DNA from: Alphaproteobacteria bacterium
Lineage (GTDB): Bacteria > Pseudomonadota > Alphaproteobacteria > Puniceispirillales > Puniceispirillaceae
Assembly (NCBI GenBank): GCA_016780775.1
Contig: JADHLI010000010.1
Coordinates: forward strand, 1 to 64,000
Length of the DNA stretch: 64,000 nt
Direction of reading: 5' to 3'
Part shown: positions 1-64,000 of the stretch, one piece after another
Layout: each line of letters opens with the position of its first letter
Numbering within the stretch: the first letter of the stretch is position 1
Made by a program: the position numbers and the translations under genes
Notes under the pieces: generated by a model
Databases searched by the model: none
Seen by the model: the letters and a program-made list of their open reading frames with translations, nothing else
What the model was told of the DNA's origin: nothing

Positions 1-50
<50 letters not shown>

Positions 51-202
51 ATCTGTTATCTAACGGCTATTATTTTCAGCCACGATTTTTAGCCGCCATT
101 TTTATTCACCGCTACTGGCCGCCATGATCAGCGGCTTAGTAACATTTGTTCTCTTTTAAATCATCTATGCGCTGAATACAACTATCTGAAAAAAATCACA
201 GC

Positions 203-284
203 CCCAGATTAACACCCCCAGATTAACAGCCCAGAATACGTGCCCAGATTAACACCCCCAGAATAACGTGCCCAGAATAACATG
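203..284. repeat. imperfect 13-14 bp tandem repeat, six units
   Basis: Six head-to-tail units resembling CCCAGATTAACACC or CCCAGAATAACGTG begin near 203, 217, 230, 243, 257 and 271. The stretch lies between the tRNA-Arg and the stop of the orphan ABC ATPase, in 271 nt that hold no gene. Function unknown; it may simply be replication-slippage DNA. Confidence 0.75.
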
Positions 285-321
285 CCCTGACTATTGGGGT
301 CTTGAGCGTCCGCGCTATCTG

Positions 322-1290
322 CTACTTCCGGGTCAGCGATAAGAAAATATCCTCTAAGTCTGGCTCATCTGTGCTGACATCACCCACGGTTATACCCGCG
401 TTATGCAATTGCGCCAGAATAGCGCCCGCATGGGTATGGTTGGGATTAAAGCGGATACGCATGCGCCCTTCCCCTAGCACTGGGTCCAATGCCTGTATGG
501 CCTTTGGTAGCTTTTCAGGAAGCTTTTCTGGCAGGCTGATATACAGGTCTTTTTGCGCTGCTGATTTCAGCAATTCCTGCTTTGGCTGGGAGGTGATAAT
601 CTCGCCCTTATTTAAAATGGCAATATGGTCGCAAAGATTTTCTGCTTCCTCTAGATAGTGGGTGGTTAGCACTATCGTCACGCCGCTTTCATTTAGCTCT
701 TTGACTGTATCCCATAAGCGCTGTCGTAGCTCGACATCCACGCCTGCTGTTGGCTCATCCAGTACCAGAACTGGCGGTTGATGCACCATTGCTTTTGCGA
801 CCAGCAAGCGCCTGCGCATACCTCCCGATAGGGTGCGCGAATACGCGCCTGCCTTATCGGTTAACCCCATCAATTCTAACAGCGCATCCGTGCGCCGTTC
901 AGCCTTTGGCACGCCATACATGCCAGCGTTAAATTCCAACAATTCGCGCGGTGTAAAATACACGTCAATATTAAGCTCTTGCGGAACGATACCAATATTT
1001 GCCCGCAATTGGCGGGGGGATGTATCCAAATCGCTGCCCCAAACCGAAACCCTCCCAGCAGTTTTAATCACTGTGCCAGCTAAGATATTAATAAAGGTGG
1101 ATTTGCCTGCACCATTTGGCCCTAACAGACCAAAAATACATCCCCTTGGTACTTCTATATTTATCGATTTCAGTGCTTGCTTGGCAGCGCCCTTTGCCGC
1201 ACCCCCATAGGTTTTTTCCAAGCCATAGGCCGTTATCGCGAAATCTGGATTTGGGCTGTCTGAAAAAGGAGAGGTAAAGCTAGCATGCAT
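322..1290 (-). CDS. ABC-2 type transporter ATP-binding protein
   Basis: A 322-residue ATPase subunit of an ABC-2 type exporter (YadG/CcmA-like subfamily). It would hydrolyse ATP on the cytoplasmic face to drive a separate membrane permease. Walker A GPNGAGKS lies at about residues 57-64, the LSGGM signature at 154-158, Walker B VLVLDEP at 174-180 and the H-loop His in TTHYLEEAE near 214. About 80 residues after the ATPase core form the regulatory C-terminus usual for drug- or polysaccharide-export ATPases. No permease follows it: downstream are only repeats and a tRNA, and upstream is a divergent gene. The partner must be encoded elsewhere, so the substrate cannot be inferred. Confidence 0.85.
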   Translation of the reverse strand: MHASFTSPFSDSPNPDFAITAYGLEKTYGGAAKGAAKQALKSINIEVPRGCIFGLLGPNGAGKSTFINILAGTVIKTAGRVSVWGSDLDTSPRQLRANIGIVPQELNIDVYFTPRELLEFNAGMYGVPKAERRTDALLELMGLTDKAGAYSRTLSGGMRRRLLVAKAMVHQPPVLVLDEPTAGVDVELRQRLWDTVKELNESGVTIVLTTHYLEEAENLCDHIAILNKGEIITSQPKQELLKSAAQKDLYISLPEKLPEKLPKAIQALDPVLGEGRMRIRFNPNHTHAGAILAQLHNAGITVGDVSTDEPDLEDIFLSLTRK

Positions 1291-1534
1291 TTTGAAAAAA
1301 TAGCCTTAATGTATAAATAGGGGGTTTAAAAGAAAACCGCAGCACAGTTATAACAAAACCTCTAGCTGTAAGAAGTATATCTGCGCCTTAGGAATGCCCC
1401 CATTATATAGGCAGAATTGTGGTAAAGGGCAATGGGTGAGGGTGGTTGTTTGTTCGCCGCACTTGGTCTATTCTGGCTATGCAAGGCTGTTGCCTTACCA
1501 GAGTTAATCTATCAACCGGGATTTTAAAAATATC

Positions 1535-1744
1535 ATGTCAGACGTACCTGTTAGCACTGCCTCTACTGTGGATATCAGCGACCATGTTAATGTTGCCTCT
1601 GGCACCAGCAGGGTTTCATGTGATGGCGGCGGCGGCGCGCTAGGGCATCCACAAGTTTGGCTGAATCTACAAAAAGAAGAGGATGACGCCCCTGCCAAGG
1701 TGGTTTGTCCATATTGCTCACGCCTGTTTGTTGCAGACGCTTAA
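1535..1744 (+). CDS. zinc-finger domain protein (zf-CHCC type)
   Basis: A 69-residue protein with the C..GHP..CPYC pattern of the zf-CHCC family, which includes the NDUFS6-like zinc-binding accessory subunit of respiratory complex I. Visible ligands are a Cys in VSCDGGGG, the His in LGHPQVWLNL, and the two Cys of CPYCSRLF near the C-terminus. The N-terminal 25 residues are low-complexity Ser/Thr/Val-rich. It stands alone, divergent from the ABC ATPase and 129 nt before polA. A structural zinc role is likely from the family; the link to complex I is inference by homology. Confidence 0.8.
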   Translation: MSDVPVSTASTVDISDHVNVASGTSRVSCDGGGGALGHPQVWLNLQKEEDDAPAKVVCPYCSRLFVADA

Positions 1745-1873
1745 GGGCTGTTTTCTTCCTTTTTTGAAAACCCCATGCGTCAGCTGTTTACACGCCAGAA
1801 CAGACATGAATAAGCCGATGCCAGTTTAACCGTAAGCTAGCAAGAAATTAACATAGCAACAGGATTTAAATCC

Positions 1874-4750
1874 ATGCCCCAGACCCCTGCCAATGACCAG
1901 CTTGTTCTTGTAGATGGGTCTGGTTACATCTTCCGCGCCTTTCATGGTCTGCCGATGATGACCCGGCCAGATGGTACGCCAATTAATGCGGTATTTGGCT
2001 TTACCAAAATGCTTTTAAAGCTGAAGGCGGATTTAAACCCATCTCATATTATTGTGATTTTTGATGCTGGGCGCGTGACCTTCCGCAATGAGATTTATGG
2101 TGATTATAAAGCTAATCGATCTGAGCCACCTGAAGAGCTAGTACCGCAATTCCCGCTTGTACGGATGGCGGCTGAGGCTATTGGCTTGCCATTGCTGGAA
2201 ATGGAGGGTTTTGAGGCAGATGACCTTATCGCTAGCTACGCCCTGAAAGCTGAAAAACAAGGCATGCCGTGTTTGATTGTTTCCTCGGACAAGGATTTGA
2301 TGCAGTTGGTGCGCGGCGATATTACTATGCTTGACCCAATGAAAAACCGGCCTATCGGCGCAGAAGAGGTGGTCAAAAAATTTGGTGTTACCCCAGATAA
2401 GGTGGTGGATGTGCAAGCACTTGCTGGCGATTCTACTGATAATGTACCGGGCGTTCCGGGCATTGGGGTGAAGACGGCTGCAGAGCTCATAAACCAGTTC
2501 GGCGATCTGGAAAGCTTGCTCGCTGGGGCAGAGAGCATAAAACAGCCAAAGCGGCGTGAAAATCTAATCAATTTTGCTGAGCAGGCGCGCATATCCCGCC
2601 AACTGGTCCTGTTAAAAGATGATGTTGACCTGCCGATAGATATTGCTGCCCTTACCTTTCAGAAGGCAGATGATGAAAGGCTGATGGGTTTTCTTGCGGA
2701 ACAAGGATTTAAATCTTTAATAGCAGCACTTGGCGGAACCATGCCTGCCATAAGCCAAAATGCGGCTAGCCAAAATGCGTCAACTGGCGCATCAGCCGAA
2801 ACCTCTGATGGCGCGCCAGATGCTATTATGCCGCCAGTTGTAGCGGAGACTGACTATCAGCTGGTCACTGATATTGCTGATCTTGAGCGCTGGATTGAGG
2901 AAGCACAAAAACAGGGCTTTGTTGCGGTGGATACTGAAACAAGCTCTCTTGATGCGGCGCGTGCCGAGCTTGTAGGGGTGGCCATGGCAACTGCCCCTGG
3001 ACGCGCTTGTTATATTCCCTTGCGTCATGTTGGGCCAGGTACAATGCCAACAGATGGCACACCGCAAGGCGGGCTTGATTTTAGCGCTCCAGATCCAGAA
3101 GCTGTTGTTGAGCTGCCCCTTCAGCAGATAGATTTTGATACAGCGATGGAACGGCTGCGTGCATTATTTGCAGATCCGTCTGTTTTAAAAATTGGGCATA
3201 ATCTGAAATATGATATGCATGTGCTTAGCCAGCCACGCAATGGCGGGCTAGAGCTTAGTCCAGTGGATGATACGATGTGCTTGTCATATGTGCTGGATGC
3301 AGGACGCTCTGAGCGGCATGGCTTGGACCCTCTAGCACTCAACCTCCTACATGTACAGACCATTAAATATGAGGAAGTATGCGGTAAAGGGGCAAAACAA
3401 ATTTCGTTTGCTGAGGTCAGCCCCGAGACAGCTTGCGCTTATGCTAGCGAGGATGCCGATATCTGTTTGCGGCTTTGGATGATGTATCGTCCGCGTCTTG
3501 CCCGTGAGGCGGTTAGTAGCGTTTATGAACGCCTTGAGCGACCGCTTATTCCTATTCTGGCAGAGATGGAAAAGACAGGTATTGTTGTTGACGGGAATAT
3601 TCTGCGCCGCTTATCGAATGATTTTGCCACCCGCATCGCTGAGCTTGAAGGCGTAATCCATGCGCAGGCAGGTACAAGCTTTAATATCGCTTCACCTAAA
3701 CAATTGGGTGAAATCCTGTTTGATAAAATGGGCTATGAGGGGGGCAAGAAATCTAAGACAGGGGCATGGTCTACTGGCGCAGATGTGCTTGAAGATCTGG
3801 CAGCAAATGGTGCTGAAATTGCGAAATCAGTCTTGGATTATCGACAGCTTGCCAAGCTGAAATCCACCTATACTGATGCGTTGATGAAATCGATTAACCC
3901 TGATACGGGGCGTGTACATACTTCCTATTCAATGGTTGGGGCGTCTACAGGCAGGCTATCTTCTTCTGATCCAAATTTGCAGAATATTCCTATTCGCACG
4001 CAAGAGGGGCGGCAGATCAGAACTGCTTTTGTTGCGCGAGACGGGTATAAATTAATTTCTGCGGATTATAGCCAAATTGAGCTGCGTCTGGTGGCTCATG
4101 TTGCAGAAGAAGAGACGATGATGGCAGCGTTTCACAGAGGGGTGGATATTCACGCCCAGACCGCAGCAGAGGTCTTTAACGTTCCGTTAGAGACAATGGA
4201 TTCAGAAACCAGAAGACGCGCAAAGGCGATTAATTTCGGTATTATTTACGGAATTTCTGGCTTTGGTTTGGCGCGCCAGCTTTCTATCCCGCAAGGCGAG
4301 GCTCGCGATTATATTAAGGCCTATTTTGAACGCTTTCCTGGTATTCGCGCTTATATGGACAATGCCAAGCAATTTGCTAAGGTAAATCATTATGTGGAAA
4401 CATTGTTTGGCCGGCGTATCCATATCCCGCAAATCGAAGATAAAAATCAGGCGGTGCGCGCCTTTGCTGAAAGACAGGCTATAAATGCCCCTATTCAGGG
4501 CAGTGCAGCAGATATTATTAAACGTGCTATGATAAGACTGCCTGCAGCGATAAAGGCAGCTGGTTTGAATGCCGATATGTTGTTGCAGGTGCATGATGAG
4601 CTTATCTTTGAAGTGCCAGAAGCAGAAGCTGACACAGCGGTTGCTTTTATTACAAAGGTTATGGAAGAAGCAGCGGCCCCAATATTGGAGCTAAAAGTGC
4701 CGTTAGTCGCAGAGGCAGGCGTGGCAGATAGCTGGGCAGAAGCACATTAA
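1874..4750 (+). CDS. polA: DNA polymerase I
   Basis: A 958-residue polymerase for Okazaki-fragment maturation and repair synthesis. The 5'-3' flap nuclease domain (about 1-290) starts LVLVDGSGYIFRAFHG. After a low-complexity linker (290-325, containing a 15-bp duplication) comes the 3'-5' proofreading domain with its acidic residues intact: VDTETSSL, IGHNLKYDMH and YASEDAD. The polymerase domain carries motif A DYSQIELRLVAH, motif B RRRAKAINFGIIYG and motif C QVHDELIFE. All three activities therefore look functional, unlike Taq-type enzymes that lost proofreading. The length is normal. The ATG at 1874 lies just upstream of the conserved start; the Shine-Dalgarno is weak (ACAGGA). Confidence 0.97.
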   Translation: MPQTPANDQLVLVDGSGYIFRAFHGLPMMTRPDGTPINAVFGFTKMLLKLKADLNPSHIIVIFDAGRVTFRNEIYGDYKANRSEPPEELVPQFPLVRMAAEAIGLPLLEMEGFEADDLIASYALKAEKQGMPCLIVSSDKDLMQLVRGDITMLDPMKNRPIGAEEVVKKFGVTPDKVVDVQALAGDSTDNVPGVPGIGVKTAAELINQFGDLESLLAGAESIKQPKRRENLINFAEQARISRQLVLLKDDVDLPIDIAALTFQKADDERLMGFLAEQGFKSLIAALGGTMPAISQNAASQNASTGASAETSDGAPDAIMPPVVAETDYQLVTDIADLERWIEEAQKQGFVAVDTETSSLDAARAELVGVAMATAPGRACYIPLRHVGPGTMPTDGTPQGGLDFSAPDPEAVVELPLQQIDFDTAMERLRALFADPSVLKIGHNLKYDMHVLSQPRNGGLELSPVDDTMCLSYVLDAGRSERHGLDPLALNLLHVQTIKYEEVCGKGAKQISFAEVSPETACAYASEDADICLRLWMMYRPRLAREAVSSVYERLERPLIPILAEMEKTGIVVDGNILRRLSNDFATRIAELEGVIHAQAGTSFNIASPKQLGEILFDKMGYEGGKKSKTGAWSTGADVLEDLAANGAEIAKSVLDYRQLAKLKSTYTDALMKSINPDTGRVHTSYSMVGASTGRLSSSDPNLQNIPIRTQEGRQIRTAFVARDGYKLISADYSQIELRLVAHVAEEETMMAAFHRGVDIHAQTAAEVFNVPLETMDSETRRRAKAINFGIIYGISGFGLARQLSIPQGEARDYIKAYFERFPGIRAYMDNAKQFAKVNHYVETLFGRRIHIPQIEDKNQAVRAFAERQAINAPIQGSAADIIKRAMIRLPAAIKAAGLNADMLLQVHDELIFEVPEAEADTAVAFITKVMEEAAAPILELKVPLVAEAGVADSWAEAH
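2753..2779 (+). repeat. 15-bp duplication in the polA linker
   Basis: The 12-mer AGCCAAAATGCG occurs at 2753-2764 and 2768-2779, a 15-bp period that encodes two ASQNA-like units in the flexible linker between the flap-nuclease and proofreading domains. It keeps the reading frame. Confidence 0.7.
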
Positions 4751-4896
4751 GGATGTGTTTTTCAATAGCTGCAACTGCCGCATTTTTGCCGTAATCAGGC
4801 CGTGATTTGACCTTGTATATCGTTGAATATTAGCAACATATTATGGCAACATGCGATGTTTGGGTGATGCAATACCAATAAGAGGAGAGAGCGCGA

Positions 4897-5592
4897 ATGG
4901 CCAATAGATTAGCCCTAGTGGATGATGATCAAAATATTTTAGCTTCTGTTTCGCTGGCACTCGAATCTGAAGGCTATGAGGTGGACACCTATTTTGATAG
5001 TGAGCAAGCTCTGATTGGCCTTATTCAACGCCCCCCCGCGCTCGCTATACTAGACATTAAAATGCCGCGTATGGATGGCACAGAACTGCTTAGCAAGCTA
5101 CGCCAAAAATCAAGTTTACCAGTAATATTTCTAACCAGTAAAGATGATGAGCTTGATGAAGCCTTAGGCCTTGGTATGGGCGCGGATGACTATATAACTA
5201 AGCCGTTTTCGCAGCGTTTATTGCTGGCCAGAATTAAGGCTGTGTTGCGGAGGATTGGGCATGAGACATCGCCCGGACCAAAGGCAGATACCATCTCACA
5301 TGGCGATCTTGTGCTGGACCCAGAACGCCATCTTTGTAGCTGGAAAGGGGTGGAGGTAAAGCTAACAGTTACTGAATTTTTATTACTTCAAGCGCTAGCC
5401 CTGCGTCCTGGTCATGTCAAAAGCCGTGACCAGCTAATGGATGCAGCTTATGGCGATTCTGTTTTCCTAGAGGACAGAACTATTGATAGCCATATTAAGC
5501 GCATCCGTAGAAAATTTCGTGCCCATGATAATAGTTTTGACCGAATTGAGACCCTCTACGGTATTGGCTATAAATATAAGGGCGATGCCTAA
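4897..5592 (+). CDS. response regulator, OmpR/PhoB family, ChvI-like
   Basis: A 231-residue two-component regulator. The receiver domain (1-120) has the acidic pocket LVDDD (8-11), phospho-acceptor Asp53 in [13 protein letters not shown], and the conserved Thr and Lys in FLTSKDD and DYITKPFS. The C-terminal winged helix (about 135-231) ends [13 protein letters not shown], typical of OmpR/PhoB proteins. A good AGAGGAGAG ribosome site precedes the ATG. The paired kinase lies 49 nt downstream. Position ahead of rapZ and ahcY matches the alphaproteobacterial ChvI/ChvG locus, which controls envelope, acid-stress and symbiosis genes in rhizobia; the targets here are unknown. Confidence 0.88.
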
Positions 5593-5641
5593 TCAGGGCT
5601 TTTTGAATTTAGCGGGTTGAAGAAAAAGGAGGGCTATTATA

Positions 5642-7234
5642 GTGAGCGGGAAAAAGCGCTACTGGCCATCTTTTATTAGTCCGCTCTCAGCGCGCATTCT
5701 TGCTATTATGCTTCTGCCTTTGGCGCTATTTTTCATTGGCTTGTTTTCTATTGATCAATATCGCTCTGTACTGGTGCGTGCTGAATTTGACGCGTTGGAG
5801 CGTCAGGGTATGACGCTTGCTCGCTCGCTGGCGCTTGCGGAGGCTGACCGAACAGGAGGGATGGTTGCCACAAGAGAGCTATCGCCGCAAACTATGCGTC
5901 ATCTTCTGCCGCTTGTGGGTTATGGCTCACAACTTCGAGCCCGTGTTTTTCAGCCACAAGGCCAGTTGATGGCAGATACCTTCCGGCGCGGCGACCGCTT
6001 TCCGATGACCCGTATTAGGCGGCGTGAGCCAGTAGATTTTTCCAATAGGTTTCGCGTTAAGACGGTTGGTGCCTTTAACAATCTGGCTGACCTGATTTCT
6101 AATCGTCCGCCTGTGCCAGTGATGAATTTGCGTGGCTTGCGTCATGCGGATGGTTTGCGTGATGTGCGTGCAGCGTTATCTGGGGATATTGTGCGCAATA
6201 TGTGGCGCAATCCGCGTGGCCAACTAGTGCTATCTGTTAGTCTGCCAATACAGAATTTGCGAGTGGTGCGCGGCGCGCTCCTAATGACCAGTACAGGCGG
6301 CAATATTGAGCGGGAAATCGCGAATGTACAATGGGCCTTTGTGCAGCTCTTTATGGGTATTTTAACAGTAACCATTTTGCTAGGGCTGTATCTGGCGCGC
6401 TCTATTACCCGGCCAATTGTATTTTTAGCTGCTTCTGCAGATCGGTTGCGGCAAACCGGGGATATTCAGACCCCCTTGCGAGGCCTGCCTGAGCGTAAGG
6501 ACGAAATTGGCCAGCTATCACAAGCCTTGAGCGATATGACCGCAGAATTACAACGCCGTATTCAGGCAACGGCTAAATTTGCTGCTGATGTTTCGCATGA
6601 AATAAAAAACCCGCTGACGTCTTTGCGCTCTGCTGTAGAGACGGTGGCGCGGATTGATAACCCTGAACAGCAGCGCAAATTGATGGATGTTATTTTAACC
6701 GATGTTAACCGGCTGGATAGGCTTATCACCGATATCAGCCAAGCTAGCCGTGTGGATGCAGAGCTAACAGGTCAAACCCCAGAGCCAGAGGATATCACGG
6801 CTCTATTGGAAAGCTGGGCTGAGGTGTCGCGCGCACGTTTTGGCCAGCATAGGCTAAGCTATCAGCCCTATAAAAAAGCCTTGATGGTGCGAATGTATAA
6901 CACCCGCATCATTCAGATTCTGGATAATCTTCTAGCAAACGCGATGACTTTTCATGATGGCGAAGAGCCCATTATCCTTAGCGTCAAGCGGCTACGTGGA
7001 CAGGTTCAGATCAGCCTTGCCGACAAGGGGCCTGGTCTACCAGCAGGTAAAGAAGAGCGTATTTTTGACCGGTTTTATACAGAGCGTCCATCATCTGAAG
7101 GGTTTGGCAAGCATTCTGGCCTTGGTCTGTCTATCGCGCGGCAAATTGCCATCGCTCATGGTGGCCAGCTAAAAGGGGCTAGTGATAAATCTGGTGGGGC
7201 GATTTTCACCCTTACACTTCCGCTAGCGGATTAG
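5642..7234 (+). CDS. sensor histidine kinase, ChvG-like
   Basis: A 530-residue membrane kinase paired with the regulator just upstream. Two membrane segments (about 17-37 and 233-253) enclose a periplasmic sensor of about 195 residues. A HAMP linker follows (LARSITRPIVFLAASADRL), then the phospho-acceptor H-box FAADVSHEIKNPLTSLR and the ATPase boxes LLANAMTF (N), DKGPGLP (G1) and HSGLGLSIA (G2). Translation starts with GTG at 5642 behind AAGGAGGG. In ChvG homologs the sensor responds to acid or envelope stress, often through periplasmic ExoR; no ExoR gene is in the window. Confidence 0.87.
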   Translation: MSGKKRYWPSFISPLSARILAIMLLPLALFFIGLFSIDQYRSVLVRAEFDALERQGMTLARSLALAEADRTGGMVATRELSPQTMRHLLPLVGYGSQLRARVFQPQGQLMADTFRRGDRFPMTRIRRREPVDFSNRFRVKTVGAFNNLADLISNRPPVPVMNLRGLRHADGLRDVRAALSGDIVRNMWRNPRGQLVLSVSLPIQNLRVVRGALLMTSTGGNIEREIANVQWAFVQLFMGILTVTILLGLYLARSITRPIVFLAASADRLRQTGDIQTPLRGLPERKDEIGQLSQALSDMTAELQRRIQATAKFAADVSHEIKNPLTSLRSAVETVARIDNPEQQRKLMDVILTDVNRLDRLITDISQASRVDAELTGQTPEPEDITALLESWAEVSRARFGQHRLSYQPYKKALMVRMYNTRIIQILDNLLANAMTFHDGEEPIILSVKRLRGQVQISLADKGPGLPAGKEERIFDRFYTERPSSEGFGKHSGLGLSIARQIAIAHGGQLKGASDKSGGAIFTLTLPLAD

Positions 7235-7259
7235 CTGTGAAGTTGCTATCCTCTGATCT

Positions 7260-8171
7260 ATGAGCGATAGCAACAGTGAAAACGCATTAAATTCTGAAAC
7301 GCATGGAAGTGCCAATGATACTGGTCGTCTGGTGATCGTAATAGGCCAGTCAGGTTCTGGCCATTCCACTGCGCTAGGTTGCCTTGAAGATGCAGGGTTT
7401 AGTGCAATAGATAATTTGCCACTTGCCCTTATTGACCAGCTCGTTGCGTTATCGGTTGAAACCGAAAAACAGCATATTGCGGTCTGCGCAGATTTACGCA
7501 CCTCTGGCTTTGATGCTAAGGCAATTGAGCGGCTGGTAGGCAATTTACGAAACCGACTTGCAGATCAGTGCCAGCTGGTCCTGATAACTGCCCAGCCGCA
7601 GGAAATTTTGCGCCGCCATCAGGCAACACGTCGTCGCCACCCCCTTCAGAAAAGCGCGCCAAGCCTTGAGGCAGCAATAGAAACAGATCAAATTTCTGTG
7701 GATGCACTCCGTCACCTGGCTGATTTGCATATCGACAGCACAGAGACAACGCCAGTTGAATTTTGCAGTGCTTTATTAAGCCGTCTAGGGCTTGCTCAGC
7801 AAAGTCAGGCACAGCTTAACATCCTCAGCTTTTCCTATCGCCGCGGCCTGCCTTCTGCAGCAGATTTTATTTTTGATATGCGGTTTTTGGCTAATCCGCA
7901 TTGGCAAAAGGAGCTGCGTGCGCAAACTGGGCAGGACAGCGCAGTTAAAGATTTTGTTCAAGCAGACGAAGCTTTTCAGCCTTTCATGGATGGGGTATCA
8001 GCGCTTGTCTCTGCCAGTCTGCCGCGTTTGCGCAGCGATGGGCGCGGGCAGATAACCCTTGCATTTGGTTGTACTGGTGGGCGACATCGATCGGTTGCTA
8101 GCGCAAACTGGTTTGCTAATTGGGCAGCGACACAGAATATGGTGGCACAGCTTTACCACCGCGACTTATAA
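7260..8171 (+). CDS. rapZ: RapZ/YvcJ family nucleotide-binding protein with altered P-loop
   Basis: A 303-residue RapZ family protein. In E. coli RapZ is an RNA-binding adaptor that senses glucosamine-6-phosphate and directs RNase E to the GlmZ sRNA. The fold is recognisable from LEDAGFSAIDNLPLALIDQL after the P-loop and from the C-terminal FIFDMRFLANPHW and FGCTGGRHRSV motifs, the phosphosugar-sensing part. The Walker A reads GQSGSGHST (residues 29-37): His35 replaces the Lys that contacts nucleotide phosphates, so ATP/GTP binding is probably impaired. The C-terminal domain looks intact. The gene starts 25 nt after the kinase. The hprK and PTS genes that often lie between chvG and this locus are absent. 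Confidence 0.9.
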   Translation: MSDSNSENALNSETHGSANDTGRLVIVIGQSGSGHSTALGCLEDAGFSAIDNLPLALIDQLVALSVETEKQHIAVCADLRTSGFDAKAIERLVGNLRNRLADQCQLVLITAQPQEILRRHQATRRRHPLQKSAPSLEAAIETDQISVDALRHLADLHIDSTETTPVEFCSALLSRLGLAQQSQAQLNILSFSYRRGLPSAADFIFDMRFLANPHWQKELRAQTGQDSAVKDFVQADEAFQPFMDGVSALVSASLPRLRSDGRGQITLAFGCTGGRHRSVASANWFANWAATQNMVAQLYHRDL

Positions 8172-8258
8172 GTTTTTGCATTATGCCTTGCTATTTGCTA
8201 ACCAAGGGTCAGGATATTTACGGGGTGATGATTTTATGCCGCGAACAGGAGTTATTTT

Positions 8259-9653
8259 ATGTCTAATGATTATGTGATTGCCGATATTAGCCTTGCTGAT
8301 TGGGGGCGTAAAGAAATCGCCATTGCTGAAAATGAAATGCCGGGTTTGATGGCTCTGCGCGAAGAAAATGCAGGCGTAAAGCCGCTGGCAGGTGCGCGTA
8401 TCGCCGGCTGTTTGCATATGACTATTCAAACAGCGGTGCTTATTGAAACACTTGCGGACCTAGGGGCTGATATTCGCTGGTCATCTTGTAATATTTTTTC
8501 AACCCAAGATCAGGCAGCAGCTGCCATAGCGGCGCGCGGCATTCCTGTATTTGCTGTGAAGGGTGAGACGCTAGCAGATTACTGGGAATATGTTGACCGT
8601 ATTTTTGACTGGTCAGATGACGCGCCGGCTAATCTAATTCTCGATGATGGCGGTGATGCAACTATGTATATTCTGCTAGGTGCGCGCATCGAAGCAGGTG
8701 AAACAGTGCTGGAAAATCCGGCTACAGAAGAAGAGGAGTTCCTAAAAGCCCAGCTTCTGAAGCGGCATGCTGCTAGCCCTGGTTGGTTTACCCGCCAGAA
8801 AGATGCCATCATCGGCGTATCAGAAGAGACAACCACGGGGGTTCTGCGCTTGTATCAAATGGCGGAAAAGGGCCAGCTACCTTTCCCAGCTATAAATGTG
8901 AATGATTCTGTTACAAAGTCAAAATTTGATAATCTTTACGGTTGCCGAGAATCACTAGTGGATGGTATTCGCCGCGCCACCGATGTGATGTTGGCTGGTA
9001 AAGTTGCGGTTGTCGCAGGGTATGGCGATGTTGGCAAAGGCTCTGCTGCTTCGCTCCGTCAGGGCGGTGCGCGTGTTATGGTGACTGAAATTGATCCAAT
9101 TTGTGCGCTTCAAGCCGCGATGGAAGGCTATGAAGTTGTCACTATGGATGAGGCTGCAAGCAAGGCAGATATTTTTGTTACCGCTACGGGCAATAAGGAT
9201 GTCATCACGCTTGATCATATGCGTGATATGAAAGAGCGGGCTATTGTATGTAATATCGGACATTTCGATAATGAAATTCAAGTTGCCTCGCTTAACAACA
9301 TGGCTTGGACAGAAGTCAAGCCGCAGGTAGATGAGGTTGAATTCCCAGATGGCAAACGCATCATTTTGCTAGCAAAGGGGCGTCTAGTAAATCTGGGTTG
9401 CGCAACAGGTCATCCTTCTTTTGTGATGTCAGCTTCCTTTACTAATCAGGTGCTGGCGCAAATAGAGCTGTGGCAGCGTAGCGGTGAGTATGAGCAACGC
9501 GTATATACCCTGCCGCGTCATCTGGATGAAAAGGTAGCTGCCTTGCATCTGGAAAAGGTGGGGGCTCAACTAACCAAATTACGCGAAGACCAAGCAGACT
9601 ATATTGGCGTTGAACAGCAAGGCCCGTTCAAGTCTGAACAATATCGCTATTAA
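8259..9653 (+). CDS. ahcY: adenosylhomocysteinase
   Basis: A 464-residue S-adenosylhomocysteine hydrolase. It splits the methylation by-product SAH into adenosine and homocysteine, keeping the methyl cycle running in the cytosol. The NAD-binding motif [17 protein letters not shown], the substrate region [16 protein letters not shown], and the C-terminal tail ending FKSEQYRY, whose Lys and Tyr contact NAD of the neighbouring subunit, are all present. A loop of about 40 residues near 150-190, typical of proteobacterial enzymes, is retained. Its place downstream of the chvIG locus is a conserved alphaproteobacterial arrangement. Confidence 0.97.
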
Positions 9654-9690
9654 GGGTATTATTTCAGGCGGTGGGCGTGAGAGGGCAGTT

Positions 9691-10245
9691 ATGGTAGAAG
9701 CTGACCAGCAGCATCACTTCCGCCCCCGGCTGGTCCACAATCTGGAAGCGATGCAGGATATAGGTAGAGGCCTAGCCACAAGGCTAGATGCCGGGGATAT
9801 ATTATGTCTGCATGGCGAGCTTGGTGCAGGTAAATCAGCCCTTGCCCGCGCGATTATTACAGGGCTTTGCCGCGATATAGATGATATCCCCAGCCCAACC
9901 TTCACCCTTGTTCAGCCCTATTTGGCAAAGTCAGGGTTTGAGGTTTGGCATCTTGACCTCTATCGTTTTGATCGTGAAGAAGAGGTGTTAGCACTTGGCA
10001 TCGAAGAAGCCTTTTTTGAAGCTTGCTGCCTTATTGAATGGCCAGACCGTATCAAGACTTTGCTGCCAGATAGCGCCATGCATCTTTATCTGGGGTTTGG
10101 CGCGGATGAAGAAAGCCGGATTTTGAGTCTATCCATATCAGACGATCTTGCCGAAAATGAACCCCCAAATGATGCCCCAAATGGTGCCCCAAATGATGCC
10201 CAGAAAAAGCTGGCTTCTTGGCTTGCAGACATCTTAGATCAATAG
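9691..10245 (+). CDS. tsaE: tRNA threonylcarbamoyladenosine biosynthesis ATPase TsaE
   Basis: The P-loop ATPase of the TsaBDE complex that makes t6A37 in tRNAs reading ANN codons. Walker A GELGAGKSALAR, the SPTFTLVQPY switch region and WHLDLYRF followed by LIEWPDRI are diagnostic. I place the start at ATG 9691 behind GAGAGGGCA, giving 184 residues. An in-frame TTG start at 9604 would overlap ahcY by 50 nt and add 29 residues without family similarity. The C-terminus carries a three-unit NDAP/NGAP repeat from a 12-bp tandem duplication. TsaB and TsaD are not in this window. Confidence 0.93.
   Translation: MVEADQQHHFRPRLVHNLEAMQDIGRGLATRLDAGDILCLHGELGAGKSALARAIITGLCRDIDDIPSPTFTLVQPYLAKSGFEVWHLDLYRFDREEEVLALGIEEAFFEACCLIEWPDRIKTLLPDSAMHLYLGFGADEESRILSLSISDDLAENEPPNDAPNGAPNDAQKKLASWLADILDQ
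10164..10199 (+). repeat. 3 x 12-bp tandem repeat in tsaE
   Basis: Three contiguous units of CCCAAATGATGC (the second with GGT for GAT) encode the PNDA-PNGA-PNDA segment near the TsaE C-terminus, in a linker outside the ATPase core. Confidence 0.85.
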
Positions 10246-10284
10246 GGCTTCCAGCTAATAGGAGATCGGTTTATACTTTTGCGT

Positions 10285-13200
10285 ATGACCAGCATCTCTC
10301 CTCCTGTATCTCATCTCACCAGTGGCTATTACACCATACCAGCTGGCATGCCTTTTGCGCGGTGTCTGGCTAGCGGGATTATGCAGGCATTTGGGCACGG
10401 CGATAGTCTTTCTACAGTTCAGATTTTATTGCCCTCACGCCGAGCCGTGCAATCTGTGCAAGCCGCCTTTACTGAGGTAGCAAATGGCACGCCCTTATTG
10501 CTGCCAAAAATGTCCCCTATTGGGGATATTGAAGAAGATGGAAGTGATATTTTATCTTTGTCTTTGGGCGGTAATTCTAGTCCCGATACAGTTGCAGATA
10601 TTACCCTGCCAGCGAGTATATCAAATATTGAAAAACAGCTCATTTTAACCCAACTGATAGAGCGGATGCCGCTTGCTGGGCAAGCTGTTTCTGCTGCGCA
10701 AGCAATACGCCTTGCCCAGTCGCTAAGTCATTTTCTGGATCAGATTTATCAGGCAGGAACGCCGCCCGAAAAGCTGCCCAAGATGTTGTCAAAGCAGGTA
10801 CCAGATGACCTTGCTCGCCACTGGCAGGATATTTTGACCTTTTTGAATATCATTATTCAGAATTGGCCAGATATATTGCAGGATAGAGGCCTGCTTGACC
10901 CAGTTATCCGAAAGTTGAAACTTGCCGATCAGCAAATGACAAGCTGGAAGACTGCGCCGCCAGACCATCCCATTATTCTGGCAGGTTCAACCGGCTCCTT
11001 GCCTAAAACCCTTCAGATGATGGCGTCGGTAGCCAGTCTGCCTCGCGGGATGGTGGTGTTTCCGGGGCTGGAAAACCGTCCCTTTCCCGAAGCAGAACAT
11101 CAAGCCATTATCGAGGATACAGGGCATCCTTTTCATCAGCTTTTAAAAACCCTTTCCCAACTGGATATTGCCCCAGAAGCAGTGCTTAGCTGGCCTATCA
11201 GAGATAGGAAAACAGATGCAGCATCTGAGAATCGCCGGCAATTTTTAATGCAAGTTTTCAAGCCAGCTCCGCTTACGCGGGAATGGCGGCGCATCCGCGA
11301 GACTACTCCAGATATGGACCAAAGCGCGATATCAGGGCTATCTCTGATAGAGGCTGATGATATCGGGCAAGAGGCAGATATTATTGCAAGCGTCATGCGC
11401 AAGACATTAGAGACAAAGGGGCAGACAGCGATGTTGGTAACCCCAGACCGAAAGCTGGCGCGTCAGGTAAGGGCAGCGTTGCTGAAATGGAATTTAGACA
11501 TTGAGGATAGCGCGGGCACAGATTTAATTGACAGCCGTGTTGGGTCTTTCCTTGCCCTGATATCGGAATGGTTTGCCAGTAAAGGAAGTGCACAATCACT
11601 GCTCGCTTTGCTAAAACATCCACTGTGCTCTGCTGGTTTTTCTTATGCGCGTTACGCATCATTGGTGCGCGCGCTGGAAATGGCAGCGTTGCGCGGCTAT
11701 CTGGCAGATAGCTCGATGGAGGGCATCAGGGCGCGGCTAAAAGCACAAAAAGAAAGCAAGGATTTATGCGTCTTTTATGAGCAGCATATCTTAACAGCTT
11801 TGGCGCCGCTGATAGCCCTGTTTGATGTGGTAAGCCCATCTTTAGCTATGCTAGCAGATGCGCATGGCCGCGCCGCTGAAATGCTGGCACAAAGCGATAT
11901 CGAAAATGAAGCACTGCTGAAATTATGGGAAACCCCAGATGGCAAGCAAGCGGCAGCCTTGCTCGCAGAGCTAGCAGATACAGGCGGGAGTAATGCAATA
12001 AGGCATGCAGAATATGCAGCTATTTTCCGCGCGATTTGTTCAGGATATGTAGTGCGTAAAACATGGCGCAGCCATCCACGTCTTGCCATCCTCGGTACGG
12101 TGGAAGCGCGGATGCAAAATGCTGATCTGATAATTTTAGGCGGGGTGAATGAAGGGGTTTGGCCGCCGCGTCAGCAGGCAGACCCTTGGACAAATGAGAA
12201 GATAAGAGAAGCGCTTGGCCTGCCAGATAGGCGTTGGCGATCTGGACTATCCGCACATGATTTTTTCATGTTGGCCACACACCCTCAAGTGATGATAACC
12301 CGTTCTGCACGTGCTGATGATGCCCCCACCACCCCTAGCCGATGGATTGAGCGGATGCAAGCAGTCTTGCAGGCTGCTGCGTTAAAAGAAGGTTTAGTAA
12401 CACAGCCAGATGATGATGTTATCGCGGCTATTTCTGCGCACCAGTCCTTGCCTGTAAATCCTGCGGCGATGCCGCGCCCATGCCCTGCTTTATCGCTACG
12501 CCCTAACCGGTATTCAGCAACTGATTTTAATCTACTTATCTCTGATCCCTATCAGATTTATGCGCGCAAGGTGCTGCGTTTGAACAAGCTGGAGGAAATA
12601 GATAAGCGGCCAGATAACGCGCTGAAAGGCAACCTAATTCATGGCGTCCTAGCCAGCTTCCTTGCTGCGCACCCAACCGGAGATTTACCAGCAGATGCAG
12701 CAGATTTGCTTTATCAGTTAGCTGAAAGACGCTTTGCCCCCTATCTTGTTCATCCACCTGTTCGTCTGTTCTGGCAAAGCAAATTTAGGGAAATTGCCAA
12801 CTGGTTTTGCCAAAAAGAACAAGAACGCCGGGCGGAGGTGAAACAAAGTCTTGTTGAAGAAGCAGCGCGTATCAGCATAGCAACAGATGCAGGTGAGGTT
12901 GCGATTACTGCACGTGCCGACAGGCTAGATAATTTTGCTGATGGCCGTATCGCCATTATTGATTATAAAACAGGTTCTGTGCCAAGCAAAAAAGAGGTAG
13001 AGCAAGGACGGGCCGTCCAATTACTAGTAGAGGCGGCGTTGCTAGGGGCGGGCGCGTTTCCTTTTAGCCCTGTCTGCGATACAGAGCAAGAAGCGCCTCT
13101 AGCAAACATACACCTATTTTACTGGCAACTTGCAGGCCATCATGGCCGCATAGCAGATATATTGGAAGTCACCCCAAAGAGCTTGGATGTAGAAGATGTG

Positions 13201-13353
13201 CTAAATCAATTACAAGAATTGGTGAAGCATTTTAGCCGCGCAAAGACGCCGTTTCTGCCAGAGCCTGATCCGGCCTCTCGGCCAAAATTCTCAGACTACC
13301 GGCATTTGGCACGGGTGCGGGAATGGCGCCCGCAGGAGGTCAAGGATGACTGA
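10285..13353 (+). CDS. addB: double-strand break repair protein AddB
   Basis: A 1022-residue subunit of the AddAB helicase-nuclease, the alphaproteobacterial counterpart of RecBCD. It processes double-strand ends and loads RecA at Chi-like sites. The N-terminal part is a degenerate UvrD-like helicase; the middle holds ADLIILGGVNEGVWPPRQ, typical of AddB. The PD-(D/E)XK nuclease lies at the C-terminus with IIDYKTG near residues 890-896. The four-Cys Fe-S cluster of Firmicute AddB is not evident, as expected for the alphaproteobacterial type. ATG 10285 is preferred; an in-frame TTG two codons upstream (10279) is possible. The stop overlaps addA by 8 nt, indicating translational coupling. Confidence 0.93.
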   Translation: MTSISPPVSHLTSGYYTIPAGMPFARCLASGIMQAFGHGDSLSTVQILLPSRRAVQSVQAAFTEVANGTPLLLPKMSPIGDIEEDGSDILSLSLGGNSSPDTVADITLPASISNIEKQLILTQLIERMPLAGQAVSAAQAIRLAQSLSHFLDQIYQAGTPPEKLPKMLSKQVPDDLARHWQDILTFLNIIIQNWPDILQDRGLLDPVIRKLKLADQQMTSWKTAPPDHPIILAGSTGSLPKTLQMMASVASLPRGMVVFPGLENRPFPEAEHQAIIEDTGHPFHQLLKTLSQLDIAPEAVLSWPIRDRKTDAASENRRQFLMQVFKPAPLTREWRRIRETTPDMDQSAISGLSLIEADDIGQEADIIASVMRKTLETKGQTAMLVTPDRKLARQVRAALLKWNLDIEDSAGTDLIDSRVGSFLALISEWFASKGSAQSLLALLKHPLCSAGFSYARYASLVRALEMAALRGYLADSSMEGIRARLKAQKESKDLCVFYEQHILTALAPLIALFDVVSPSLAMLADAHGRAAEMLAQSDIENEALLKLWETPDGKQAAALLAELADTGGSNAIRHAEYAAIFRAICSGYVVRKTWRSHPRLAILGTVEARMQNADLIILGGVNEGVWPPRQQADPWTNEKIREALGLPDRRWRSGLSAHDFFMLATHPQVMITRSARADDAPTTPSRWIERMQAVLQAAALKEGLVTQPDDDVIAAISAHQSLPVNPAAMPRPCPALSLRPNRYSATDFNLLISDPYQIYARKVLRLNKLEEIDKRPDNALKGNLIHGVLASFLAAHPTGDLPADAADLLYQLAERRFAPYLVHPPVRLFWQSKFREIANWFCQKEQERRAEVKQSLVEEAARISIATDAGEVAITARADRLDNFADGRIAIIDYKTGSVPSKKEVEQGRAVQLLVEAALLGAGAFPFSPVCDTEQEAPLANIHLFYWQLAGHHGRIADILEVTPKSLDVEDVLNQLQELVKHFSRAKTPFLPEPDPASRPKFSDYRHLARVREWRPQEVKDD

Positions 13354-16300
13354 CCATTTGGTAAATGTTGAAGCGGCCAAAGCGGCAACCGCCCTGCAAC
13401 GTGATGCGGCGCGCCCCGATCATTCTGTATTTGTTTCTGCAAACGCTGGAACAGGCAAGACACAAGTTTTGACCATGCGGGTTTTGCGCTTGCTCTTATC
13501 TGGTGCGCCGGCTGATACGATCTTATGCCTGACCTATACTAAGGCAGCCGCAGCGGAAATGCGCCACCGGCTAAACAAAGAGTTGTCGAATTGGGCAATT
13601 TGTGATGAGAGCGCATTATTAGACGCGCTAGGCAAACTGGGCATAGAGCGCGCTAGCCAGACACAGATTGACACTGCCCGCAGCTTGTTTGCGCATATTC
13701 TTGATCATGAAGATGGCCCCCTTATTGAAACTGTCCATTCTTTTTGTCAGTCGGTATTGATGCGCTTTCCCATTGAGGCTGGTATCGCCCCGCAGTTTGA
13801 GCTGATCGCCGAGCATGATCGCAATGTGCTGCTAACTGAGTGTTTTTACGCCCTGTTAGACGAAGCAAATGCCACGCCTACAAGCGCGCAGGCAAAGGCG
13901 TTCACGCGCCTTGCCGCACAGAGTGATGACGAGCAGATTTTAAAACGCTTGCAAGGGTTTTTGTCTAATAGATCGCATGCACATAAAATGGCGTTCGAGG
14001 TTGGTGCGCGGCCTGAATTTGAGGCAAGCCTGCTAGATGAGGCAGCGTTTTTCCCTCCAAAAGAGGTGCCAGAACTTACCCATGAAGTAATGGATGCAGT
14101 GCAAGCAGAACCGCTAGCAGCGATTGCCGTTATGCTTGGTGATGGCGGGGTTAATCAGCAAAAAAGAGCGGATAAAATTCGTTTCTGGCTAGCCCTTGAT
14201 TATCAGAATCGCATTGACGAATTAGGCTTGCTGGCCAGCGCCTTTCTAACCCAAGAAGGCTGGGCGTTAAAAAAGGTGAGTGATAATAGTATAAATTCTA
14301 AACATCCCAATTGTGAGGCAATGCAAGCCCCGATAATGGCGCTGATGGAGCGCTATCAATCTTCTATCGCTAACGCCCTATGTTTTGAGCTAACGATGGC
14401 GTTGACTGATGCTGGCAGTGCGCTTTATCGCCGTTTCCAACAGGAGAAAAGCGCTAGAGGGATGCTAGATTATGACGATTTGATCCTGTTTACTACCCAG
14501 TTGCTGGAGCAAGAAGAAAAGATGGCTTGGGTTCGCTGGAAGCTTGATCGCGGCGTTAATCATTTGCTGGTGGATGAGGCGCAGGATACCAGCCCAGATC
14601 AATGGAAGCTTATCCGCTATATCAGCGCGCCGTTCTTTGACGATGTTAGCGAGGCACAAAAAGATGGCCAATCAGATGAAGTGCGCACATTATTTGCAGT
14701 GGGGGATTTAAAGCAGTCCATTTATAGCTTTCAAGGTGCACGCCCACAAGTTTTTGGGGCTAGCCGTGATGATTTTAAGCGCCGGTTGAACCAAGCTAAA
14801 AAACCCTTTTCTGAGATTGATTTCACCCTGTCATTCCGCTCTAGTGGGGCGGTTCTGGATTTTGTGAATAAGCTTATTGAGTGCGGCATCCACACCGGTC
14901 TTGGTGAGCGAAACCCAAAACCACATGCTATTTATCACAACAAGTTAGCTGGTTTGGTAGAGGTATGGCCAATCATCGAAACAGCACCTGCAGACCCGCC
15001 GCCCTATCTTAATTTGCCTGACTTTTCAGAAGGCGATGATGGCCCTTTGCAACAGGCTAGGCGTGTTGCCAGCCATATCAAATCATTGCTTGATGGCGCT
15101 GAGCAGGCACATTTTGGCAAGCCAATAGTCCCGCAAGATATTCTGATTTTATTGCGTAAGAGAGATAGCTTTTTTGCACTGCTTCGTGCGGCATTGGAAC
15201 GTGAAGCTATTCCGGTAGCAGGTGCGGACAGGATGGCGTTAAAGAACCAGATTGAAATTTTGGATTTACTCGCCTTAGCCGATGCCTGTCTGCTGCCAGA
15301 AGATGATTTGCAATTGGCCTGTCTGTTAAAATCGCCGCTTATCGGTCTAGATGAAGACGCGCTGATGACGCTGGCTGCTAGCCGCGGGGATAAAAGCCTG
15401 TTTGATCAGTTAATGGTATATGATGGTGCATCTAATAGGTTTGGCGATGCGGCAGCTAAATTTCTGCAATGGCGCCAGCTTAGTCAGCAATTACCAGTCT
15501 TTGAATTTTTTAGTGCGGTTCTATCGCAAGGCGGGAGGAAGGCGTTTCATTGTAGGCTTGGTCATGCGGTGGATGAAAGCCTGGATGCTTTTCTGCAGCG
15601 CGCGCGCGATCATGGTCAAACAGGCCAACCTGGCCTTTCTCATTTCCTGAATAGTTTCCGGCAAGGCAATAGCGAGGTGAAGCGCGATATGGATAGTGCG
15701 GGGGCAGGCGTAGTCCGAGTGATGACTATTCATGGTGCAAAAGGGCTGGAAGCGCCGATTGTCTATTTGCCAGATATGCTGAGCGCGCGAATGCCATCTG
15801 ACAGCCTTGTCACTACCGAAGAAGCTGTTTACTGGCCAGCGGGGAAACCAGAAAATGAGTATCTGGCAGAGCTAAAAATTGAGGCTAAGGACATGCGCGA
15901 TCAAGAAGCAGACAGGCTGCTATATGTCGCCCTGACCAGAGCGCGCCAAGCTTTGTTTATTTCAGGCTGGAGCCGGAAGCGTAGTCGCGTTGAAAAAGAT
16001 AGCTGGTATGTAAACACATTAGAGACAATTAAATCTTGTAGAGGTGCGCATGAGTTGGCAGATGGCACTTGGCGGCTTGCCTCTGGCCAGCCCGAAGCAA
16101 ACAGCGAAGATATTGTAGAGGCGGCAGGTATCACACCAGCCCTGTCAAGCTGGTTTGAAAACTACCCAGCTGACGAGCCTATTCCGGCACGTCCCATAAC
16201 CCCGTCAGATACAGGCCCACGTGATGCGACCATACCTTTTGGCACAGCCAGCCGAAAGGCTGCCTTATTGCGTGGTAGTTTTGTGCATCGTTTATTTGAA

Positions 16301-16813
16301 ATCCTGCCTGACCTGCCAGCTTCAGACAGATGGACAGCTGCTGGCCGTATAGCTGAGATAATGGGCATGAGAGATACCGGATTTGATAAGCCTGCCGCCT
16401 TTAGTGCTGAGGAAATCGAAAACCTGTTTGAAGCGGTAGAAGAGGTGATGAATTTGCCAGAACTCTCTTCGTTATTTGGCGGCAACGCGCTAGCAGAAGC
16501 AGATATATCTGGGCTAGTAGGCGGAATGGCCGTACAGGGGCAGATTGACCGGATGGTTGTCTTGGAAGATAAAATAATCATTGCTGATTTCAAAACAGGT
16601 TTGCCGCCAAAAGAGTTAGACGACCCAGCACAAATCCCGTTAGCCTATCTTCGACAGATGGCGTTATATGGAGCGCTGGTTAGCCAAATTTACCCAGATC
16701 GTGAAGTGGAATGCTTACTTATTTGGACACAAATTATGAAGGTATCGTTGGTACCTGCGCAAATGCGCCAAGAAATGCTGGAGCAGCTGGTAGTAGCACC
16801 AGAAGGTATTTAA
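13346..16813 (+). CDS. addA: double-strand break repair helicase AddA
   Basis: The 1155-residue motor and nuclease subunit that partners AddB. It is a superfamily 1A helicase with Walker A SANAGTGKTQ (31-40), Walker B LLVDEAQDTSPDQW (about 406-419), the motif III segment FAVGDLKQSIYSFQGA, motif V VMTIHGAKGLEAPIVYLP and motif VI LLYVALTRARQAL. The C-terminal RecB-type nuclease has IIADFKTG near 1078-1085. Length and motif order are normal, so both translocation and end-resection look functional. It starts inside the last codons of addB. Confidence 0.96.
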   Translation: MTDHLVNVEAAKAATALQRDAARPDHSVFVSANAGTGKTQVLTMRVLRLLLSGAPADTILCLTYTKAAAAEMRHRLNKELSNWAICDESALLDALGKLGIERASQTQIDTARSLFAHILDHEDGPLIETVHSFCQSVLMRFPIEAGIAPQFELIAEHDRNVLLTECFYALLDEANATPTSAQAKAFTRLAAQSDDEQILKRLQGFLSNRSHAHKMAFEVGARPEFEASLLDEAAFFPPKEVPELTHEVMDAVQAEPLAAIAVMLGDGGVNQQKRADKIRFWLALDYQNRIDELGLLASAFLTQEGWALKKVSDNSINSKHPNCEAMQAPIMALMERYQSSIANALCFELTMALTDAGSALYRRFQQEKSARGMLDYDDLILFTTQLLEQEEKMAWVRWKLDRGVNHLLVDEAQDTSPDQWKLIRYISAPFFDDVSEAQKDGQSDEVRTLFAVGDLKQSIYSFQGARPQVFGASRDDFKRRLNQAKKPFSEIDFTLSFRSSGAVLDFVNKLIECGIHTGLGERNPKPHAIYHNKLAGLVEVWPIIETAPADPPPYLNLPDFSEGDDGPLQQARRVASHIKSLLDGAEQAHFGKPIVPQDILILLRKRDSFFALLRAALEREAIPVAGADRMALKNQIEILDLLALADACLLPEDDLQLACLLKSPLIGLDEDALMTLAASRGDKSLFDQLMVYDGASNRFGDAAAKFLQWRQLSQQLPVFEFFSAVLSQGGRKAFHCRLGHAVDESLDAFLQRARDHGQTGQPGLSHFLNSFRQGNSEVKRDMDSAGAGVVRVMTIHGAKGLEAPIVYLPDMLSARMPSDSLVTTEEAVYWPAGKPENEYLAELKIEAKDMRDQEADRLLYVALTRARQALFISGWSRKRSRVEKDSWYVNTLETIKSCRGAHELADGTWRLASGQPEANSEDIVEAAGITPALSSWFENYPADEPIPARPITPSDTGPRDATIPFGTASRKAALLRGSFVHRLFEILPDLPASDRWTAAGRIAEIMGMRDTGFDKPAAFSAEEIENLFEAVEEVMNLPELSSLFGGNALAEADISGLVGGMAVQGQIDRMVVLEDKIIIADFKTGLPPKELDDPAQIPLAYLRQMALYGALVSQIYPDREVECLLIWTQIMKVSLVPAQMRQEMLEQLVVAPEGI

Positions 16814-16888
16814 TTTCCTCATTCACCTGTCTTTATGAATCATTTTTTGGCATTTTTTGATAAGCGATGCTAAATTGAAGAGCTTACC

Positions 16889-16917
16889 TTGATCTGGCCT
16901 TGGCGAATGCCTATGTT
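16889..16917 (+). promoter_or_regulatory. candidate trxA promoter
   Basis: TTGATC (16889-16894) and TATGTT (16912-16917) are separated by 17 nt in the 163-nt gap before trxA. A strong AAGGGAGG ribosome site follows just before the ATG at 16977. Sigma-70-like by pattern only. Confidence 0.5.
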
Positions 16918-16976
16918 GAGGGGGTGGGCGAGGTCTAATATATCGCCAAAATGGAAAAATTAAGGGAGGCAAGCCA

Positions 16977-17297
16977 ATGCCAACAGTCACCACAACAGAT
17001 GCGGATTTCGAAAATGACGTATTGCAGGCAGAAAAGCCTGTATTGGTTGATTTCTGGGCAGAATGGTGCGGCCCTTGTAAAGCGATTGGCCCGGCTCTAG
17101 AAGAAATCGCTGATAGCATGGATGGTGAGCTTACTATCGCTAAGCTGAATATCGATGAAAATCCAGGCACGCCGCAATCCTATAACGTGCGCGGGATTCC
17201 TACCTTGCTTATCTTTAAAGGCGGTCAGGTTGTTGCAGAAAAAATTGGCGCAATGCCAAAATCTGCGCTGGAACAATGGATTAATGATAGTGTTTAA
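16977..17297 (+). CDS. trxA: thioredoxin
   Basis: A 106-residue cytoplasmic thioredoxin with the WCGPC active site at about residues 31-35 inside LVDFWAEWCGPCKAIGP. The conserved cis-proline lies in VRGIPTLLIF. It reduces protein disulfides using electrons from thioredoxin reductase (not in this window). The length is typical. It follows addA but has its own likely promoter and a strong AAGGGAGG ribosome site, and it faces folC convergently. Confidence 0.97.
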   Translation: MPTVTTTDADFENDVLQAEKPVLVDFWAEWCGPCKAIGPALEEIADSMDGELTIAKLNIDENPGTPQSYNVRGIPTLLIFKGGQVVAEKIGAMPKSALEQWINDSV

Positions 17298-17390
17298 CGC
17301 GCATTTTCAAAGATAATTTAAGACTGATTTTTACACGCTATTATTCAGAAGGTAACGAGTAAAGCGGCATCAATAGGCTATAGGCGCGCC

Positions 17391-18722
17391 CTAGTCAGGC
17401 AGGGTCTGGTTTTCGTCTAGCACGTGCCCCGCCAGATAGAGTGAGCCGCAAATGACAACTGGCGTCTCCGGCGGTGCGGTGTGTTTTATTTTAGCTAACG
17501 CATCTACAAGGGAATTAGCTGGCATGGCAGGTATGTTTGTGCGCGTCGCAGCCGCTGCTAATTCCTGAGCGGATAGGGCGGCTGGCTGATCGGAAATTTC
17601 CAGCGTATGAATATAGCTTGTAACTGGTTTTAATTGGGTTAGGAAGGCTTCTGGTGGCCGTGTATTCAGCGCGCCATAAATCACCATCCATTTTTGCTGG
17701 CTTAGGCTCTTTAGGGTATTAACCAAAGCTGCTGCTCCATGCGCATTATGCGCCCCATCGAGCCATAATGGATAATCAGCCCCTAAGATATCTTTTAGCT
17801 TTCCAGTTCGTAATTCTTGAATGCGTCCAGGCCATTTCGCCTTGCTTATCCCGTTAAAGGCAGCAGCGGTAAAGGCATCTGGCGTGGCTATTTTCATGGC
17901 CGCTAGGGCTAGGCTGGCATTTTGAACTTGATGCGTGCCTTGCAGGGCAGGGGCAGGCATCTTTATTTTTTCCCCCTGCCAGATAAAATCAAAGCTGCCA
18001 TCATCACTTGGATAGGCGCTAAAATCGCTTCCTTCTTCGAAGATATCACTGCCTAGTTTTTCGGCTTCACTCATCAGCCCTTGGCGCGCTTCTGGGCTTT
18101 GCTGTGCCCAGATAGTAGGTTTTTCTTTGCGCATAATACCGGCTTTTTGCACCGCGATTTGGGTAATGTCAGTGCCTAGAAAATGTTCATGGTCACGGGC
18201 AATCGGCGTGAGTACAGATACAGCTGTATCCTCAATTATGTTGGTTGAATCAAATTTTCCGCCCAACCCTGTTTCTAGGATTAATATATCTGCTGGATGC
18301 CGGGCAAAGGCAAGGAAGGCGGCAATAGTAGTGCTTTCGAAAAAGGTTATTGGTGCTCCATCATTTACGGCCTCAATCTCGCTTAATATTGTAACCAGTT
18401 CTGTGTCTGAGATAAGCTTGCCTGCAAGGCGAATACGCTCATTAAAACGACAGAGATGAGGCGAGTTATAAACATGCGCGCGCAGCCCGGATGCTTCATA
18501 CAAGCTAGCTAGAAATGCGCTGACCGACCCCTTACCGTTAGTTCCAGCAATATGAATTACAGGCGGCAGGTGGCGATGCGGACTCCCACATTTTTCTGAC
18601 AAAGCCATAGTGCGGCCCAGCCCTAAATCTATGAGTTTGGGATGAAGCTTTGTCAGCCTATCAAGAGCGGCCTGCAATTCGGCCTGCAATTCGGCCTCCA
18701 ATTCGGTTTGAGATGCGGTCAT
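17391..18722 (-). CDS. folC: bifunctional folylpolyglutamate synthase / dihydrofolate synthase
   Basis: A 443-residue Mur-ligase-family enzyme that adds glutamate to dihydropteroate and extends the polyglutamate tail of folates. The P-loop GTNGKGSVSA is at about 60-69, followed by the omega-loop region SPHLCRFNERIRL. The Mg-binding ILETGLGGKFDSTN segment and the C-terminal LWLDGAHNAHGA motif are also present. A 3 x 12-bp tandem repeat near the start encodes the ELEAELQAELQAA helix. Its position after accD is the usual alphaproteobacterial order, 16 nt downstream of it. Confidence 0.95.
   Translation of the reverse strand: MTASQTELEAELQAELQAALDRLTKLHPKLIDLGLGRTMALSEKCGSPHRHLPPVIHIAGTNGKGSVSAFLASLYEASGLRAHVYNSPHLCRFNERIRLAGKLISDTELVTILSEIEAVNDGAPITFFESTTIAAFLAFARHPADILILETGLGGKFDSTNIIEDTAVSVLTPIARDHEHFLGTDITQIAVQKAGIMRKEKPTIWAQQSPEARQGLMSEAEKLGSDIFEEGSDFSAYPSDDGSFDFIWQGEKIKMPAPALQGTHQVQNASLALAAMKIATPDAFTAAAFNGISKAKWPGRIQELRTGKLKDILGADYPLWLDGAHNAHGAAALVNTLKSLSQQKWMVIYGALNTRPPEAFLTQLKPVTSYIHTLEISDQPAALSAQELAAAATRTNIPAMPANSLVDALAKIKHTAPPETPVVICGSLYLAGHVLDENQTLPD
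18668..18703 (-). repeat. 3 x 12-bp tandem repeat in folC
   Basis: Units CGGCCTGCAATT, CGGCCTGCAATT and CGGCCTCCAATT (plus-strand reading) lie head to tail and encode the repetitive Glu/Leu/Ala helix at residues about 7-19 of FolC, upstream of its P-loop. Confidence 0.85.
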
Positions 18723-18738
18723 TTCGGTTCGCGCAAAA

Positions 18739-19596
18739 TTAGGCGGCGCGCGCTTCCATTAGCATGGACAGGATTGCATCAATTTGCTGTTTTTGCTCTG
18801 TTCTAGCTACCACCATATCCACCATACCATGATCTTGTAGATATTCAGCAGTCTGGAAATCATCAGGCAGTTTCTCGCGCACGGTCTCTTCGATAACGCG
18901 CCGCCCTGCAAAGCCAATAATCGCACCTGGTTCTGCCAGTTGGATGTCGCCTAGCATCGCAAAGGAGGCAGTAACCCCGCCTGTCGTTGGATGGGTCAGC
19001 AGTACAATATAAGGAAGCTTAGCGTCCCGCACTTTTTCTACCGCCAGAATAGAGCGCGGTAATTGCATCAGTGATAAAATGCCCTCTTGCATGCGCGCCC
19101 CGCCCGAAGAAGGCACAACGATAAGAGCTGCCTTTTCTGTTACAGCTGTATCTGCTGCCAGCAATAGGCCATCACCAACTGTCCGGCCCATAGACCCGCC
19201 CATAAAACGGAAATCAAAGGCAGCAATGACTACTGGCTTGCCGCCAATTTCCCCTTTGGCAACAGCGATAGCATCTTGTGTGCCTGTTTTGGCGCGCGTT
19301 GCTTTTAGCCGTTCTGGATAACGCTTACTATCCTTAAATTTTAATGGATCATCGCTGCTAACAACAACCTCCAATGTCTCATAGCTATCTGCATCATAGA
19401 GCAATCTAAACCGCTCCTCTGGGGCAAGCGGGGTGTGATGGCCGCAAGTGGAACAGCAATTAAAGGCTTCCTGATAGTCCTTATGGAACAGCATCTGGCT
19501 ACATGAGGGACATTTGATCCACAGATTTTCTGGCACATCCGAGGATTGCACCAACGCCTTAATCTTTGGCAAAACAGAATTCGTAATCCAGTTCAT
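18739..19596 (-). CDS. accD: acetyl-CoA carboxylase carboxyltransferase subunit beta
   Basis: A 285-residue subunit which, with AccA, transfers the carboxyl from biotin to acetyl-CoA, the first step of fatty acid synthesis. An N-terminal zinc ribbon (CPSC near 29-32 and CCSTC near 47-51) precedes the crotonase-like carboxyltransferase core. The core carries GGSMGRTVGDGL, SGGARMQEGI and LTHPTTGGVTASFA. It sits between trpA and folC as in many alphaproteobacteria. Confidence 0.97.
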   Translation of the reverse strand: MNWITNSVLPKIKALVQSSDVPENLWIKCPSCSQMLFHKDYQEAFNCCSTCGHHTPLAPEERFRLLYDADSYETLEVVVSSDDPLKFKDSKRYPERLKATRAKTGTQDAIAVAKGEIGGKPVVIAAFDFRFMGGSMGRTVGDGLLLAADTAVTEKAALIVVPSSGGARMQEGILSLMQLPRSILAVEKVRDAKLPYIVLLTHPTTGGVTASFAMLGDIQLAEPGAIIGFAGRRVIEETVREKLPDDFQTAEYLQDHGMVDMVVARTEQKQQIDAILSMLMEARAA

Positions 19597-19623
19597 CTAT
19601 CTATACTGCCTTTCTGATACGCG

Positions 19624-20439
19624 TTATTTTCGCTGCATCGCAGCAGACAGGCTGGCACAAAAGGTGCCAACATCGGCTATCAGCTTGGTATCATCTCCAG
19701 AGCTTACCGCATCTTCTATTTTCTGCACAAGAGCAGAGCCGACTACAACCCCATCAGCAATAGCGGCGACCTCACTGGCCTGCTCAGCAGAACGAATGCC
19801 AAAACCAGCTACAGCCGGAAGGTCTGTTTCTTCACGCAGGCGTGTGAAGGCTGAACGGATGCTGTCTGTTGCGGCGCTCTTGGTGCCGGTAATGCCAGCA
19901 ATAGCGACATAATAAACAAATCCGCCAGCTTTTTTGATGACAACAGGCAAGCGATCGCCAAGGGTGGTTGGCGTAACCAGCCGGATAAAGCTAAGGCCTG
20001 CCTCGCGCGCTGCATCACATAACTCAACATCTTCTTCTGGCGGCAAATCAACAATGATAAGCCCATCTACACCAGCTTTATTAGCGGCGCTGATAAAGGC
20101 GTCCCGGCCATAGATATAAATCGGGTTGAAATATCCCATCAGAATAAGCGGCGTGTCGGGATGGCGCTGGCGAAAACTAGCTGCCATATCGAGGGTTTTC
20201 TGTAATGTCATACCCGCTTTGATTGCGCGTATACTAGCCGCCTGAATAGCTGGACCATCTGCCATAGGATCGGAAAAGGGCATGCCAAGCTCAATAAAAT
20301 CAGCACCATTTTCAACCAAGCTATCAAGCAAGGCAGCAGAGGTTTGTGCATCTGGGTCGCCTGCGGTAACAAATACCCCTAATACCGCCCGATTTTGAGA
20401 AGCCGCTTTTTCAAAGCATTGTGAAATTCTGTTCGTCAT
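19624..20439 (-). CDS. trpA: tryptophan synthase alpha subunit
   Basis: A 271-residue TIM-barrel subunit that cleaves indole-3-glycerol phosphate to indole and glyceraldehyde 3-phosphate, channelling indole to TrpB. Catalytic Glu50 (FIELGMPFSDP) and Asp61 (PMADGPAIQ) are present. The phosphate-binding GFGIRSAEQ segment lies near the C-terminus. It follows trpB with an 18-nt gap, consistent with an operon with trpF. Confidence 0.97.
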   Translation of the reverse strand: MTNRISQCFEKAASQNRAVLGVFVTAGDPDAQTSAALLDSLVENGADFIELGMPFSDPMADGPAIQAASIRAIKAGMTLQKTLDMAASFRQRHPDTPLILMGYFNPIYIYGRDAFISAANKAGVDGLIIVDLPPEEDVELCDAAREAGLSFIRLVTPTTLGDRLPVVIKKAGGFVYYVAIAGITGTKSAATDSIRSAFTRLREETDLPAVAGFGIRSAEQASEVAAIADGVVVGSALVQKIEDAVSSGDDTKLIADVGTFCASLSAAMQRK

Positions 20440-20457
20440 GGATAACTTCCCTTTTGC

Positions 20458-21681
20458 CTACAGCAAGCCGCGTTCATCAAGAAGGGGCAGCACAGCTTCT
20501 AGGTCTTTATCCCCGCGACCACACATATTCAGCACAACAATTTTATCTTCTGCCATCTTCGGCAGAAGTGTCGATGCAAAGGCCAGCGCATGGGATGGCT
20601 CAAGGGCCGGGATAATCCCTTCAAGGCGAGAGCAAAGCTGGAACATCTTTAACGCTTCTTCATCTGTAGCGCTGACATAATTCACTCGCCCGATATCATG
20701 CAGCCATGAATGCTCAGGGCCAATACCTGGATAATCTAGGCCGGCTGAAATGGAATGCGCATCTTTGATCTGGCCTTCAGCTGTCTGCAGAAGATAGGTG
20801 CGGTTGCCATGTAATACGCCGGGACTGCCACCAGTAAGGCTAGCCGCATGCTGGTCAGTATCCAGCCCATGCCCTGCGGCTTCAACGCCGTAAATTTCAA
20901 TTTCCTCATCATCCAAAAATGGGTGAAATAGCCCCATAGCATTAGAGCCGCCCCCGATACAGGCGATAAGCGCATCTGGCAGGCGCCCCTCTGCTTCGGT
21001 TATTTGCTCTCGGGTTTCTTTGCCAATAACAGACTGAAAATCGCGTACCATCTCTGGATAAGGATGGGGGCCTGCGACGGTGCCGATGATATAGAAATGT
21101 GTATCAGGATGTGCAACCCAATAGCGCAACGCCTCGTTCATTGCATCTTTTAAGGTTGAGGTGCCAGAAGTAACAGCATGCACTTTTGCCCCTAATAGCC
21201 GCATCCGGTCTACATTTGGTTTTTGTCTGCGCACATCTTCTGCGCCCATAAAGACTTCACATTCAAGATTGAACAATGCGCAAGCAGTGGCAGTGGCCAC
21301 GCCGTGCTGACCTGCCCCTGTCTCAGCAATAATTTTGGTCTTTCCCATCCGCTTTGCTAGCAAAGCCTGACCTAGCACATTGTTAATCTTATGCGCACCA
21401 GTATGATTTAGCTCATCCCGCTTGAAATAAAGCTTTGCCCCGCCAAAATGCGCCGTCATACGTTCTGCAAAATACAAAGGTGATGGCCGGCCAATATAAT
21501 GCTTCTGATAATATAATAGCTCAGATAAGAAACTCTGGTCTTTACGCGCCGCGTGATAGGATTTTTCAACATCCAAAACCAGTGGCATCAGCGTTTCGGC
21601 AACGAACCTGCCGCCATGAATGCCAAAACGACCATTGTCATCTGGCAAGTTACGATATGAGTTAGAAGCCTTTTCACGCAT
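20458..21681 (-). CDS. trpB: tryptophan synthase beta subunit
   Basis: A 407-residue PLP enzyme that condenses indole and serine to tryptophan. The PLP Lys is Lys98 in HTGAHKINN, the phosphate loop is GGGSNAMG near 240, and the C-terminal CGRGDKD motif is present. This is the standard TrpB1 type that works with TrpA. Gene order trpF-trpB-trpA is retained, 60 nt after trpF; trpCDEG are elsewhere. Confidence 0.97.
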
Positions 21682-21741
21682 AGCTGAACGTTCCTTATGG
21701 TCTTTTGAATTAGCGCAATTTAAGCCGGTTACGCGGGGAGT

Positions 21742-22413
21742 TTACCTGAGTTTTGCTGCTTGTACAAAGGCAGAGATGGCAGATTTTGACTTTTCACCAC
21801 GGTTTTTTTCAACACCGGACGAAATATCCACAGCGCGCGCATCTGAGATAGAGATAGCCTCTCTCACATTGCCTGCATTTAGCCCCCCCGCCAGCATCCA
21901 TGGCGTATCATTTTTAAAGCCAGCTAGATACGACCAGTCAAAAGATGATCCCGTGCCGCCAGGCAGGCCATCACTATCTGGGCTAGGCTGGGCATCAAAC
22001 AAAATCCAGTCTGCGAGCTCGGCTACCTCGCTAGCTTGGGCGATATCATTTGCGCTAGAGACGCTGATAACGGGCATTACTGGCAGGCCAAATCGCTGTT
22101 TAATCTCGGCAATACGTGCAGGTTTTTCATGGCCATGAAGTTGCAACATATCTGGGCGCGCATGGCTAATTATCGCCTCAAGATAAGCATCATCAGCATC
22201 CACCACCAACGCCACACGGCCCGGTCGTGATGCTGGGTCTAGCTCTTTATCAGACCGCTGGGCTAGTGCGGCGGCCGTGCTCAACTCTAAATGGCGTGGA
22301 GATTTTTTGAAAAACACCATACCTATCCAATCCACGCCCACATCAGCGCAATGGTGATAAATCTCAAAGGTAGATATGCCGCAGATTTTTACGGCCGATC
22401 CAGATGCTTCCAT
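21742..22413 (-). CDS. trpF: phosphoribosylanthranilate isomerase
   Basis: A 223-residue TIM-barrel enzyme converting N-(5'-phosphoribosyl)anthranilate to CdRP, the third step of the tryptophan branch. Catalytic Cys lies in VKICGISTFE near residue 11. WIGMVFFKKSPRH, the LQLHGHE motif and the phosphate-binding MLAGGLNAGNV and DISSGVE loops are present. It is the first gene of the trpF-trpB-trpA run. Confidence 0.96.
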   Translation of the reverse strand: MEASGSAVKICGISTFEIYHHCADVGVDWIGMVFFKKSPRHLELSTAAALAQRSDKELDPASRPGRVALVVDADDAYLEAIISHARPDMLQLHGHEKPARIAEIKQRFGLPVMPVISVSSANDIAQASEVAELADWILFDAQPSPDSDGLPGGTGSSFDWSYLAGFKNDTPWMLAGGLNAGNVREAISISDARAVDISSGVEKNRGEKSKSAISAFVQAAKLR

Positions 22414-22555
22414 TTGTCTTTATCCTGTGCTTAAAAGCGCGCTTCTGAGCTAGAAGTTAGTGCGTTCATTCTAAAATGCCCAAAAAACTTGAAAATGCTG
22501 CCCCTGCTTATACGCAAATTTAGTGCACATCTCAATTCTTGCGCATATTTCAATT

Positions 22556-22879
22556 TTAATCTGTTCGCTCAAGCATCAGCGCATCATCAGATTTCTTTGC
22601 GGCTTCTTCAAGGGTTGCGGTAAGCTTGGCAAGCTGGCGGTCACGAGACCATAGACGGGTGCGTAAACTGAGCAGTTTTGCCCAGATAAAAATCCCGCCC
22701 ACCAGCATGCCACTTGCAAACGCGATTAGAATAAATACCCAAATTTCGGCTGTAATATATGTACTAAATGGCCATAAGTGAAGAGAGGCTGGTGTATTAT
22801 TGACCACCACAAAAGCAGCAATAAGCCCGCAAGAGAGCAGTATAATACTAAAATAAACCAAACGGGTGAGAAGGCGCAT
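22556..22879 (-). CDS. LapA domain (DUF1049) membrane protein
   Basis: A 107-residue inner-membrane protein with two hydrophobic segments (about 8-30 and 43-68). A charged cytoplasmic tail of coiled-coil character (RLWSRDRQLAKLTATLEEAAKK) follows. LapA-family proteins help assemble lipopolysaccharide or tether LapB, which regulates LpxC turnover in E. coli. No lapB is adjacent here. Placement right after ihfB is common in alphaproteobacteria. Function in this lineage is inferred. Confidence 0.8.
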   Translation of the reverse strand: MRLLTRLVYFSIILLSCGLIAAFVVVNNTPASLHLWPFSTYITAEIWVFILIAFASGMLVGGIFIWAKLLSLRTRLWSRDRQLAKLTATLEEAAKKSDDALMLERTD

Positions 22880-22920
22880 GGGATGCGATCCTGTGAGGCG
22901 GCCGAACAGCTATCTCTTTT

Positions 22921-23199
22921 TTATTTGTTTAGGCGCTCGCGCATACCCTTGCCCATTTTAAAAAAGGGAATGGTCTTTGCGTCAACACTTACTGCTTCGC
23001 CTGTGCGCGGGTTGCGGCCAACACGGGCTTTGCGTTCTCTTAAAGAAAAAGCACCAAAGCCGCGGAGCTCTACCCTGTCCCCTTTTTCTAGCGCTTCGGT
23101 GATCGTGTCAAAAACAGTGTTGACCAACTGTTCTAGATCCCGGTGATATAAGGAAGGATTTAGTTCGGCTAAACGCGCAATCAGCTCTGATTTTGTCAT
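22921..23199 (-). CDS. ihfB: integration host factor beta subunit
   Basis: A 92-residue DNA-bending protein that dimerises with IhfA. The HU/IHF signature [20 protein letters not shown] and the intercalating-proline arm (RNPRTGE) are clear. IHF bends DNA at promoters and in recombination. It lies downstream of rpsA, the conserved neighbour, behind a hairpin that may separate the two transcripts. Confidence 0.95.
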
Positions 23200-23301
23200 G
23201 TTTAATGCCTTTTATAAAGCTGAACAATTATCATGATCATGCCGATTTCTCTATCTAGCGTCAAGGATTATAGCGAAAATCCTAATTGTTAGGCAAAAAT
23301 T

Positions 23302-23335
23302 AAAAAAACACCCACTATCAGCAAGATAGCAGGTG
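23302..23335 (-). terminator. terminator between rpsA and ihfB
   Basis: Read on the minus strand a CACCTGCTATC / GATAGTGGGTG stem (two mismatched positions, loop TTGCT) at 23309-23335 is followed directly by seven T (23302-23308). It lies 67 nt beyond the rpsA stop and likely ends or attenuates the rpsA transcript. The plus strand also has T-rich DNA after the stem. Confidence 0.65.
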
Positions 23336-23401
23336 CCTTTATTTTATTTAAAAGCGGGTCTGGCAAAGGCCAGTATTCCGCGGCTTAGAGTATTTGTTGA
23401 C

Positions 23402-25108
23402 TTACTCCGAAGAATCCTCTTTTTTCGCCAGTGCTGCACCAAGGATATCCCCAAGGCTGGCACCACTATCTGAAGAACCAAAATTCTCCATCGCGCTTTT
23501 TTCTTCTTCAATTTCACGTGCCTTGATAGACAAGGTCAGCCCACTAGTCTTTTTGCCAAACTGGGTGACAATCGCATCCACCTTCTCATCAACAGCGAAC
23601 CGTTCTGTGCGTTGCTCAGAGCGCTCACGTGATAAATCGGCACGGCGGATAAAGCCAGTCAGGTTTTCGCCAACCAGAACATCAAGGCCATTTTCATTGA
23701 CGCCTGTAATGGTACAGGTAACGAGCGAGCCCTTGCGATATTTGTCAATTTCGCCGGCATAAGGATCATCAGACAGCTGCTTGATACCAAGCGAGATGCG
23801 TTCTTTTTCCATATCGATCTCAAGTATTTTAGCAGAGACCTTATCGCCTTTGTTAAAGCCTTCAAGTGCGGCTTCGCCAGTGCTTTCCCAAGAAATGTCA
23901 GACAAATGTACCAAGCCATCAATATCTTCGGTTAGACCAACAAAGATGCCAAATTCGGTGATATTGCGAATCTCGCCTTCAATGATGCTACCAACTTGAT
24001 GGGTTGTTTCAAAATCTTCCCAAGGGTTTGCTGTGCACTGCTTCAGGCCAAGTGAAATGCGGCGCTTAACCATATCCACGTCTAAAACCATCACTTCGAT
24101 TTGCTGGCTGGTAGACACGATCTTGCCTGGATGAACATTTTTCTTTGTCCAGCTCATCTCAGAGACATGCACCAGACCTTCAACACCTTCATCTAGCTCA
24201 ACAAATGCGCCATAATCGGTGATATTGGTCACGCGGCCGCTAAGCTTGGCCCCGATAGCGAACTTCTCTGCAGCATCTGACCATGGGTCTGACTGTAACT
24301 GCTTCATACCAAGTGAAATACGCTGTGTTTCAGAATTGAAGCGAATAACCTGTACATCTACAGTTTGGCCAACTTGCAAAGCTTCTGATGGATGATTGAT
24401 ACGCTTCCATGCGATATCGGTCACATGCAACAGGCCATCTACACCGCCTAAATCGACAAAGGCGCCATAATCGGTGATGTTTTTAACAACCCCTTGCAGA
24501 ACTTGACCTTCTTGTAAGTTAGAAACCAGCTCGCTACGGGCTTCAGCGCGGGACTCTTCGAGAACAGCGCGGCGCGATACCACAATGTTGCCACGGCGGC
24601 GGTCAATTTTCAAAATCTGGAAAGGCTGCGGTGTACCCATTAATGGGCCCACATCATGGATAGGCCGTATATCGACCTGACTACCTGGCAGGAATGCGGT
24701 AGCGCCTGATAGGTCAACAGTAAACCCGCCTTTTACGCGGCCAAAGATAACACCAGTAACCCGCTCTTGGGCTTCAAACGCATTTTCAAGCAGAATCCAT
24801 GCTTCTTCGCGGCGTGCTTTCTCGCGGCTGAGCATCGCCGCACCATCGCGGTCTTCCATACGCTCAACATACACCTCAACCGTATCACCGAGCTGGATTT
24901 CAGCATCCTGACCGGGGGCAGCAAATTCTTTTTTAGGCACACGTCCTTCAGATTTCAGACCGACATCAATGGTAACATGGTCATCTGAGACGCCAACAAC
25001 GATGCCTTTGACAACGCTGCCTTCAATAGAGGTATCTTCTGCAAAGCTTTCTGCAAGAAGATCAGCAAAATTTTCGGACATTACGTCCGCTGTTTGGTTT
25101 TGTGACAA
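23402..25108 (-). CDS. rpsA: 30S ribosomal protein S1
   Basis: A 568-residue ribosomal protein that binds mRNA and helps unwind and position it at initiation. Six OB-fold S1 repeats are visible, several marked by ITDYGAFVDLGG or ITDYGAFVELDEG, with linkers such as HVTDIAWKRINHP and ISLGLKQ. Translation probably starts at TTG 25108, seven nt after GGAG. An in-frame ATG at 25081 (MSENFADLL) has a poorer ribosome site. The 213-nt gap to cmk is long for this cluster and includes a small hairpin. Confidence 0.96.
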   Translation of the reverse strand: MSQNQTADVMSENFADLLAESFAEDTSIEGSVVKGIVVGVSDDHVTIDVGLKSEGRVPKKEFAAPGQDAEIQLGDTVEVYVERMEDRDGAAMLSREKARREEAWILLENAFEAQERVTGVIFGRVKGGFTVDLSGATAFLPGSQVDIRPIHDVGPLMGTPQPFQILKIDRRRGNIVVSRRAVLEESRAEARSELVSNLQEGQVLQGVVKNITDYGAFVDLGGVDGLLHVTDIAWKRINHPSEALQVGQTVDVQVIRFNSETQRISLGMKQLQSDPWSDAAEKFAIGAKLSGRVTNITDYGAFVELDEGVEGLVHVSEMSWTKKNVHPGKIVSTSQQIEVMVLDVDMVKRRISLGLKQCTANPWEDFETTHQVGSIIEGEIRNITEFGIFVGLTEDIDGLVHLSDISWESTGEAALEGFNKGDKVSAKILEIDMEKERISLGIKQLSDDPYAGEIDKYRKGSLVTCTITGVNENGLDVLVGENLTGFIRRADLSRERSEQRTERFAVDEKVDAIVTQFGKKTSGLTLSIKAREIEEEKSAMENFGSSDSGASLGDILGAALAKKEDSSE

Positions 25109-25206
25109 GAATGTTCTCCGTAAATACGCCGAAAGTCAGATGCCTGATTTTTGCGGTATCTGAATTTATCCCCGTGCTGGTTCAGGGTTTTGGCTTCCTC
25201 TGAAAG

Positions 25207-25224
25207 GGGGATGAAAAAATCCCC
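25207..25224 (-). promoter_or_regulatory. small hairpin in the rpsA leader
   Basis: GGGGAT and ATCCCC flank a six-nt A-rich loop in the gap between cmk and rpsA. It lies about 100 nt upstream of the S1 start on the minus strand. There is no following T-tract, so it is unlikely to be a plain terminator. A role in S1 autoregulation is possible but unproven. Confidence 0.35.
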
Positions 25225-25321
25225 TGAAGTCTGTTTCACTAAGTTCAAGTGAAAAATCTAGCGGCGCAACTATGCTATCCAGTATCAAAGGTTAATTTAA
25301 ATAAACAAGCTAAGATTAGGT

Positions 25322-25981
25322 TCAGAGGCCATTTGCAGCTTGCGGTTCATGCTCACTATCCAGATGATCCAGACAGATCGCCAAGACTTCTTCGGCATTC
25401 TTGTCCGAAGAGTCAATAAAAAACGCATCACTCGCAGCAATTAGCGGTGCAACTGTGCGATTTTTGTCACGGCAGTCCCGTTTAATAATATCTGACAGTA
25501 CTTCAGAGAAATCGATATCTTCGCCGCGCGCTTTTAATTCTAGGTGGCGTCGGGTTGCACGAATATCCGCAGCCGCATCAATAAAAAATTTAGCATCTGC
25601 ATCTGGCAAGACAACAGAGCCGATATCCCGCCCATCCAAAACTGCCCCTTTGCCATGTGGGGGTTGCTGTGCAAAATCACGCTGTTTTTCTAGCAAGCTG
25701 GTGCGCACCTGCGGTATTGCTGCCACTTTTGAGGCCAGCTCCCCTATTTCTGAGCTTCGCAATTCCGGCCCAAAGTTTTGTGATAGGTCAAGCCCTTCTA
25801 CCAATGCCTTTAGCGCATCATCGCAAGCAGTCTCTAAATCCAAGTCTGCCTGCTTCACTGCAAGCCCTACCGCACGGTACAGCTGGCCAGTATCAAGATG
25901 ATCTAGACCAAGACGCATCGCAAGGGTTCGCCCTAACGTGCCTTTCCCAGAAGCAGCTGTTCCATCAATGGCAATGATCAT
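25322..25981 (-). CDS. cmk: cytidylate kinase
   Basis: A 219-residue (d)CMP kinase that phosphorylates CMP and dCMP to the diphosphates with ATP. The P-loop GTAASGKGTLGR is at 7-18, and the substrate motif HLDTGQLYRAVG, VLDGRDIGSVVLPDA and the RDCRDKNR lid are present. It lies between aroA and rpsA, as in most alphaproteobacteria. Confidence 0.95.
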   Translation of the reverse strand: MIIAIDGTAASGKGTLGRTLAMRLGLDHLDTGQLYRAVGLAVKQADLDLETACDDALKALVEGLDLSQNFGPELRSSEIGELASKVAAIPQVRTSLLEKQRDFAQQPPHGKGAVLDGRDIGSVVLPDADAKFFIDAAADIRATRRHLELKARGEDIDFSEVLSDIIKRDCRDKNRTVAPLIAASDAFFIDSSDKNAEEVLAICLDHLDSEHEPQAANGL

Positions 25982-26012
25982 TAAAAACTCTCTTCTTTAT
26001 CAAAACCCTTTA

Positions 26013-26029
26013 CCAGCTCTATTAGCTGG
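26013..26029 (-). other. short hairpin between aroA and cmk
   Basis: A perfect six-bp stem CCAGCT / AGCTGG with loop CTATT lies in the 134-nt gap between aroA and cmk. The following minus-strand sequence is only weakly T-rich, so it may stabilise or partly attenuate the aroA mRNA rather than end it. Confidence 0.3.
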
Positions 26030-26115
26030 CTTTAACCTTGTCTTAGTATAGGGTATAATTTGTTTAATGTTTTTCACAGTTACGTGAAGCTATATTTAGA
26101 GCTCCACTCTGGATT

Positions 26116-27468
26116 TTAAAGCTTTACTCCGGCTTCCAGATGCGCCCCGCTTTTGTTCATAATCGCCGCAAAATCTGGAAAGCTTGTTGAAATGGTCGCC
26201 ACGTCTAGCATGGTTATAGAGTTTTGTGCAACCATCCCCAGCACTAAAAATGACATGGCAATCCGGTGGTCATGTTGTGAGGCTATCGTTGCACCGCCTT
26301 TGATGGCACCAGCGCCGATAACCGTCATGCTATCATTTGTCTCGGACACCTCTACCCCGCAAGCCTTAAGCCCCTCTGCCATAACCGAAATTCGGTCTGT
26401 TTCTTTCACTCTCAATTCAGCCACACCTGGCATATAGGTTTTGCCCTTTGCACGCGATGCTGCAACTGACAGGATGGGATATTCATCTATCATAGAGGCA
26501 GAACGCTCTGCTGGCACCTCAATGCCGGACAGCTGGCTTGATTTAACGATTATATCACCAACATCCTCACCGCCCTCTATGCGCTGATTTTCAATAACAA
26601 TATTCCCGCCCATTTCCTGTAGCGTGGTGATAAGACCAGTCCGCTGCGGGTTCAAACTGATGCCGGGTAGCCGAATATGGCTCTCATCTGTGATTAGGGC
26701 TGCCACTATTGCAAAAGCTGCGGATGAGGGGTCGCGCGGTACAAAGATATCTTTTGCATGCAAATCAACCTCACCTTCAAGGGTGATTCGGTGGCGGCCA
26801 TCTTCTAGCATCTCACGGGTCAATTTAACCCCAAAATGAGATAGCATCGCCTCACTATGATCGCGCGATAGATGCGGCTCAGTTACAATAGTTTGGCCTC
26901 GTGCATTTAGGGCGGCGAATAAAATGGCTGATTTGATCTGTGCTGAAGCAACAGGCATTTCATAGGAAAGTGGCAAGGGGGGCTGTGCACCGGTAATGGT
27001 CACAGGCAGATAGCCCTTTTGATCGCCTTCTGGCGTATAGGCAATTTGCGCGCCCATCATTGCCAGCGGATCCGTGATGCGCTTCATTGGCCGCTTGCTG
27101 AGCGAGGCATCACCTGTAAAGACAGCTGATATAGGCTGGCCAGCTACCGCGCCCATCAAAAGCCTAACCCCCGTGCCTGCATTACCAAGGTCTAGCGGGG
27201 CTTTTGGGGGTATAAAGCCGCCTGTGCCGACCCCGTTAATAGTAATGATGCCCGCATCAGAAGTGATGGTAACGCCTAGCGCACGCACAGCCTCTAAGGT
27301 AGACAGAACATCTGCGCCCATCAACAAGCCTGATATTTTTGTCTGGCCAATGGCCATGCCTCCCAAAATAAGGGCGCGATGCGAGATAGATTTATCGCCC
27401 GGGATCAGCATCTCGCCAGATAGGCCAGAGACAGGTGAAGATGTCAGCGTTTCAATGTGATTATTCAT
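26116..27468 (-). CDS. aroA: 3-phosphoshikimate 1-carboxyvinyltransferase (EPSP synthase)
   Basis: A 450-residue shikimate-pathway enzyme that transfers the enolpyruvyl group of PEP to shikimate 3-phosphate. The N-terminal PGDKSISHRALILGG, the LDLGNAGTGVRLL phosphate region and the C-terminal VKETDRI and HDHRIAMSF motifs are present. I prefer ATG 27468 (MNNHIETL); an in-frame ATG at 27495 would add nine residues. Neither has a strong ribosome site. The sequence resembles class II enzymes, which carry Ala where class I has Gly near the PEP site, but I did not verify inhibitor tolerance. Confidence 0.94.
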   Translation of the reverse strand: MNNHIETLTSSPVSGLSGEMLIPGDKSISHRALILGGMAIGQTKISGLLMGADVLSTLEAVRALGVTITSDAGIITINGVGTGGFIPPKAPLDLGNAGTGVRLLMGAVAGQPISAVFTGDASLSKRPMKRITDPLAMMGAQIAYTPEGDQKGYLPVTITGAQPPLPLSYEMPVASAQIKSAILFAALNARGQTIVTEPHLSRDHSEAMLSHFGVKLTREMLEDGRHRITLEGEVDLHAKDIFVPRDPSSAAFAIVAALITDESHIRLPGISLNPQRTGLITTLQEMGGNIVIENQRIEGGEDVGDIIVKSSQLSGIEVPAERSASMIDEYPILSVAASRAKGKTYMPGVAELRVKETDRISVMAEGLKACGVEVSETNDSMTVIGAGAIKGGATIASQHDHRIAMSFLVLGMVAQNSITMLDVATISTSFPDFAAIMNKSGAHLEAGVKL

Positions 27469-27705
27469 ATCCAAGGGTTGGGCCAGACCGCCCATGCAAA
27501 TTATTTAAACTTCGTATTTTTTAGGTTTGCTGTCTTACACCGTATTTTTGTATTTCGCAAACAGCCAGCAGGTATTTTTCAAAAATTACCTGCCATTTAC
27601 CTACCATGGTCATACTTTATCCTCTAATTTGGTAAATAATTCACCATATTTGAATAAAACTGCCTCAGCTTGCTTGATAAATTTATTTTTGCCTTTAAAA
27701 AACTT

Positions 27706-27733
27706 TTGACAGAAGGCAGGATTTGCGTTTAAT
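27706..27733 (+). promoter_or_regulatory. candidate promoter of the TIGR02300 gene
   Basis: TTGACA (27706-27711), a 16-nt spacer and TTTAAT (27728-27733) precede the gene by 37 nt. The 301-nt gap between aroA and this gene (27469-27769) is AT-rich and shows no other gene-like feature. Confidence 0.55.
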
Positions 27734-27769
27734 CGCTCGCAGTTAATTTTTTTTTCAAGGACAAAAAAT

Positions 27770-28171
27770 ATGGCAAAAGCTGAATTGGGTCATAAGCAAA
27801 GATGCGGATCATGCGGCATTAAATTCTATGATTTGAATAAAACGCCCATTATTTGCCCCAGCTGTCATACAGAATTTGATCCAGAAACCCTGCTGAAAAG
27901 CAGACGGGGACGCAGCCCAGCCAAAGTAGAACAAAAAGCTGCTACGCTTGGAGCAGAAGAAACAGAAGAAGAAGAAATTATCACCGAAGCAGATGATGAT
28001 AATTTTGACGATGATGATGTACTGCCAACCGAAGATGAGCCATTGATTGCTATTGCAACTGATGATGACGAAGAGGAAGCAGAAGGCGGTGCAGAACTTA
28101 TCGATGTGCTAGATGATGAGGAGCCGCTTGTCACAGGGGATGATTTAGATGATGAGGAAGAGGATAGCTAA
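27770..28171 (+). CDS. TIGR02300 family (FYDLN acid) protein
   Basis: A 133-residue protein of a family found mainly in Alphaproteobacteria. The N-terminus has two Cys pairs (CGSCG and CPSC) around the name-giving FYDLN (residues 20-24), probably a small zinc ribbon. The rest, from about residue 65, is extremely rich in Asp and Glu (runs such as DDDEEEAEGG) and should be disordered. No biochemical function is established. It is commonly next to aroA, and here it is divergent from it. Confidence 0.88.
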   Translation: MAKAELGHKQRCGSCGIKFYDLNKTPIICPSCHTEFDPETLLKSRRGRSPAKVEQKAATLGAEETEEEEIITEADDDNFDDDDVLPTEDEPLIAIATDDDEEEAEGGAELIDVLDDEEPLVTGDDLDDEEEDS

Positions 28172-28261
28172 GAGGGGGTATCCCCGCCTCATCACGCCTT
28201 GCTTTTCGCTTGCATCTGATTGCGGGTCTGTGTAAAAAGCAACGCATCCTGTTTGGTATTT

Positions 28262-28337
<76 letters not shown>

Positions 28338-28456
28338 AACAAGGGAATATCTTTTCCACGAAAATCACTACATCTAGCCGGATAAGCAGCATCGCAAAAA
28401 CCGCCTTTAAATGTGATAAAAGCTTCATTAACGAATATCTGTTCTGCAGAGCAGGC

Positions 28457-29242
28457 TTAGATGGTAAAGCGGTCGCCTAGATAGACTTGGCGTACACCGG
28501 CATGGCCAACAACTTCTGATGGGGTGCCTTCCATCATTACCGAGCCATCATGGATGATATAGGCACGGTCAACAATATCCAGCATTTCGCGCACATTATG
28601 GTCAGTGATTAACACACCCAGACCATGGCCCTTCAGTTGCGAGATTAAATCACGGATATCCGCAACGGCAATCGGGTCAATACCTGCTAAAGGCTCATCA
28701 AGCAGCAGAAAAGCTGGGCGGGCGGCTAATGCTCGTGCTATTTCTAGGCGGCGACGCTCCCCACCAGATAGATTTACCGCCGGCGTATTACGCAAATGGC
28801 CAATGCCAAATTCGGCCATCAGCTCTTCAAGCATCGCATCGCGCATATCTAGTTTCTTTTCGGTAATTTCTAGAACTGACAGGATATTTTTTTCAACTGT
28901 CAGACCGCGAAAAATACTCGATTCTTGCGGCAGATATCCAACCCCCATACGCGCGCGCTGAAACAAAGGTGTATCGGTGACATCCATACCATCCATGAAA
29001 ATGACACCCTCATCACACGGTATGAGCCCAGAAAGCATATAAAAAGTTGTGGTTTTACCCGCACCGTTTGGCCCTAACAGTCCAACCGCCTCACCGCGTC
29101 GCACGCTGATCGAAATGTTGCGCACAACACGTTTTTGGCCAAAATATTTGCCAATGCCGCGCGCTTGCAATCCGCGATTTTCGCTGACCAGTCGCAGCTG
29201 GTCGGAATTGGGTGTTTGTGTGTTATCCATTTTGTGCGGCAT
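28457..29242 (-). CDS. lptB: LPS export ABC transporter ATP-binding protein LptB
   Basis: A 261-residue ATPase of the LptB2FG complex that extracts lipopolysaccharide from the inner membrane. Walker A GPNGAGKTTTFYML (about 55-68), the signature LSGGERRRLEIARAL and Walker B FLLLDEPLAGIDP are present. The switch GLGVLITDHNVREML and the DGSVMMEGTPSEV tail are typical of LptB. It is the third gene of lptC-lptA-lptB, 84 nt after lptA. The rpoN and hpf genes that often follow lptB are missing; tRNA-Ala lies there instead. Confidence 0.95.
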   Translation of the reverse strand: MPHKMDNTQTPNSDQLRLVSENRGLQARGIGKYFGQKRVVRNISISVRRGEAVGLLGPNGAGKTTTFYMLSGLIPCDEGVIFMDGMDVTDTPLFQRARMGVGYLPQESSIFRGLTVEKNILSVLEITEKKLDMRDAMLEELMAEFGIGHLRNTPAVNLSGGERRRLEIARALAARPAFLLLDEPLAGIDPIAVADIRDLISQLKGHGLGVLITDHNVREMLDIVDRAYIIHDGSVMMEGTPSEVVGHAGVRQVYLGDRFTI

Positions 29243-29326
29243 GCTGCCTTAAAGGTTAGTTTTTTTAATTATCTGCCTATTTGAAAATAGACGCCGGTAA
29301 AGGCAGCCAGATAATTATAGCTTAAC

Positions 29327-30091
29327 CTATTGTTTTGTTCCTGTAAAACGTCCCGATACCCGTCCACCTGAATTAGTGGACAACATTTTGCTGATTCCGG
29401 TTTCAAAATCAATTTCTGCCTTATCCCCAGATAGCTGATTGCCGCCATCCAAAATCGTTACATTGCCAATCAAAGTGGCCTTATCTTCGAGGCGGTTATA
29501 GTCCATCTTATCGGCAGATGCACGCGCGCCTGAGGCTTGTGTAACGGTGATATTGCCGCGCGCTTCGATACGTTCAATATTATCCTCAGCACTCAAATAT
29601 AGCTGCACATCATCCCCTTTTAAGTGGCGACCATCGCTAAGCTTTATCTCTGCTGCCTCGCGCAAATGCACACGCCCCTTATTGCGCTGAAAATGAATAT
29701 CTTTATTGGCTCTTGCTTTACCATCAGGGCCATCAATGCGGGCATTTGGCCCTTCGAGCTTATAGTCATTTGTATCTAGCTGATAGCTAAGACGGCTGCC
29801 AGAGCCTGTATGTGCAGCATCGGCAAAGCGGACATTGCCATTGGCAAAGATCTGCGTAATGGTGCGCCCCGAAGATGCGGCATCATAAAAGGCCTTTAGC
29901 TCATCTGCGAAAATTTCCTGATTTCCTTGATAGGCATGCGCATTGCCGCGCGCCTCATAAAATCCTTCCTTCTGATTCCATTCAAGGCTGGTATCAGCAT
30001 TGACAATCATATCCGCAGCTTGCGCTGGAAATATAGCAAAGCTGGCGATAAATGCGGTGCGCAGTAGCATTTTTAGGAAGCTGGATTTCAT
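29327..30091 (-). CDS. lptA: LPS transport periplasmic protein LptA (OstA-like)
   Basis: A 254-residue periplasmic protein that bridges the inner- and outer-membrane Lpt complexes. A signal peptide (LRTAFIASFAIFPAQA, cleavage after about residue 25) is followed by repeated OstA/LptA beta-jellyroll units, such as YEARGNAHAYQGNQEIFADEL and KDIHFQRNKGRVHLREA-type segments. I prefer ATG 30091, where the signal peptide is clean and AGGT lies upstream; an in-frame ATG at 30106 would add five residues. It is 34 nt downstream of lptC. Confidence 0.86.
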   Translation of the reverse strand: MKSSFLKMLLRTAFIASFAIFPAQAADMIVNADTSLEWNQKEGFYEARGNAHAYQGNQEIFADELKAFYDAASSGRTITQIFANGNVRFADAAHTGSGSRLSYQLDTNDYKLEGPNARIDGPDGKARANKDIHFQRNKGRVHLREAAEIKLSDGRHLKGDDVQLYLSAEDNIERIEARGNITVTQASGARASADKMDYNRLEDKATLIGNVTILDGGNQLSGDKAEIDFETGISKMLSTNSGGRVSGRFTGTKQ

Positions 30092-30125
30092 ACTGTTACC
30101 TACCATTATTTTATTTAAACCCTGA

Positions 30126-30788
30126 TCAATTTTGCTTTAGCTCAACACGGGATTTACCGGTAAACTTAATCACCTCCCCATTGTCTGTTGCATGCATGCC
30201 TTGTGAGGTAAGGAAAATGTCCGGCCCTTCCAGAATAACAGGTTTGTTGCTTAACATCTCGCCCTTGCCAATAAGCGCAACTATTTCCTCACTTTTCAAA
30301 GTAAGATTCTGTTTTGCTTGATAAATATTGACGTTCCCACTCATATCTAGCCGCCGTTCTGTGGCATAATATAAAGCAGAATTTGAGGATAGGTTGGTGC
30401 GCCCATCACTTTCAGAAGAGACAAATCCATCTGGCTCATACAGCACTACCAGCCCCTTTTCATCAGCAGATTCTACCGCACGATCAGCGTTGATAGAAAA
30501 TTCCACCCCATTTTCGGTCGTGCCAGAATAGCGGGCGCCAGTCATTTCCAACGTGCCAGTAGGCTGTGTGCTAACACTCTCAAGGCTAATCTCAATATTA
30601 TCGTTGTTCTGAAAAAAGCTTGTCCACCCTACAATGATGCCGCCAATAATTATGGCAACTCCTAGCAGGATAAGGCTGAGAGACACTGGCAAGCCTGAAC
30701 GCTGTGGTTTCTGCAAAGCAGTTTCGGTGTCAGCCTCTGCTATCTGAGGGGTGAAAATATTTGTCTTTGCTGGCTGGGTGTCTTTCAT
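30126..30788 (-). CDS. lptC: LPS export periplasmic protein LptC
   Basis: A 220-residue single-pass inner-membrane protein of the Lpt bridge. A cytoplasmic N-terminus of about 35 residues precedes one membrane segment (about 35-55, LSLILLGVAIIIGGIIVGW). The periplasmic LptC beta-jellyroll follows, with GARYSGTTENGVEFSINA and a TSQGMHATDNG-like end. The N-terminal cytoplasmic extension is longer than in E. coli LptC. It lies between rnd and lptA. Confidence 0.85.
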   Translation of the reverse strand: MKDTQPAKTNIFTPQIAEADTETALQKPQRSGLPVSLSLILLGVAIIIGGIIVGWTSFFQNNDNIEISLESVSTQPTGTLEMTGARYSGTTENGVEFSINADRAVESADEKGLVVLYEPDGFVSSESDGRTNLSSNSALYYATERRLDMSGNVNIYQAKQNLTLKSEEIVALIGKGEMLSNKPVILEGPDIFLTSQGMHATDNGEVIKFTGKSRVELKQN

Positions 30789-30802
30789 GATGCGTCTCAG
30801 AA

Positions 30803-31414
30803 CTAGTGATGAAAGATATCAAGGGTCTCAAAGCCGGCCATATCTAAATCTGTGCGTGTAGCCAAAAAGGCAAAGCAGGCTTGTGCCATAGCTAGCCTAT
30901 CTGCACGCGTCAGCATTGCGCCTAGCTTATCCCTTAATTGATGCAAATATAGTACATCGCCAGCAGCATATTTTTGCTGTGCTTGGGTCAATTCTTCTGC
31001 CCCCCAATCCGAGGATTGCTGTTGTTTGGATATCTCTTGTCCCAACAATTCGCGGCAAAGCTCTGATAAGCTATGCCTGTCCGTATAGGTGCGGCAGAGT
31101 TTGGAGGCTATTTTAGTGCAAAATACAGCCCCGTTTACAGGCCCGATATGATGTTTAAGCATAGCCAGATCAAAGCGGGCAAAATGAAATAGTTTTTCTA
31201 CCTCTTTATCCGCTAGCAGAGCTTTTAAATTCGGACATGGCTGCATCTCGGCTGCAATTTGCACAAGATGCGCTTGTCCATCGCCTGCAGATATCTGGAC
31301 AAGACATAGCCTATCGCGCCCTAAATTCAGTCCCATTGTTTCGGTGTCGATGGCAATGCTTGTGCCTAAATCCAGCTCATCTGGCAGGTCGTGTTTGTAA
31401 AGATGTATATTCAT
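30803..31414 (-). CDS. rnd: ribonuclease D-like 3'-5' exonuclease
   Basis: A 203-residue DEDDy exonuclease. Catalytic acids appear in AIDTETMGL (DxE), HFARFDLAML (D) and YAAGDVLYLHQL (Y and D). The protein ends after the exonuclease fold and lacks the HRDC domains of E. coli RNase D, as many alphaproteobacterial RNase D-like proteins do. I set the start at ATG 31414 behind AGGAG. A longer in-frame reading to 31579 would overlap the nitroreductase by 101 nt and has no family similarity. Expected role: 3' trimming of tRNA or other RNA. Confidence 0.88.
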   Translation of the reverse strand: MNIHLYKHDLPDELDLGTSIAIDTETMGLNLGRDRLCLVQISAGDGQAHLVQIAAEMQPCPNLKALLADKEVEKLFHFARFDLAMLKHHIGPVNGAVFCTKIASKLCRTYTDRHSLSELCRELLGQEISKQQQSSDWGAEELTQAQQKYAAGDVLYLHQLRDKLGAMLTRADRLAMAQACFAFLATRTDLDMAGFETLDIFHH

Positions 31415-31478
31415 CTCAGTTTCTTTGCTCCTAGCTCGCACCCCGATATACTCTTGGTATACGCTTCTTGATATACGT

Positions 31479-32060
31479 CTATTGTGTCGGTTTGTAGACC
31501 GAAATGATATCCTTTTTTTCCGGCCGCCTGCGCGGGTTTGGTTCTTCAATTTTGTGGCCAATATAAATAAAGCCAGCAAATTTATCTGTTTGTGGATTGC
31601 CGCCCAGTTCTTTTAAAAGCCTATCATTCTGTGCATACCATTCGGTAACCCACTGCGCCCCATATCCGAGCGCCAGCGCGCCATGCAAAAGATTCATGCA
31701 AAGCGCACCTACCGATAGATGCATTTCCCATGCCGGAATTTTAATATGTTCTATGGGTGTGGAAATAACCGCTAATACCAGGCCGGTGCGGGTAAAACGA
31801 TGGCGCTCAAATGTCAGCATTGCCTCTGTTGCCTCTGCATGCTGGGCGGCAAATTCAGGGGCTAGAATATGCTGGCCTAGATGCCGGCCTGTTTCAGGGG
31901 TAATAACACTAATACGCCATGGCCCTAGCACGCCGTGATCCGGCACACGCAAACCACATTCCAGAATCGCGTCAATATCCCCTTTATCCACTGGCTCAGC
32001 GTTTAGGTTTTTAATCAGGACAGAGCGCCTGTTTTTTAGGAATTCTGTTATATCATTCAT
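31479..32060 (-). CDS. nitroreductase family protein
   Basis: A 193-residue FMN-binding nitroreductase-fold protein (YdjA-like short type). FLKNRRSVLIKNL near the N-terminus and RVPDHGVLGPWRI contact FMN in homologs. LHGALALGYGAQWVTEW and the closing GFIYIGHK complete the fold. Substrate unknown; such enzymes reduce nitro compounds, quinones or enones with NAD(P)H. It is upstream of rnd and divergent from irr. Confidence 0.82.
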   Translation of the reverse strand: MNDITEFLKNRRSVLIKNLNAEPVDKGDIDAILECGLRVPDHGVLGPWRISVITPETGRHLGQHILAPEFAAQHAEATEAMLTFERHRFTRTGLVLAVISTPIEHIKIPAWEMHLSVGALCMNLLHGALALGYGAQWVTEWYAQNDRLLKELGGNPQTDKFAGFIYIGHKIEEPNPRRRPEKKDIISVYKPTQ

Positions 32061-32194
32061 GGGTTTTTCCTATTTGATAGGGCTTGTATTTAAAGAGCAG
32101 ATAATAGGGTAAATAATCTTCGTAATAGCAGGAATGAAGCCCAGAATATAGGGGCTTGCTTGACATTTTTATAGAACAAAGGCAACACTCGGCT

Positions 32195-32626
32195 ATGTCT
32201 GAAGTACAACCGAAATCTATCTTGTCAGAAGAGGCCGCAATGAAATTGCGTGCCGCCAGCTTGCGTCCCACCCGCCAACGTATCGCAATTGCTGAACGCT
32301 TGCTGGATGGGCGGGCGCGCCATGTTAGCGCAGAACAATTGCGTGATGAGCTCGTTGCTTATGGTCAGCCTATGGCGCTTGCCACCATCTATAATTGCCT
32401 GCACCAGTTTGAAGAAGCTGGGCTGTTGCGCCCAGTGCATCACGCTGGTGATGCGGTGCTTTATGATACGAATTTAGGTGACCACCATCATTTTGTGGAT
32501 GTAGAGACAGGCGAGCTTATTGATATCGATCCGGGTGAAATTTTAATGCCGGAACTGCCAGAACTGCCAGATGGGTTCGAAGCAGAAAGCATTGAGCTGA
32601 CGGTGCGACTAAGGCGCAAATCTTAA
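32195..32626 (+). CDS. irr: Fur family transcriptional regulator, Irr type
   Basis: A 143-residue iron-response regulator of the Irr branch of Fur proteins. Helix-turn-helix LRPTRQRIAIAERLL and LATIYNCLHQFEEAGLL precede the metal/heme region with HHHF (residues about 102-105) and a VRLRRK end, features typical of rhizobial Irr. In rhizobia Irr senses heme status and represses or activates iron and heme genes through Irr boxes. An Irr-box-like palindrome lies 37 nt past its stop, upstream of katG, suggesting local regulation of peroxide defence. ATG 32195 fits family length. Confidence 0.88.
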   Translation: MSEVQPKSILSEEAAMKLRAASLRPTRQRIAIAERLLDGRARHVSAEQLRDELVAYGQPMALATIYNCLHQFEEAGLLRPVHHAGDAVLYDTNLGDHHHFVDVETGELIDIDPGEILMPELPELPDGFEAESIELTVRLRRKS

Positions 32627-32662
32627 ATCTTTATTTTCTAGTCTCAAATCTTTTTTTCTAGT

Positions 32663-32677
32663 TTAGAATCATTCTAA
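32663..32677 (+). promoter_or_regulatory. Irr/PerR-type operator upstream of katG
   Basis: TTAGAATCATTCTAA is a perfect 7-1-7 inverted repeat. It matches the iron control element/Irr box pattern TTTAGAA-N3-TTCTAAA and the general Fur-family 7-1-7 operator. It ends six nt before the -35 of the katG promoter, directly after the irr gene. Confidence 0.75.
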
Positions 32678-32682
32678 TTTTC

Positions 32683-32711
32683 TTGACCTTATTTTTGCAC
32701 CCCGCTACGCT
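32683..32711 (+). promoter_or_regulatory. candidate katG promoter
   Basis: TTGACC (32683-32688) and TACGCT (32706-32711) with a 17-nt spacer, immediately downstream of the Irr-box-like palindrome and 131 nt before the katG ATG. The -10 is a weak match, consistent with a regulated promoter. Confidence 0.5.
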
Positions 32712-32806
32712 TAGCAATAGGTAGAGGGAAGAGCTTTCTGACTAGCTGTTAGCCGAAATTTTGTCGTCTTTAATCTTGTCATCTGCCAAATAGTGTTATC
32801 TTTTAA

Positions 32807-34996
<2,190 letters not shown>

Positions 34997-35018
34997 AAAC
35001 CTATCTAATTTCTAAATT

Positions 35019-35055
35019 AAAGGCAGCGCTTTTGAAAAAGGTGCTGCCTTTTTTT
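35019..35055 (+). terminator. katG rho-independent terminator
   Basis: AAAGGCAGC (35019-35027) pairs with GCTGCCTTT (35043-35051) around a partly paired 15-nt loop and runs into a T-tract. It lies 22 nt after the katG stop and just before the convergent glk gene. Confidence 0.88.
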
Positions 35056-35060
35056 GTTGT

Positions 35061-36038
35061 TCAAAGCGTGCGATGCTGAAGATAGGGATTGCCAAGTGCA
35101 AGACCAGCTCCGGTCAGACCAGGCTCCTTTATGGTGATAAGCCAAATCGGCACAGCAGCGATATAATCTGTAAAAATGCCATATTCAGACAGGCGCGCGG
35201 TAAAAGCGCTATCTGCAAAATATGGCAATAAACGCGGGATAATGCCGCCAGACAAGTAAACGCCTTGGCGCGCGCCTACCATCATTACCACATGCAACAC
35301 AAAATTAGATAAGCTATTCAAGAACAGGATAACGGCCTGTCTGGCTAGCGGATTATCGCTGGCTTGGGCTGTGATATCCGCTGCAGATAGAGGCTGTGAT
35401 TTGCTGGCATAATAACGATAAGTCCGCTCTAGGCCGCGCCCGCTTAATACATCCTCAAAGCTTACAGTGCGACCTGTCTCGCCAGCAATAAATTGCATCA
35501 ATGCTTGCTCGTCTGCATCGCGCGGCGCGAACGGCACATTACCGCCTTCTGCTTCTAGGGCACGCCATTCAATTTCGTTGCTTTCTGGGGTATGAAGCGG
35601 GATGAGGGCGGACATGCCGAGCCCCGTGCCAGCGCCTAGAATAGCAACAGGTGTTCCGGCAAGGGGCGTGCCTTTTCGGATGAGATGTTTTTCGGCTGCC
35701 CCAAGGGCAGGCGGCAATAATGCCTGCGCGGTAAAATCATTAATGACCGTCAGCTGCTCTAGCTTTAAGGCTTGTTTCAGCTCTGCTTTGGAAAAAGACC
35801 AGTTATTATTGCTCATCGATACAAAATCTGTTTCCACAGGGCCAGCTACGGCCAGTGACAAACGAGAGGGCTGAATATCTATTTTCTTGCAATAAGCTTT
35901 GATCGCTATCGCAAGAGAGGGAAACTCATTGGTCTTAAAATAGCTAATCTGATGCAGGCGATCGGCGCTATTTGATGGGTTCTGCCAGAGGGCAAAACGG
36001 GCATTCGTGCCGCCAATATCTGCAACTAAATCAACCAT
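35061..36038 (-). CDS. glk: glucokinase
   Basis: A 325-residue glucokinase of the bacterial Glk family (not the ROK type). It phosphorylates glucose to glucose 6-phosphate with ATP. The N-terminal phosphate loop DIGGTNARFALW, INDFTAQAL with the catalytic Asp, LGAGTGLGMSAL, and EGGNVPFAPRD are present. It is the last gene of the minus-strand run amidase-EamA-glk, 8 nt after the EamA gene. Confidence 0.92.
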   Translation of the reverse strand: MVDLVADIGGTNARFALWQNPSNSADRLHQISYFKTNEFPSLAIAIKAYCKKIDIQPSRLSLAVAGPVETDFVSMSNNNWSFSKAELKQALKLEQLTVINDFTAQALLPPALGAAEKHLIRKGTPLAGTPVAILGAGTGLGMSALIPLHTPESNEIEWRALEAEGGNVPFAPRDADEQALMQFIAGETGRTVSFEDVLSGRGLERTYRYYASKSQPLSAADITAQASDNPLARQAVILFLNSLSNFVLHVVMMVGARQGVYLSGGIIPRLLPYFADSAFTARLSEYGIFTDYIAAVPIWLITIKEPGLTGAGLALGNPYLQHRTL

Positions 36039-36046
36039 AAATATTT

Positions 36047-36952
36047 CTACTCCTTTGAGCCGGGTGCCGCGCGCTGCCTTGCAAGCTGAACTTCACGCCG
36101 CACAATATAAAAGGCTGAGCCAAAAATAATACTCGCCCCTATCCATGTCCAGATGTCACTAAATTCAGCAAACATAAGCCAGCCTATAAGCGCGGCAAAA
36201 GGCAGGCGTGCATAATCTAGGGCGGCGATGAAGGATGCGTCTGCCAGCGAATAGGCCTTTGCCAGCGCAAAATGACCAAAAAAGGCGAACGGTGCAAAGC
36301 CTCCTAGAACAAGGTAAAGCTCGAGCGGAAAGCCCTCCCAAACAAGCAGGGCGGGTATCAGTGATGCTGGCGTCATAAACAGATGTGATAAAAAGACAAT
36401 CATCAAGGGGCTATCTTTGGCGGTCAGATGTTTGATAAGCAGCATCGACATGCCCATCATCATTGCCGAGCCAACCGCCAGTAAATGCCCCATGCTAAGG
36501 TCAATAAAGCCTGGCCGGACAATCACAGCAGCCCCAAATAGGCCGACCATAATCGCCATCCAACGGCGCACTCGCACCTTCTCACTCAGAAATAAAACCG
36601 CACCTACCGTGGTGAAAATAGGGGCAAGGAAGCTCAGTGCAGTCTGGTCTGTTATAGGGATTATCGAAATGCTGCTAAACCAAAGCCACATCGCGCACAT
36701 ACCCACAAAAGATCGGAGTAAATGCGCCTTTATTTGGGGTGTTTTCTTTAGGTTTAAGCCCGCCCGCATCGCAAAAGGCAGAATAAGGACCAGTGCAAAA
36801 AACAGCCGCAGGAAAACGGTTTGCGCAGGGTGCATCCCAGCATGCGCGGCATAGCGGCCAAGAGCCGCAATCATCGTCAAACTAAAACAGCAGAAAAACA
36901 TCCATATAACAGCTTGAACTGTGCTGGAAGCAAAGAGTGACACTGGCTTCAT
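36047..36952 (-). CDS. EamA/DMT family transporter
   Basis: A 301-residue membrane protein with about ten hydrophobic segments in two EamA repeats, the drug/metabolite transporter layout. The two halves show the usual pattern of a hydrophilic turn after alternate helices. Such carriers export or import small metabolites such as amino acids; the substrate cannot be read from sequence. Its ATG overlaps the amidase stop by 4 nt (ATGA), so the two are translationally coupled. Confidence 0.82.
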   Translation of the reverse strand: MKPVSLFASSTVQAVIWMFFCCFSLTMIAALGRYAAHAGMHPAQTVFLRLFFALVLILPFAMRAGLNLKKTPQIKAHLLRSFVGMCAMWLWFSSISIIPITDQTALSFLAPIFTTVGAVLFLSEKVRVRRWMAIMVGLFGAAVIVRPGFIDLSMGHLLAVGSAMMMGMSMLLIKHLTAKDSPLMIVFLSHLFMTPASLIPALLVWEGFPLELYLVLGGFAPFAFFGHFALAKAYSLADASFIAALDYARLPFAALIGWLMFAEFSDIWTWIGASIIFGSAFYIVRREVQLARQRAAPGSKE

Positions 36953-38400
36953 GCGCCAATTTCCCTCAAGCTGGTAATGTCAGGACAGGGGCGCTTTGTT
37001 TGTGATGTGGTTGCAAAAAGCTGCTCAATAGCCAGCGCGATGTTTAAAATCTTTCTATCGCTTCCAGGTGGACCTAGCACCTGAATACCAAAGGGCAGGC
37101 CATGTTTATCTAAACCGCAGGGAATAGCCGCCGCACAAGCTAGGGCCATGGTTGGGCGATAGGTCAGGGCGAGCCAGCTCATATAAGTCGGCATAGGCGT
37201 GCCGTCAATTTCGCTCACCGTCCAGTTTTCATGGGCAAAGGGCGGCACTGAACAGGCAGGGGCGATAACCGCATCTACTTCCTCAAACATAGCCAGCCAA
37301 GCTTTTGCGATTTTAGATTGCTGGCTATGGGCCAGCGCGATATCTGCTGCATTATAGGCCAGCCCGCGTTCTACATTATCGATAACAAACGGGCCTAGAT
37401 GGTCTTTATGCTGGCTGACTTTCTGGCCATGGGCAGCAATGAAATTCACCCCGCGCAATACCTCAAACGCATTATCAGCGCCGTCAAAATCAGGATGACC
37501 ATCAGGCGTATCAAAGGCTTGGCTGCGCAGAATTTGCATCTTTTCAGCAAAAAGCTGGCGGTATTCAGCACAAAGTGGCGCGCCATCTAAATCGTCTGAA
37601 AGCAGGATTGTTATGCTGGATAAATCTGCAGCTTCAATCGGTAATTCTAAGTCGTAATCAACCGCCACAGAAAAAGGATCGCGCCTATCTGCACCAAGCT
37701 GGGCACGCAGCAGCAAATCTATATCGCTAATGTTGCGGGCCATTGGGCCTAATACCGAAAACGGGGATAGGCTAACCGGCTTATCTTCGGCTGGGATGGT
37801 GCCTGGGCTAGGGCGAAATCCGGCCACCCCGCAAAATCCAGACGGGGTGCGCACAGAGCCGCCATAGTCAGAGCCTGTTGCCAAAGCCATCATGCCGGTT
37901 GCCAGCCCTGCCGCTGCGCCACCAGAAGAGCCGCCAGAGGTCTTGCTAATATCAAACGGGTTGCTGGTAACACCAAAAAGCAGATTGCGTGTATTCCCGC
38001 CAGCCCCAAATTCAGGCGTGTTTGTTTTGCCAATAATAATCGCGCCTTCACGGCGGAGAGCCGCAACCGAAGATTGGTCGCGTTCAGGAATATTGTCGGC
38101 AAAGAGTTTTGAACCAAAGGTGGTGCGTAGCCCCTTTGTTATTTCTAGATCCTTCACCCCTACAGGCAGGCCATGTAATAGGCCAAGCTCATCGCCTTCC
38201 AGCACCGCTTTTTCAGCTGCCTTGGCTTCAATGCGGGCAGCTTCAAAATTATCCGTCACAATAGCGTTCAAAATTGGATTTAGGGATTTGACGCGCGCGA
38301 TGCTAGCTTCGATTAGCGCCACAGGTGACAGCTCTTTTTTTCTGATTAGCGCTGCAAGCTTAGTTGCTGGCAGGTCTAACATCTCATCATCTTTATCCAT
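36949..38400 (-). CDS. amidase signature family enzyme
   Basis: A 483-residue amidohydrolase with the Ser-cisSer-Lys catalytic triad of the amidase signature family. The Lys is in LPVGVKDLEI (near 84), the Ser pair is in KTSGGSSGGAAAGLA, and the segment GSDYGGSVRTPSGFCG follows. It hydrolyses an unidentified amide; homologs act on aryl, short-chain or acylamino amides. It is not GatA, since no gatB or gatC is adjacent. It leads the amidase-EamA-glk run and is 88 nt after the SDR gene. Confidence 0.87.
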   Translation of the reverse strand: MDKDDEMLDLPATKLAALIRKKELSPVALIEASIARVKSLNPILNAIVTDNFEAARIEAKAAEKAVLEGDELGLLHGLPVGVKDLEITKGLRTTFGSKLFADNIPERDQSSVAALRREGAIIIGKTNTPEFGAGGNTRNLLFGVTSNPFDISKTSGGSSGGAAAGLATGMMALATGSDYGGSVRTPSGFCGVAGFRPSPGTIPAEDKPVSLSPFSVLGPMARNISDIDLLLRAQLGADRRDPFSVAVDYDLELPIEAADLSSITILLSDDLDGAPLCAEYRQLFAEKMQILRSQAFDTPDGHPDFDGADNAFEVLRGVNFIAAHGQKVSQHKDHLGPFVIDNVERGLAYNAADIALAHSQQSKIAKAWLAMFEEVDAVIAPACSVPPFAHENWTVSEIDGTPMPTYMSWLALTYRPTMALACAAAIPCGLDKHGLPFGIQVLGPPGSDRKILNIALAIEQLFATTSQTKRPCPDITSLREIGA

Positions 38401-38488
38401 AACACCTGCCTATCTTTTTAATGCCCAGTTTTCTTTTTTTGCCTAGGTTTCTTTTTTTTGCTCAGCCTTTTTATTCTTTTGCTCTTTC

Positions 38489-39271
38489 CTAACTCTGTTT
38501 TTCATCGCGAAGGGCTGGCAGACCTACACCAGTTGCCTCAAATCCGCCATCAGCGGCCAGCACTTGTCCAGTGATATAGCTTGCCCGGTCCGATGCTAAA
38601 AAGAAAATTGCCTCAGCTATCTCACGATCTTGCCCATAACGGTTTAGCGGTATCGCGTCATGATAAGCGTCAATAATATCCTGTGTATGAACAGCCATGG
38701 CCAGCTTGGTGCGTACAGGCCCTGGTGCAATGCAATTTACCCGAATACCAAATTCGCCCAATTCAACCGCCTGCTGCAGGGTGAGTTGCATCACACCTGC
38801 TTTGGAAGTGCCATAAGCTACCCGCAGGGTTGAAGCGCGCAAGCCAGAAATAGAGGCGATATTAACAATCGCGCCGCGTGTATCTTTCAAGGCGGGGATA
38901 GCCGCTTGGGATACAAGAAACACCCCATCTAAATTGGTGGCCATAACCTTGCGCCACCGCTCAAAATTAGTTTCTTCGATAGGGCCAAAATCAGCGATGC
39001 CAGCATTATTTACCAGCGCGTCAATCTGCCCTGACCAGCGAAGCGCATCGGCTATCATGGCTTCTACCGCTTTTGGCTCAGAGATATCACAGACGAGCCC
39101 TATCCCATTTTCAAACGCTTTCGTACTTTCTGCTAGCGCTTCTGCATCCCAGTCAACCAGCACAATCCTCCAGCCAGCTTCATGCATCAGATGGGCGGTG
39201 GCTAGCCCTATGCCTCTGGCCGCCCCTGTAATGATAACTGTTTTGCCAACCGAAGTTTTTTTATTTTCCAT
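38489..39271 (-). CDS. SDR family oxidoreductase
   Basis: A 260-residue short-chain dehydrogenase/reductase, NAD(P)-dependent. The cofactor motif TGAARGIGLATA, the NNAG strand (LVNNAGIADFG), the catalytic Ser in NIASISGL, and YGTSKAG (Tyr and Lys) are intact. The C-terminal ITGQVLAADGGF is the classical SDR end. Substrate unknown. I prefer ATG 39271 with GAGAG upstream; an in-frame ATG at 39304 would add eleven residues. It is divergent from the VOC gene. Confidence 0.88.
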   Translation of the reverse strand: MENKKTSVGKTVIITGAARGIGLATAHLMHEAGWRIVLVDWDAEALAESTKAFENGIGLVCDISEPKAVEAMIADALRWSGQIDALVNNAGIADFGPIEETNFERWRKVMATNLDGVFLVSQAAIPALKDTRGAIVNIASISGLRASTLRVAYGTSKAGVMQLTLQQAVELGEFGIRVNCIAPGPVRTKLAMAVHTQDIIDAYHDAIPLNRYGQDREIAEAIFFLASDRASYITGQVLAADGGFEATGVGLPALRDEKQS

Positions 39272-39432
39272 TGAGGTCTCTCTTTTAAAAGATGTGACAG
39301 CCATTTTTAAATCCTAGATTTTTCAGATACGGCGAAGCAAGAAAAATCACTGATATATCAGATTCTTTCTAGTTATTGGCTAGTCAAGAATTTTTACACT
39401 GCTAGAGTTATAGGACGCTTGGATTGACATTT

Positions 39433-39480
39433 ATATTTGAACATCACGATAAGGGCATATTTGAACATCACGATAAGGGC
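39433..39480 (+). repeat. perfect 24-bp direct duplication upstream of the VOC gene
   Basis: The same 24 nt (starting ATATTTGAACATCACGATAA) occurs at 39433-39456 and 39457-39480. The duplication keeps an open frame, so a TTG start at 39424 would encode an IFEHHDKG repeat. The likelier ATG is at 39493. Confidence 0.9.
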
Positions 39481-39492
39481 TTTGTATCTGAA

Positions 39493-39915
39493 ATGAAATT
39501 AACGTTGCATCATATTAATTTATCTACCCAGAAGGTCGAAGAGATGGACCAGTTCTATCGCGAGGTTATTGGTCTGGATACTGAAACAAAGGGTCTGCCT
39601 GTGCTAGAGAAGAAAAAAGGCTATGCAGGTGATGTGGCCTTTGTCAGTGATGGACATATCCAAATGCATCTAGCCGCCAAGGATATTCATGCAAGCTTTC
39701 GAACTGGCCAAATTGTTAATCCGGTTTCAAATGGGCATATTGCCTATCGCACAGACGATCTAAAGGGTTTTATGGCACATCTAGATAAGCTTGGCGTACC
39801 TTATTCTGACTGGGGCGACAGGGCGGTAGCTGGCTGGCATCAGATTTTCTTTTATGACCCAGATGGTAATGTGATCGAAGTGCATCAAATCACTGAACCT
39901 GACGAGAACCTTTAA
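39493..39915 (+). CDS. VOC (glyoxalase/dioxygenase superfamily) protein
   Basis: A 140-residue vicinal-oxygen-chelate fold protein. LHHINLST carries the first metal-binding His, HIAYRTDDL the second repeat, and FFYDPDGNVIEVHQ the closing Glu. Such proteins include glyoxalases, dioxygenases and fosfomycin-resistance enzymes; the reaction here is not identifiable. It precedes hyuA by 19 nt, so it may join the hyuAB transcript. The start at 39493 fits the fold; an upstream TTG at 39424 would add 23 residues made mostly of a duplicated segment. Confidence 0.8.
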   Translation: MKLTLHHINLSTQKVEEMDQFYREVIGLDTETKGLPVLEKKKGYAGDVAFVSDGHIQMHLAAKDIHASFRTGQIVNPVSNGHIAYRTDDLKGFMAHLDKLGVPYSDWGDRAVAGWHQIFFYDPDGNVIEVHQITEPDENL

Positions 39916-39934
39916 CGAGCTAGAGGCGTTTATT

Positions 39935-42046
39935 ATGCAGGACGGGGTGGTAAAAAAAGGGGTAAGGCTGGGCGTAGATATTGGCGGCACCTTTACGGAT
40001 GCGGTGCTAGAGGTTGCAGGTTCCCGCTATTCCACCAAAGTGCTGACGACCTATCATGCCCCAGAAGAAGCAATATTGGACGCGATGATGCAGGTCTGTG
40101 CGAAAGCCAGCATCCAGCCAGAAGATATCGAGCAGATCATTCACGGTACAACATTGGCGACCAACGCGCTTATCGAGCGGCGTGGTGCGAAAACTGCCTT
40201 TATCACGACGAAGGGGTTTCGGGATGTTATCGAAATGCGCACCGAAAGCCGGTTCGAGCAATATGACCTGAATTTGAAGCTTCCTGACCCTCTTTTGCCG
40301 CGAAATCGCCGCTATGTCATTGAAGAGCGGGTTGCTGCCTCAGGCGAAGTGCTGGTTCCGCTAGATGTTGCCGCTACAGAAAAGCTGGCAGATAAACTGG
40401 CAGAGGCGAAATATGAAAGTATCGCTATCGGCCTGTTACATGCTTATGCAAATGACCGGCATGAACAGAAAATTGCTGATATTTTGCGGCAGCGTATGCC
40501 ATCAGTGCTGCTATCTCTATCTAGCAGCGTATCTCCGCAAATGCGGGAATATGAAAGATTTAATACCACGATTGCCAATGCCTATATACAGCCCTTGATG
40601 AAGGCCTATTTAGACAGGCTAAAAGGCAGGCTGGAAGAGGCTGGCGCGGCTTGTCCTGTATTTTTGATGCATTCTGGCGGCGGAATTATATCGCTGGAAA
40701 GTGCGGCAGCCTTTCCGGTGCGGCTGGTCGAATCTGGACCGGCAGGTGGGGCAATCTTTGCAGCAGAGGTAGCCGCAAGGCATCAGCTAGATAAGGTGTT
40801 GTCCTTTGATATGGGCGGCACAACTGCAAAAATCTGTCTCATTCAAGGGCAAACCCCGAAAACCGCAAGGGTGTTCGAAGTGGCACGAAGCTATCGCTTT
40901 AAAAAAGGCTCTGGCATGCCGATTTCGATACCGGTTATTGATATGGTGGAAATAGGTGCTGGTGGAGGCTCGCTAGCGCATGTTGATAATTTGCGGCAAA
41001 TTCGCGTAGGGCCAGAAAGTGCGGGCTCAGAGCCCGGCCCCGCCTGTTATGGGCGCGGCGGTACTCGGCCTGCGGTGACAGACGCTGATCTTATCATGGG
41101 CAAGCTTGATGCGGATAATTTTGCTGGCGGGACCATACAGCTAGAGCCGCAAAAATCTGCTGACGCGCTTATTGCCCATATTGGGGATGTGCTGAATATG
41201 GATGCTGGTGAGGCTGCCTGGGGGCTTGCGGAGGTGGTGGATGAGAATATGGCCAATGCCGCACGGGTACATGCTATCGAAAATGGTGAGGATTTATCAG
41301 AATATGTCATGATAGCCTTTGGTGGTGCTGCACCGTTACATGCAGCCCGCCTATGCGAGAAGCTGGGGATTGCGCGTTGTCTTGTACCCAAAGGAGCCGG
41401 GGTTGGCTCAGCTATTGGCTTTTTATGCGCGCCTTTCAGCTTTGAGGCAAACCGATCTGTCTTTATGCCGATGCGTGCCTTTGAGCCTGCAACGATAAAG
41501 CAGCTTTTTGTTGATATGCAAGACGAAGCCACCAAGTTTGTGCGCTCTTGTGATGGCACCGCACAGATAGAGCTCGAATATAAAATATATATGCGCTATG
41601 CCGGGCAAGGATGGGAAATTCCTGTCCCGTTAGAGGCAAGGGACGCTGATAATCCTGATGCGGCACGTTTTCTGGCGCGTTTCGAGGAAGATTATAAGCG
41701 GCTGTTCGGGCGCATTGTTCAGGGGATGGAGGCTGAAATTACAGTCTGGTCTGTTAATGCTTTCACCCCAACTACGCCGCCTGCCCGGGCACAGGCACCA
41801 AAAACGGTAGAGCCAATTGAAACTAGCCAGACCCGCGCGTGTTTTGATCCGGCATTGGGGCAAGCGGTGGAAGCCCAAATAGTGGGGCGGGATGCGCTGG
41901 AGATGGGCAGGGGCGTTGAAGGGCCTGCCCTAATTGTTGAGGATGAAACTACCATTGTTTTGCCTGCTAGCCGTTCTGCCAGCGTAGCATCGGATGGTAC
42001 AATAGACATTCAGGTAAAGGGGCGCGGGCAGCAAACCAAAGCTTGA
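39935..42046 (+). CDS. hyuA: hydantoinase/oxoprolinase subunit A
   Basis: A 703-residue ATP-dependent amidohydrolase subunit of the hydantoinase A / N-methylhydantoinase A / 5-oxoprolinase family. The actin-like phosphate motif GVDIGGTFTDAVLE at the start and IHGTTLATNALIERRGA follow family order. DMGGTTAKICLI, SEPGPACYGRGGTRPAVTDADL and FGGAAPLHAARL come further on. With subunit B (downstream) it would open a cyclic amide such as a hydantoin or 5-oxoproline using ATP. The true substrate is unknown. The neighbouring VOC, SDR and amidase suggest a small catabolic locus. Confidence 0.9.
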   Translation: MQDGVVKKGVRLGVDIGGTFTDAVLEVAGSRYSTKVLTTYHAPEEAILDAMMQVCAKASIQPEDIEQIIHGTTLATNALIERRGAKTAFITTKGFRDVIEMRTESRFEQYDLNLKLPDPLLPRNRRYVIEERVAASGEVLVPLDVAATEKLADKLAEAKYESIAIGLLHAYANDRHEQKIADILRQRMPSVLLSLSSSVSPQMREYERFNTTIANAYIQPLMKAYLDRLKGRLEEAGAACPVFLMHSGGGIISLESAAAFPVRLVESGPAGGAIFAAEVAARHQLDKVLSFDMGGTTAKICLIQGQTPKTARVFEVARSYRFKKGSGMPISIPVIDMVEIGAGGGSLAHVDNLRQIRVGPESAGSEPGPACYGRGGTRPAVTDADLIMGKLDADNFAGGTIQLEPQKSADALIAHIGDVLNMDAGEAAWGLAEVVDENMANAARVHAIENGEDLSEYVMIAFGGAAPLHAARLCEKLGIARCLVPKGAGVGSAIGFLCAPFSFEANRSVFMPMRAFEPATIKQLFVDMQDEATKFVRSCDGTAQIELEYKIYMRYAGQGWEIPVPLEARDADNPDAARFLARFEEDYKRLFGRIVQGMEAEITVWSVNAFTPTTPPARAQAPKTVEPIETSQTRACFDPALGQAVEAQIVGRDALEMGRGVEGPALIVEDETTIVLPASRSASVASDGTIDIQVKGRGQQTKA

Positions 42047-42097
42047 GCACTTCAATAGGACAGGAGAAGGCAGCGATAAAAGCGCCTTAATCAAGGG

Positions 42098-43801
42098 ATG
42101 AAGATTTCAAAAGTTGCCTATCAGGTTATGTGGAACCGGCTCATTTCTGTGGTGGAAGAGCAGGCACAAGCGCTGGTGCGTACCGCCTTTTCCACTTCTG
42201 TGCGGGAGGCAGGCGATCTGTCCGCTGGCGTCTATAATGATAAGGGCGAGATGCTGGCACAGGCGGTAACTGGCACCCCTGGCCATGTAAATGCCATGGC
42301 AGATGCGGTACCGCATTTTATTCGCCGGATTGGCCGGCAAAATATGTTTGCGGGCGATGTATATATCACCAATGATCCTTGGGAAGGCACGGGTCATTTG
42401 CATGATATAACAATAGTGACCCCGTCTTTTCTTGAAGGTCAGCTGGTTGGGTTTTTTGCCTGTACTGCCCATGTCACTGATATAGGGGGGCGCGGTTTTG
42501 GTGTGGATGGCAATTCTGTCTATGAAGAAGGCTTATATCTGCCGGTGATGAAATTTGCCGATAAGGGCGAGGTAGATAGCACGCTCGTGCAAATGATAAG
42601 AGGCAATGTGCGTGAGCCTGATCAGCTTATCGGTGATATTTACGCGTTGGTGACCTGTAATTTGGTCGGCGATCGCCGCTTGCAGGATATGATGGCAGAG
42701 TTTGGCCTGACTGACCTTTCTGGCATTTCAGAATTTATTCTGGATAATTCACGCTCAGCGACGTTGGAATGTATTAATGCGCTAACCCCGGGCGTTGCAG
42801 AAGGGGCGATGCGTATTGATGGCTATGCGCAGCCTATTGACCTGAAAGTAAAGCTGACCATTGAAAAAGACCGTATCCTCAGCGATTGGGAAGGCACTTC
42901 TGGAGTGGATAAAAAAGGTATTAATGTGCCGCTTGTCTATACCAAAGCCTATGCTTGCTATGCGCTGAAATGTGCAATAGCTCCGGATATTCCCAATAAT
43001 GCGGCCTCACTAGCGCCATTTGAGATTACTGCGCCAGAAAATTCCATTGTGAATGCGCTGCACCCTGCACCTGTCGCATTGCGGCATATTATCGGCCATA
43101 TGGTGCCAGATACAATATTTGATGCGCTTGATAAGCTGCTGCCAGACAGAGTGCCAGCAGAAGGGGCGGGATGTTTATGTAATTTCCAGCTGCAGCTGCG
43201 CCCACGCCGTGATGCGGCGGCGCCGCCTGAAGCGCGCCATGCTGAAGTGCTGATTTTCAATTCTGGTGGATCAGGTGCACGCCCCACGATAGATGGTCTG
43301 AATGCAACCGCCTTTCCATCTGGGGTGATGACGATGCCAGTAGAGGCGACCGAGCAGGTGGGCCCAGTGATTATTTGGCGCAAAGAATTGCGTGCTGGCT
43401 CTGGCGGGGCCGGCCAATATCGCGGCGGCCTTGGCCAATTTATGGATGTAGGGGCAGCAGAGGGGCATGAGTTTTATCTACAAGCCATGTTTGACAGACT
43501 TGCCCATCCAGCGCGTGGGCGCCATGGCGGGATGGCTGGTGCGCCAACCCTCATTGCCCAAGATGATGGCACCGCAATGCGCGGCAAGGGCAAGCAATTT
43601 GTGCCTCATGGCCGGGTTGTGCAGATGGGCTTTCCGGGCGGGGCGGGCTATGGGAAGCCAGAAGCGCGGTGCCGCGATGCGGTACGACGTGATTTAGCCT
43701 ATGGTTATATTACATCAGAGCAAGCAGCAGAAGATTATGGTTTAAGCGAGGATGAAATCGCTGAAATTCTGAGCCTAGCAAGCAGCGGTGCTGATTTTTA
43801 A
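42098..43801 (+). CDS. hyuB: hydantoinase subunit B
   Basis: A 567-residue partner of HyuA with the family start KISKVAYQVMWNRLISVVEEQA. The metal-site regions FSTSVREAGDLSAGVYN, VYITNDPWEGTGHLHDIT and TAHVTDIGGRG are present, as is the C-terminal GSGGAGQYRGGLGQ loop. Together A and B form an ATP-dependent hydrolase of cyclic amides. It ends 81 nt before the convergent small membrane gene. Confidence 0.9.
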   Translation: MKISKVAYQVMWNRLISVVEEQAQALVRTAFSTSVREAGDLSAGVYNDKGEMLAQAVTGTPGHVNAMADAVPHFIRRIGRQNMFAGDVYITNDPWEGTGHLHDITIVTPSFLEGQLVGFFACTAHVTDIGGRGFGVDGNSVYEEGLYLPVMKFADKGEVDSTLVQMIRGNVREPDQLIGDIYALVTCNLVGDRRLQDMMAEFGLTDLSGISEFILDNSRSATLECINALTPGVAEGAMRIDGYAQPIDLKVKLTIEKDRILSDWEGTSGVDKKGINVPLVYTKAYACYALKCAIAPDIPNNAASLAPFEITAPENSIVNALHPAPVALRHIIGHMVPDTIFDALDKLLPDRVPAEGAGCLCNFQLQLRPRRDAAAPPEARHAEVLIFNSGGSGARPTIDGLNATAFPSGVMTMPVEATEQVGPVIIWRKELRAGSGGAGQYRGGLGQFMDVGAAEGHEFYLQAMFDRLAHPARGRHGGMAGAPTLIAQDDGTAMRGKGKQFVPHGRVVQMGFPGGAGYGKPEARCRDAVRRDLAYGYITSEQAAEDYGLSEDEIAEILSLASSGADF

Positions 43802-43882
43802 CCTCTTTTTGGTTATGGTTAGCTATACCCTGCTGATTCTAATCCCGTTTTCCCTGACTAGAGGCTGATTCTGTTGAATAGT

Positions 43883-44131
43883 TTAAGTAATTTTTAAGAA
43901 ATGAACCTGTTCGACCATAGAAGTTTTTAGAGTTTTTTCTTTCCAATTCTGGCTATGCCAGCTGAAAACAAGCACGGCAGCCCCCCCTAAAACGGCAATT
44001 AAAACGTAAATTAATAGCCTTTTTGCGCGCTCGCTTAAACCAGAATTAGTGATTTGTTCCATCGCCAACCAAGCAAGGCCAGCAAGGGCTAAAAACGCAA
44101 TTCCTCCGACAAGAACAGTATCTTCAAGCAT
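43883..44131 (-). CDS. small two-TM membrane protein, hypothetical
   Basis: An 82-residue protein I do not recognise. Two hydrophobic stretches (about 5-25 and 39-57) are separated by a short charged loop (NSGLSERAKRL), followed by a Lys-rich tail. GAGAGGGAAG in front of the ATG supports translation. It is divergent from the proteorhodopsin gene, sharing the 261-nt promoter region, and convergent with hyuB. Whether it works with the rhodopsin is unknown; the topology alone does not show it. Confidence 0.65.
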   Translation of the reverse strand: MLEDTVLVGGIAFLALAGLAWLAMEQITNSGLSERAKRLLIYVLIAVLGGAAVLVFSWHSQNWKEKTLKTSMVEQVHFLKIT

Positions 44132-44250
44132 AGCTTCCCTCTCATCCTGATGCGTGAATTTGAACCTTTTATGCGCACAGATTAGACAAGCTTTAGTAAT
44201 CTGCCTAGTTAATTTCGGCGTATAGGTGGTAATGGTCGATATCTCGCTTC

Positions 44251-44266
44251 TGTTAAAAAGTTAACA
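44251..44266 (+). promoter_or_regulatory. operator-like inverted repeat upstream of proteorhodopsin
   Basis: TGTTAA-AAAG-TTAACA is a perfect six-bp inverted repeat five nt upstream of the -35 hexamer. The position suits a transcription-factor site; the factor is unknown. Confidence 0.5.
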
Positions 44267-44271
44267 AAAAC

Positions 44272-44299
44272 TTGCCAACAGAAAAAAATAGAGTAATAT
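44272..44299 (+). promoter_or_regulatory. candidate proteorhodopsin promoter
   Basis: TTGCCA (44272-44277) and TAATAT (44294-44299) with a 16-nt spacer, a good sigma-70-like pair. The transcript would carry a leader of about 87 nt before the ATG at 44393. Confidence 0.65.
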
Positions 44300-44320
44300 C
44301 GGTCGCTAACGGGGAGAGGT

Positions 44321-44344
44321 CTGTCAGGACGGGTGTTCTGGCAG
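44321..44344 (+). promoter_or_regulatory. stem-loop in the proteorhodopsin 5' leader
   Basis: CTGTCAGGAC and GTTCTGGCAG form a ten-bp stem (two G-U pairs) around GGGT. Further on, the 12-bp palindrome CGTTCTAGAACG (44360-44371) and a TAGGAC/GTCCTA pair (44355-44360 with 44388-44393) bracket the GGGGAG ribosome site. The leader may therefore fold to expose or hide the start. Confidence 0.55.
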
Positions 44345-44392
44345 GGATAAAAAGTAGGACGTTCTAGAACGCGACGTTTTGGGGAGTGTCCT

Positions 44393-45160
44393 ATGTCAAT
44401 TAAAAAACTTTTTAAGTTCACTGCACCTGCAGCTGTACTTTCAATTATGCCTGCAATTGCTCAGGCAGCTAACTTGGAATCTGACGATTTCGTGGGTATC
44501 AGCTTCTGGCTGATCTCAATGGCTCTTGTAGCCGCTACAGCTTTCTTCTTTCTTGAAACACAAAGAGTTGAAGCAAAGTGGAAGACCTCACTTGTTGTGT
44601 CAGGTCTGGTAACACTGGTTGCCGCAGTACACTATTTCTACATGAGAGATGTGTGGATTGCGACAGGTGATACACCAACAGTCTATCGTTACATTGACTG
44701 GTTGATCACAGTGCCATTGCTGATGATCGAGTTCTATCTGATTCTGCGTGCGATTACCAACGTATCAGGCGGCGTTTTCTGGCGCTTGACCATCGGTACA
44801 TTGGTCATGCTGATCGGTGGTTACTTGGGCGAAGCTGGTTACATGAACGTAACGCTAGGCTTTGTTATCGGTATGGTAGGTTGGGCATACATTCTGTATG
44901 AAATCTTTGCTGGTGAAGCTGGCAAGATCGCAGCAGAAAAAGCCTCACCTGCAGTGGCTTCAGCCTATTCAACAATGCGTTGGATTGTGACCATTGGTTG
45001 GGCGATTTATCCACTCGGCTACTTCTTCGGCTACATGGCCGGTGGTGCCGACATGGAATCACTGAACATCATCTACAATCTAGCTGACGTGCTGAACAAA
45101 ATTGCGTTCGGTGTGATTATCTGGAATGTGGCTGTGTCACAGTCAGAAGCTTCTAAGTAA
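44393..45160 (+). CDS. proteorhodopsin, light-driven proton pump, green type
   Basis: A 255-residue seven-helix retinal protein of the inner membrane that exports protons when illuminated. An N-terminal signal peptide ends near AIAQA (residue 25). Key residues are His80 (partner of the proton acceptor), acceptor Asp102 in RYIDWLITVP, donor Glu113 in MIEFYLIL, Asp232 and Schiff-base Lys236 in NLADVLNKIAFG. The tuning position (GPR residue 105) is Leu110, which predicts green absorption. Asp and Glu at the acceptor and donor sites predict a proton pump, not a sodium or chloride pump. The retinal genes follow on the same strand. Confidence 0.97.
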   Translation: MSIKKLFKFTAPAAVLSIMPAIAQAANLESDDFVGISFWLISMALVAATAFFFLETQRVEAKWKTSLVVSGLVTLVAAVHYFYMRDVWIATGDTPTVYRYIDWLITVPLLMIEFYLILRAITNVSGGVFWRLTIGTLVMLIGGYLGEAGYMNVTLGFVIGMVGWAYILYEIFAGEAGKIAAEKASPAVASAYSTMRWIVTIGWAIYPLGYFFGYMAGGADMESLNIIYNLADVLNKIAFGVIIWNVAVSQSEASK

Positions 45161-45167
45161 TCTATTA

Positions 45168-45204
45168 GCAAGGCAGGGCGCCCCAGCGGGCGACCCTGCT
45201 TTGC
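45168..45204 (+). terminator. strong hairpin after proteorhodopsin
   Basis: GCAAGGCAGGGCGCCC pairs with GGGCGACCCTGCTTTGC (one bulge, one wobble) around CAGC, starting eight nt after the stop. There is no T-run, only GGCCTTTCGCC. It may act as a partial terminator or 3' stabiliser that lowers crt expression relative to the rhodopsin. Confidence 0.6.
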
Positions 45205-45269
45205 GGCCTTTCGCCAAATACTTAATTTATAGATTTAAAAATATAGTAATTTAATTAAGGGTGAGGGTG

Positions 45270-46289
45270 ATGCCAGAGACCTTTAACAGCAATTTCGAGC
45301 CTGCCATTGTCAGCAGAGACGTCACGCCGCCCCTTTCTGATATCTCACAATCTTTATCAGATTTCATTATCAGCCGCTTGCCTGATACCAGCCATCCGCT
45401 TGGTAAGCCAGCACATCATCATTTCAAAAAAGCTGGAAAACAGCTGCGTGGGCGCATGGCGCTTACCGCCGCTGATTGTTTTGGTGTGCCGCAATCTATA
45501 TCTATGCGTTGGGCAGCCGCTGTTGAAATATTGCATAATGCCTCGCTCGTCCATGATGATATTTGCGACGGCGATATGGTGCGACGCGGAATGCCATCTG
45601 TGTGGGCACAATATGGCAAGGATACAGCCCTTGCGCTAGGGGACTGGCTTATCGCGCTCTCATTTGAGCTGGCCTCAGAGGCAGCATGCATTGGTCAGAC
45701 ACCAAAGCTGGTATCTGTACTTTCGCACCATATGGCTGCGACTACCACTGGCCAAGCATTGGAATTTGCCATTGATAGCTATCCAAGCTGGTCAAAATAT
45801 ATGGATATCAGCACAGGCAAGACAGCACCTTTATTTGTAGCCTCTGTTGAAGGTATTGCTCATTTGGCTGGACGCAATGATGTGATAACACCCTTGCAGC
45901 GTTTCTTCACAGCCGCTGGTGGATGCTATCAGATAGCCAATGATATGCTGAATGTTATCGGCAAAGATGGGGCAGCTAGCCCAGCATCTGATCTATTGCG
46001 GCGCGCACCAAATGCGGTGATTGTAATGTTCCGAACAACCTTGGATAGGGAACATGCGGCTGAATTTGATAGCTGGCTTGCTTCTGGGAGCGAACATAAC
46101 GCGCTGAACTGGCAAACCCGTCTGCGCCGCTCGCCTGCGCTTTCTATGACATCCTCTGCCTTGATGAGCATGTTTGATGAAGCTGAAAGCTCATCTGATG
46201 CCCTGCCGTCAGATTGTCAGGCGATAATTACGCCAATTAAAGCGCAATTGCGCCATGTCTGTAGAGATCTTGTTGCAGATAACAGCTAA
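45270..46289 (+). CDS. crtE: polyprenyl synthetase / geranylgeranyl diphosphate synthase (CrtE-like)
   Basis: A 339-residue isoprenyl diphosphate synthase, expected to make GGPP for carotenoids. The first Asp-rich motif is intact (LVHDDICDGDMVRRG), as are the TGKTAPLF region and LALGDWLIAL. The second motif, normally DDxxD, reads YQIANDMLN (about residues 224-228), so two Asp are Asn. That motif binds the Mg of the allylic substrate, so activity may be altered. ATG 45270 is preferred; GTG 45261 is three codons upstream. It starts the crtE-I-B-Y-blh-idi series. Confidence 0.85.
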   Translation: MPETFNSNFEPAIVSRDVTPPLSDISQSLSDFIISRLPDTSHPLGKPAHHHFKKAGKQLRGRMALTAADCFGVPQSISMRWAAAVEILHNASLVHDDICDGDMVRRGMPSVWAQYGKDTALALGDWLIALSFELASEAACIGQTPKLVSVLSHHMAATTTGQALEFAIDSYPSWSKYMDISTGKTAPLFVASVEGIAHLAGRNDVITPLQRFFTAAGGCYQIANDMLNVIGKDGAASPASDLLRRAPNAVIVMFRTTLDREHAAEFDSWLASGSEHNALNWQTRLRRSPALSMTSSALMSMFDEAESSSDALPSDCQAIITPIKAQLRHVCRDLVADNS

Positions 46290-46388
46290 TTGCTGTCTAA
46301 GTAATAAGGTAGTTACAGGGGCAATTCGTGCCTACAAGACCGGCTTTTTTAATGATTTTAACCCATATTAGGGGGAGTGCAGCTTGCC

Positions 46389-47936
46389 ATGGATGACATG
46401 GGCACATTCGATGCGTCTGAGAACACAACACATTCGCTAGTTATTGGTGCTGGTTTTGGCGGCATTGCGGCGGCATTGCGGATGCGTGCCAGGGGGCATA
46501 AAGTTACCCTGATAGAACGTCTTGACGCGATAGGTGGGCGGGCGCAAGCCTTTGAGCAAGGCGGGTTTCGCCATGATGCTGGGCCTACTGTTATTACCGC
46601 CCCCTTTCTTTTTGATGAGCTTTTTGCCCTATTTGACGAAAAGCGTGAAGATCATCTAGATTTTCGCCCTCTAGACCCATGGTATCGTTTTTACTTCCAT
46701 GAAGGGTCAGAATTTGATTATCGCCCGTCCCTAGAAGATACCCACGCTGAAATTGCGCGCTTCTCGCCAGAAGATATGAAAAATTATGATCGCCTGATCA
46801 GCACTTCCAAAGATATCTTTGATATTGGGTTTAGTGAGCTTGCAGACCGGCCTTTTACCCGCTTTGGCGCGATGTTAAAGCAGATCCCGCAACTTTTGCG
46901 GCTGAAAAGCTATATGACGGTTGCACAATTGGTAAATAGCCATATCAAGCATCCGCTTTTGCGTCAGGCGTTTTCTATCCACCCGCTTCTGGTGGGCGGT
47001 AATCCATTTGATACAACCTCCATTTATGCGCTTATTCATTATCTAGAGCGTAAATGGGGTGTTTATTTCTGTATGGGCGGTACGGGTAAGCTGGTGGCTG
47101 AGTTGGAAAATCTGATGCGCCGGCAAGGGATTGAAATTCTGCTGAACACCGATGTGCGTGAAATTATGGTGAGCCATGATAGCAGCAATAAGGTGACCGG
47201 CGTTATCACACAAGACGGAACGCAGATTAGTGCAGACAGGATTATCTGTAATGGCGATCCGCCAACCATTTATGCGGAAATGCTGCCCGCCCATAAGGGC
47301 AAGCGTAAAAAAGCACTTCCCGATAAGGTGACCCGATATTCAATGGGGCTTTATGTGCTGTTCTTTGGCACCAAGAAAACCTATCCCAATATTGCGCATC
47401 ACACGATATGGATGGGCAAACGGTATAAAGAATTATTGCATGATATTTTCAATCGCAAAATTCTAGCGGATGATTTCTCACTATATGTGCATCGCCCAAC
47501 AGCAACCGACGCTAGCTTTGCCCCAGAGGGATGTGACAGCTTTTATGTGCTATGTCCAGTGCCGAATCTGCAAGGCAATGTTGATTGGGAACAAGAAGGA
47601 CCTGCCTTACAGCAACGTATTGTTGCCGCGCTTGATAAGACTATTATGCCGGGTCTTACTGAACATATCGTTGAAGATTTCTATATGACGCCTGAAGATT
47701 TCAAAACGCGCTATCGCTCGATGCATGGGGCTGGTTTCTCCATTGCACCAAATTTTACACAATCTGCTTGGTTCAGATACCATAACCGCGACCCGCATTT
47801 AAGCAATCTGTATTTCTCGGCAGCAGGTGCGCATCCAGGGGCTGGCATGCCGGGTGTGCTATGCTCAGCCAAAGTGGTTGACAGGCTGGTAGGCGAGGAA
47901 GCTGGTGAGGCTGCAACGCCTGAAAAGGCTGGCTAG
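46389..47936 (+). CDS. crtI: phytoene desaturase
   Basis: A 515-residue FAD-dependent desaturase that converts phytoene to lycopene in four steps. The dinucleotide motif LVIGAGFGGIAAALRMRARGH is at the N-terminus. RHDAGPTVITAPFLFDELF and the C-terminal AAGAHPGAGMPGVLCSAKVV are CrtI signatures. ATG 46389 follows AGGGGGAG at good spacing; a GTG four codons upstream is possible. It acts between CrtB and CrtY. Confidence 0.95.
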   Translation: MDDMGTFDASENTTHSLVIGAGFGGIAAALRMRARGHKVTLIERLDAIGGRAQAFEQGGFRHDAGPTVITAPFLFDELFALFDEKREDHLDFRPLDPWYRFYFHEGSEFDYRPSLEDTHAEIARFSPEDMKNYDRLISTSKDIFDIGFSELADRPFTRFGAMLKQIPQLLRLKSYMTVAQLVNSHIKHPLLRQAFSIHPLLVGGNPFDTTSIYALIHYLERKWGVYFCMGGTGKLVAELENLMRRQGIEILLNTDVREIMVSHDSSNKVTGVITQDGTQISADRIICNGDPPTIYAEMLPAHKGKRKKALPDKVTRYSMGLYVLFFGTKKTYPNIAHHTIWMGKRYKELLHDIFNRKILADDFSLYVHRPTATDASFAPEGCDSFYVLCPVPNLQGNVDWEQEGPALQQRIVAALDKTIMPGLTEHIVEDFYMTPEDFKTRYRSMHGAGFSIAPNFTQSAWFRYHNRDPHLSNLYFSAAGAHPGAGMPGVLCSAKVVDRLVGEEAGEAATPEKAG

Positions 47937-47980
47937 GGGTTGGTGAATAAGAAGGGCTACTGGTAGCAGATAGACAAAAA

Positions 47981-48931
47981 ATGGGCCGGCACGCAGAGAA
48001 TAAAAACAACATAGATGCACTGAACGTGCTGGCTAAAGGTGGCCGCAGTTTTTATTGGGCATCGCATTTTCTAGGCCGTAAGACAGCCCATGATGCGGCC
48101 CATCTCTATGCTTTCTGCCGCACAGTTGATGATTTGGCTGATGGGGATATTGAAAATGGCGCGGCGCGACTAGCGGCCATTAATGACCAGTTAAGCACGT
48201 TGGCAGCCGGTCAGAAACCGGTAAATCCAGATGCGGCCTTGCAGGGATTTATGCCAACACTTATCGCTTGTTCTGTGCCGATACGCCCTATTCAGCATTT
48301 GTTGGACGGGTTGTTGTTTGATCAAGGCGAGGTTCTGCTAACCTCAGAAGATGAGTTGATAAAATATGCCTATCAGGTGGCTGGCACAGTGGGATTATTA
48401 ATGTGTCCAGTTTTAGGCTGTCAGGACAGACACGCCTTTTCCTTTGCTGTGGATATGGGTATCGCTATGCAGCTAACCAATATCGCACGCGATGTGCTGG
48501 AAGATGCAAAGATGGGCAGGCGCTATCTGCCGGCAAGCTGGGTTGGCCAGCTATCCGCAAGTGATATAGTGGCGAGTGCGGATGTATCTGATAGCATAGA
48601 GGCGGAGCAGATTAAGGGCGCGATAGATAGGCTGCTAAGCCTTGCAGACACCTATTATGCAAGCGGTCGCAAAGGGCTTGTTTATTTGCCGATGCGCGCC
48701 CATATCGCTATCGCGGTTGCTGCTAATGTTTACCGCGAAATTGGCCAGAAATTGCGCCGTCACCGCCTAAATTGGGCACAGGGGCGCGTGGTCACGAACA
48801 AAGTTGAAAAGGCGATAGCAAGCTTTGGTGCAGGCACAGGCCTGCCGGCCAGAATAGCAGGCGCTAAACCTGTCTACCGTGCTGGCCTTCAAGCCTCTTT
48901 ACAAGGGTATCTGGAGCTAGAAAATTTATGA
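47981..48931 (+). CDS. crtB: phytoene synthase
   Basis: A 316-residue squalene/phytoene synthase that joins two GGPP to phytoene, the first committed carotenoid step. Asp-rich motifs are CRTVDDLADGD (about 45-55) and NIARDVLEDAKMGRRYLP (about 165-182), both intact. SFYWASHFLG opens the fold. Its last codons overlap crtY by 4 nt (ATGA). Confidence 0.94.
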   Translation: MGRHAENKNNIDALNVLAKGGRSFYWASHFLGRKTAHDAAHLYAFCRTVDDLADGDIENGAARLAAINDQLSTLAAGQKPVNPDAALQGFMPTLIACSVPIRPIQHLLDGLLFDQGEVLLTSEDELIKYAYQVAGTVGLLMCPVLGCQDRHAFSFAVDMGIAMQLTNIARDVLEDAKMGRRYLPASWVGQLSASDIVASADVSDSIEAEQIKGAIDRLLSLADTYYASGRKGLVYLPMRAHIAIAVAANVYREIGQKLRRHRLNWAQGRVVTNKVEKAIASFGAGTGLPARIAGAKPVYRAGLQASLQGYLELENL

Positions 48932-50028
48932 GCGGTCAGGCACAAATTTCTATCTGGGGGGCTGGTTGTGCGGGGCTGTCGCTCGCTCGTAAGTTAAGTG
49001 CCCAGATAAGTTCGGGGGATATCAAAGCCCCTGTTAGTCTGCATGGCCCGCTTAGCCCTGCTGCAACAGATAGTCATATTTGGGGATTCTGGCAGACAGA
49101 TTGGCTGTCTGAGCCAGCCAGCCTGTCCAAGCAAAGCTGGAAAAGTTGGCAGATAATCACGCAGCAAGGGCGGGTAACACAAACCAGCCAATCCCACCCT
49201 TATCACGCGTTGGATAGCGCCATTTGGTTGCAGGATTGTGCTGACCGTTCAGAGGGGAAAATTAGTCGAAGTGAAGACGCGCCTGCACGCTCAAAACAGG
49301 GGCTGATTTTTGATAGCCGCACGCCAGAGGTGCCAGAAAACAGCCTGCTCCAGCATTTTACAGGAATTGAGATTAAAGTGCCGCGCCCAGTCTTTGATGC
49401 ATCGGTGCTGACTTTGATGGATTTCAGATGTGATCAGTCACGCGGTATTCATTTTATATATTTACTGCCTTTTTCAGAAGATACCGCGCTGGTGGAATCC
49501 ACGCTTTTTTCCGAGCAGACAGAAGACAGAGCTTTTTATATGGCGGCGATTGAGCGCTATTTGCGTGAAGTTTATCAGGTTGAGACATATGAAATTATAC
49601 GAGAAGAGACAGGGTGCATTCCGATGAATTTTCTGAAGCCGTGTGACCCGGCCTTGCTGGCGATTGGCGCTAATGGGGGGTGTGTGCGTCCCTCATCTGG
49701 CTATGCTTTTGCCTTTATTCAAAAACAGGTGCAATGGATTAGCCAGCAACTCGCAAGCGGTCATGTCCTAGATAAAATACAAACACCGCATCGCCGCCTT
49801 GATAGCTGGTTGGACCGCGTTTTCTTGTCGGTATTAAAAGCCCATCCTGAGGCAGCCCCTGAGATTTTTTTATCTATGGCGAAGGCGCTAACAGGTGATG
49901 AGCTGGCTAAATTTATGTCTGGTCTTGCGCATCTGCCTATCTATGTCAAACTCATCAGTGCAATGCCAAAAAAGATGTTTATAAACCAGATATTGCCAGC
50001 CCAGCGCCAGAAATGGCAGGAGGGGTAG
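48928..50028 (+). CDS. crtY: lycopene beta-cyclase
   Basis: A 366-residue FAD/NAD-dependent cyclase that turns lycopene into beta-carotene. The N-terminal ISIWGAGCAGLSLARKL is a dinucleotide fold; HFIYLLPFSEDTALVESTLFS and GANGGCVRPSSGYAFAFIQ are CrtY-type motifs. The product is the substrate of the downstream Blh. It starts inside crtB (ATGA overlap) and ends three nt before blh. Confidence 0.92.
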   Translation: MSGQAQISIWGAGCAGLSLARKLSAQISSGDIKAPVSLHGPLSPAATDSHIWGFWQTDWLSEPASLSKQSWKSWQIITQQGRVTQTSQSHPYHALDSAIWLQDCADRSEGKISRSEDAPARSKQGLIFDSRTPEVPENSLLQHFTGIEIKVPRPVFDASVLTLMDFRCDQSRGIHFIYLLPFSEDTALVESTLFSEQTEDRAFYMAAIERYLREVYQVETYEIIREETGCIPMNFLKPCDPALLAIGANGGCVRPSSGYAFAFIQKQVQWISQQLASGHVLDKIQTPHRRLDSWLDRVFLSVLKAHPEAAPEIFLSMAKALTGDELAKFMSGLAHLPIYVKLISAMPKKMFINQILPAQRQKWQEG

Positions 50029-50031
50029 GAG

Positions 50032-50883
50032 ATGCTATCGCCAATAGATATATTCGCGCTGATAGCGGTAATGCTGGTGGGCTTGCCGCATGGCGCATTT
50101 GATGGGGCTATTGCTTTTTTTATAGGTGCTGGCCGGACGCCTGCTCGCATGACAGGCTTTCTTCTCGCTTATAGCGTGCTAGCGGGTCTTTATATTGGTT
50201 TTTGGTATGTAATGCCGCTACCGGCTCTTATTATTTTTCTTGCTTTAAGTATTATCCATTTTGGTAGCGGGGATATTCAGCCCACTCATCTGCCGCTGGA
50301 TGCTAGCTGGCAAAAACTATTTAAAGCAGCGCGGATTTTTACCCATGGCGGGGTTGTTGGTATCGTGATACCCAGCCTGCATAGTGAGGAGGTGAGCGCG
50401 CTTTACACCATCTTAACTGGCGGTGATGCTAGCATTATTATGGCGATAACAGCGATGTTGCTCCCTTTTTGGGCGCTTTCATTTGTCGTCTATCTTGTCG
50501 CAAGCCTTAAATTTGAAAGCTTGTATGGCGGCGTGATTGAGATAGGCGTGCTATGTATTTTGGCAGCCTTTTTGCCGCCTCTAGCTGGATTTGCGGCTTA
50601 TTTCTGCCTTGTACATTCACGTCGGCATTTCCTTGTTATCTGGAACGCGATGCAAGAAATGCTCTCACGCCAGACCATTCTTATCACGGCCCTTATCCTG
50701 ACCATAGTCACTTGGGCAGCAGCAGGGGCGGCCTTTTATTTGCAAGCTGATTTGGGAGCAGTCTCACTAGGGGATGCAGCTTTACGCACGGTATTTATTT
50801 CGCTTGCTGCGTTAACTGTGCCCCATATGATCTTGGTAGATACAATTTTCCGGCCCACTTACCAGAAAAAGAGGCAGGCATGA
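50032..50883 (+). CDS. blh: beta-carotene 15,15'-dioxygenase, Brp/Blh family
   Basis: A 283-residue polytopic membrane enzyme that cleaves beta-carotene centrally to two retinal molecules, the chromophore for proteorhodopsin. Family His ligands are in LVGLPHGAFDG (His20), SIIHFGSGD (His76), LVHSRRHFL and VPHMILVD. About eight hydrophobic segments are visible. It is sandwiched between crtY and idi with an ATGA overlap at the 3' end, confirming a co-translated retinal operon. Confidence 0.95.
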   Translation: MLSPIDIFALIAVMLVGLPHGAFDGAIAFFIGAGRTPARMTGFLLAYSVLAGLYIGFWYVMPLPALIIFLALSIIHFGSGDIQPTHLPLDASWQKLFKAARIFTHGGVVGIVIPSLHSEEVSALYTILTGGDASIIMAITAMLLPFWALSFVVYLVASLKFESLYGGVIEIGVLCILAAFLPPLAGFAAYFCLVHSRRHFLVIWNAMQEMLSRQTILITALILTIVTWAAAGAAFYLQADLGAVSLGDAALRTVFISLAALTVPHMILVDTIFRPTYQKKRQA

Positions 50884-51908
50884 GCAATAATTCTGCATCA
50901 AAGCGTAAAGATGCACATCTTGATTTAGCGCGTAAAACGCTGGCTGAAACCCGTGATAGCACGCGCCCATTAGACGAGATAGAGCTCCCTTATTGCGCCC
51001 TGCCAGAGCTAAATTTAGATGAGATTGATATCACTGCGCGGTTTTTATCGCACCAGCTGTCTGTGCCCTTGCTTATTACCGGTATGACAGGGGGTACTGC
51101 GCGCGCTGACAAACTAAACGCTGCGCTAGTCGAAGTTGCTTGCCAGCACCAGATAGCTGTTGGGCTGGGCTCGCAGCGTGCGAGCCTTGAGAGCGGGCAG
51201 TCACAGAAAAATTTGCGCAAAAACAATCCAAAGGCCTGTCTTATTGGCAATTTGGGAGCTGTCCAGATTGTTGGTGATACTGGATTTGCGCTTGCCCAGC
51301 GTGCGGCAGATGATTTTGAAGCAGATGCGCTTGCTATCCATCTAAACCCCCTACAAGAAGCTATCCAGCCAGAGGGCGACCATGGCTGGCAGGGGGTAGA
51401 GGCTGCGATTATGCGCCTCGTAGACAAGCTTGGCTGTCCCATTCTGGTGAAGGAGGTTGGTGCAGGCCTGTCAGCACCGGTTGTGCGCAGGCTTCACGCA
51501 GCAGGGGTGCGCCATATAGATGTGGCGGCGCGAGGCGGCACGAACTGGGCGTTGATAGAATGGCTGCGTCAAAACCCAGATAAACAAGCCCTTTACAGCC
51601 CATTTTTGTCTATGGGTATTGATTTACCAAATGCGGTGCAGGGCGCCCGCCAAGCGGCGCCGGATATCACCATAATCGCTTCGGGCGGGGTTCAAAATGG
51701 GCTTGATATCGCCAAGACCCTGTTTTTAGGGGCGGATATGGGCGGTATGGCAGGTGAGATGCTGCAGGCATTAGAAGATGAGGCACGTACTCTGCATCCG
51801 AGCCGTTTAAGCGAGAAGATTGAGCAAGTGCAGACACAATTACGTCTGGCATGCTTTCTAACAGGGTCAAAATCAGTCAGAGATTTACAAAAATTACCTA
51901 TTTTGTAA
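50880..51908 (+). CDS. fni: isopentenyl-diphosphate delta-isomerase, type 2
   Basis: A 342-residue FMN-dependent (type 2) IPP isomerase that interconverts IPP and DMAPP, feeding CrtE. LLITGMTGGTARADKLN, the GLGSQRASLE loop and DVAARGGTNWALIEW are type-2 signatures. IIASGGVQNGLDIAK binds the FMN phosphate. It is the last gene of the retinal series, with an overlapping start. Confidence 0.95.
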   Translation: MSNNSASKRKDAHLDLARKTLAETRDSTRPLDEIELPYCALPELNLDEIDITARFLSHQLSVPLLITGMTGGTARADKLNAALVEVACQHQIAVGLGSQRASLESGQSQKNLRKNNPKACLIGNLGAVQIVGDTGFALAQRAADDFEADALAIHLNPLQEAIQPEGDHGWQGVEAAIMRLVDKLGCPILVKEVGAGLSAPVVRRLHAAGVRHIDVAARGGTNWALIEWLRQNPDKQALYSPFLSMGIDLPNAVQGARQAAPDITIIASGGVQNGLDIAKTLFLGADMGGMAGEMLQALEDEARTLHPSRLSEKIEQVQTQLRLACFLTGSKSVRDLQKLPIL

Positions 51909-52109
51909 AAAGTTTTTACGAAAAATTTAGAAAGATTACAAAATCTTACGAAAAATTAACTAATTTAGTTAAAAATTAGTTAACCCACGCAAATCCAAAT
52001 AGCATCCGCGTGGGTACAAAGTATGGCTTGAAAAAGCCTTCCCCCCGTTGGAGGTCTCGGTTTTCCTACTTTCCGAGACCTCCACTCTACTTCATTGTAA
52101 AGTATAGAG
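51904..52109. other. stretch of six consecutive inverted repeats after the retinal operon
   Basis: The 318-nt gap before the YqaA gene holds no ORF with support. It contains GTAAAAAGTTTTTAC at the fni stop, AAGATT-ACAA-AATCTT (51932-51947), an 11-bp repeat TTAACTAATTT/AAATTAGTTAA (51956-51983) and ACCCACGC/GCGTGGGT (51983-52015). GGCTT-GAAA-AAGCC (52025-52038) and a perfect 11-bp stem GGAGGTCTCGG/CCGAGACCTCC (52050-52083) follow, then an imperfect stem to 52109. TTACGAAAAATT occurs twice, 30 nt apart, and a CGCTTATTCT-CATA near-repeat lies at 52145 and 52168. It may be a structured RNA, a transcription end, or both. Confidence 0.6.
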
Positions 52110-52226
52110 TAGCCCCTATTTCATCATGCGATATGAAAGGGAGGCGCTTATTCTCCATAAAAGGAGTCGCTTATTCTTCATATAGGCGTTTTGCTCCAGA
52201 AAAATTTCCAAAATATTTATCGTGTT

Positions 52227-52664
52227 TTAGATTAAATAAAAAACTAATAGGGCTACGAGCAAATAGCGGCCTATTTTAGCGATGGCTACGAGGGCTAGGA
52301 ACAGGCTGAAACGTACGCCAAAGACGCCAGCCGCCAAAGTAATAGGATCGCCAATTATGTGGACCCAGCTAAGTAGCAGGCTCCAAACTCCGATTTTTTG
52401 AAACCAGCGGGTAGCACGCGCCATTTGCGCATCGCCTATTGGAAACCATTTTCTGGATTTCAGCTTTTCAAGGTGCTTGCCCAGAAACCAATTTACCACG
52501 GCACCAAGAATATTACCTGTACTTGCGGCGGCTATCAGCCAGAAGGGGGATAGCTCGCCCAAAGACAAAAGGGCTGCCAGCCCTGCCTCTGAGTGAGCCG
52601 GTAAGATGGTGGCAGCTAGAAATGCACTGGCAAAAAGGCCTGAATAGAATAGAAAAGCTTCCAA
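52227..52664 (-). CDS. YqaA family membrane protein (VTT/DedA-like)
   Basis: A 145-residue inner-membrane protein of the YqaA branch of the SNARE-associated/VTT superfamily. It has about four hydrophobic segments, a re-entrant ATILPAHSEAGL loop and the WVHIIGDPITLAAGVF segment with the family Gly-Asp. DedA relatives move lipids or support membrane potential; no role is known for YqaA. It is single, with hairpin DNA on one side and a small divergent ORF on the other. Confidence 0.8.
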   Translation of the reverse strand: MEAFLFYSGLFASAFLAATILPAHSEAGLAALLSLGELSPFWLIAAASTGNILGAVVNWFLGKHLEKLKSRKWFPIGDAQMARATRWFQKIGVWSLLLSWVHIIGDPITLAAGVFGVRFSLFLALVAIAKIGRYLLVALLVFYLI

Positions 52665-52865
52665 TTATTTATTGCCTTATATTTGCATGAGTTAGCTAGG
52701 GCGCATACTACAGCTCAGCTTAATTTCTGCAATAAACCTATCTAAGTTATATATGAAGTAGTTAGGTTTTATAGGAAGTAGTTGGAAAAAGGTGCGGTCT
52801 ATTTGCCAAAGTTTCATTTTTGTGACTAGAATATTTAATGGCATGGTGCTTTGGGGGAGGACGTC

Positions 52866-53075
52866 ATGTTTTTGCTAGTACTGGTCACTTGTGTGACGTT
52901 AGAAGGTCAGACTATGTGCCACGAATTTGAGCGTGGCCAGCTTTATGCGAATCAAGATAGCTGTATGATGGCAGCTGCCCTTGAAAAGGGGAGGTATAAT
53001 TCGCGTATGGAGCGCCGCAACTGGGCACGCTACAATTGGGAATGCCGAAATAATGTAGCTAAGGAGCCAGCTTAA
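52866..53075 (+). CDS. small secreted or membrane-anchored hypothetical protein
   Basis: A 69-residue protein I do not recognise. A hydrophobic start (MFLLVLVTCVTL) may be a short export signal or anchor. Four Cys are spread over the sequence, and the C-terminal half is basic and aromatic (RMERRNWARYNWECR). GGGGGAGG precedes ATG 52866. It ends about 130 nt before a clear terminator and urtA. Function unknown. Confidence 0.6.
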   Translation: MFLLVLVTCVTLEGQTMCHEFERGQLYANQDSCMMAAALEKGRYNSRMERRNWARYNWECRNNVAKEPA

Positions 53076-53205
53076 AACTTTTTTAAAATATCTGATTTGC
53101 GCTATAAATGACCGTCAATTAGGCTCGTTCAAAAAGCTAGCTTTACTCTGAAAACCTTAGGTTTTTGTCCATTTTAGGGCCTGCTATTTTTCTGCCTTAA
53201 ATAGC

Positions 53206-53242
53206 GGGTGATGCAATTTTTGCACCACCCTTATTTGTTTTT
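53206..53242 (+). terminator. rho-independent terminator before urtA
   Basis: GGGTGATGCAA pairs with TTGCACCACCC (one mismatch) around TTT, followed by TTATTTGTTTTT. It lies between the 69-residue ORF and urtA and would end upstream transcription. Confidence 0.8.
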
Positions 53243-53368
53243 AGCAGTATTAGTTTCCTCTCCAATTTATACAGTTCAATTTTACCTCCGTTATGTCCTC
53301 CTCCCCGAGTGCGCAATGGGTTTGAAAGTAAAATTCTTGAATTGAATTGAAATGAAAGTGAGAGAATT

Positions 53369-54631
53369 ATGAAGAAGTTAGTTTTAGCATCAGCGATGAT
53401 GTGCGCGGTAGCCAGCCAAGCGATGGCTGATATCAAGGTAGGTGTACTACATTCATTGTCTGGCACGATGGCGATTTCAGAAACAACGCTTAAAGATACG
53501 ATGTTGATGATGATCGAACAGCAGAATGCTAAGGGCGGTTTGCTAGGTGAAAAGCTGGTCCCTGTTGTGGTCGACCCTGCTTCTGACTGGCCTTTATTTG
53601 CGGAAAAAGCACGCGAGCTGCTAACAGTCCATGATGTAGATGTTATTTTTGGTAATTGGACATCAGTATCGCGTAAATCAGTTTTGCCGGTAATTGAAGA
53701 GCTAAATGGTCTGCTGTTCTATCCAGTGCAGTATGAAGGCGAGGAAAGCTCTAAGAATGTGTTCTACACAGGCGCAGCGCCAAACCAGCAAGCTATTCCA
53801 GCTACAGATTACTATCTAGAAGAGCTTGGCGTTGAAAAATTTGCGCTGCTTGGTACAGATTACGTATATCCCCGCACAACTAATAAAATCCTAGAGCAGT
53901 ATCTGAAAGATAAAGGCATTCCAGAGTCAGATATCTTTGTGAACTACACCCCATTTGGTCATTCAGACTGGTCAAAGATTGTAGCAGATGTGGTCGCCCT
54001 TGGCGCAGACGGTAAGAAGGTCGGCGTTATTTCCACTATCAATGGTGATGCCAATGTCGGTTTCTATAAAGAGCTGGCCGCAGCTGGCGTGTCCGCAGAT
54101 GATATCCCAGTGGTTGCATTTTCGGTAGGGGAAGAAGAGCTATCTGGCCTTGATACAACAAACCTTGTTGGCCACCTTGCGGCATGGAACTACTTCCAGT
54201 CGGCAGAAACCGATGCCAACGCTGAGTTCATCGAAGCATGGAAGTCCAAAATGGGTGCAGAGCGGGTAACAAATGACCCGATGGAAGCGCATTACATTGG
54301 CTTTAATATGTGGGTTCAGGCGGTAAATGATGCAGGTTCAACAGATGTGGATAAGGTTCGTGATGCAATGTATGGCCAAACCTTCCCTAACCTGACAGGC
54401 GGTGTGGCTGAAATGCTGCCAAACCACCACCTAACAAAGCCTGTTCTTATTGGTGAGATTCAAGCTGATGGCCAGTTTGACATTATTAGTCAGACAACCG
54501 AAGTGCCGGGCGATGCATGGACAGACTTCCTGCCAGAATCAAAGGTACTGGTTTCAGATTGGAAGGGCCTTAGCTGCGGTATGTACAACACCGAAACTAA
54601 GACCTGTGTTCAGATCAAATCCATCTATTAA
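53369..54631 (+). CDS. urtA: urea ABC transporter substrate-binding protein
   Basis: A 420-residue periplasmic urea-binding protein. The signal peptide MKKLVLASAMMCAVASQAMA is cleaved before DIKVGVLHSLSGTMA. The Leu/Ile/Val-binding fold follows with VIFGNWTSVSRKSVLPV, LLFYPVQYEGEESS and DYVYPRTTNK, features of UrtA. It is periplasmic, freeing urea to UrtBC. GAGAG lies upstream of the ATG. A hairpin after the stop separates it from urtB, which allows higher expression of the binding protein. Confidence 0.95.
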   Translation: MKKLVLASAMMCAVASQAMADIKVGVLHSLSGTMAISETTLKDTMLMMIEQQNAKGGLLGEKLVPVVVDPASDWPLFAEKARELLTVHDVDVIFGNWTSVSRKSVLPVIEELNGLLFYPVQYEGEESSKNVFYTGAAPNQQAIPATDYYLEELGVEKFALLGTDYVYPRTTNKILEQYLKDKGIPESDIFVNYTPFGHSDWSKIVADVVALGADGKKVGVISTINGDANVGFYKELAAAGVSADDIPVVAFSVGEEELSGLDTTNLVGHLAAWNYFQSAETDANAEFIEAWKSKMGAERVTNDPMEAHYIGFNMWVQAVNDAGSTDVDKVRDAMYGQTFPNLTGGVAEMLPNHHLTKPVLIGEIQADGQFDIISQTTEVPGDAWTDFLPESKVLVSDWKGLSCGMYNTETKTCVQIKSIY

Positions 54632-54686
54632 TCGCGGCAGGCTTGAGGTGTTCACTTCCGAGCCTGCTTAAAGTTTAAAATAGACC

Positions 54687-54720
54687 GCCGGAGACATCCC
54701 CCCCCTTTAATGTCTCCGGC
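54687..54720 (+). other. hairpin between urtA and urtB
   Basis: A perfect 11-bp stem GCCGGAGACAT / ATGTCTCCGGC with a 12-nt C-rich loop lies between urtA and urtB. The following AGGATTTTAGG is not a T-run. Typical of binding-protein genes, it may protect urtA mRNA ends or attenuate urtB. Confidence 0.7.
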
Positions 54721-54733
54721 AGGATTTTAGGCC

Positions 54734-56770
54734 ATGTTAAGAAATCTTCTCCTTCTTCTTCTTCCCGTTTTTTTAATCTTCTCAGCTCCAAATATATCCG
54801 CCTCTCCTTTGTCTTCTTTTGAAGAGCTTCTGGAACGTAACGCTAAATTAATCCAGAAAAGTTCATCAAAAACAGTTGACCCTGTCCTGACTGAAATTCA
54901 GGAGTTTGGTGGCCAGATGGCAGCAATTTTTATGCAGAGCTGGATAGAAAAGAAACTGTATTTTGTAAAAGACACAGGCGCATTTGTGCTAGCAGAGCCT
55001 GCTGGTAAAAACGAGGCCGGCAAAAAGATGATGACCGTTAAAGGCGCGCTTGATGGAAAGCCGCTTGGCAAGATGCTGGCAAAATCGCTAAAGCAGATAA
55101 AGCCGAATAGTGGTGTTCGCGCAAAAATAGCTAGCGCGCTCGTGCCAATACAGATCGGCAGCGATGATATTGAAACACGTAAAATAGGGCTTATTGCGCT
55201 AAGCCGCGATATAATGCCTTCTCACCTGCCGCCCTTAAAGCGGGCGATAGAACAAGAAGTTGATGAAGATTTAAAGCGCGCTTTTCAGCAGACCTATATT
55301 TACGGTGTTATCAGCCATAGTGATGATGAGGCTGAAGTTGAAGCGGCGATTTACAGTTTAAAAGATAGCCTGTCTTTGGACGCCAGAGCCGCGCTAAACC
55401 CGCTTCTGACCAGTCAAGTGCGGGTAAGCAAAACCCAGCCAGAAGGGCAGAATATCGCGCGCATTATCATCCCCGGCAGATCTGTGCGGCTATCAGATGG
55501 TACAGCTGGCAAGCAGGTACTGATGTCTGGAGCTGACCCAGAGCTAAGCCTTGCGACCGCCTATCAGATGTTGGTCGAAAAAGGGCTCGCTGCGGCGGCG
55601 CCAACAGAAGATAGTCGCAAAGAAACTCTTGTAGCGATGGCTGAAGATGGGCAGATTGGCCCATTTGGGCTGACAACATTAAATACAGATGCTGCGCGAA
55701 ATAAAGCCTATGATTGGCTGGTAGAAAATAACGGAGCGCCGCCACGTGTCTTGAAAGCTGAAATGGAACAAGCGGTATCTGCACATATATTCTATGCTGT
55801 TTATGACCACCCCTCGAAAACTGTAACAAACGCGGCTAGGGAAGTGTTAGCCGGCATTAACAGCCAAGTTATGGTGTACAAGCTTCTTGACCTAGCTCTT
55901 GATGGGCTTAGCCTTGCCTCAATTTATTTTCTGGCAGCTATAGGGCTTGCTATCACCTTTGGGGTGATGCGGGTGATTAATATGGCACATGGTGAGTTCA
56001 TTATGATGGGCGCCTATACGGGCTATGTTATCCAGCTTTTGGTGCCATCCTATACAATCTCTATTTTGTTGGCGTTACCTGCGGCGTTTTGCGTAACCTT
56101 TCTAGCTGGTGTTGCAATGGAGCGTCTTGTTATTCGCCACTTATATAAACGCCCCTTGGAAACCTTGCTGGCAACCTTCGGGATTTCTATCGCGCTACAG
56201 CAAATAGCCAAAAATATTTTTGGCACGCAGGCGCGTCCGCTTACTTCCCCTGCATGGCTGGATGGTGCATTTGTGGTGAATGATGTACTGGCGATTAGTA
56301 ATATTCGCATTGCGATATTCTGTTTAGGTCTGCTGTTCTTAGGGCTGATGCTGTATGTGATGACGCGCACCCGCTTTGGCCTGGAAACCCGTGCGGTGAC
56401 ACAAAACCCGGCTATGGCAGCCAGTATGGGGATTAATCCTGACCGGATAAATATGCTGACCTTTGGATTTGGTTCTGGCATTGCTGGCATTGCAGGTGTG
56501 GCGATTGGCCTGTTTTCAAAAGTAACCTCTGAGCTTGGCTCTGATTACATCGTGCAAAGCTTTATGACGGTTGTGGTTGGCGGTGTTGGTAATATCTGGG
56601 GCACGCTAGCCGGGGCGGCGATGATCGGCTCTCTGCAAAAGGGCATTGAATGGTTTAACCCGTCCAATACGTTAGCCGCACAGACCTATATGATCATTTT
56701 CATCATCCTGTTTATCCAATTCCGGCCCCGCGGTATTATCGCCCTAAAAGGCCGGGCAGTAGAGGACTAG
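54734..56770 (+). CDS. urtB: urea ABC transporter permease UrtB, long periplasmic domain
   Basis: A 678-residue permease. A signal or anchor segment (about 1-23) precedes about 360 residues of hydrophilic, HEAT-like helical sequence. The branched-chain-type permease domain begins near 385 (LDLALDGLSLASIYFLAAIG) with GVMRVINMAHGEFIMMGAY and FGSGIAGIAGVAIG. Many UrtB proteins have a shorter extension, so this one looks long, mainly in residues about 265-380. With UrtC it forms the membrane channel. The 3' end is 4 nt before urtC. Confidence 0.93.
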   Translation: MLRNLLLLLLPVFLIFSAPNISASPLSSFEELLERNAKLIQKSSSKTVDPVLTEIQEFGGQMAAIFMQSWIEKKLYFVKDTGAFVLAEPAGKNEAGKKMMTVKGALDGKPLGKMLAKSLKQIKPNSGVRAKIASALVPIQIGSDDIETRKIGLIALSRDIMPSHLPPLKRAIEQEVDEDLKRAFQQTYIYGVISHSDDEAEVEAAIYSLKDSLSLDARAALNPLLTSQVRVSKTQPEGQNIARIIIPGRSVRLSDGTAGKQVLMSGADPELSLATAYQMLVEKGLAAAAPTEDSRKETLVAMAEDGQIGPFGLTTLNTDAARNKAYDWLVENNGAPPRVLKAEMEQAVSAHIFYAVYDHPSKTVTNAAREVLAGINSQVMVYKLLDLALDGLSLASIYFLAAIGLAITFGVMRVINMAHGEFIMMGAYTGYVIQLLVPSYTISILLALPAAFCVTFLAGVAMERLVIRHLYKRPLETLLATFGISIALQQIAKNIFGTQARPLTSPAWLDGAFVVNDVLAISNIRIAIFCLGLLFLGLMLYVMTRTRFGLETRAVTQNPAMAASMGINPDRINMLTFGFGSGIAGIAGVAIGLFSKVTSELGSDYIVQSFMTVVVGGVGNIWGTLAGAAMIGSLQKGIEWFNPSNTLAAQTYMIIFIILFIQFRPRGIIALKGRAVED

Positions 56771-56774
56771 GCCT

Positions 56775-57956
56775 ATGGAAAATACAATCCTTATAAAACA
56801 TCTGTTAAAGCATCCATCGGTGATGATTTTTCTAGGCTTGCTGGCTGGCTTTACGCTGCTTGTTGTTGGGCTGGCAGAAGGGGCTGGTATCGGCCTTATT
56901 TCCACCAGCTTTGTAAAAACATTAGGTAAAACCTTATGCTTATGCATGATAGCGATAGCGATGGATTTGGTCTGGGGTTTTTGCGGTATTCTCTCGCTAG
57001 GGCATTTCGCTTTTTTCGCGCTGGGCGGCTATATTATCGGCATGTGGCTGATGTTTGCCAGAACTAAGCTTATTGTTCTAGAAGCGGCACAAAACGCGGT
57101 TCTGCCAATGACGCAATCAGAGGTAAGCCAGGCCGTTGGCACACAGATTTTTGGCGTGGTGGGCGGCGCAGAAATACCTGCTATTTGGACGTTTGCGGAT
57201 AATTTTTGGATACAGATAGCCTTTGTTGTTCTGGTGCCCGGCCTATTGGCGCTGATATTTGGCTGGCTGGCTTTCCGTGCGCGCGTTAATGGGGTTTATC
57301 TGTCTATCCTAACCCAAGCGATGACCCTAGCGCTTGCGCTATATCTGTTTCAAAATGATAGCGGCTTACGCGGGAATAATGGTCTATCTGGCTTACAGAA
57401 TATTCCGGGCTTTGATGCGGTATCGCAAGCTGATATCTCCATCTGGTTTTTTATAGCTAGTGCAGGTGCGCTGGCACTAATTTATGTGCTAGCTTACGGC
57501 CTTATCTCCAGCAAGATGGGCAATATTATTCGCGGTATTCGGGATAATGAAGCCCGGGTGCGCTTTCTTGGTTATAATGTGGAAAGCTACAAGCTGTTTA
57601 TTTTCGTGCTAACTGCGATTATTGCGGCGGTAGCTGGCGCTCTCTATTACCCACAAGCTGGAATAATTAACCCCGCAGAATTAGCGCCTATCGCTTCGAT
57701 TTATCTAGCGGTTTGGGTTGCCATTGGCGGGCGTGGCCGGCTCTATGGCGCGGTAATTGGGGCTGCTTTTGTCTCGCTCTTATCTAGTTATTTCACAGGT
57801 GGTCAAGCTCCAGATATCCCGCTCGGATTTGGCACGCTGCGCTGGACAGAATGGTGGCTGGTGTTGCTGGGGCTAAGCTTTGTTGGCGTTACCTTATATG
57901 CGCCCAAAGGCATTGGCGGACTTATTGATCATTTAACGCGCAAAAGAGGGGTGTAA
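56775..57956 (+). CDS. urtC: urea ABC transporter permease UrtC
   Basis: A 393-residue inner-membrane permease partnering UrtB. It has about ten hydrophobic segments and LVWGFCGILSLGHFAFFALGGYI. GNIIRGIRDNEARVRFLGYN is the EAA-like loop contacting the ATPases. The stop overlaps the urtD start (TAATG). Confidence 0.95.
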   Translation: MENTILIKHLLKHPSVMIFLGLLAGFTLLVVGLAEGAGIGLISTSFVKTLGKTLCLCMIAIAMDLVWGFCGILSLGHFAFFALGGYIIGMWLMFARTKLIVLEAAQNAVLPMTQSEVSQAVGTQIFGVVGGAEIPAIWTFADNFWIQIAFVVLVPGLLALIFGWLAFRARVNGVYLSILTQAMTLALALYLFQNDSGLRGNNGLSGLQNIPGFDAVSQADISIWFFIASAGALALIYVLAYGLISSKMGNIIRGIRDNEARVRFLGYNVESYKLFIFVLTAIIAAVAGALYYPQAGIINPAELAPIASIYLAVWVAIGGRGRLYGAVIGAAFVSLLSSYFTGGQAPDIPLGFGTLRWTEWWLVLLGLSFVGVTLYAPKGIGGLIDHLTRKRGV

Positions 57957-58696
57957 TGGCACAATTGCTTCATGTTGATGATATATCGGTCACTTTTGAT
58001 GGGTTTAGGGCTATAAATGGGCTGAGCTTTGATATAGGCAGGGCCGAATTACGGGCGATTATTGGGCCCAATGGTGCAGGCAAAACAACCTTTATGGATA
58101 TTGTAACTGGGAAAACTCGGCCAGATTCGGGTGATGTGCGTTGGGGGGATAAGGGGGTATCGCTGCTGCGCAAATCAGAATCACAAATTGCCCAGCTTGG
58201 GATAGGCCGGAAGTTTCAAAAACCTACTGTTTTCGAGAGCCAGTCTGTTTATGACAATCTGTTGATGGCGCTCGCTAATCAGCGCAACCCCTTTTCGGTT
58301 CTGTCCTATCAGCGCAGTATTATCGACAATGATAAAATTGATGCGCTGGCAACGCAGATTAATCTGTCCCAGCAGACGCAAATATTGGCAGGCGCACTTA
58401 GCCACGGGCAAAAACAATGGCTGGAAATAGGTATGCTTCTCGCACAAGACCCGCAGCTATTGCTTGTGGATGAACCAGCTGCCGGCATGACTGCGCCAGA
58501 AAGAGCGGTGACCGTCAAACTCCTAAAAGAGCTAGCACAAACCAGAGCGGTGGTAGTGGTGGAGCATGATATGGAGTTTATTCGCCAGCTAGAATGCCGC
58601 ATCACGGTGCTACATGAGGGGGCGGTGCTAGCCGAAGGTCAAATCGATTTTGTTATGCAAAACCAAGAAGTCATTGATGTATATTTAGGACGCTAG
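57956..58696 (+). CDS. urtD: urea ABC transporter ATP-binding protein UrtD
   Basis: A 246-residue ATPase of the branched-chain (LivG) type. Walker A IIGPNGAGKTTFMDIV is at about 37-52, GIGRKFQKPTVFES is the UrtD-specific Q-loop region, the signature is LSHGQKQWLEIGML (His for Gly at the second Gly, normal for UrtD), and Walker B is LLLVDEPAAGMT. It couples with UrtE on UrtBC. Confidence 0.96.
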   Translation: MAQLLHVDDISVTFDGFRAINGLSFDIGRAELRAIIGPNGAGKTTFMDIVTGKTRPDSGDVRWGDKGVSLLRKSESQIAQLGIGRKFQKPTVFESQSVYDNLLMALANQRNPFSVLSYQRSIIDNDKIDALATQINLSQQTQILAGALSHGQKQWLEIGMLLAQDPQLLLVDEPAAGMTAPERAVTVKLLKELAQTRAVVVVEHDMEFIRQLECRITVLHEGAVLAEGQIDFVMQNQEVIDVYLGR

Positions 58697-58698
58697 AG

Positions 58699-59394
58699 AT
58701 GTTAAGTGCTGAGAATATAAACCTTCATTATGGCTCGTCGCAGATTTTGCATGGCGTTTCTGTTGCGGCCAAGATAGGCGAGATTACATGTGTGATGGGC
58801 TCAAACGGAGTTGGCAAAACCTCGCTATTGCGGGTACTGTCTGGCACTCATCCAAGCAGCGGTGGACGCTATCAGCTAGCGGGCCAAGATGTAACCAACT
58901 CACGCAGCGATAAGCTGGCGAAATCTGGTGTGGCGTATGTGCCGCAAGGCAGGCTGATCTTTCCAATGTTAACAGTGCGTGAAAATCTGCAGACAGGCTT
59001 TGCGTGTCTGGCGCGAAATGAGCATGAAATTCCAGACGATATCTATACACTATTCCCAGTATTAAAGACCATGTTGGACAGGCGTGGTGGCGATCTTTCT
59101 GGCGGTCAGCAACAACAGCTAGCTATTGCGCGGGCGCTTATTACCAAGCCAAAGCTGTTATTATTAGATGAGCCAACCGAGGGCATTCAGCCCAATATTA
59201 TCACGCAGATAGGCGAGGTTATAGCGCATCTGAAATCACAACAGGAAATGGCGATAATTCTGGTAGAGCAATATTTTGATTTTGCCTTTGGGCTAGCGGA
59301 TCAGATCTATGCGATGATGCGCGGCGAGATTGTCTATGAAGGGCGAAAATCGAAAATTAGCAAGGCAAAATTGCGTAAATCTGTTAGTGTTTAG
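58699..59394 (+). CDS. urtE: urea ABC transporter ATP-binding protein UrtE
   Basis: A 231-residue ATPase of the LivF type. Walker A VMGSNGVGKTSLLRVLSG, Q-loop GVAYVPQGRLIFPMLTV, signature LSGGQQQQLAIARAL and Walker B LLLLDEPTEGIQP are intact. It is the last gene of urtABCDE, 2 nt after urtD. A 289-nt gap follows that holds only a decayed ABC fragment before ureD. Confidence 0.96.
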   Translation: MLSAENINLHYGSSQILHGVSVAAKIGEITCVMGSNGVGKTSLLRVLSGTHPSSGGRYQLAGQDVTNSRSDKLAKSGVAYVPQGRLIFPMLTVRENLQTGFACLARNEHEIPDDIYTLFPVLKTMLDRRGGDLSGGQQQQLAIARALITKPKLLLLDEPTEGIQPNIITQIGEVIAHLKSQQEMAIILVEQYFDFAFGLADQIYAMMRGEIVYEGRKSKISKAKLRKSVSV

Positions 59395-59523
59395 ATATCA
59401 TAGCCAGAACATTTTTTTCTGAAATAGCTACAAGTGCGATGCAAAAAATTATGCACCGTGACGCAAATATACTGCTACTGGCTTCCATTGACCTTTGATA
59501 AATCCTCAGTCAAGGAATAGCTG

Positions 59524-59680
59524 ATGAGTAATTTAGAGCTAAAAAACCTTGAAAAACATCATGGAGAGATTCGCGTTGTGCGTGGCATCAACCTATTATT
59601 GGCTAAGAGACGATATTGTTGTTTGCTGAACCCGTCATTGGGGCGGCAAAGATGATTATTCCGCTATTAGTGGATTAAAG
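59524..59680 (+). pseudogene. decayed N-terminal fragment of another ABC ATPase
   Basis: The frame opens MSNLELKNLEKHHGEIRVV, close to the start of sugar- or polyamine-type ABC ATPases, and stops at 59655. One base shift away, GKDDYSAISGLK echoes the GK(S/T)T..R.ISGL end of a Walker A helix. The rest is missing, and ureD begins 4 nt after. It looks like a truncated, frameshifted remnant, not a working gene. Confidence 0.6.
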
Positions 59681-59683
59681 AGG

Positions 59684-60562
59684 ATGAATATGCCAGAAAG
59701 CCTCATTCAGACAAGCGAATTACCGATGCGTAAGGTACAAACAAGCGACCGGCATGCTGCAATGGATGCCCTTGCCAACCTGCAACGCGCTAGGGGTCAG
59801 ATTGGCTTGCATTTGAATGGGCAGAAGATAGAGCGGCTTTATCAGGCAGGTTGCGCAAAAATTATGTTGCCAAAAACTTATGGTGATATGACAGAGGCAG
59901 TCATGCTGAACACAGCTGGCGGGATTACTGGCGGAGACCAGCTGGATATTTTTGTGCAGGCGCAGGATTGCGCGCTGGTGGCAACCAGCCAGACAGCAGA
60001 GCGATTTTATAAAAGCAGTACATCGCCGGCAAAAATCTCTATTAGGCTTAAGGCAGAAGAAAGTGCGCACCTCCACTGGATGCCGCAAGAAACCATTCTT
60101 TTTGATGGCGCAGAAATTGACCGTACTATTCGGCTGGATATGCAAAGTGGCAGCCAATGCCTGATAGCAGAAAGTCTAGTCCTAGGGCGTGAAGCCATGG
60201 GTGAGCAAGTGCAAAACTGCCATTTCACAGATAGCTGGCGGCTCTATAGGGACGGGGTTTTGTTTCATGCAGAACAGCTGCGTCTGACAGGGGATGTGCG
60301 TGATGTTCTAGCCACCCCGGCAGGCGGTAATGCGGCTAGATTGCTGACGACGATTATCTATGCTGGCCCGGATGCTGAAGGTGCGGCAGATAGGCTAAAA
60401 CCTATCATCTCATCATCTGGCTCTGTGAGTGCTGCGTCATTCTGGATGGAAAAGCTGGTTATCCGGCTGGTGAGCGCTGATGCCCCTGCTGGCAGGGCAG
60501 ATATTGTTAAATTGCTGTTGGCTTTGCGCCAACAACCCTTGCCGCGTGTCTGGCAGGCGTAA
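59684..60562 (+). CDS. ureD: urease accessory protein UreD
   Basis: A 292-residue urease maturation protein that, with UreF and UreG, helps deliver nickel to the apo-urease. LMLP-like KIMLPKTYGD, LNTAGGITGGDQL, TSQTAERFYKS and LHWMPQETILFDGAE are UreD signatures. It is the first structural gene of the urease cluster, 19 nt before ureA. ATG 59684 is used; MPESLIQ two codons on is an alternative. Confidence 0.94.
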   Translation: MNMPESLIQTSELPMRKVQTSDRHAAMDALANLQRARGQIGLHLNGQKIERLYQAGCAKIMLPKTYGDMTEAVMLNTAGGITGGDQLDIFVQAQDCALVATSQTAERFYKSSTSPAKISIRLKAEESAHLHWMPQETILFDGAEIDRTIRLDMQSGSQCLIAESLVLGREAMGEQVQNCHFTDSWRLYRDGVLFHAEQLRLTGDVRDVLATPAGGNAARLLTTIIYAGPDAEGAADRLKPIISSSGSVSAASFWMEKLVIRLVSADAPAGRADIVKLLLALRQQPLPRVWQA

Positions 60563-60581
60563 TTAGGTTGAGGAGAAAGAT

Positions 60582-60884
60582 ATGAAACTAAGCCCACGTG
60601 AAAAAGACAAGCTGCTGGTTTCCATGGCGGCTATGGTTGCACGAAATCGCCAGCAAAGAGGGGTGAAGCTAAACTATCCAGAAGCGGTGGCGCTAATAAC
60701 AGATTTTGTTGTGGAGGGCGCACGTGATGGCCGTTCGGTGGCGGATCTGATGGAAGCTGGCGCGCATGTTGTTAGCCGCGATGAATGTATGGAAGGCATT
60801 GCTGAAATGCTGCATGACGTGCAGGTCGAAGCCACCTTTCCCGATGGTACCAAGCTGGTTACTGTCCACCACCCGATACGCTGA
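60582..60884 (+). CDS. ureA: urease gamma subunit
   Basis: A 100-residue structural subunit of the urease trimer. [21 protein letters not shown] and [21 protein letters not shown] match the family, ending VTVHHPI. It has no metal residues itself but packs against UreC. AGGAG lies before the ATG; 18 nt separate it from ureB. Confidence 0.97.
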
Positions 60885-60902
60885 TAAAAGAGGGGCAAAA
60901 TT

Positions 60903-61208
60903 ATGATACCAGGTGAAATACTAACCTTAGATGAAGATATCCTGTTGAATGCGGATAAAACGCCTATCCGGCTTAGCGTGGCCAATAGTGGGGATCGCCC
61001 AGTGCAGGTAGGCAGCCATTACCATTTTTATGAAACCAACACAGCGCTTATCTTTGACCGGGAGGCGGCTCGGGGCATGCGGCTTGATATTGCCGCTGGT
61101 ACGGCAGTCCGCTTTGAGCCAGGTCAGGCGCGCGAGGTGCAACTGATCCCCTATGGCGGCGGGCGCATCGTGCATGGGTTTAACCAAAAAATTATGGGAG
61201 CGCTATAA
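60903..61208 (+). CDS. ureB: urease beta subunit
   Basis: A 101-residue structural subunit. It starts [16 protein letters not shown] and has [26 protein letters not shown] and [10 protein letters not shown], all diagnostic. The stop shares an A with the ureC start (TAATG), so the two are translated together. Confidence 0.97.
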
Positions 61209-62917
61209 TGCCCGTTTCAATAAACCGAAAAATCTATGCTGATATGTATGGGCCGACCACTGGCGATAAGATGCGTCTTGCCGATACAGAGCTATTTATC
61301 GAAGTTGAAAGAGATTTAACCATCTATGGTGATGAGGTTAAATTTGGCGGTGGTAAGGTTATCAGAGATGGTATGGGTCAAGCTCAAACCCCGCGCGATG
61401 GCGGTGCGGTGGATACGGTGATTACCAATGCATTGATTGTGGATGTTACTGGTATTTACAAAGCAGATGTTGGCTTGAAGGACGGCATCATCCATGCCAT
61501 TGGTAAAGCTGGTAACCCTGATACACAAGATGGAGTAAATATCATTGTTGGCCCTTCTACCGAAGCGATTGCTGGTGAGGGTCATATTTTAACAGCTGGT
61601 GGGTTTGATAGTCACATTCATTTCATTTGCCCGCAGCAGATTGAAGATGCCCTACATTCAGGACTAACTACCATGTTAGGTGGCGGCACAGGGCCTGCGC
61701 ATGGCACGTTAGCTACCACCTGTACGCCAGGGCCATGGCATATCGAACGGATGCTACAATCAGCAGATAGTTTTGCCATGAACCTAGCTTTTGCAGGCAA
61801 GGGTAATGCGGCTTTACCTGCTGCGCTAGAGGAGCAAATCCAGGCAGGGGCATGCGCATTAAAGCTACATGAGGATTGGGGAACTACCCCAGCGGCTATT
61901 GATAATTGCCTGAGTGTTGCCGATGCGATGGATATTCAGGTGATGATCCATACCGATACGCTAAATGAAAGCGGCTTTGTTGAAAATACTGTTGCTGCTA
62001 TGAAGGGGCGCACTATCCATGCATTTCATACTGAAGGGGCTGGCGGCGGGCATGCGCCAGACATTATTAAGGTGTGCGGTGAAAGCCATGTTATTCCCTC
62101 ATCAACCAATCCAACACGCCCCTATACAGTTAATACGCTAGAAGAGCATCTGGATATGCTCATGGTCTGCCACCATTTGGATAGATCTATTCCAGAGGAT
62201 GTGGCCTTTGCTGAAAGCCGTATCCGTAAAGAGACGATAGCGGCTGAAGATATCCTGCATGATATGGGCGCATTTTCGATAATCGCTTCGGACAGTCAGG
62301 CGATGGGCCGGGTAGGTGAGGTTATCACCCGCACGTGGCAAACAGCCCATAAAATGAAGGTTCAACGTGGCCGCCTTAGTGATGAGACAGGTGATAATGA
62401 TAATATGCGGGTGAAGCGTTATATCGCAAAATATACGCTTAACCCTGCGCTTTGCCATGGTATCGCCCAACATATAGGCAGTATTGAAGTGGGCAAACGT
62501 GCTGATTTAGTACTGTGGAACCCTGCCTTTTTTGGTGTTAAGCCAGAGATGGTTTTGCTTGGCGGCAGTATTGCAGTAGCGCAAATGGGTGACCCTAACG
62601 CCTCTATACCAACCCCGCAGCCCGTTTATACACGTCCGATGTTTGCTGCCTTTGGCCGGTCTGTTGAGCGTTCAGCTGTATGTTTTGTAAGCGCGGCAGC
62701 CCAAGAGCGCGATGTTGCCTCAGAGTTTGGATTAGCCAAACAGACGCTGGCGGTTCACGGCACGCGCTCAGTGTCCAAAGCTGATATGGTAATGAATAAT
62801 TATCAGCCCGAAATCGAAGTGCATCCTGAAACCTATGAAGTGCGAGCAGATGGCGAATTGCTAACCTGTGAGCCTGCCACAGAGCTGCCGATGGCACAGC
62901 GCTATTTCCTGTTCTAG
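61208..62917 (+). CDS. ureC: urease alpha subunit
   Basis: The 569-residue catalytic subunit that hydrolyses urea to ammonia and carbamate. Nickel ligands His136 and His138 ([12 protein letters not shown]), the Lys carbamylated to bridge the two Ni (Lys219 in [12 protein letters not shown]), and the flap Cys/His region [20 protein letters not shown] are present. Asp in [14 protein letters not shown] completes the site. Full length and intact, so the enzyme should be active once UreD, F and G load nickel. Confidence 0.98.
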
Positions 62918-62943
62918 GCACAGCCGCAAAAGGAGAAATTTTC

Positions 62944-63459
62944 ATGCAAATCGCACAAGAAATTAAGCATCATATTGATGCAGGTGAGGCAGCAGGGCAT
63001 ATCACACTAGACTATGAAGGCCGGTTTTTACGCCGCAAGCGCCTGGTAACAGATGAAGGAGAGGCGTTTTTAGTAGAGCTGCCAGAGACAGTATCTCTAG
63101 CGGCAACTGATGGGTTTATTTTGGAAGATGGTCGGGTTATCGCTATTTTGCCAAAAGCTGAGCCGCTATTGAAGGTCACCCACAGCCATTTGCCTCGTGT
63201 GGCGTGGCATATTGGAAACCGTCATACCCCTTGCCAGATAGAAGCAAGCCATTTGCTAATCCAGTGTGACCATGTGCTGGAGAATATGCTGCGCCTGTTA
63301 GGGGCAGAGATTGAGCCTATGCAGGCACCTTTTACACCAGAAGGCGGGGCCTATGGTCATGGCCGGACCCATAGTCATGATCATGGCGCGTCTGTCCATA
63401 CCCACGATCATGAACATGAGCATGACCATGACCATGACCATGACCCTCACCGCCATTAA
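62944..63459 (+). CDS. ureE: urease accessory protein UreE, His-rich tail
   Basis: A 171-residue nickel-binding chaperone. The N-terminal half has LLKVTHSHLPRVAWHIGNRH with the metal His. A His/Asp-rich tail from about residue 138 (alternating His with Asp, Glu or Gly) would bind several Ni ions. The tail is encoded by a GACCAT hexamer repeated near 63424-63443. It lies 26 nt after ureC and nine nt before ureF. Confidence 0.94.
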   Translation: MQIAQEIKHHIDAGEAAGHITLDYEGRFLRRKRLVTDEGEAFLVELPETVSLAATDGFILEDGRVIAILPKAEPLLKVTHSHLPRVAWHIGNRHTPCQIEASHLLIQCDHVLENMLRLLGAEIEPMQAPFTPEGGAYGHGRTHSHDHGASVHTHDHEHEHDHDHDHDPHRH

Positions 63460-63468
63460 GGCCATATC

Positions 63469-64000
63469 ATGACCACACCACACCAAGATATGATGGTTTT
63501 ACAAAGCTGGTTTTCCCCTGCATTTCCAACAGGTGCGTTTAGCTACTCGCATGGGCTGGAAACAGCTATTCAGTTAGAGCAGGTTAGTGATAGTGCTACT
63601 CTAACAGCGTGGATAGAATGTCTTTTAAGCTACGGAACCGGATGGAATGATGCGCTATTTATCAAGCGAGCTTATGAAGATGGCCCAGCGATAAATGCTT
63701 TGTGTCTTGCACTGTCTTCTAGCAAAGAGCGAGAACAGGAAACAACCGAGCTAGGCCAGTCTTTCGTGCGCACACTAAATGCCAGCTATGGGTTTGAGCT
63801 GCCAGATGGGCTAGCTTATCCAGTGGCGGTCGGTCTAGCTGCCCGTCAAGAAGGGATAAATTTGGAGCTGGTGATACAAAGCTATCTACAAGCTTTTGCG
63901 GCTAACCTTATTTCGGTTGGGGTGCGGGTCATACCTATCGGCCAGCAAGCTGGACAAGCCTGTCTTGTTCAGCTCTATCCAGCTATTGAGCGCATGACAA
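63469..64000 (+). CDS. ureF: urease accessory protein UreF, cut by window end
   Basis: At least 177 residues, open to the window end. VLQSWFSPAFPTGAFSYSHGLE at the start and ANLISVGVRVIPIGQ later are UreF signatures. UreF links UreD and the GTPase UreG during nickel insertion. The rest, and probably ureG, lie beyond 64000. Confidence 0.93.
   Translation, partial: MTTPHQDMMVLQSWFSPAFPTGAFSYSHGLETAIQLEQVSDSATLTAWIECLLSYGTGWNDALFIKRAYEDGPAINALCLALSSSKEREQETTELGQSFVRTLNASYGFELPDGLAYPVAVGLAARQEGINLELVIQSYLQAFAANLISVGVRVIPIGQQAGQACLVQLYPAIERMT

Follow-up and report, generated by a model that had tools for sequence, protein, structure and literature searches.

Genetic organization of the rapZ locus

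The window analyzed here is a stretch of 64,000 nucleotides (contig JADHLI010000010.1, positions 1 to 64,000, forward strand) from a member of the Puniceispirillaceae within the Alphaproteobacteria. The genes around rapZ are arranged in the order chvI-chvG-rapZ-ahcY, all on the + strand. The first two encode a response regulator of the ChvI type (4897–5592) and a sensor histidine kinase of the ChvG type (5642–7234), which were assigned by ORF, Pfam match and locus comparison and named by synteny. They are followed by rapZ (7260–8171) and by ahcY, encoding S-adenosylhomocysteine hydrolase (8259–9653; ORF and Pfam). According to the ORFs and the comparison of loci, the gap of 25 bases between chvG and rapZ (7235–7259, +) is the place where hprK is usually found in other alphaproteobacterial loci, and the gap of 87 bases between rapZ and ahcY (8172–8258, +) is the usual place of EIIA and HPr. 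The loci of the family showed the same gene order over their available span, and ahcY was mostly followed by a frame called tsaE by eye.

The rapZ CDS starts with ATG and encodes 303 aa; it was defined by its ORF, by Pfam and NCBIfam matches and by alignment to the E. coli protein. Both domains of RapZ, a bacterial sensor protein for cell-wall precursors, were present in full length and above the curated cut-offs, with 101.2 bits for RapZ-like_N (PF03668; cut-off 25.4) and 132.7 bits for the C-terminal domain (PF22740; cut-off 27). The NCBIfam model of the RNase adapter RapZ (NF003828) scored 269.7 bits (cut-off 244). It was the single RapZ-like_N match in the genome, which is 99.56% complete and consists of 44 contigs. 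E. coli RapZ (YhbJ; 5o5o, 5o5q, 8b0i, 8b0j) is a full-length homolog (E 1.1e-49) with the same two domains.

The Walker A motif or P-loop of the window protein reads GQSGSGHST (residues 29–37; 7344–7370, +), encoded by ggc cag tca ggt tct ggc cat tcc act, and thus departs from the canonical GX4GK[ST] with its Lys. In the alignments to 5o5o and 5o5q, which cover residues 24–302, His35 (CAT; 7362–7364, +) lies opposite the Walker A Lys of E. coli, an assignment that agrees with the codon reading and the codons of the same genus. A preliminary description, made from the letters of the window, had named an intact RapZ with exactly this motif and with a CAT-encoded His replacing the Lys, and our domain matches, codons and alignments bear it out in each of these points.

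Residue 35 within the genus and the family

To follow the distribution of the replacement, 61 genomes of the same family were searched at the protein level. RapZ was found in 51 of them, representing 10 of 11 genera, and in all 28 genomes with a completeness of at least 90% and a contamination of at most 5%. Eight genomes belong to the genus of the window; one gave no match, and the seven readable ones all carried His at residue 35 (CAT in four, CAC in three). Across the 51 rapZ-bearing genomes the residue was His in 25, Leu in 15, Lys in 9, Met in one and Asn in one. Lys was hence absent from 42 of the 51 genomes and from nine of the ten RapZ-bearing genera. The nine Lys genomes all belong to one genus, here named g7, and use the codon AAA throughout. 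Since Lys is present in all nine, the residue is not useless everywhere.

The tally by genomes includes G005, whose gene is split over two contigs (L008 and L096); it was left out of the column statistics, which are based on 50 full-length rows. Excluded from the counts were L001 and L097–L113 as repeats of other loci, and the second loci of G059 (L074) and G060 (L073) on account of probable bin mixing. The latter two (G059:C122 and G060:C49) are extra chvG-rapZ-ahcY-tsaE loci, with DNA approximately 98–99% identical to that of G046, a genome of another genus.

A quick tree of 64 rows required five changes of residue 35 inside the family and placed g7 among genera with His, Leu and Met; this clade had an SH-aLRT value of 81 and the tree came with a long-branch warning, so that g7 may either have retained its Lys or have regained it.

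Residue 35 in other Alphaproteobacteria and other phyla

Outside the family, 110 sampled alphaproteobacterial loci carried Arg (52), Lys (42), Leu (6), His (4), Met (4), Gln (1) or Thr (1). This sample is non-random: an HMM search matched 232 of 386 genomes, and the loci comprise the 30 best-scoring matches and 80 picked among the matches listed, usually one or two and up to four per family code, so that lineages with weak RapZ matches are under-sampled. The preliminary description had started from GKS or GKT as the rule for RapZ. For the Alphaproteobacteria this premise does not hold, since Lys was found in 42 of these 110 loci and Arg was the commonest residue.

A further 79 named loci came from a set of relatives ordered by their similarity to the window protein, namely the best 80 of at least 592. 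Here Lys was present in all 19 Gammaproteobacteria and in seven of eight Bacillota, the eighth having Arg; Arg was found in all four Actinomycetota and in the one representative of the Myxococcota. Among the named Alphaproteobacteria, the Sphingomonadales had Lys in 19 of 19 loci, the Rhodospirillales Lys (6), Arg (3), Met (2) and His (1), and the Rhodobacterales Arg (3) and Lys (1).

With column 35 masked, a FastTree phylogeny of 239 rows required a minimum of 10 changes between Lys/Arg and any other residue and of 32 between Lys and non-Lys. The minima in 200 label shuffles on the same tree were 47 and 68, respectively. The state of residue 35 is thus inherited within clades and was changed repeatedly.

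The exchange of Lys for Arg is already published for Rv1421. The literature searched contained nothing on the forms with His, Leu, Met and Asn or on the minority status of Lys in alphaproteobacterial RapZ, and nothing in it joined RapZ, Walker A and Alphaproteobacteria, nor YvcJ and Alphaproteobacteria; an earlier published alignment may show these forms.

Conservation and selection around residue 35

In the P-loop, G29, G32, G34, S36 and T37 were invariant in all 50 full-length family rows. The same was true for D44, D51, N52, P54, D78, R80, T81, R119, R124, R125, H127 and P128, and S31 (Ser 45, Ala 5) and T123 (Thr 49) were nearly so. Several of these residues form short motifs downstream of the P-loop: DNLP (residues 51–54; 7410–7421, +), the Walker B-like DLRT (residues 78–81; 7491–7502, +) and RHQATRRRHP (residues 119–128; 7614–7643, +). 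D51, N52, R119, R124, H127 and P128 were invariant even in the three compared groups, the "gamma/Firmicutes" comparison group of 28 rows being hand-picked and composed of Lys rows only. Column 35 itself had an entropy of 1.70 bits in the family and ranked 164 of 280 when counted from the most conserved column. As most other residues of the P-loop and the pocket are invariant, the lysine position alone is free to vary. Column 35 varied likewise in the 110 other alphaproteobacterial loci, where the pattern was similar and S36, T37 and T81 were more variable.

The N-terminal domain was the more conserved of the two in the 50 family rows (mean entropy 1.33 bits vs 1.52 bits for the C-terminal domain). 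Purifying selection acts on both domains in every genus measured. Based on 1 to 27 non-independent pairs per genus, the median omega within genera was 0.163 (g1), 0.151 (g3), 0.074 (g5), 0.066 (g6), 0.083 (g7) and 0.128 (g9) for the N-terminal domain and ranged from 0.095 to 0.152 for the C-terminal domain. Of the five non-Lys genera, g1, g3 and g9 had N-terminal values above that of the Lys genus g7, and g5 and g6 had values below it, so mild relaxation is possible. A domain that is simply dead would hardly retain the phosphate loop and the arginines.

Basic residues were compared between the non-Lys genera and g7, and seven columns differed (86, 110, 256, 292, 295, 296 and 301). None of them was an evident replacement, and a compensating lysine elsewhere in the protein was rejected. 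All nine g7 sequences (L010–L014, L016, L018, L019 and L021) carry Leu in place of R301, which is Arg in the 40 readable others; they also have K295 in nine and H296 in eight of nine cases. When mutual information with column 35 was calculated for the family, Q30 was the sole P-loop column among the top 12, and the remaining columns of this group probably reflect phylogeny.

Structural comparison of the N-terminal domain

An AlphaFold2 model of the window protein, built from 45 rows, had a mean pLDDT of 90.3 and a pTM of 0.68. Compared by parts, it matched the N-terminal domain of Rv1421 with bound ligand (9m1v; Z 20.8, rmsd 2.1 Å over 155 residues) and the C-terminal domain of E. coli RapZ (5o5s; Z 21.7, rmsd 1.1 Å over 121 residues). 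The next structural matches were small-molecule kinases, among them a sugar kinase and shikimate kinase, with Z values of at most 13.6. Fits of the whole chain were poor, with an rmsd of 15.4 Å to unliganded Rv1421 (9m1q) and of 12–14 Å to the full-length E. coli chains. We take this as a different placing of the parts.

Rv1421 of M. tuberculosis thus resembles the window protein in its fold, in the replacement of the Walker A Lys and in an otherwise similar P-loop. It differs in that it carries Arg instead of His, and its neighbour is GlmR (Rv1422), as described in PMC11229554, whereas the GlmR family had no match in the genome of the window.

The C-terminal domain and its possible partners

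The preliminary description had expected that an RNA or sugar role of the C-terminal domain persists. The sugar part of this expectation is upheld by the pocket residues. His214 (7899–7901, +) corresponds to E. coli His190 of the sugar-phosphate pocket in the structural alignment, with a numbering offset of 24 (pocket as described in PMC5737377), and the segment GCTGGRHRSV (residues 270–279; 8067–8096, +) forms the C-terminal ligand pocket according to column conservation and pocket comparison. All five residues equivalent to E. coli H190, T248, G249, H252 and R253 are present in the window protein, and they are kept in 46, 49, 50, 50 and 50 of the 50 family rows, respectively.

The RNA part fared differently. 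The RNA-binding consensus of E. coli RapZ is given as RxRxKNxQxRHRTxxKRK (PMC7525490), and the window protein lacks this basic C-terminal stretch. In the alignment, Met294 and Tyr299 occupy the positions of E. coli K270 and R275, and the chain stops at residue 303 with no KRK tail. The missing basic residues and tail make it unlikely, on the evidence of the alignment, that the protein binds RNA in the E. coli manner. A basic tail was present in two of eight printed examples from other Alphaproteobacteria. GlmZ (RF00083) had no match in the genome of the window, with a positive E. coli control; an unrelated partner RNA is possible. RNase E/G was found in the genome (PF10150, E 1.2e-99). The GlmR/YvcK/CofD family (PF01933) gave no match there, while the control was matched in 10 of 14 genomes. 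The window protein therefore shares the conserved C-terminal pocket with E. coli RapZ and differs from it in His35 in place of the P-loop Lys, in Met294 and Tyr299, in the absent basic tail and in the missing GlmZ match.

The PTS core is missing in the family

In other Alphaproteobacteria the usual order is (chvI-chvG-)hprK-rapZ-EIIA-HPr(-ahcY), and a cluster chvI/chvC-hprK-manX-ptsO is described for this class in PMC13104625. Profiles derived from three seed proteins detected hprK, EIIA and HPr together at 78 of the 110 loci outside the family. For 30 loci (L032–L061) only about 1.5 kb per side was available, so that an absence there means little. The 11 loci without any of the three genes all belong to the 80 loci that reach up to about 3.5 kb per side, some of which (L205, L254, L256 and L257) are truncated by the end of a contig. 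The window locus has ChvI, ChvG and AhcY as neighbours in common with the loci that carry hprK, EIIA and HPr, in which Lys is often replaced as well, but at the window locus these PTS genes are gone.

Genome-wide searches covered enzyme I (EI), HPr and HprK. HPr was found in one of 61 family genomes and HprK above the cut-off in one of 61, both on a single contig of G034, and enzyme I was found in none of the 29 family genomes of 90% completeness. The family is without EI, HPr and HprK, the PTS core, a statement that rests on HPr and EI (controls matched in 7 of 14 each) and on the gene order. The B. subtilis control remained unmatched for RapZ-like_N (PF03668) and for the HPr kinase (PF07475), although B. 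subtilis encodes both YvcJ and HprK, so that the genome search can miss true members. Nine further HprK matches below the cut-off, in nine family genomes, lie in frames of 531–549 aa and, judged from this length, probably represent PEP carboxykinase.

The G034 contig (C19; L062 and L072) carries an hprK-EIIA-HPr cluster beside an ETF alpha-like frame, called by eye, and no rapZ on the stretch examined; the bin is 7% contaminated, and the contig is probably foreign. Outside the family, eight loci (L203, L205, L215, L222, L227, L229, L249 and L254) combine rapZ with ahcY and yielded none of hprK, EIIA and HPr in the sequence examined, which in L205 and L254 is truncated by the end of the contig. 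PTS genes around alphaproteobacterial rapZ may have been lost more than once.

A putative ligand sensor

The published biochemistry of the RapZ family gives a frame for these observations. YvcJ of B. subtilis binds nucleotide and UDP-GlcNAc and has GlmR as partner; its exchange K22A is reported to abolish binding of both ATP and UDP-GlcNAc and to leave the interaction with GlmR intact (PMC7525490). YvcJ is a member of the same family as the window protein but differs from it by this required Lys. In Rv1421, which has Arg30 at the position of Lys, 5 mM ligand led to stabilisation by 9.3 degrees with UDP, 3.5 with UDP-GlcNAc, 3.0 with ADP and, weakly, 1.3 with ATP (PMC11229554). The P-loop of E. 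coli RapZ holds a sulfate mainly via backbone amides (PMC5737377). Preliminary data on UDP-GlcNAc binding by E. coli RapZ are mentioned in PMC9841335, whose authors suggest from cryoEM that the N-terminal domain is an allosteric switch with a "yet unknown" ligand.

The reading to which we incline, and which we hold to be only slightly better than a coin toss, is that the window protein is a true RapZ ortholog whose N-terminal kinase fold lost the lysine for phosphate transfer and kept most of its pocket under selection. It would then act as a ligand sensor coupled to the C-terminal pocket and not as a kinase that consumes ATP or GTP. Because the remainder of the binding pocket is fixed, RapZ may serve in sensing and not as a kinase. 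The ligand, either phosphate-bearing or a uridine nucleotide, would be gripped by the P-loop backbone of the N-terminal domain, and its sensing would be coupled to the sugar-phosphate pocket of the C-terminal domain. By analogy with Rv1421 and YvcJ the candidate ligand would be UDP or UDP-GlcNAc, and catalysis in the N-terminal domain would be lost. The output may be a control of envelope precursors, perhaps via the adjoining two-component system or via GlmS. The rapZ gene lies next to a ChvG/ChvI-type system, which is no more than a hint of envelope control.

The preliminary description had proposed that nucleotide binding may be lost. This is perhaps too simple, given that Rv1421 with its natural Arg binds UDP, UDP-GlcNAc and ADP (as reported in PMC11229554) and that the pocket is mostly invariant here. 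However, the Arg of Rv1421 is closer to Lys than are the His, Leu, Met and Asn of the family. Judged by the YvcJ K22A variant, with its loss of UDP-GlcNAc and ATP binding (PMC7525490), a lysine-free pocket might bind nothing.

This leads to the strongest of the alternatives, in which the N-terminal domain is a dead NTPase that serves as a scaffold of the tetramer, with nothing bound at the P-loop and all function in the C-terminal domain. It can draw on the K22A variant of YvcJ, which still meets GlmR, on the path of the sRNA in E. coli, which bypasses the Walker motifs (PMC9841335), and on N-terminal omega values that lie somewhat above that of g7 in g1, g3 and g9. Against it stand most of the other residues of the P-loop and the pocket, which are invariant in 50 of 50 rows although a mere scaffold would have little need of them, and an omega in the N-terminal domain that does not exceed 0.163. 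We regard this explanation as unlikely, with roughly one chance in four granted to it.

Rather less probable is a domain that is still an active NTPase, in which His, or Leu, Met or Asn, at residue 35 is tolerated or another basic residue substitutes for the lysine. The invariance of R119, R124 and R125 and of S36 and T37 in all 50 family rows would fit such an enzyme, but neither Leu (15 of 51 genomes) nor Met (one genome) can act as a catalytic cation. Furthermore, only R256 and R301 are commoner in the non-Lys genera than in g7, and neither is near the P-loop in sequence.

That Lys disappeared as a consequence of losing the PTS/HprK partner system is a poor explanation, even though the family is without EI, HPr and HprK and mostly without Lys: the g7 locus is free of PTS genes, yet RapZ of this genus carries Lys. 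Outside the family all three PTS genes were missing at two of 16 loci with neither Lys nor Arg vs nine of 94 Lys/Arg loci, counts given without a statistical test, and 11 of the 16 retained hprK, EIIA and HPr. We therefore disfavour PTS loss as the cause.

A sequencing or assembly error at His35 can be dismissed with near certainty in view of the two synonymous codons in seven of seven readable genomes of the genus, and the preliminary description had named both such an error and a Lys in all near relatives as findings that would speak against its claim; neither holds.

Implications for alphaproteobacterial RapZ

Extended beyond the window, the idea of a ligand sensor becomes more tentative, and we would put it at slightly less than an even chance. 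Alphaproteobacterial RapZ would be a lysine-free pseudo-kinase in which the Lys was exchanged many times, for Arg, His, Leu, Met, Asn, Gln or Thr, with the rest of the pocket fixed. It would read a nucleotide, possibly a uridine nucleotide, or phosphate without hydrolysis, in the family of the window in the absence of EI, HPr and HprK, PTS proteins that are usually encoded next to rapZ or that feed those encoded there.

Annotators should be wary of taking the loss of the Walker A Lys in an alphaproteobacterial RapZ as a sign of a dead or mis-sequenced gene. Even in E. coli the function of the kinase-like half is still a question, with an allosteric switch as the suggestion made in PMC9841335. 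The natural series of Lys, Arg, His, Leu, Met and Asn in a largely fixed pocket makes the question of catalyst or sensor directly testable. With a family RapZ that has no PTS core beside it, and a genome of the window without a GlmZ or GlmR match, the basic role of RapZ could be studied on its own.
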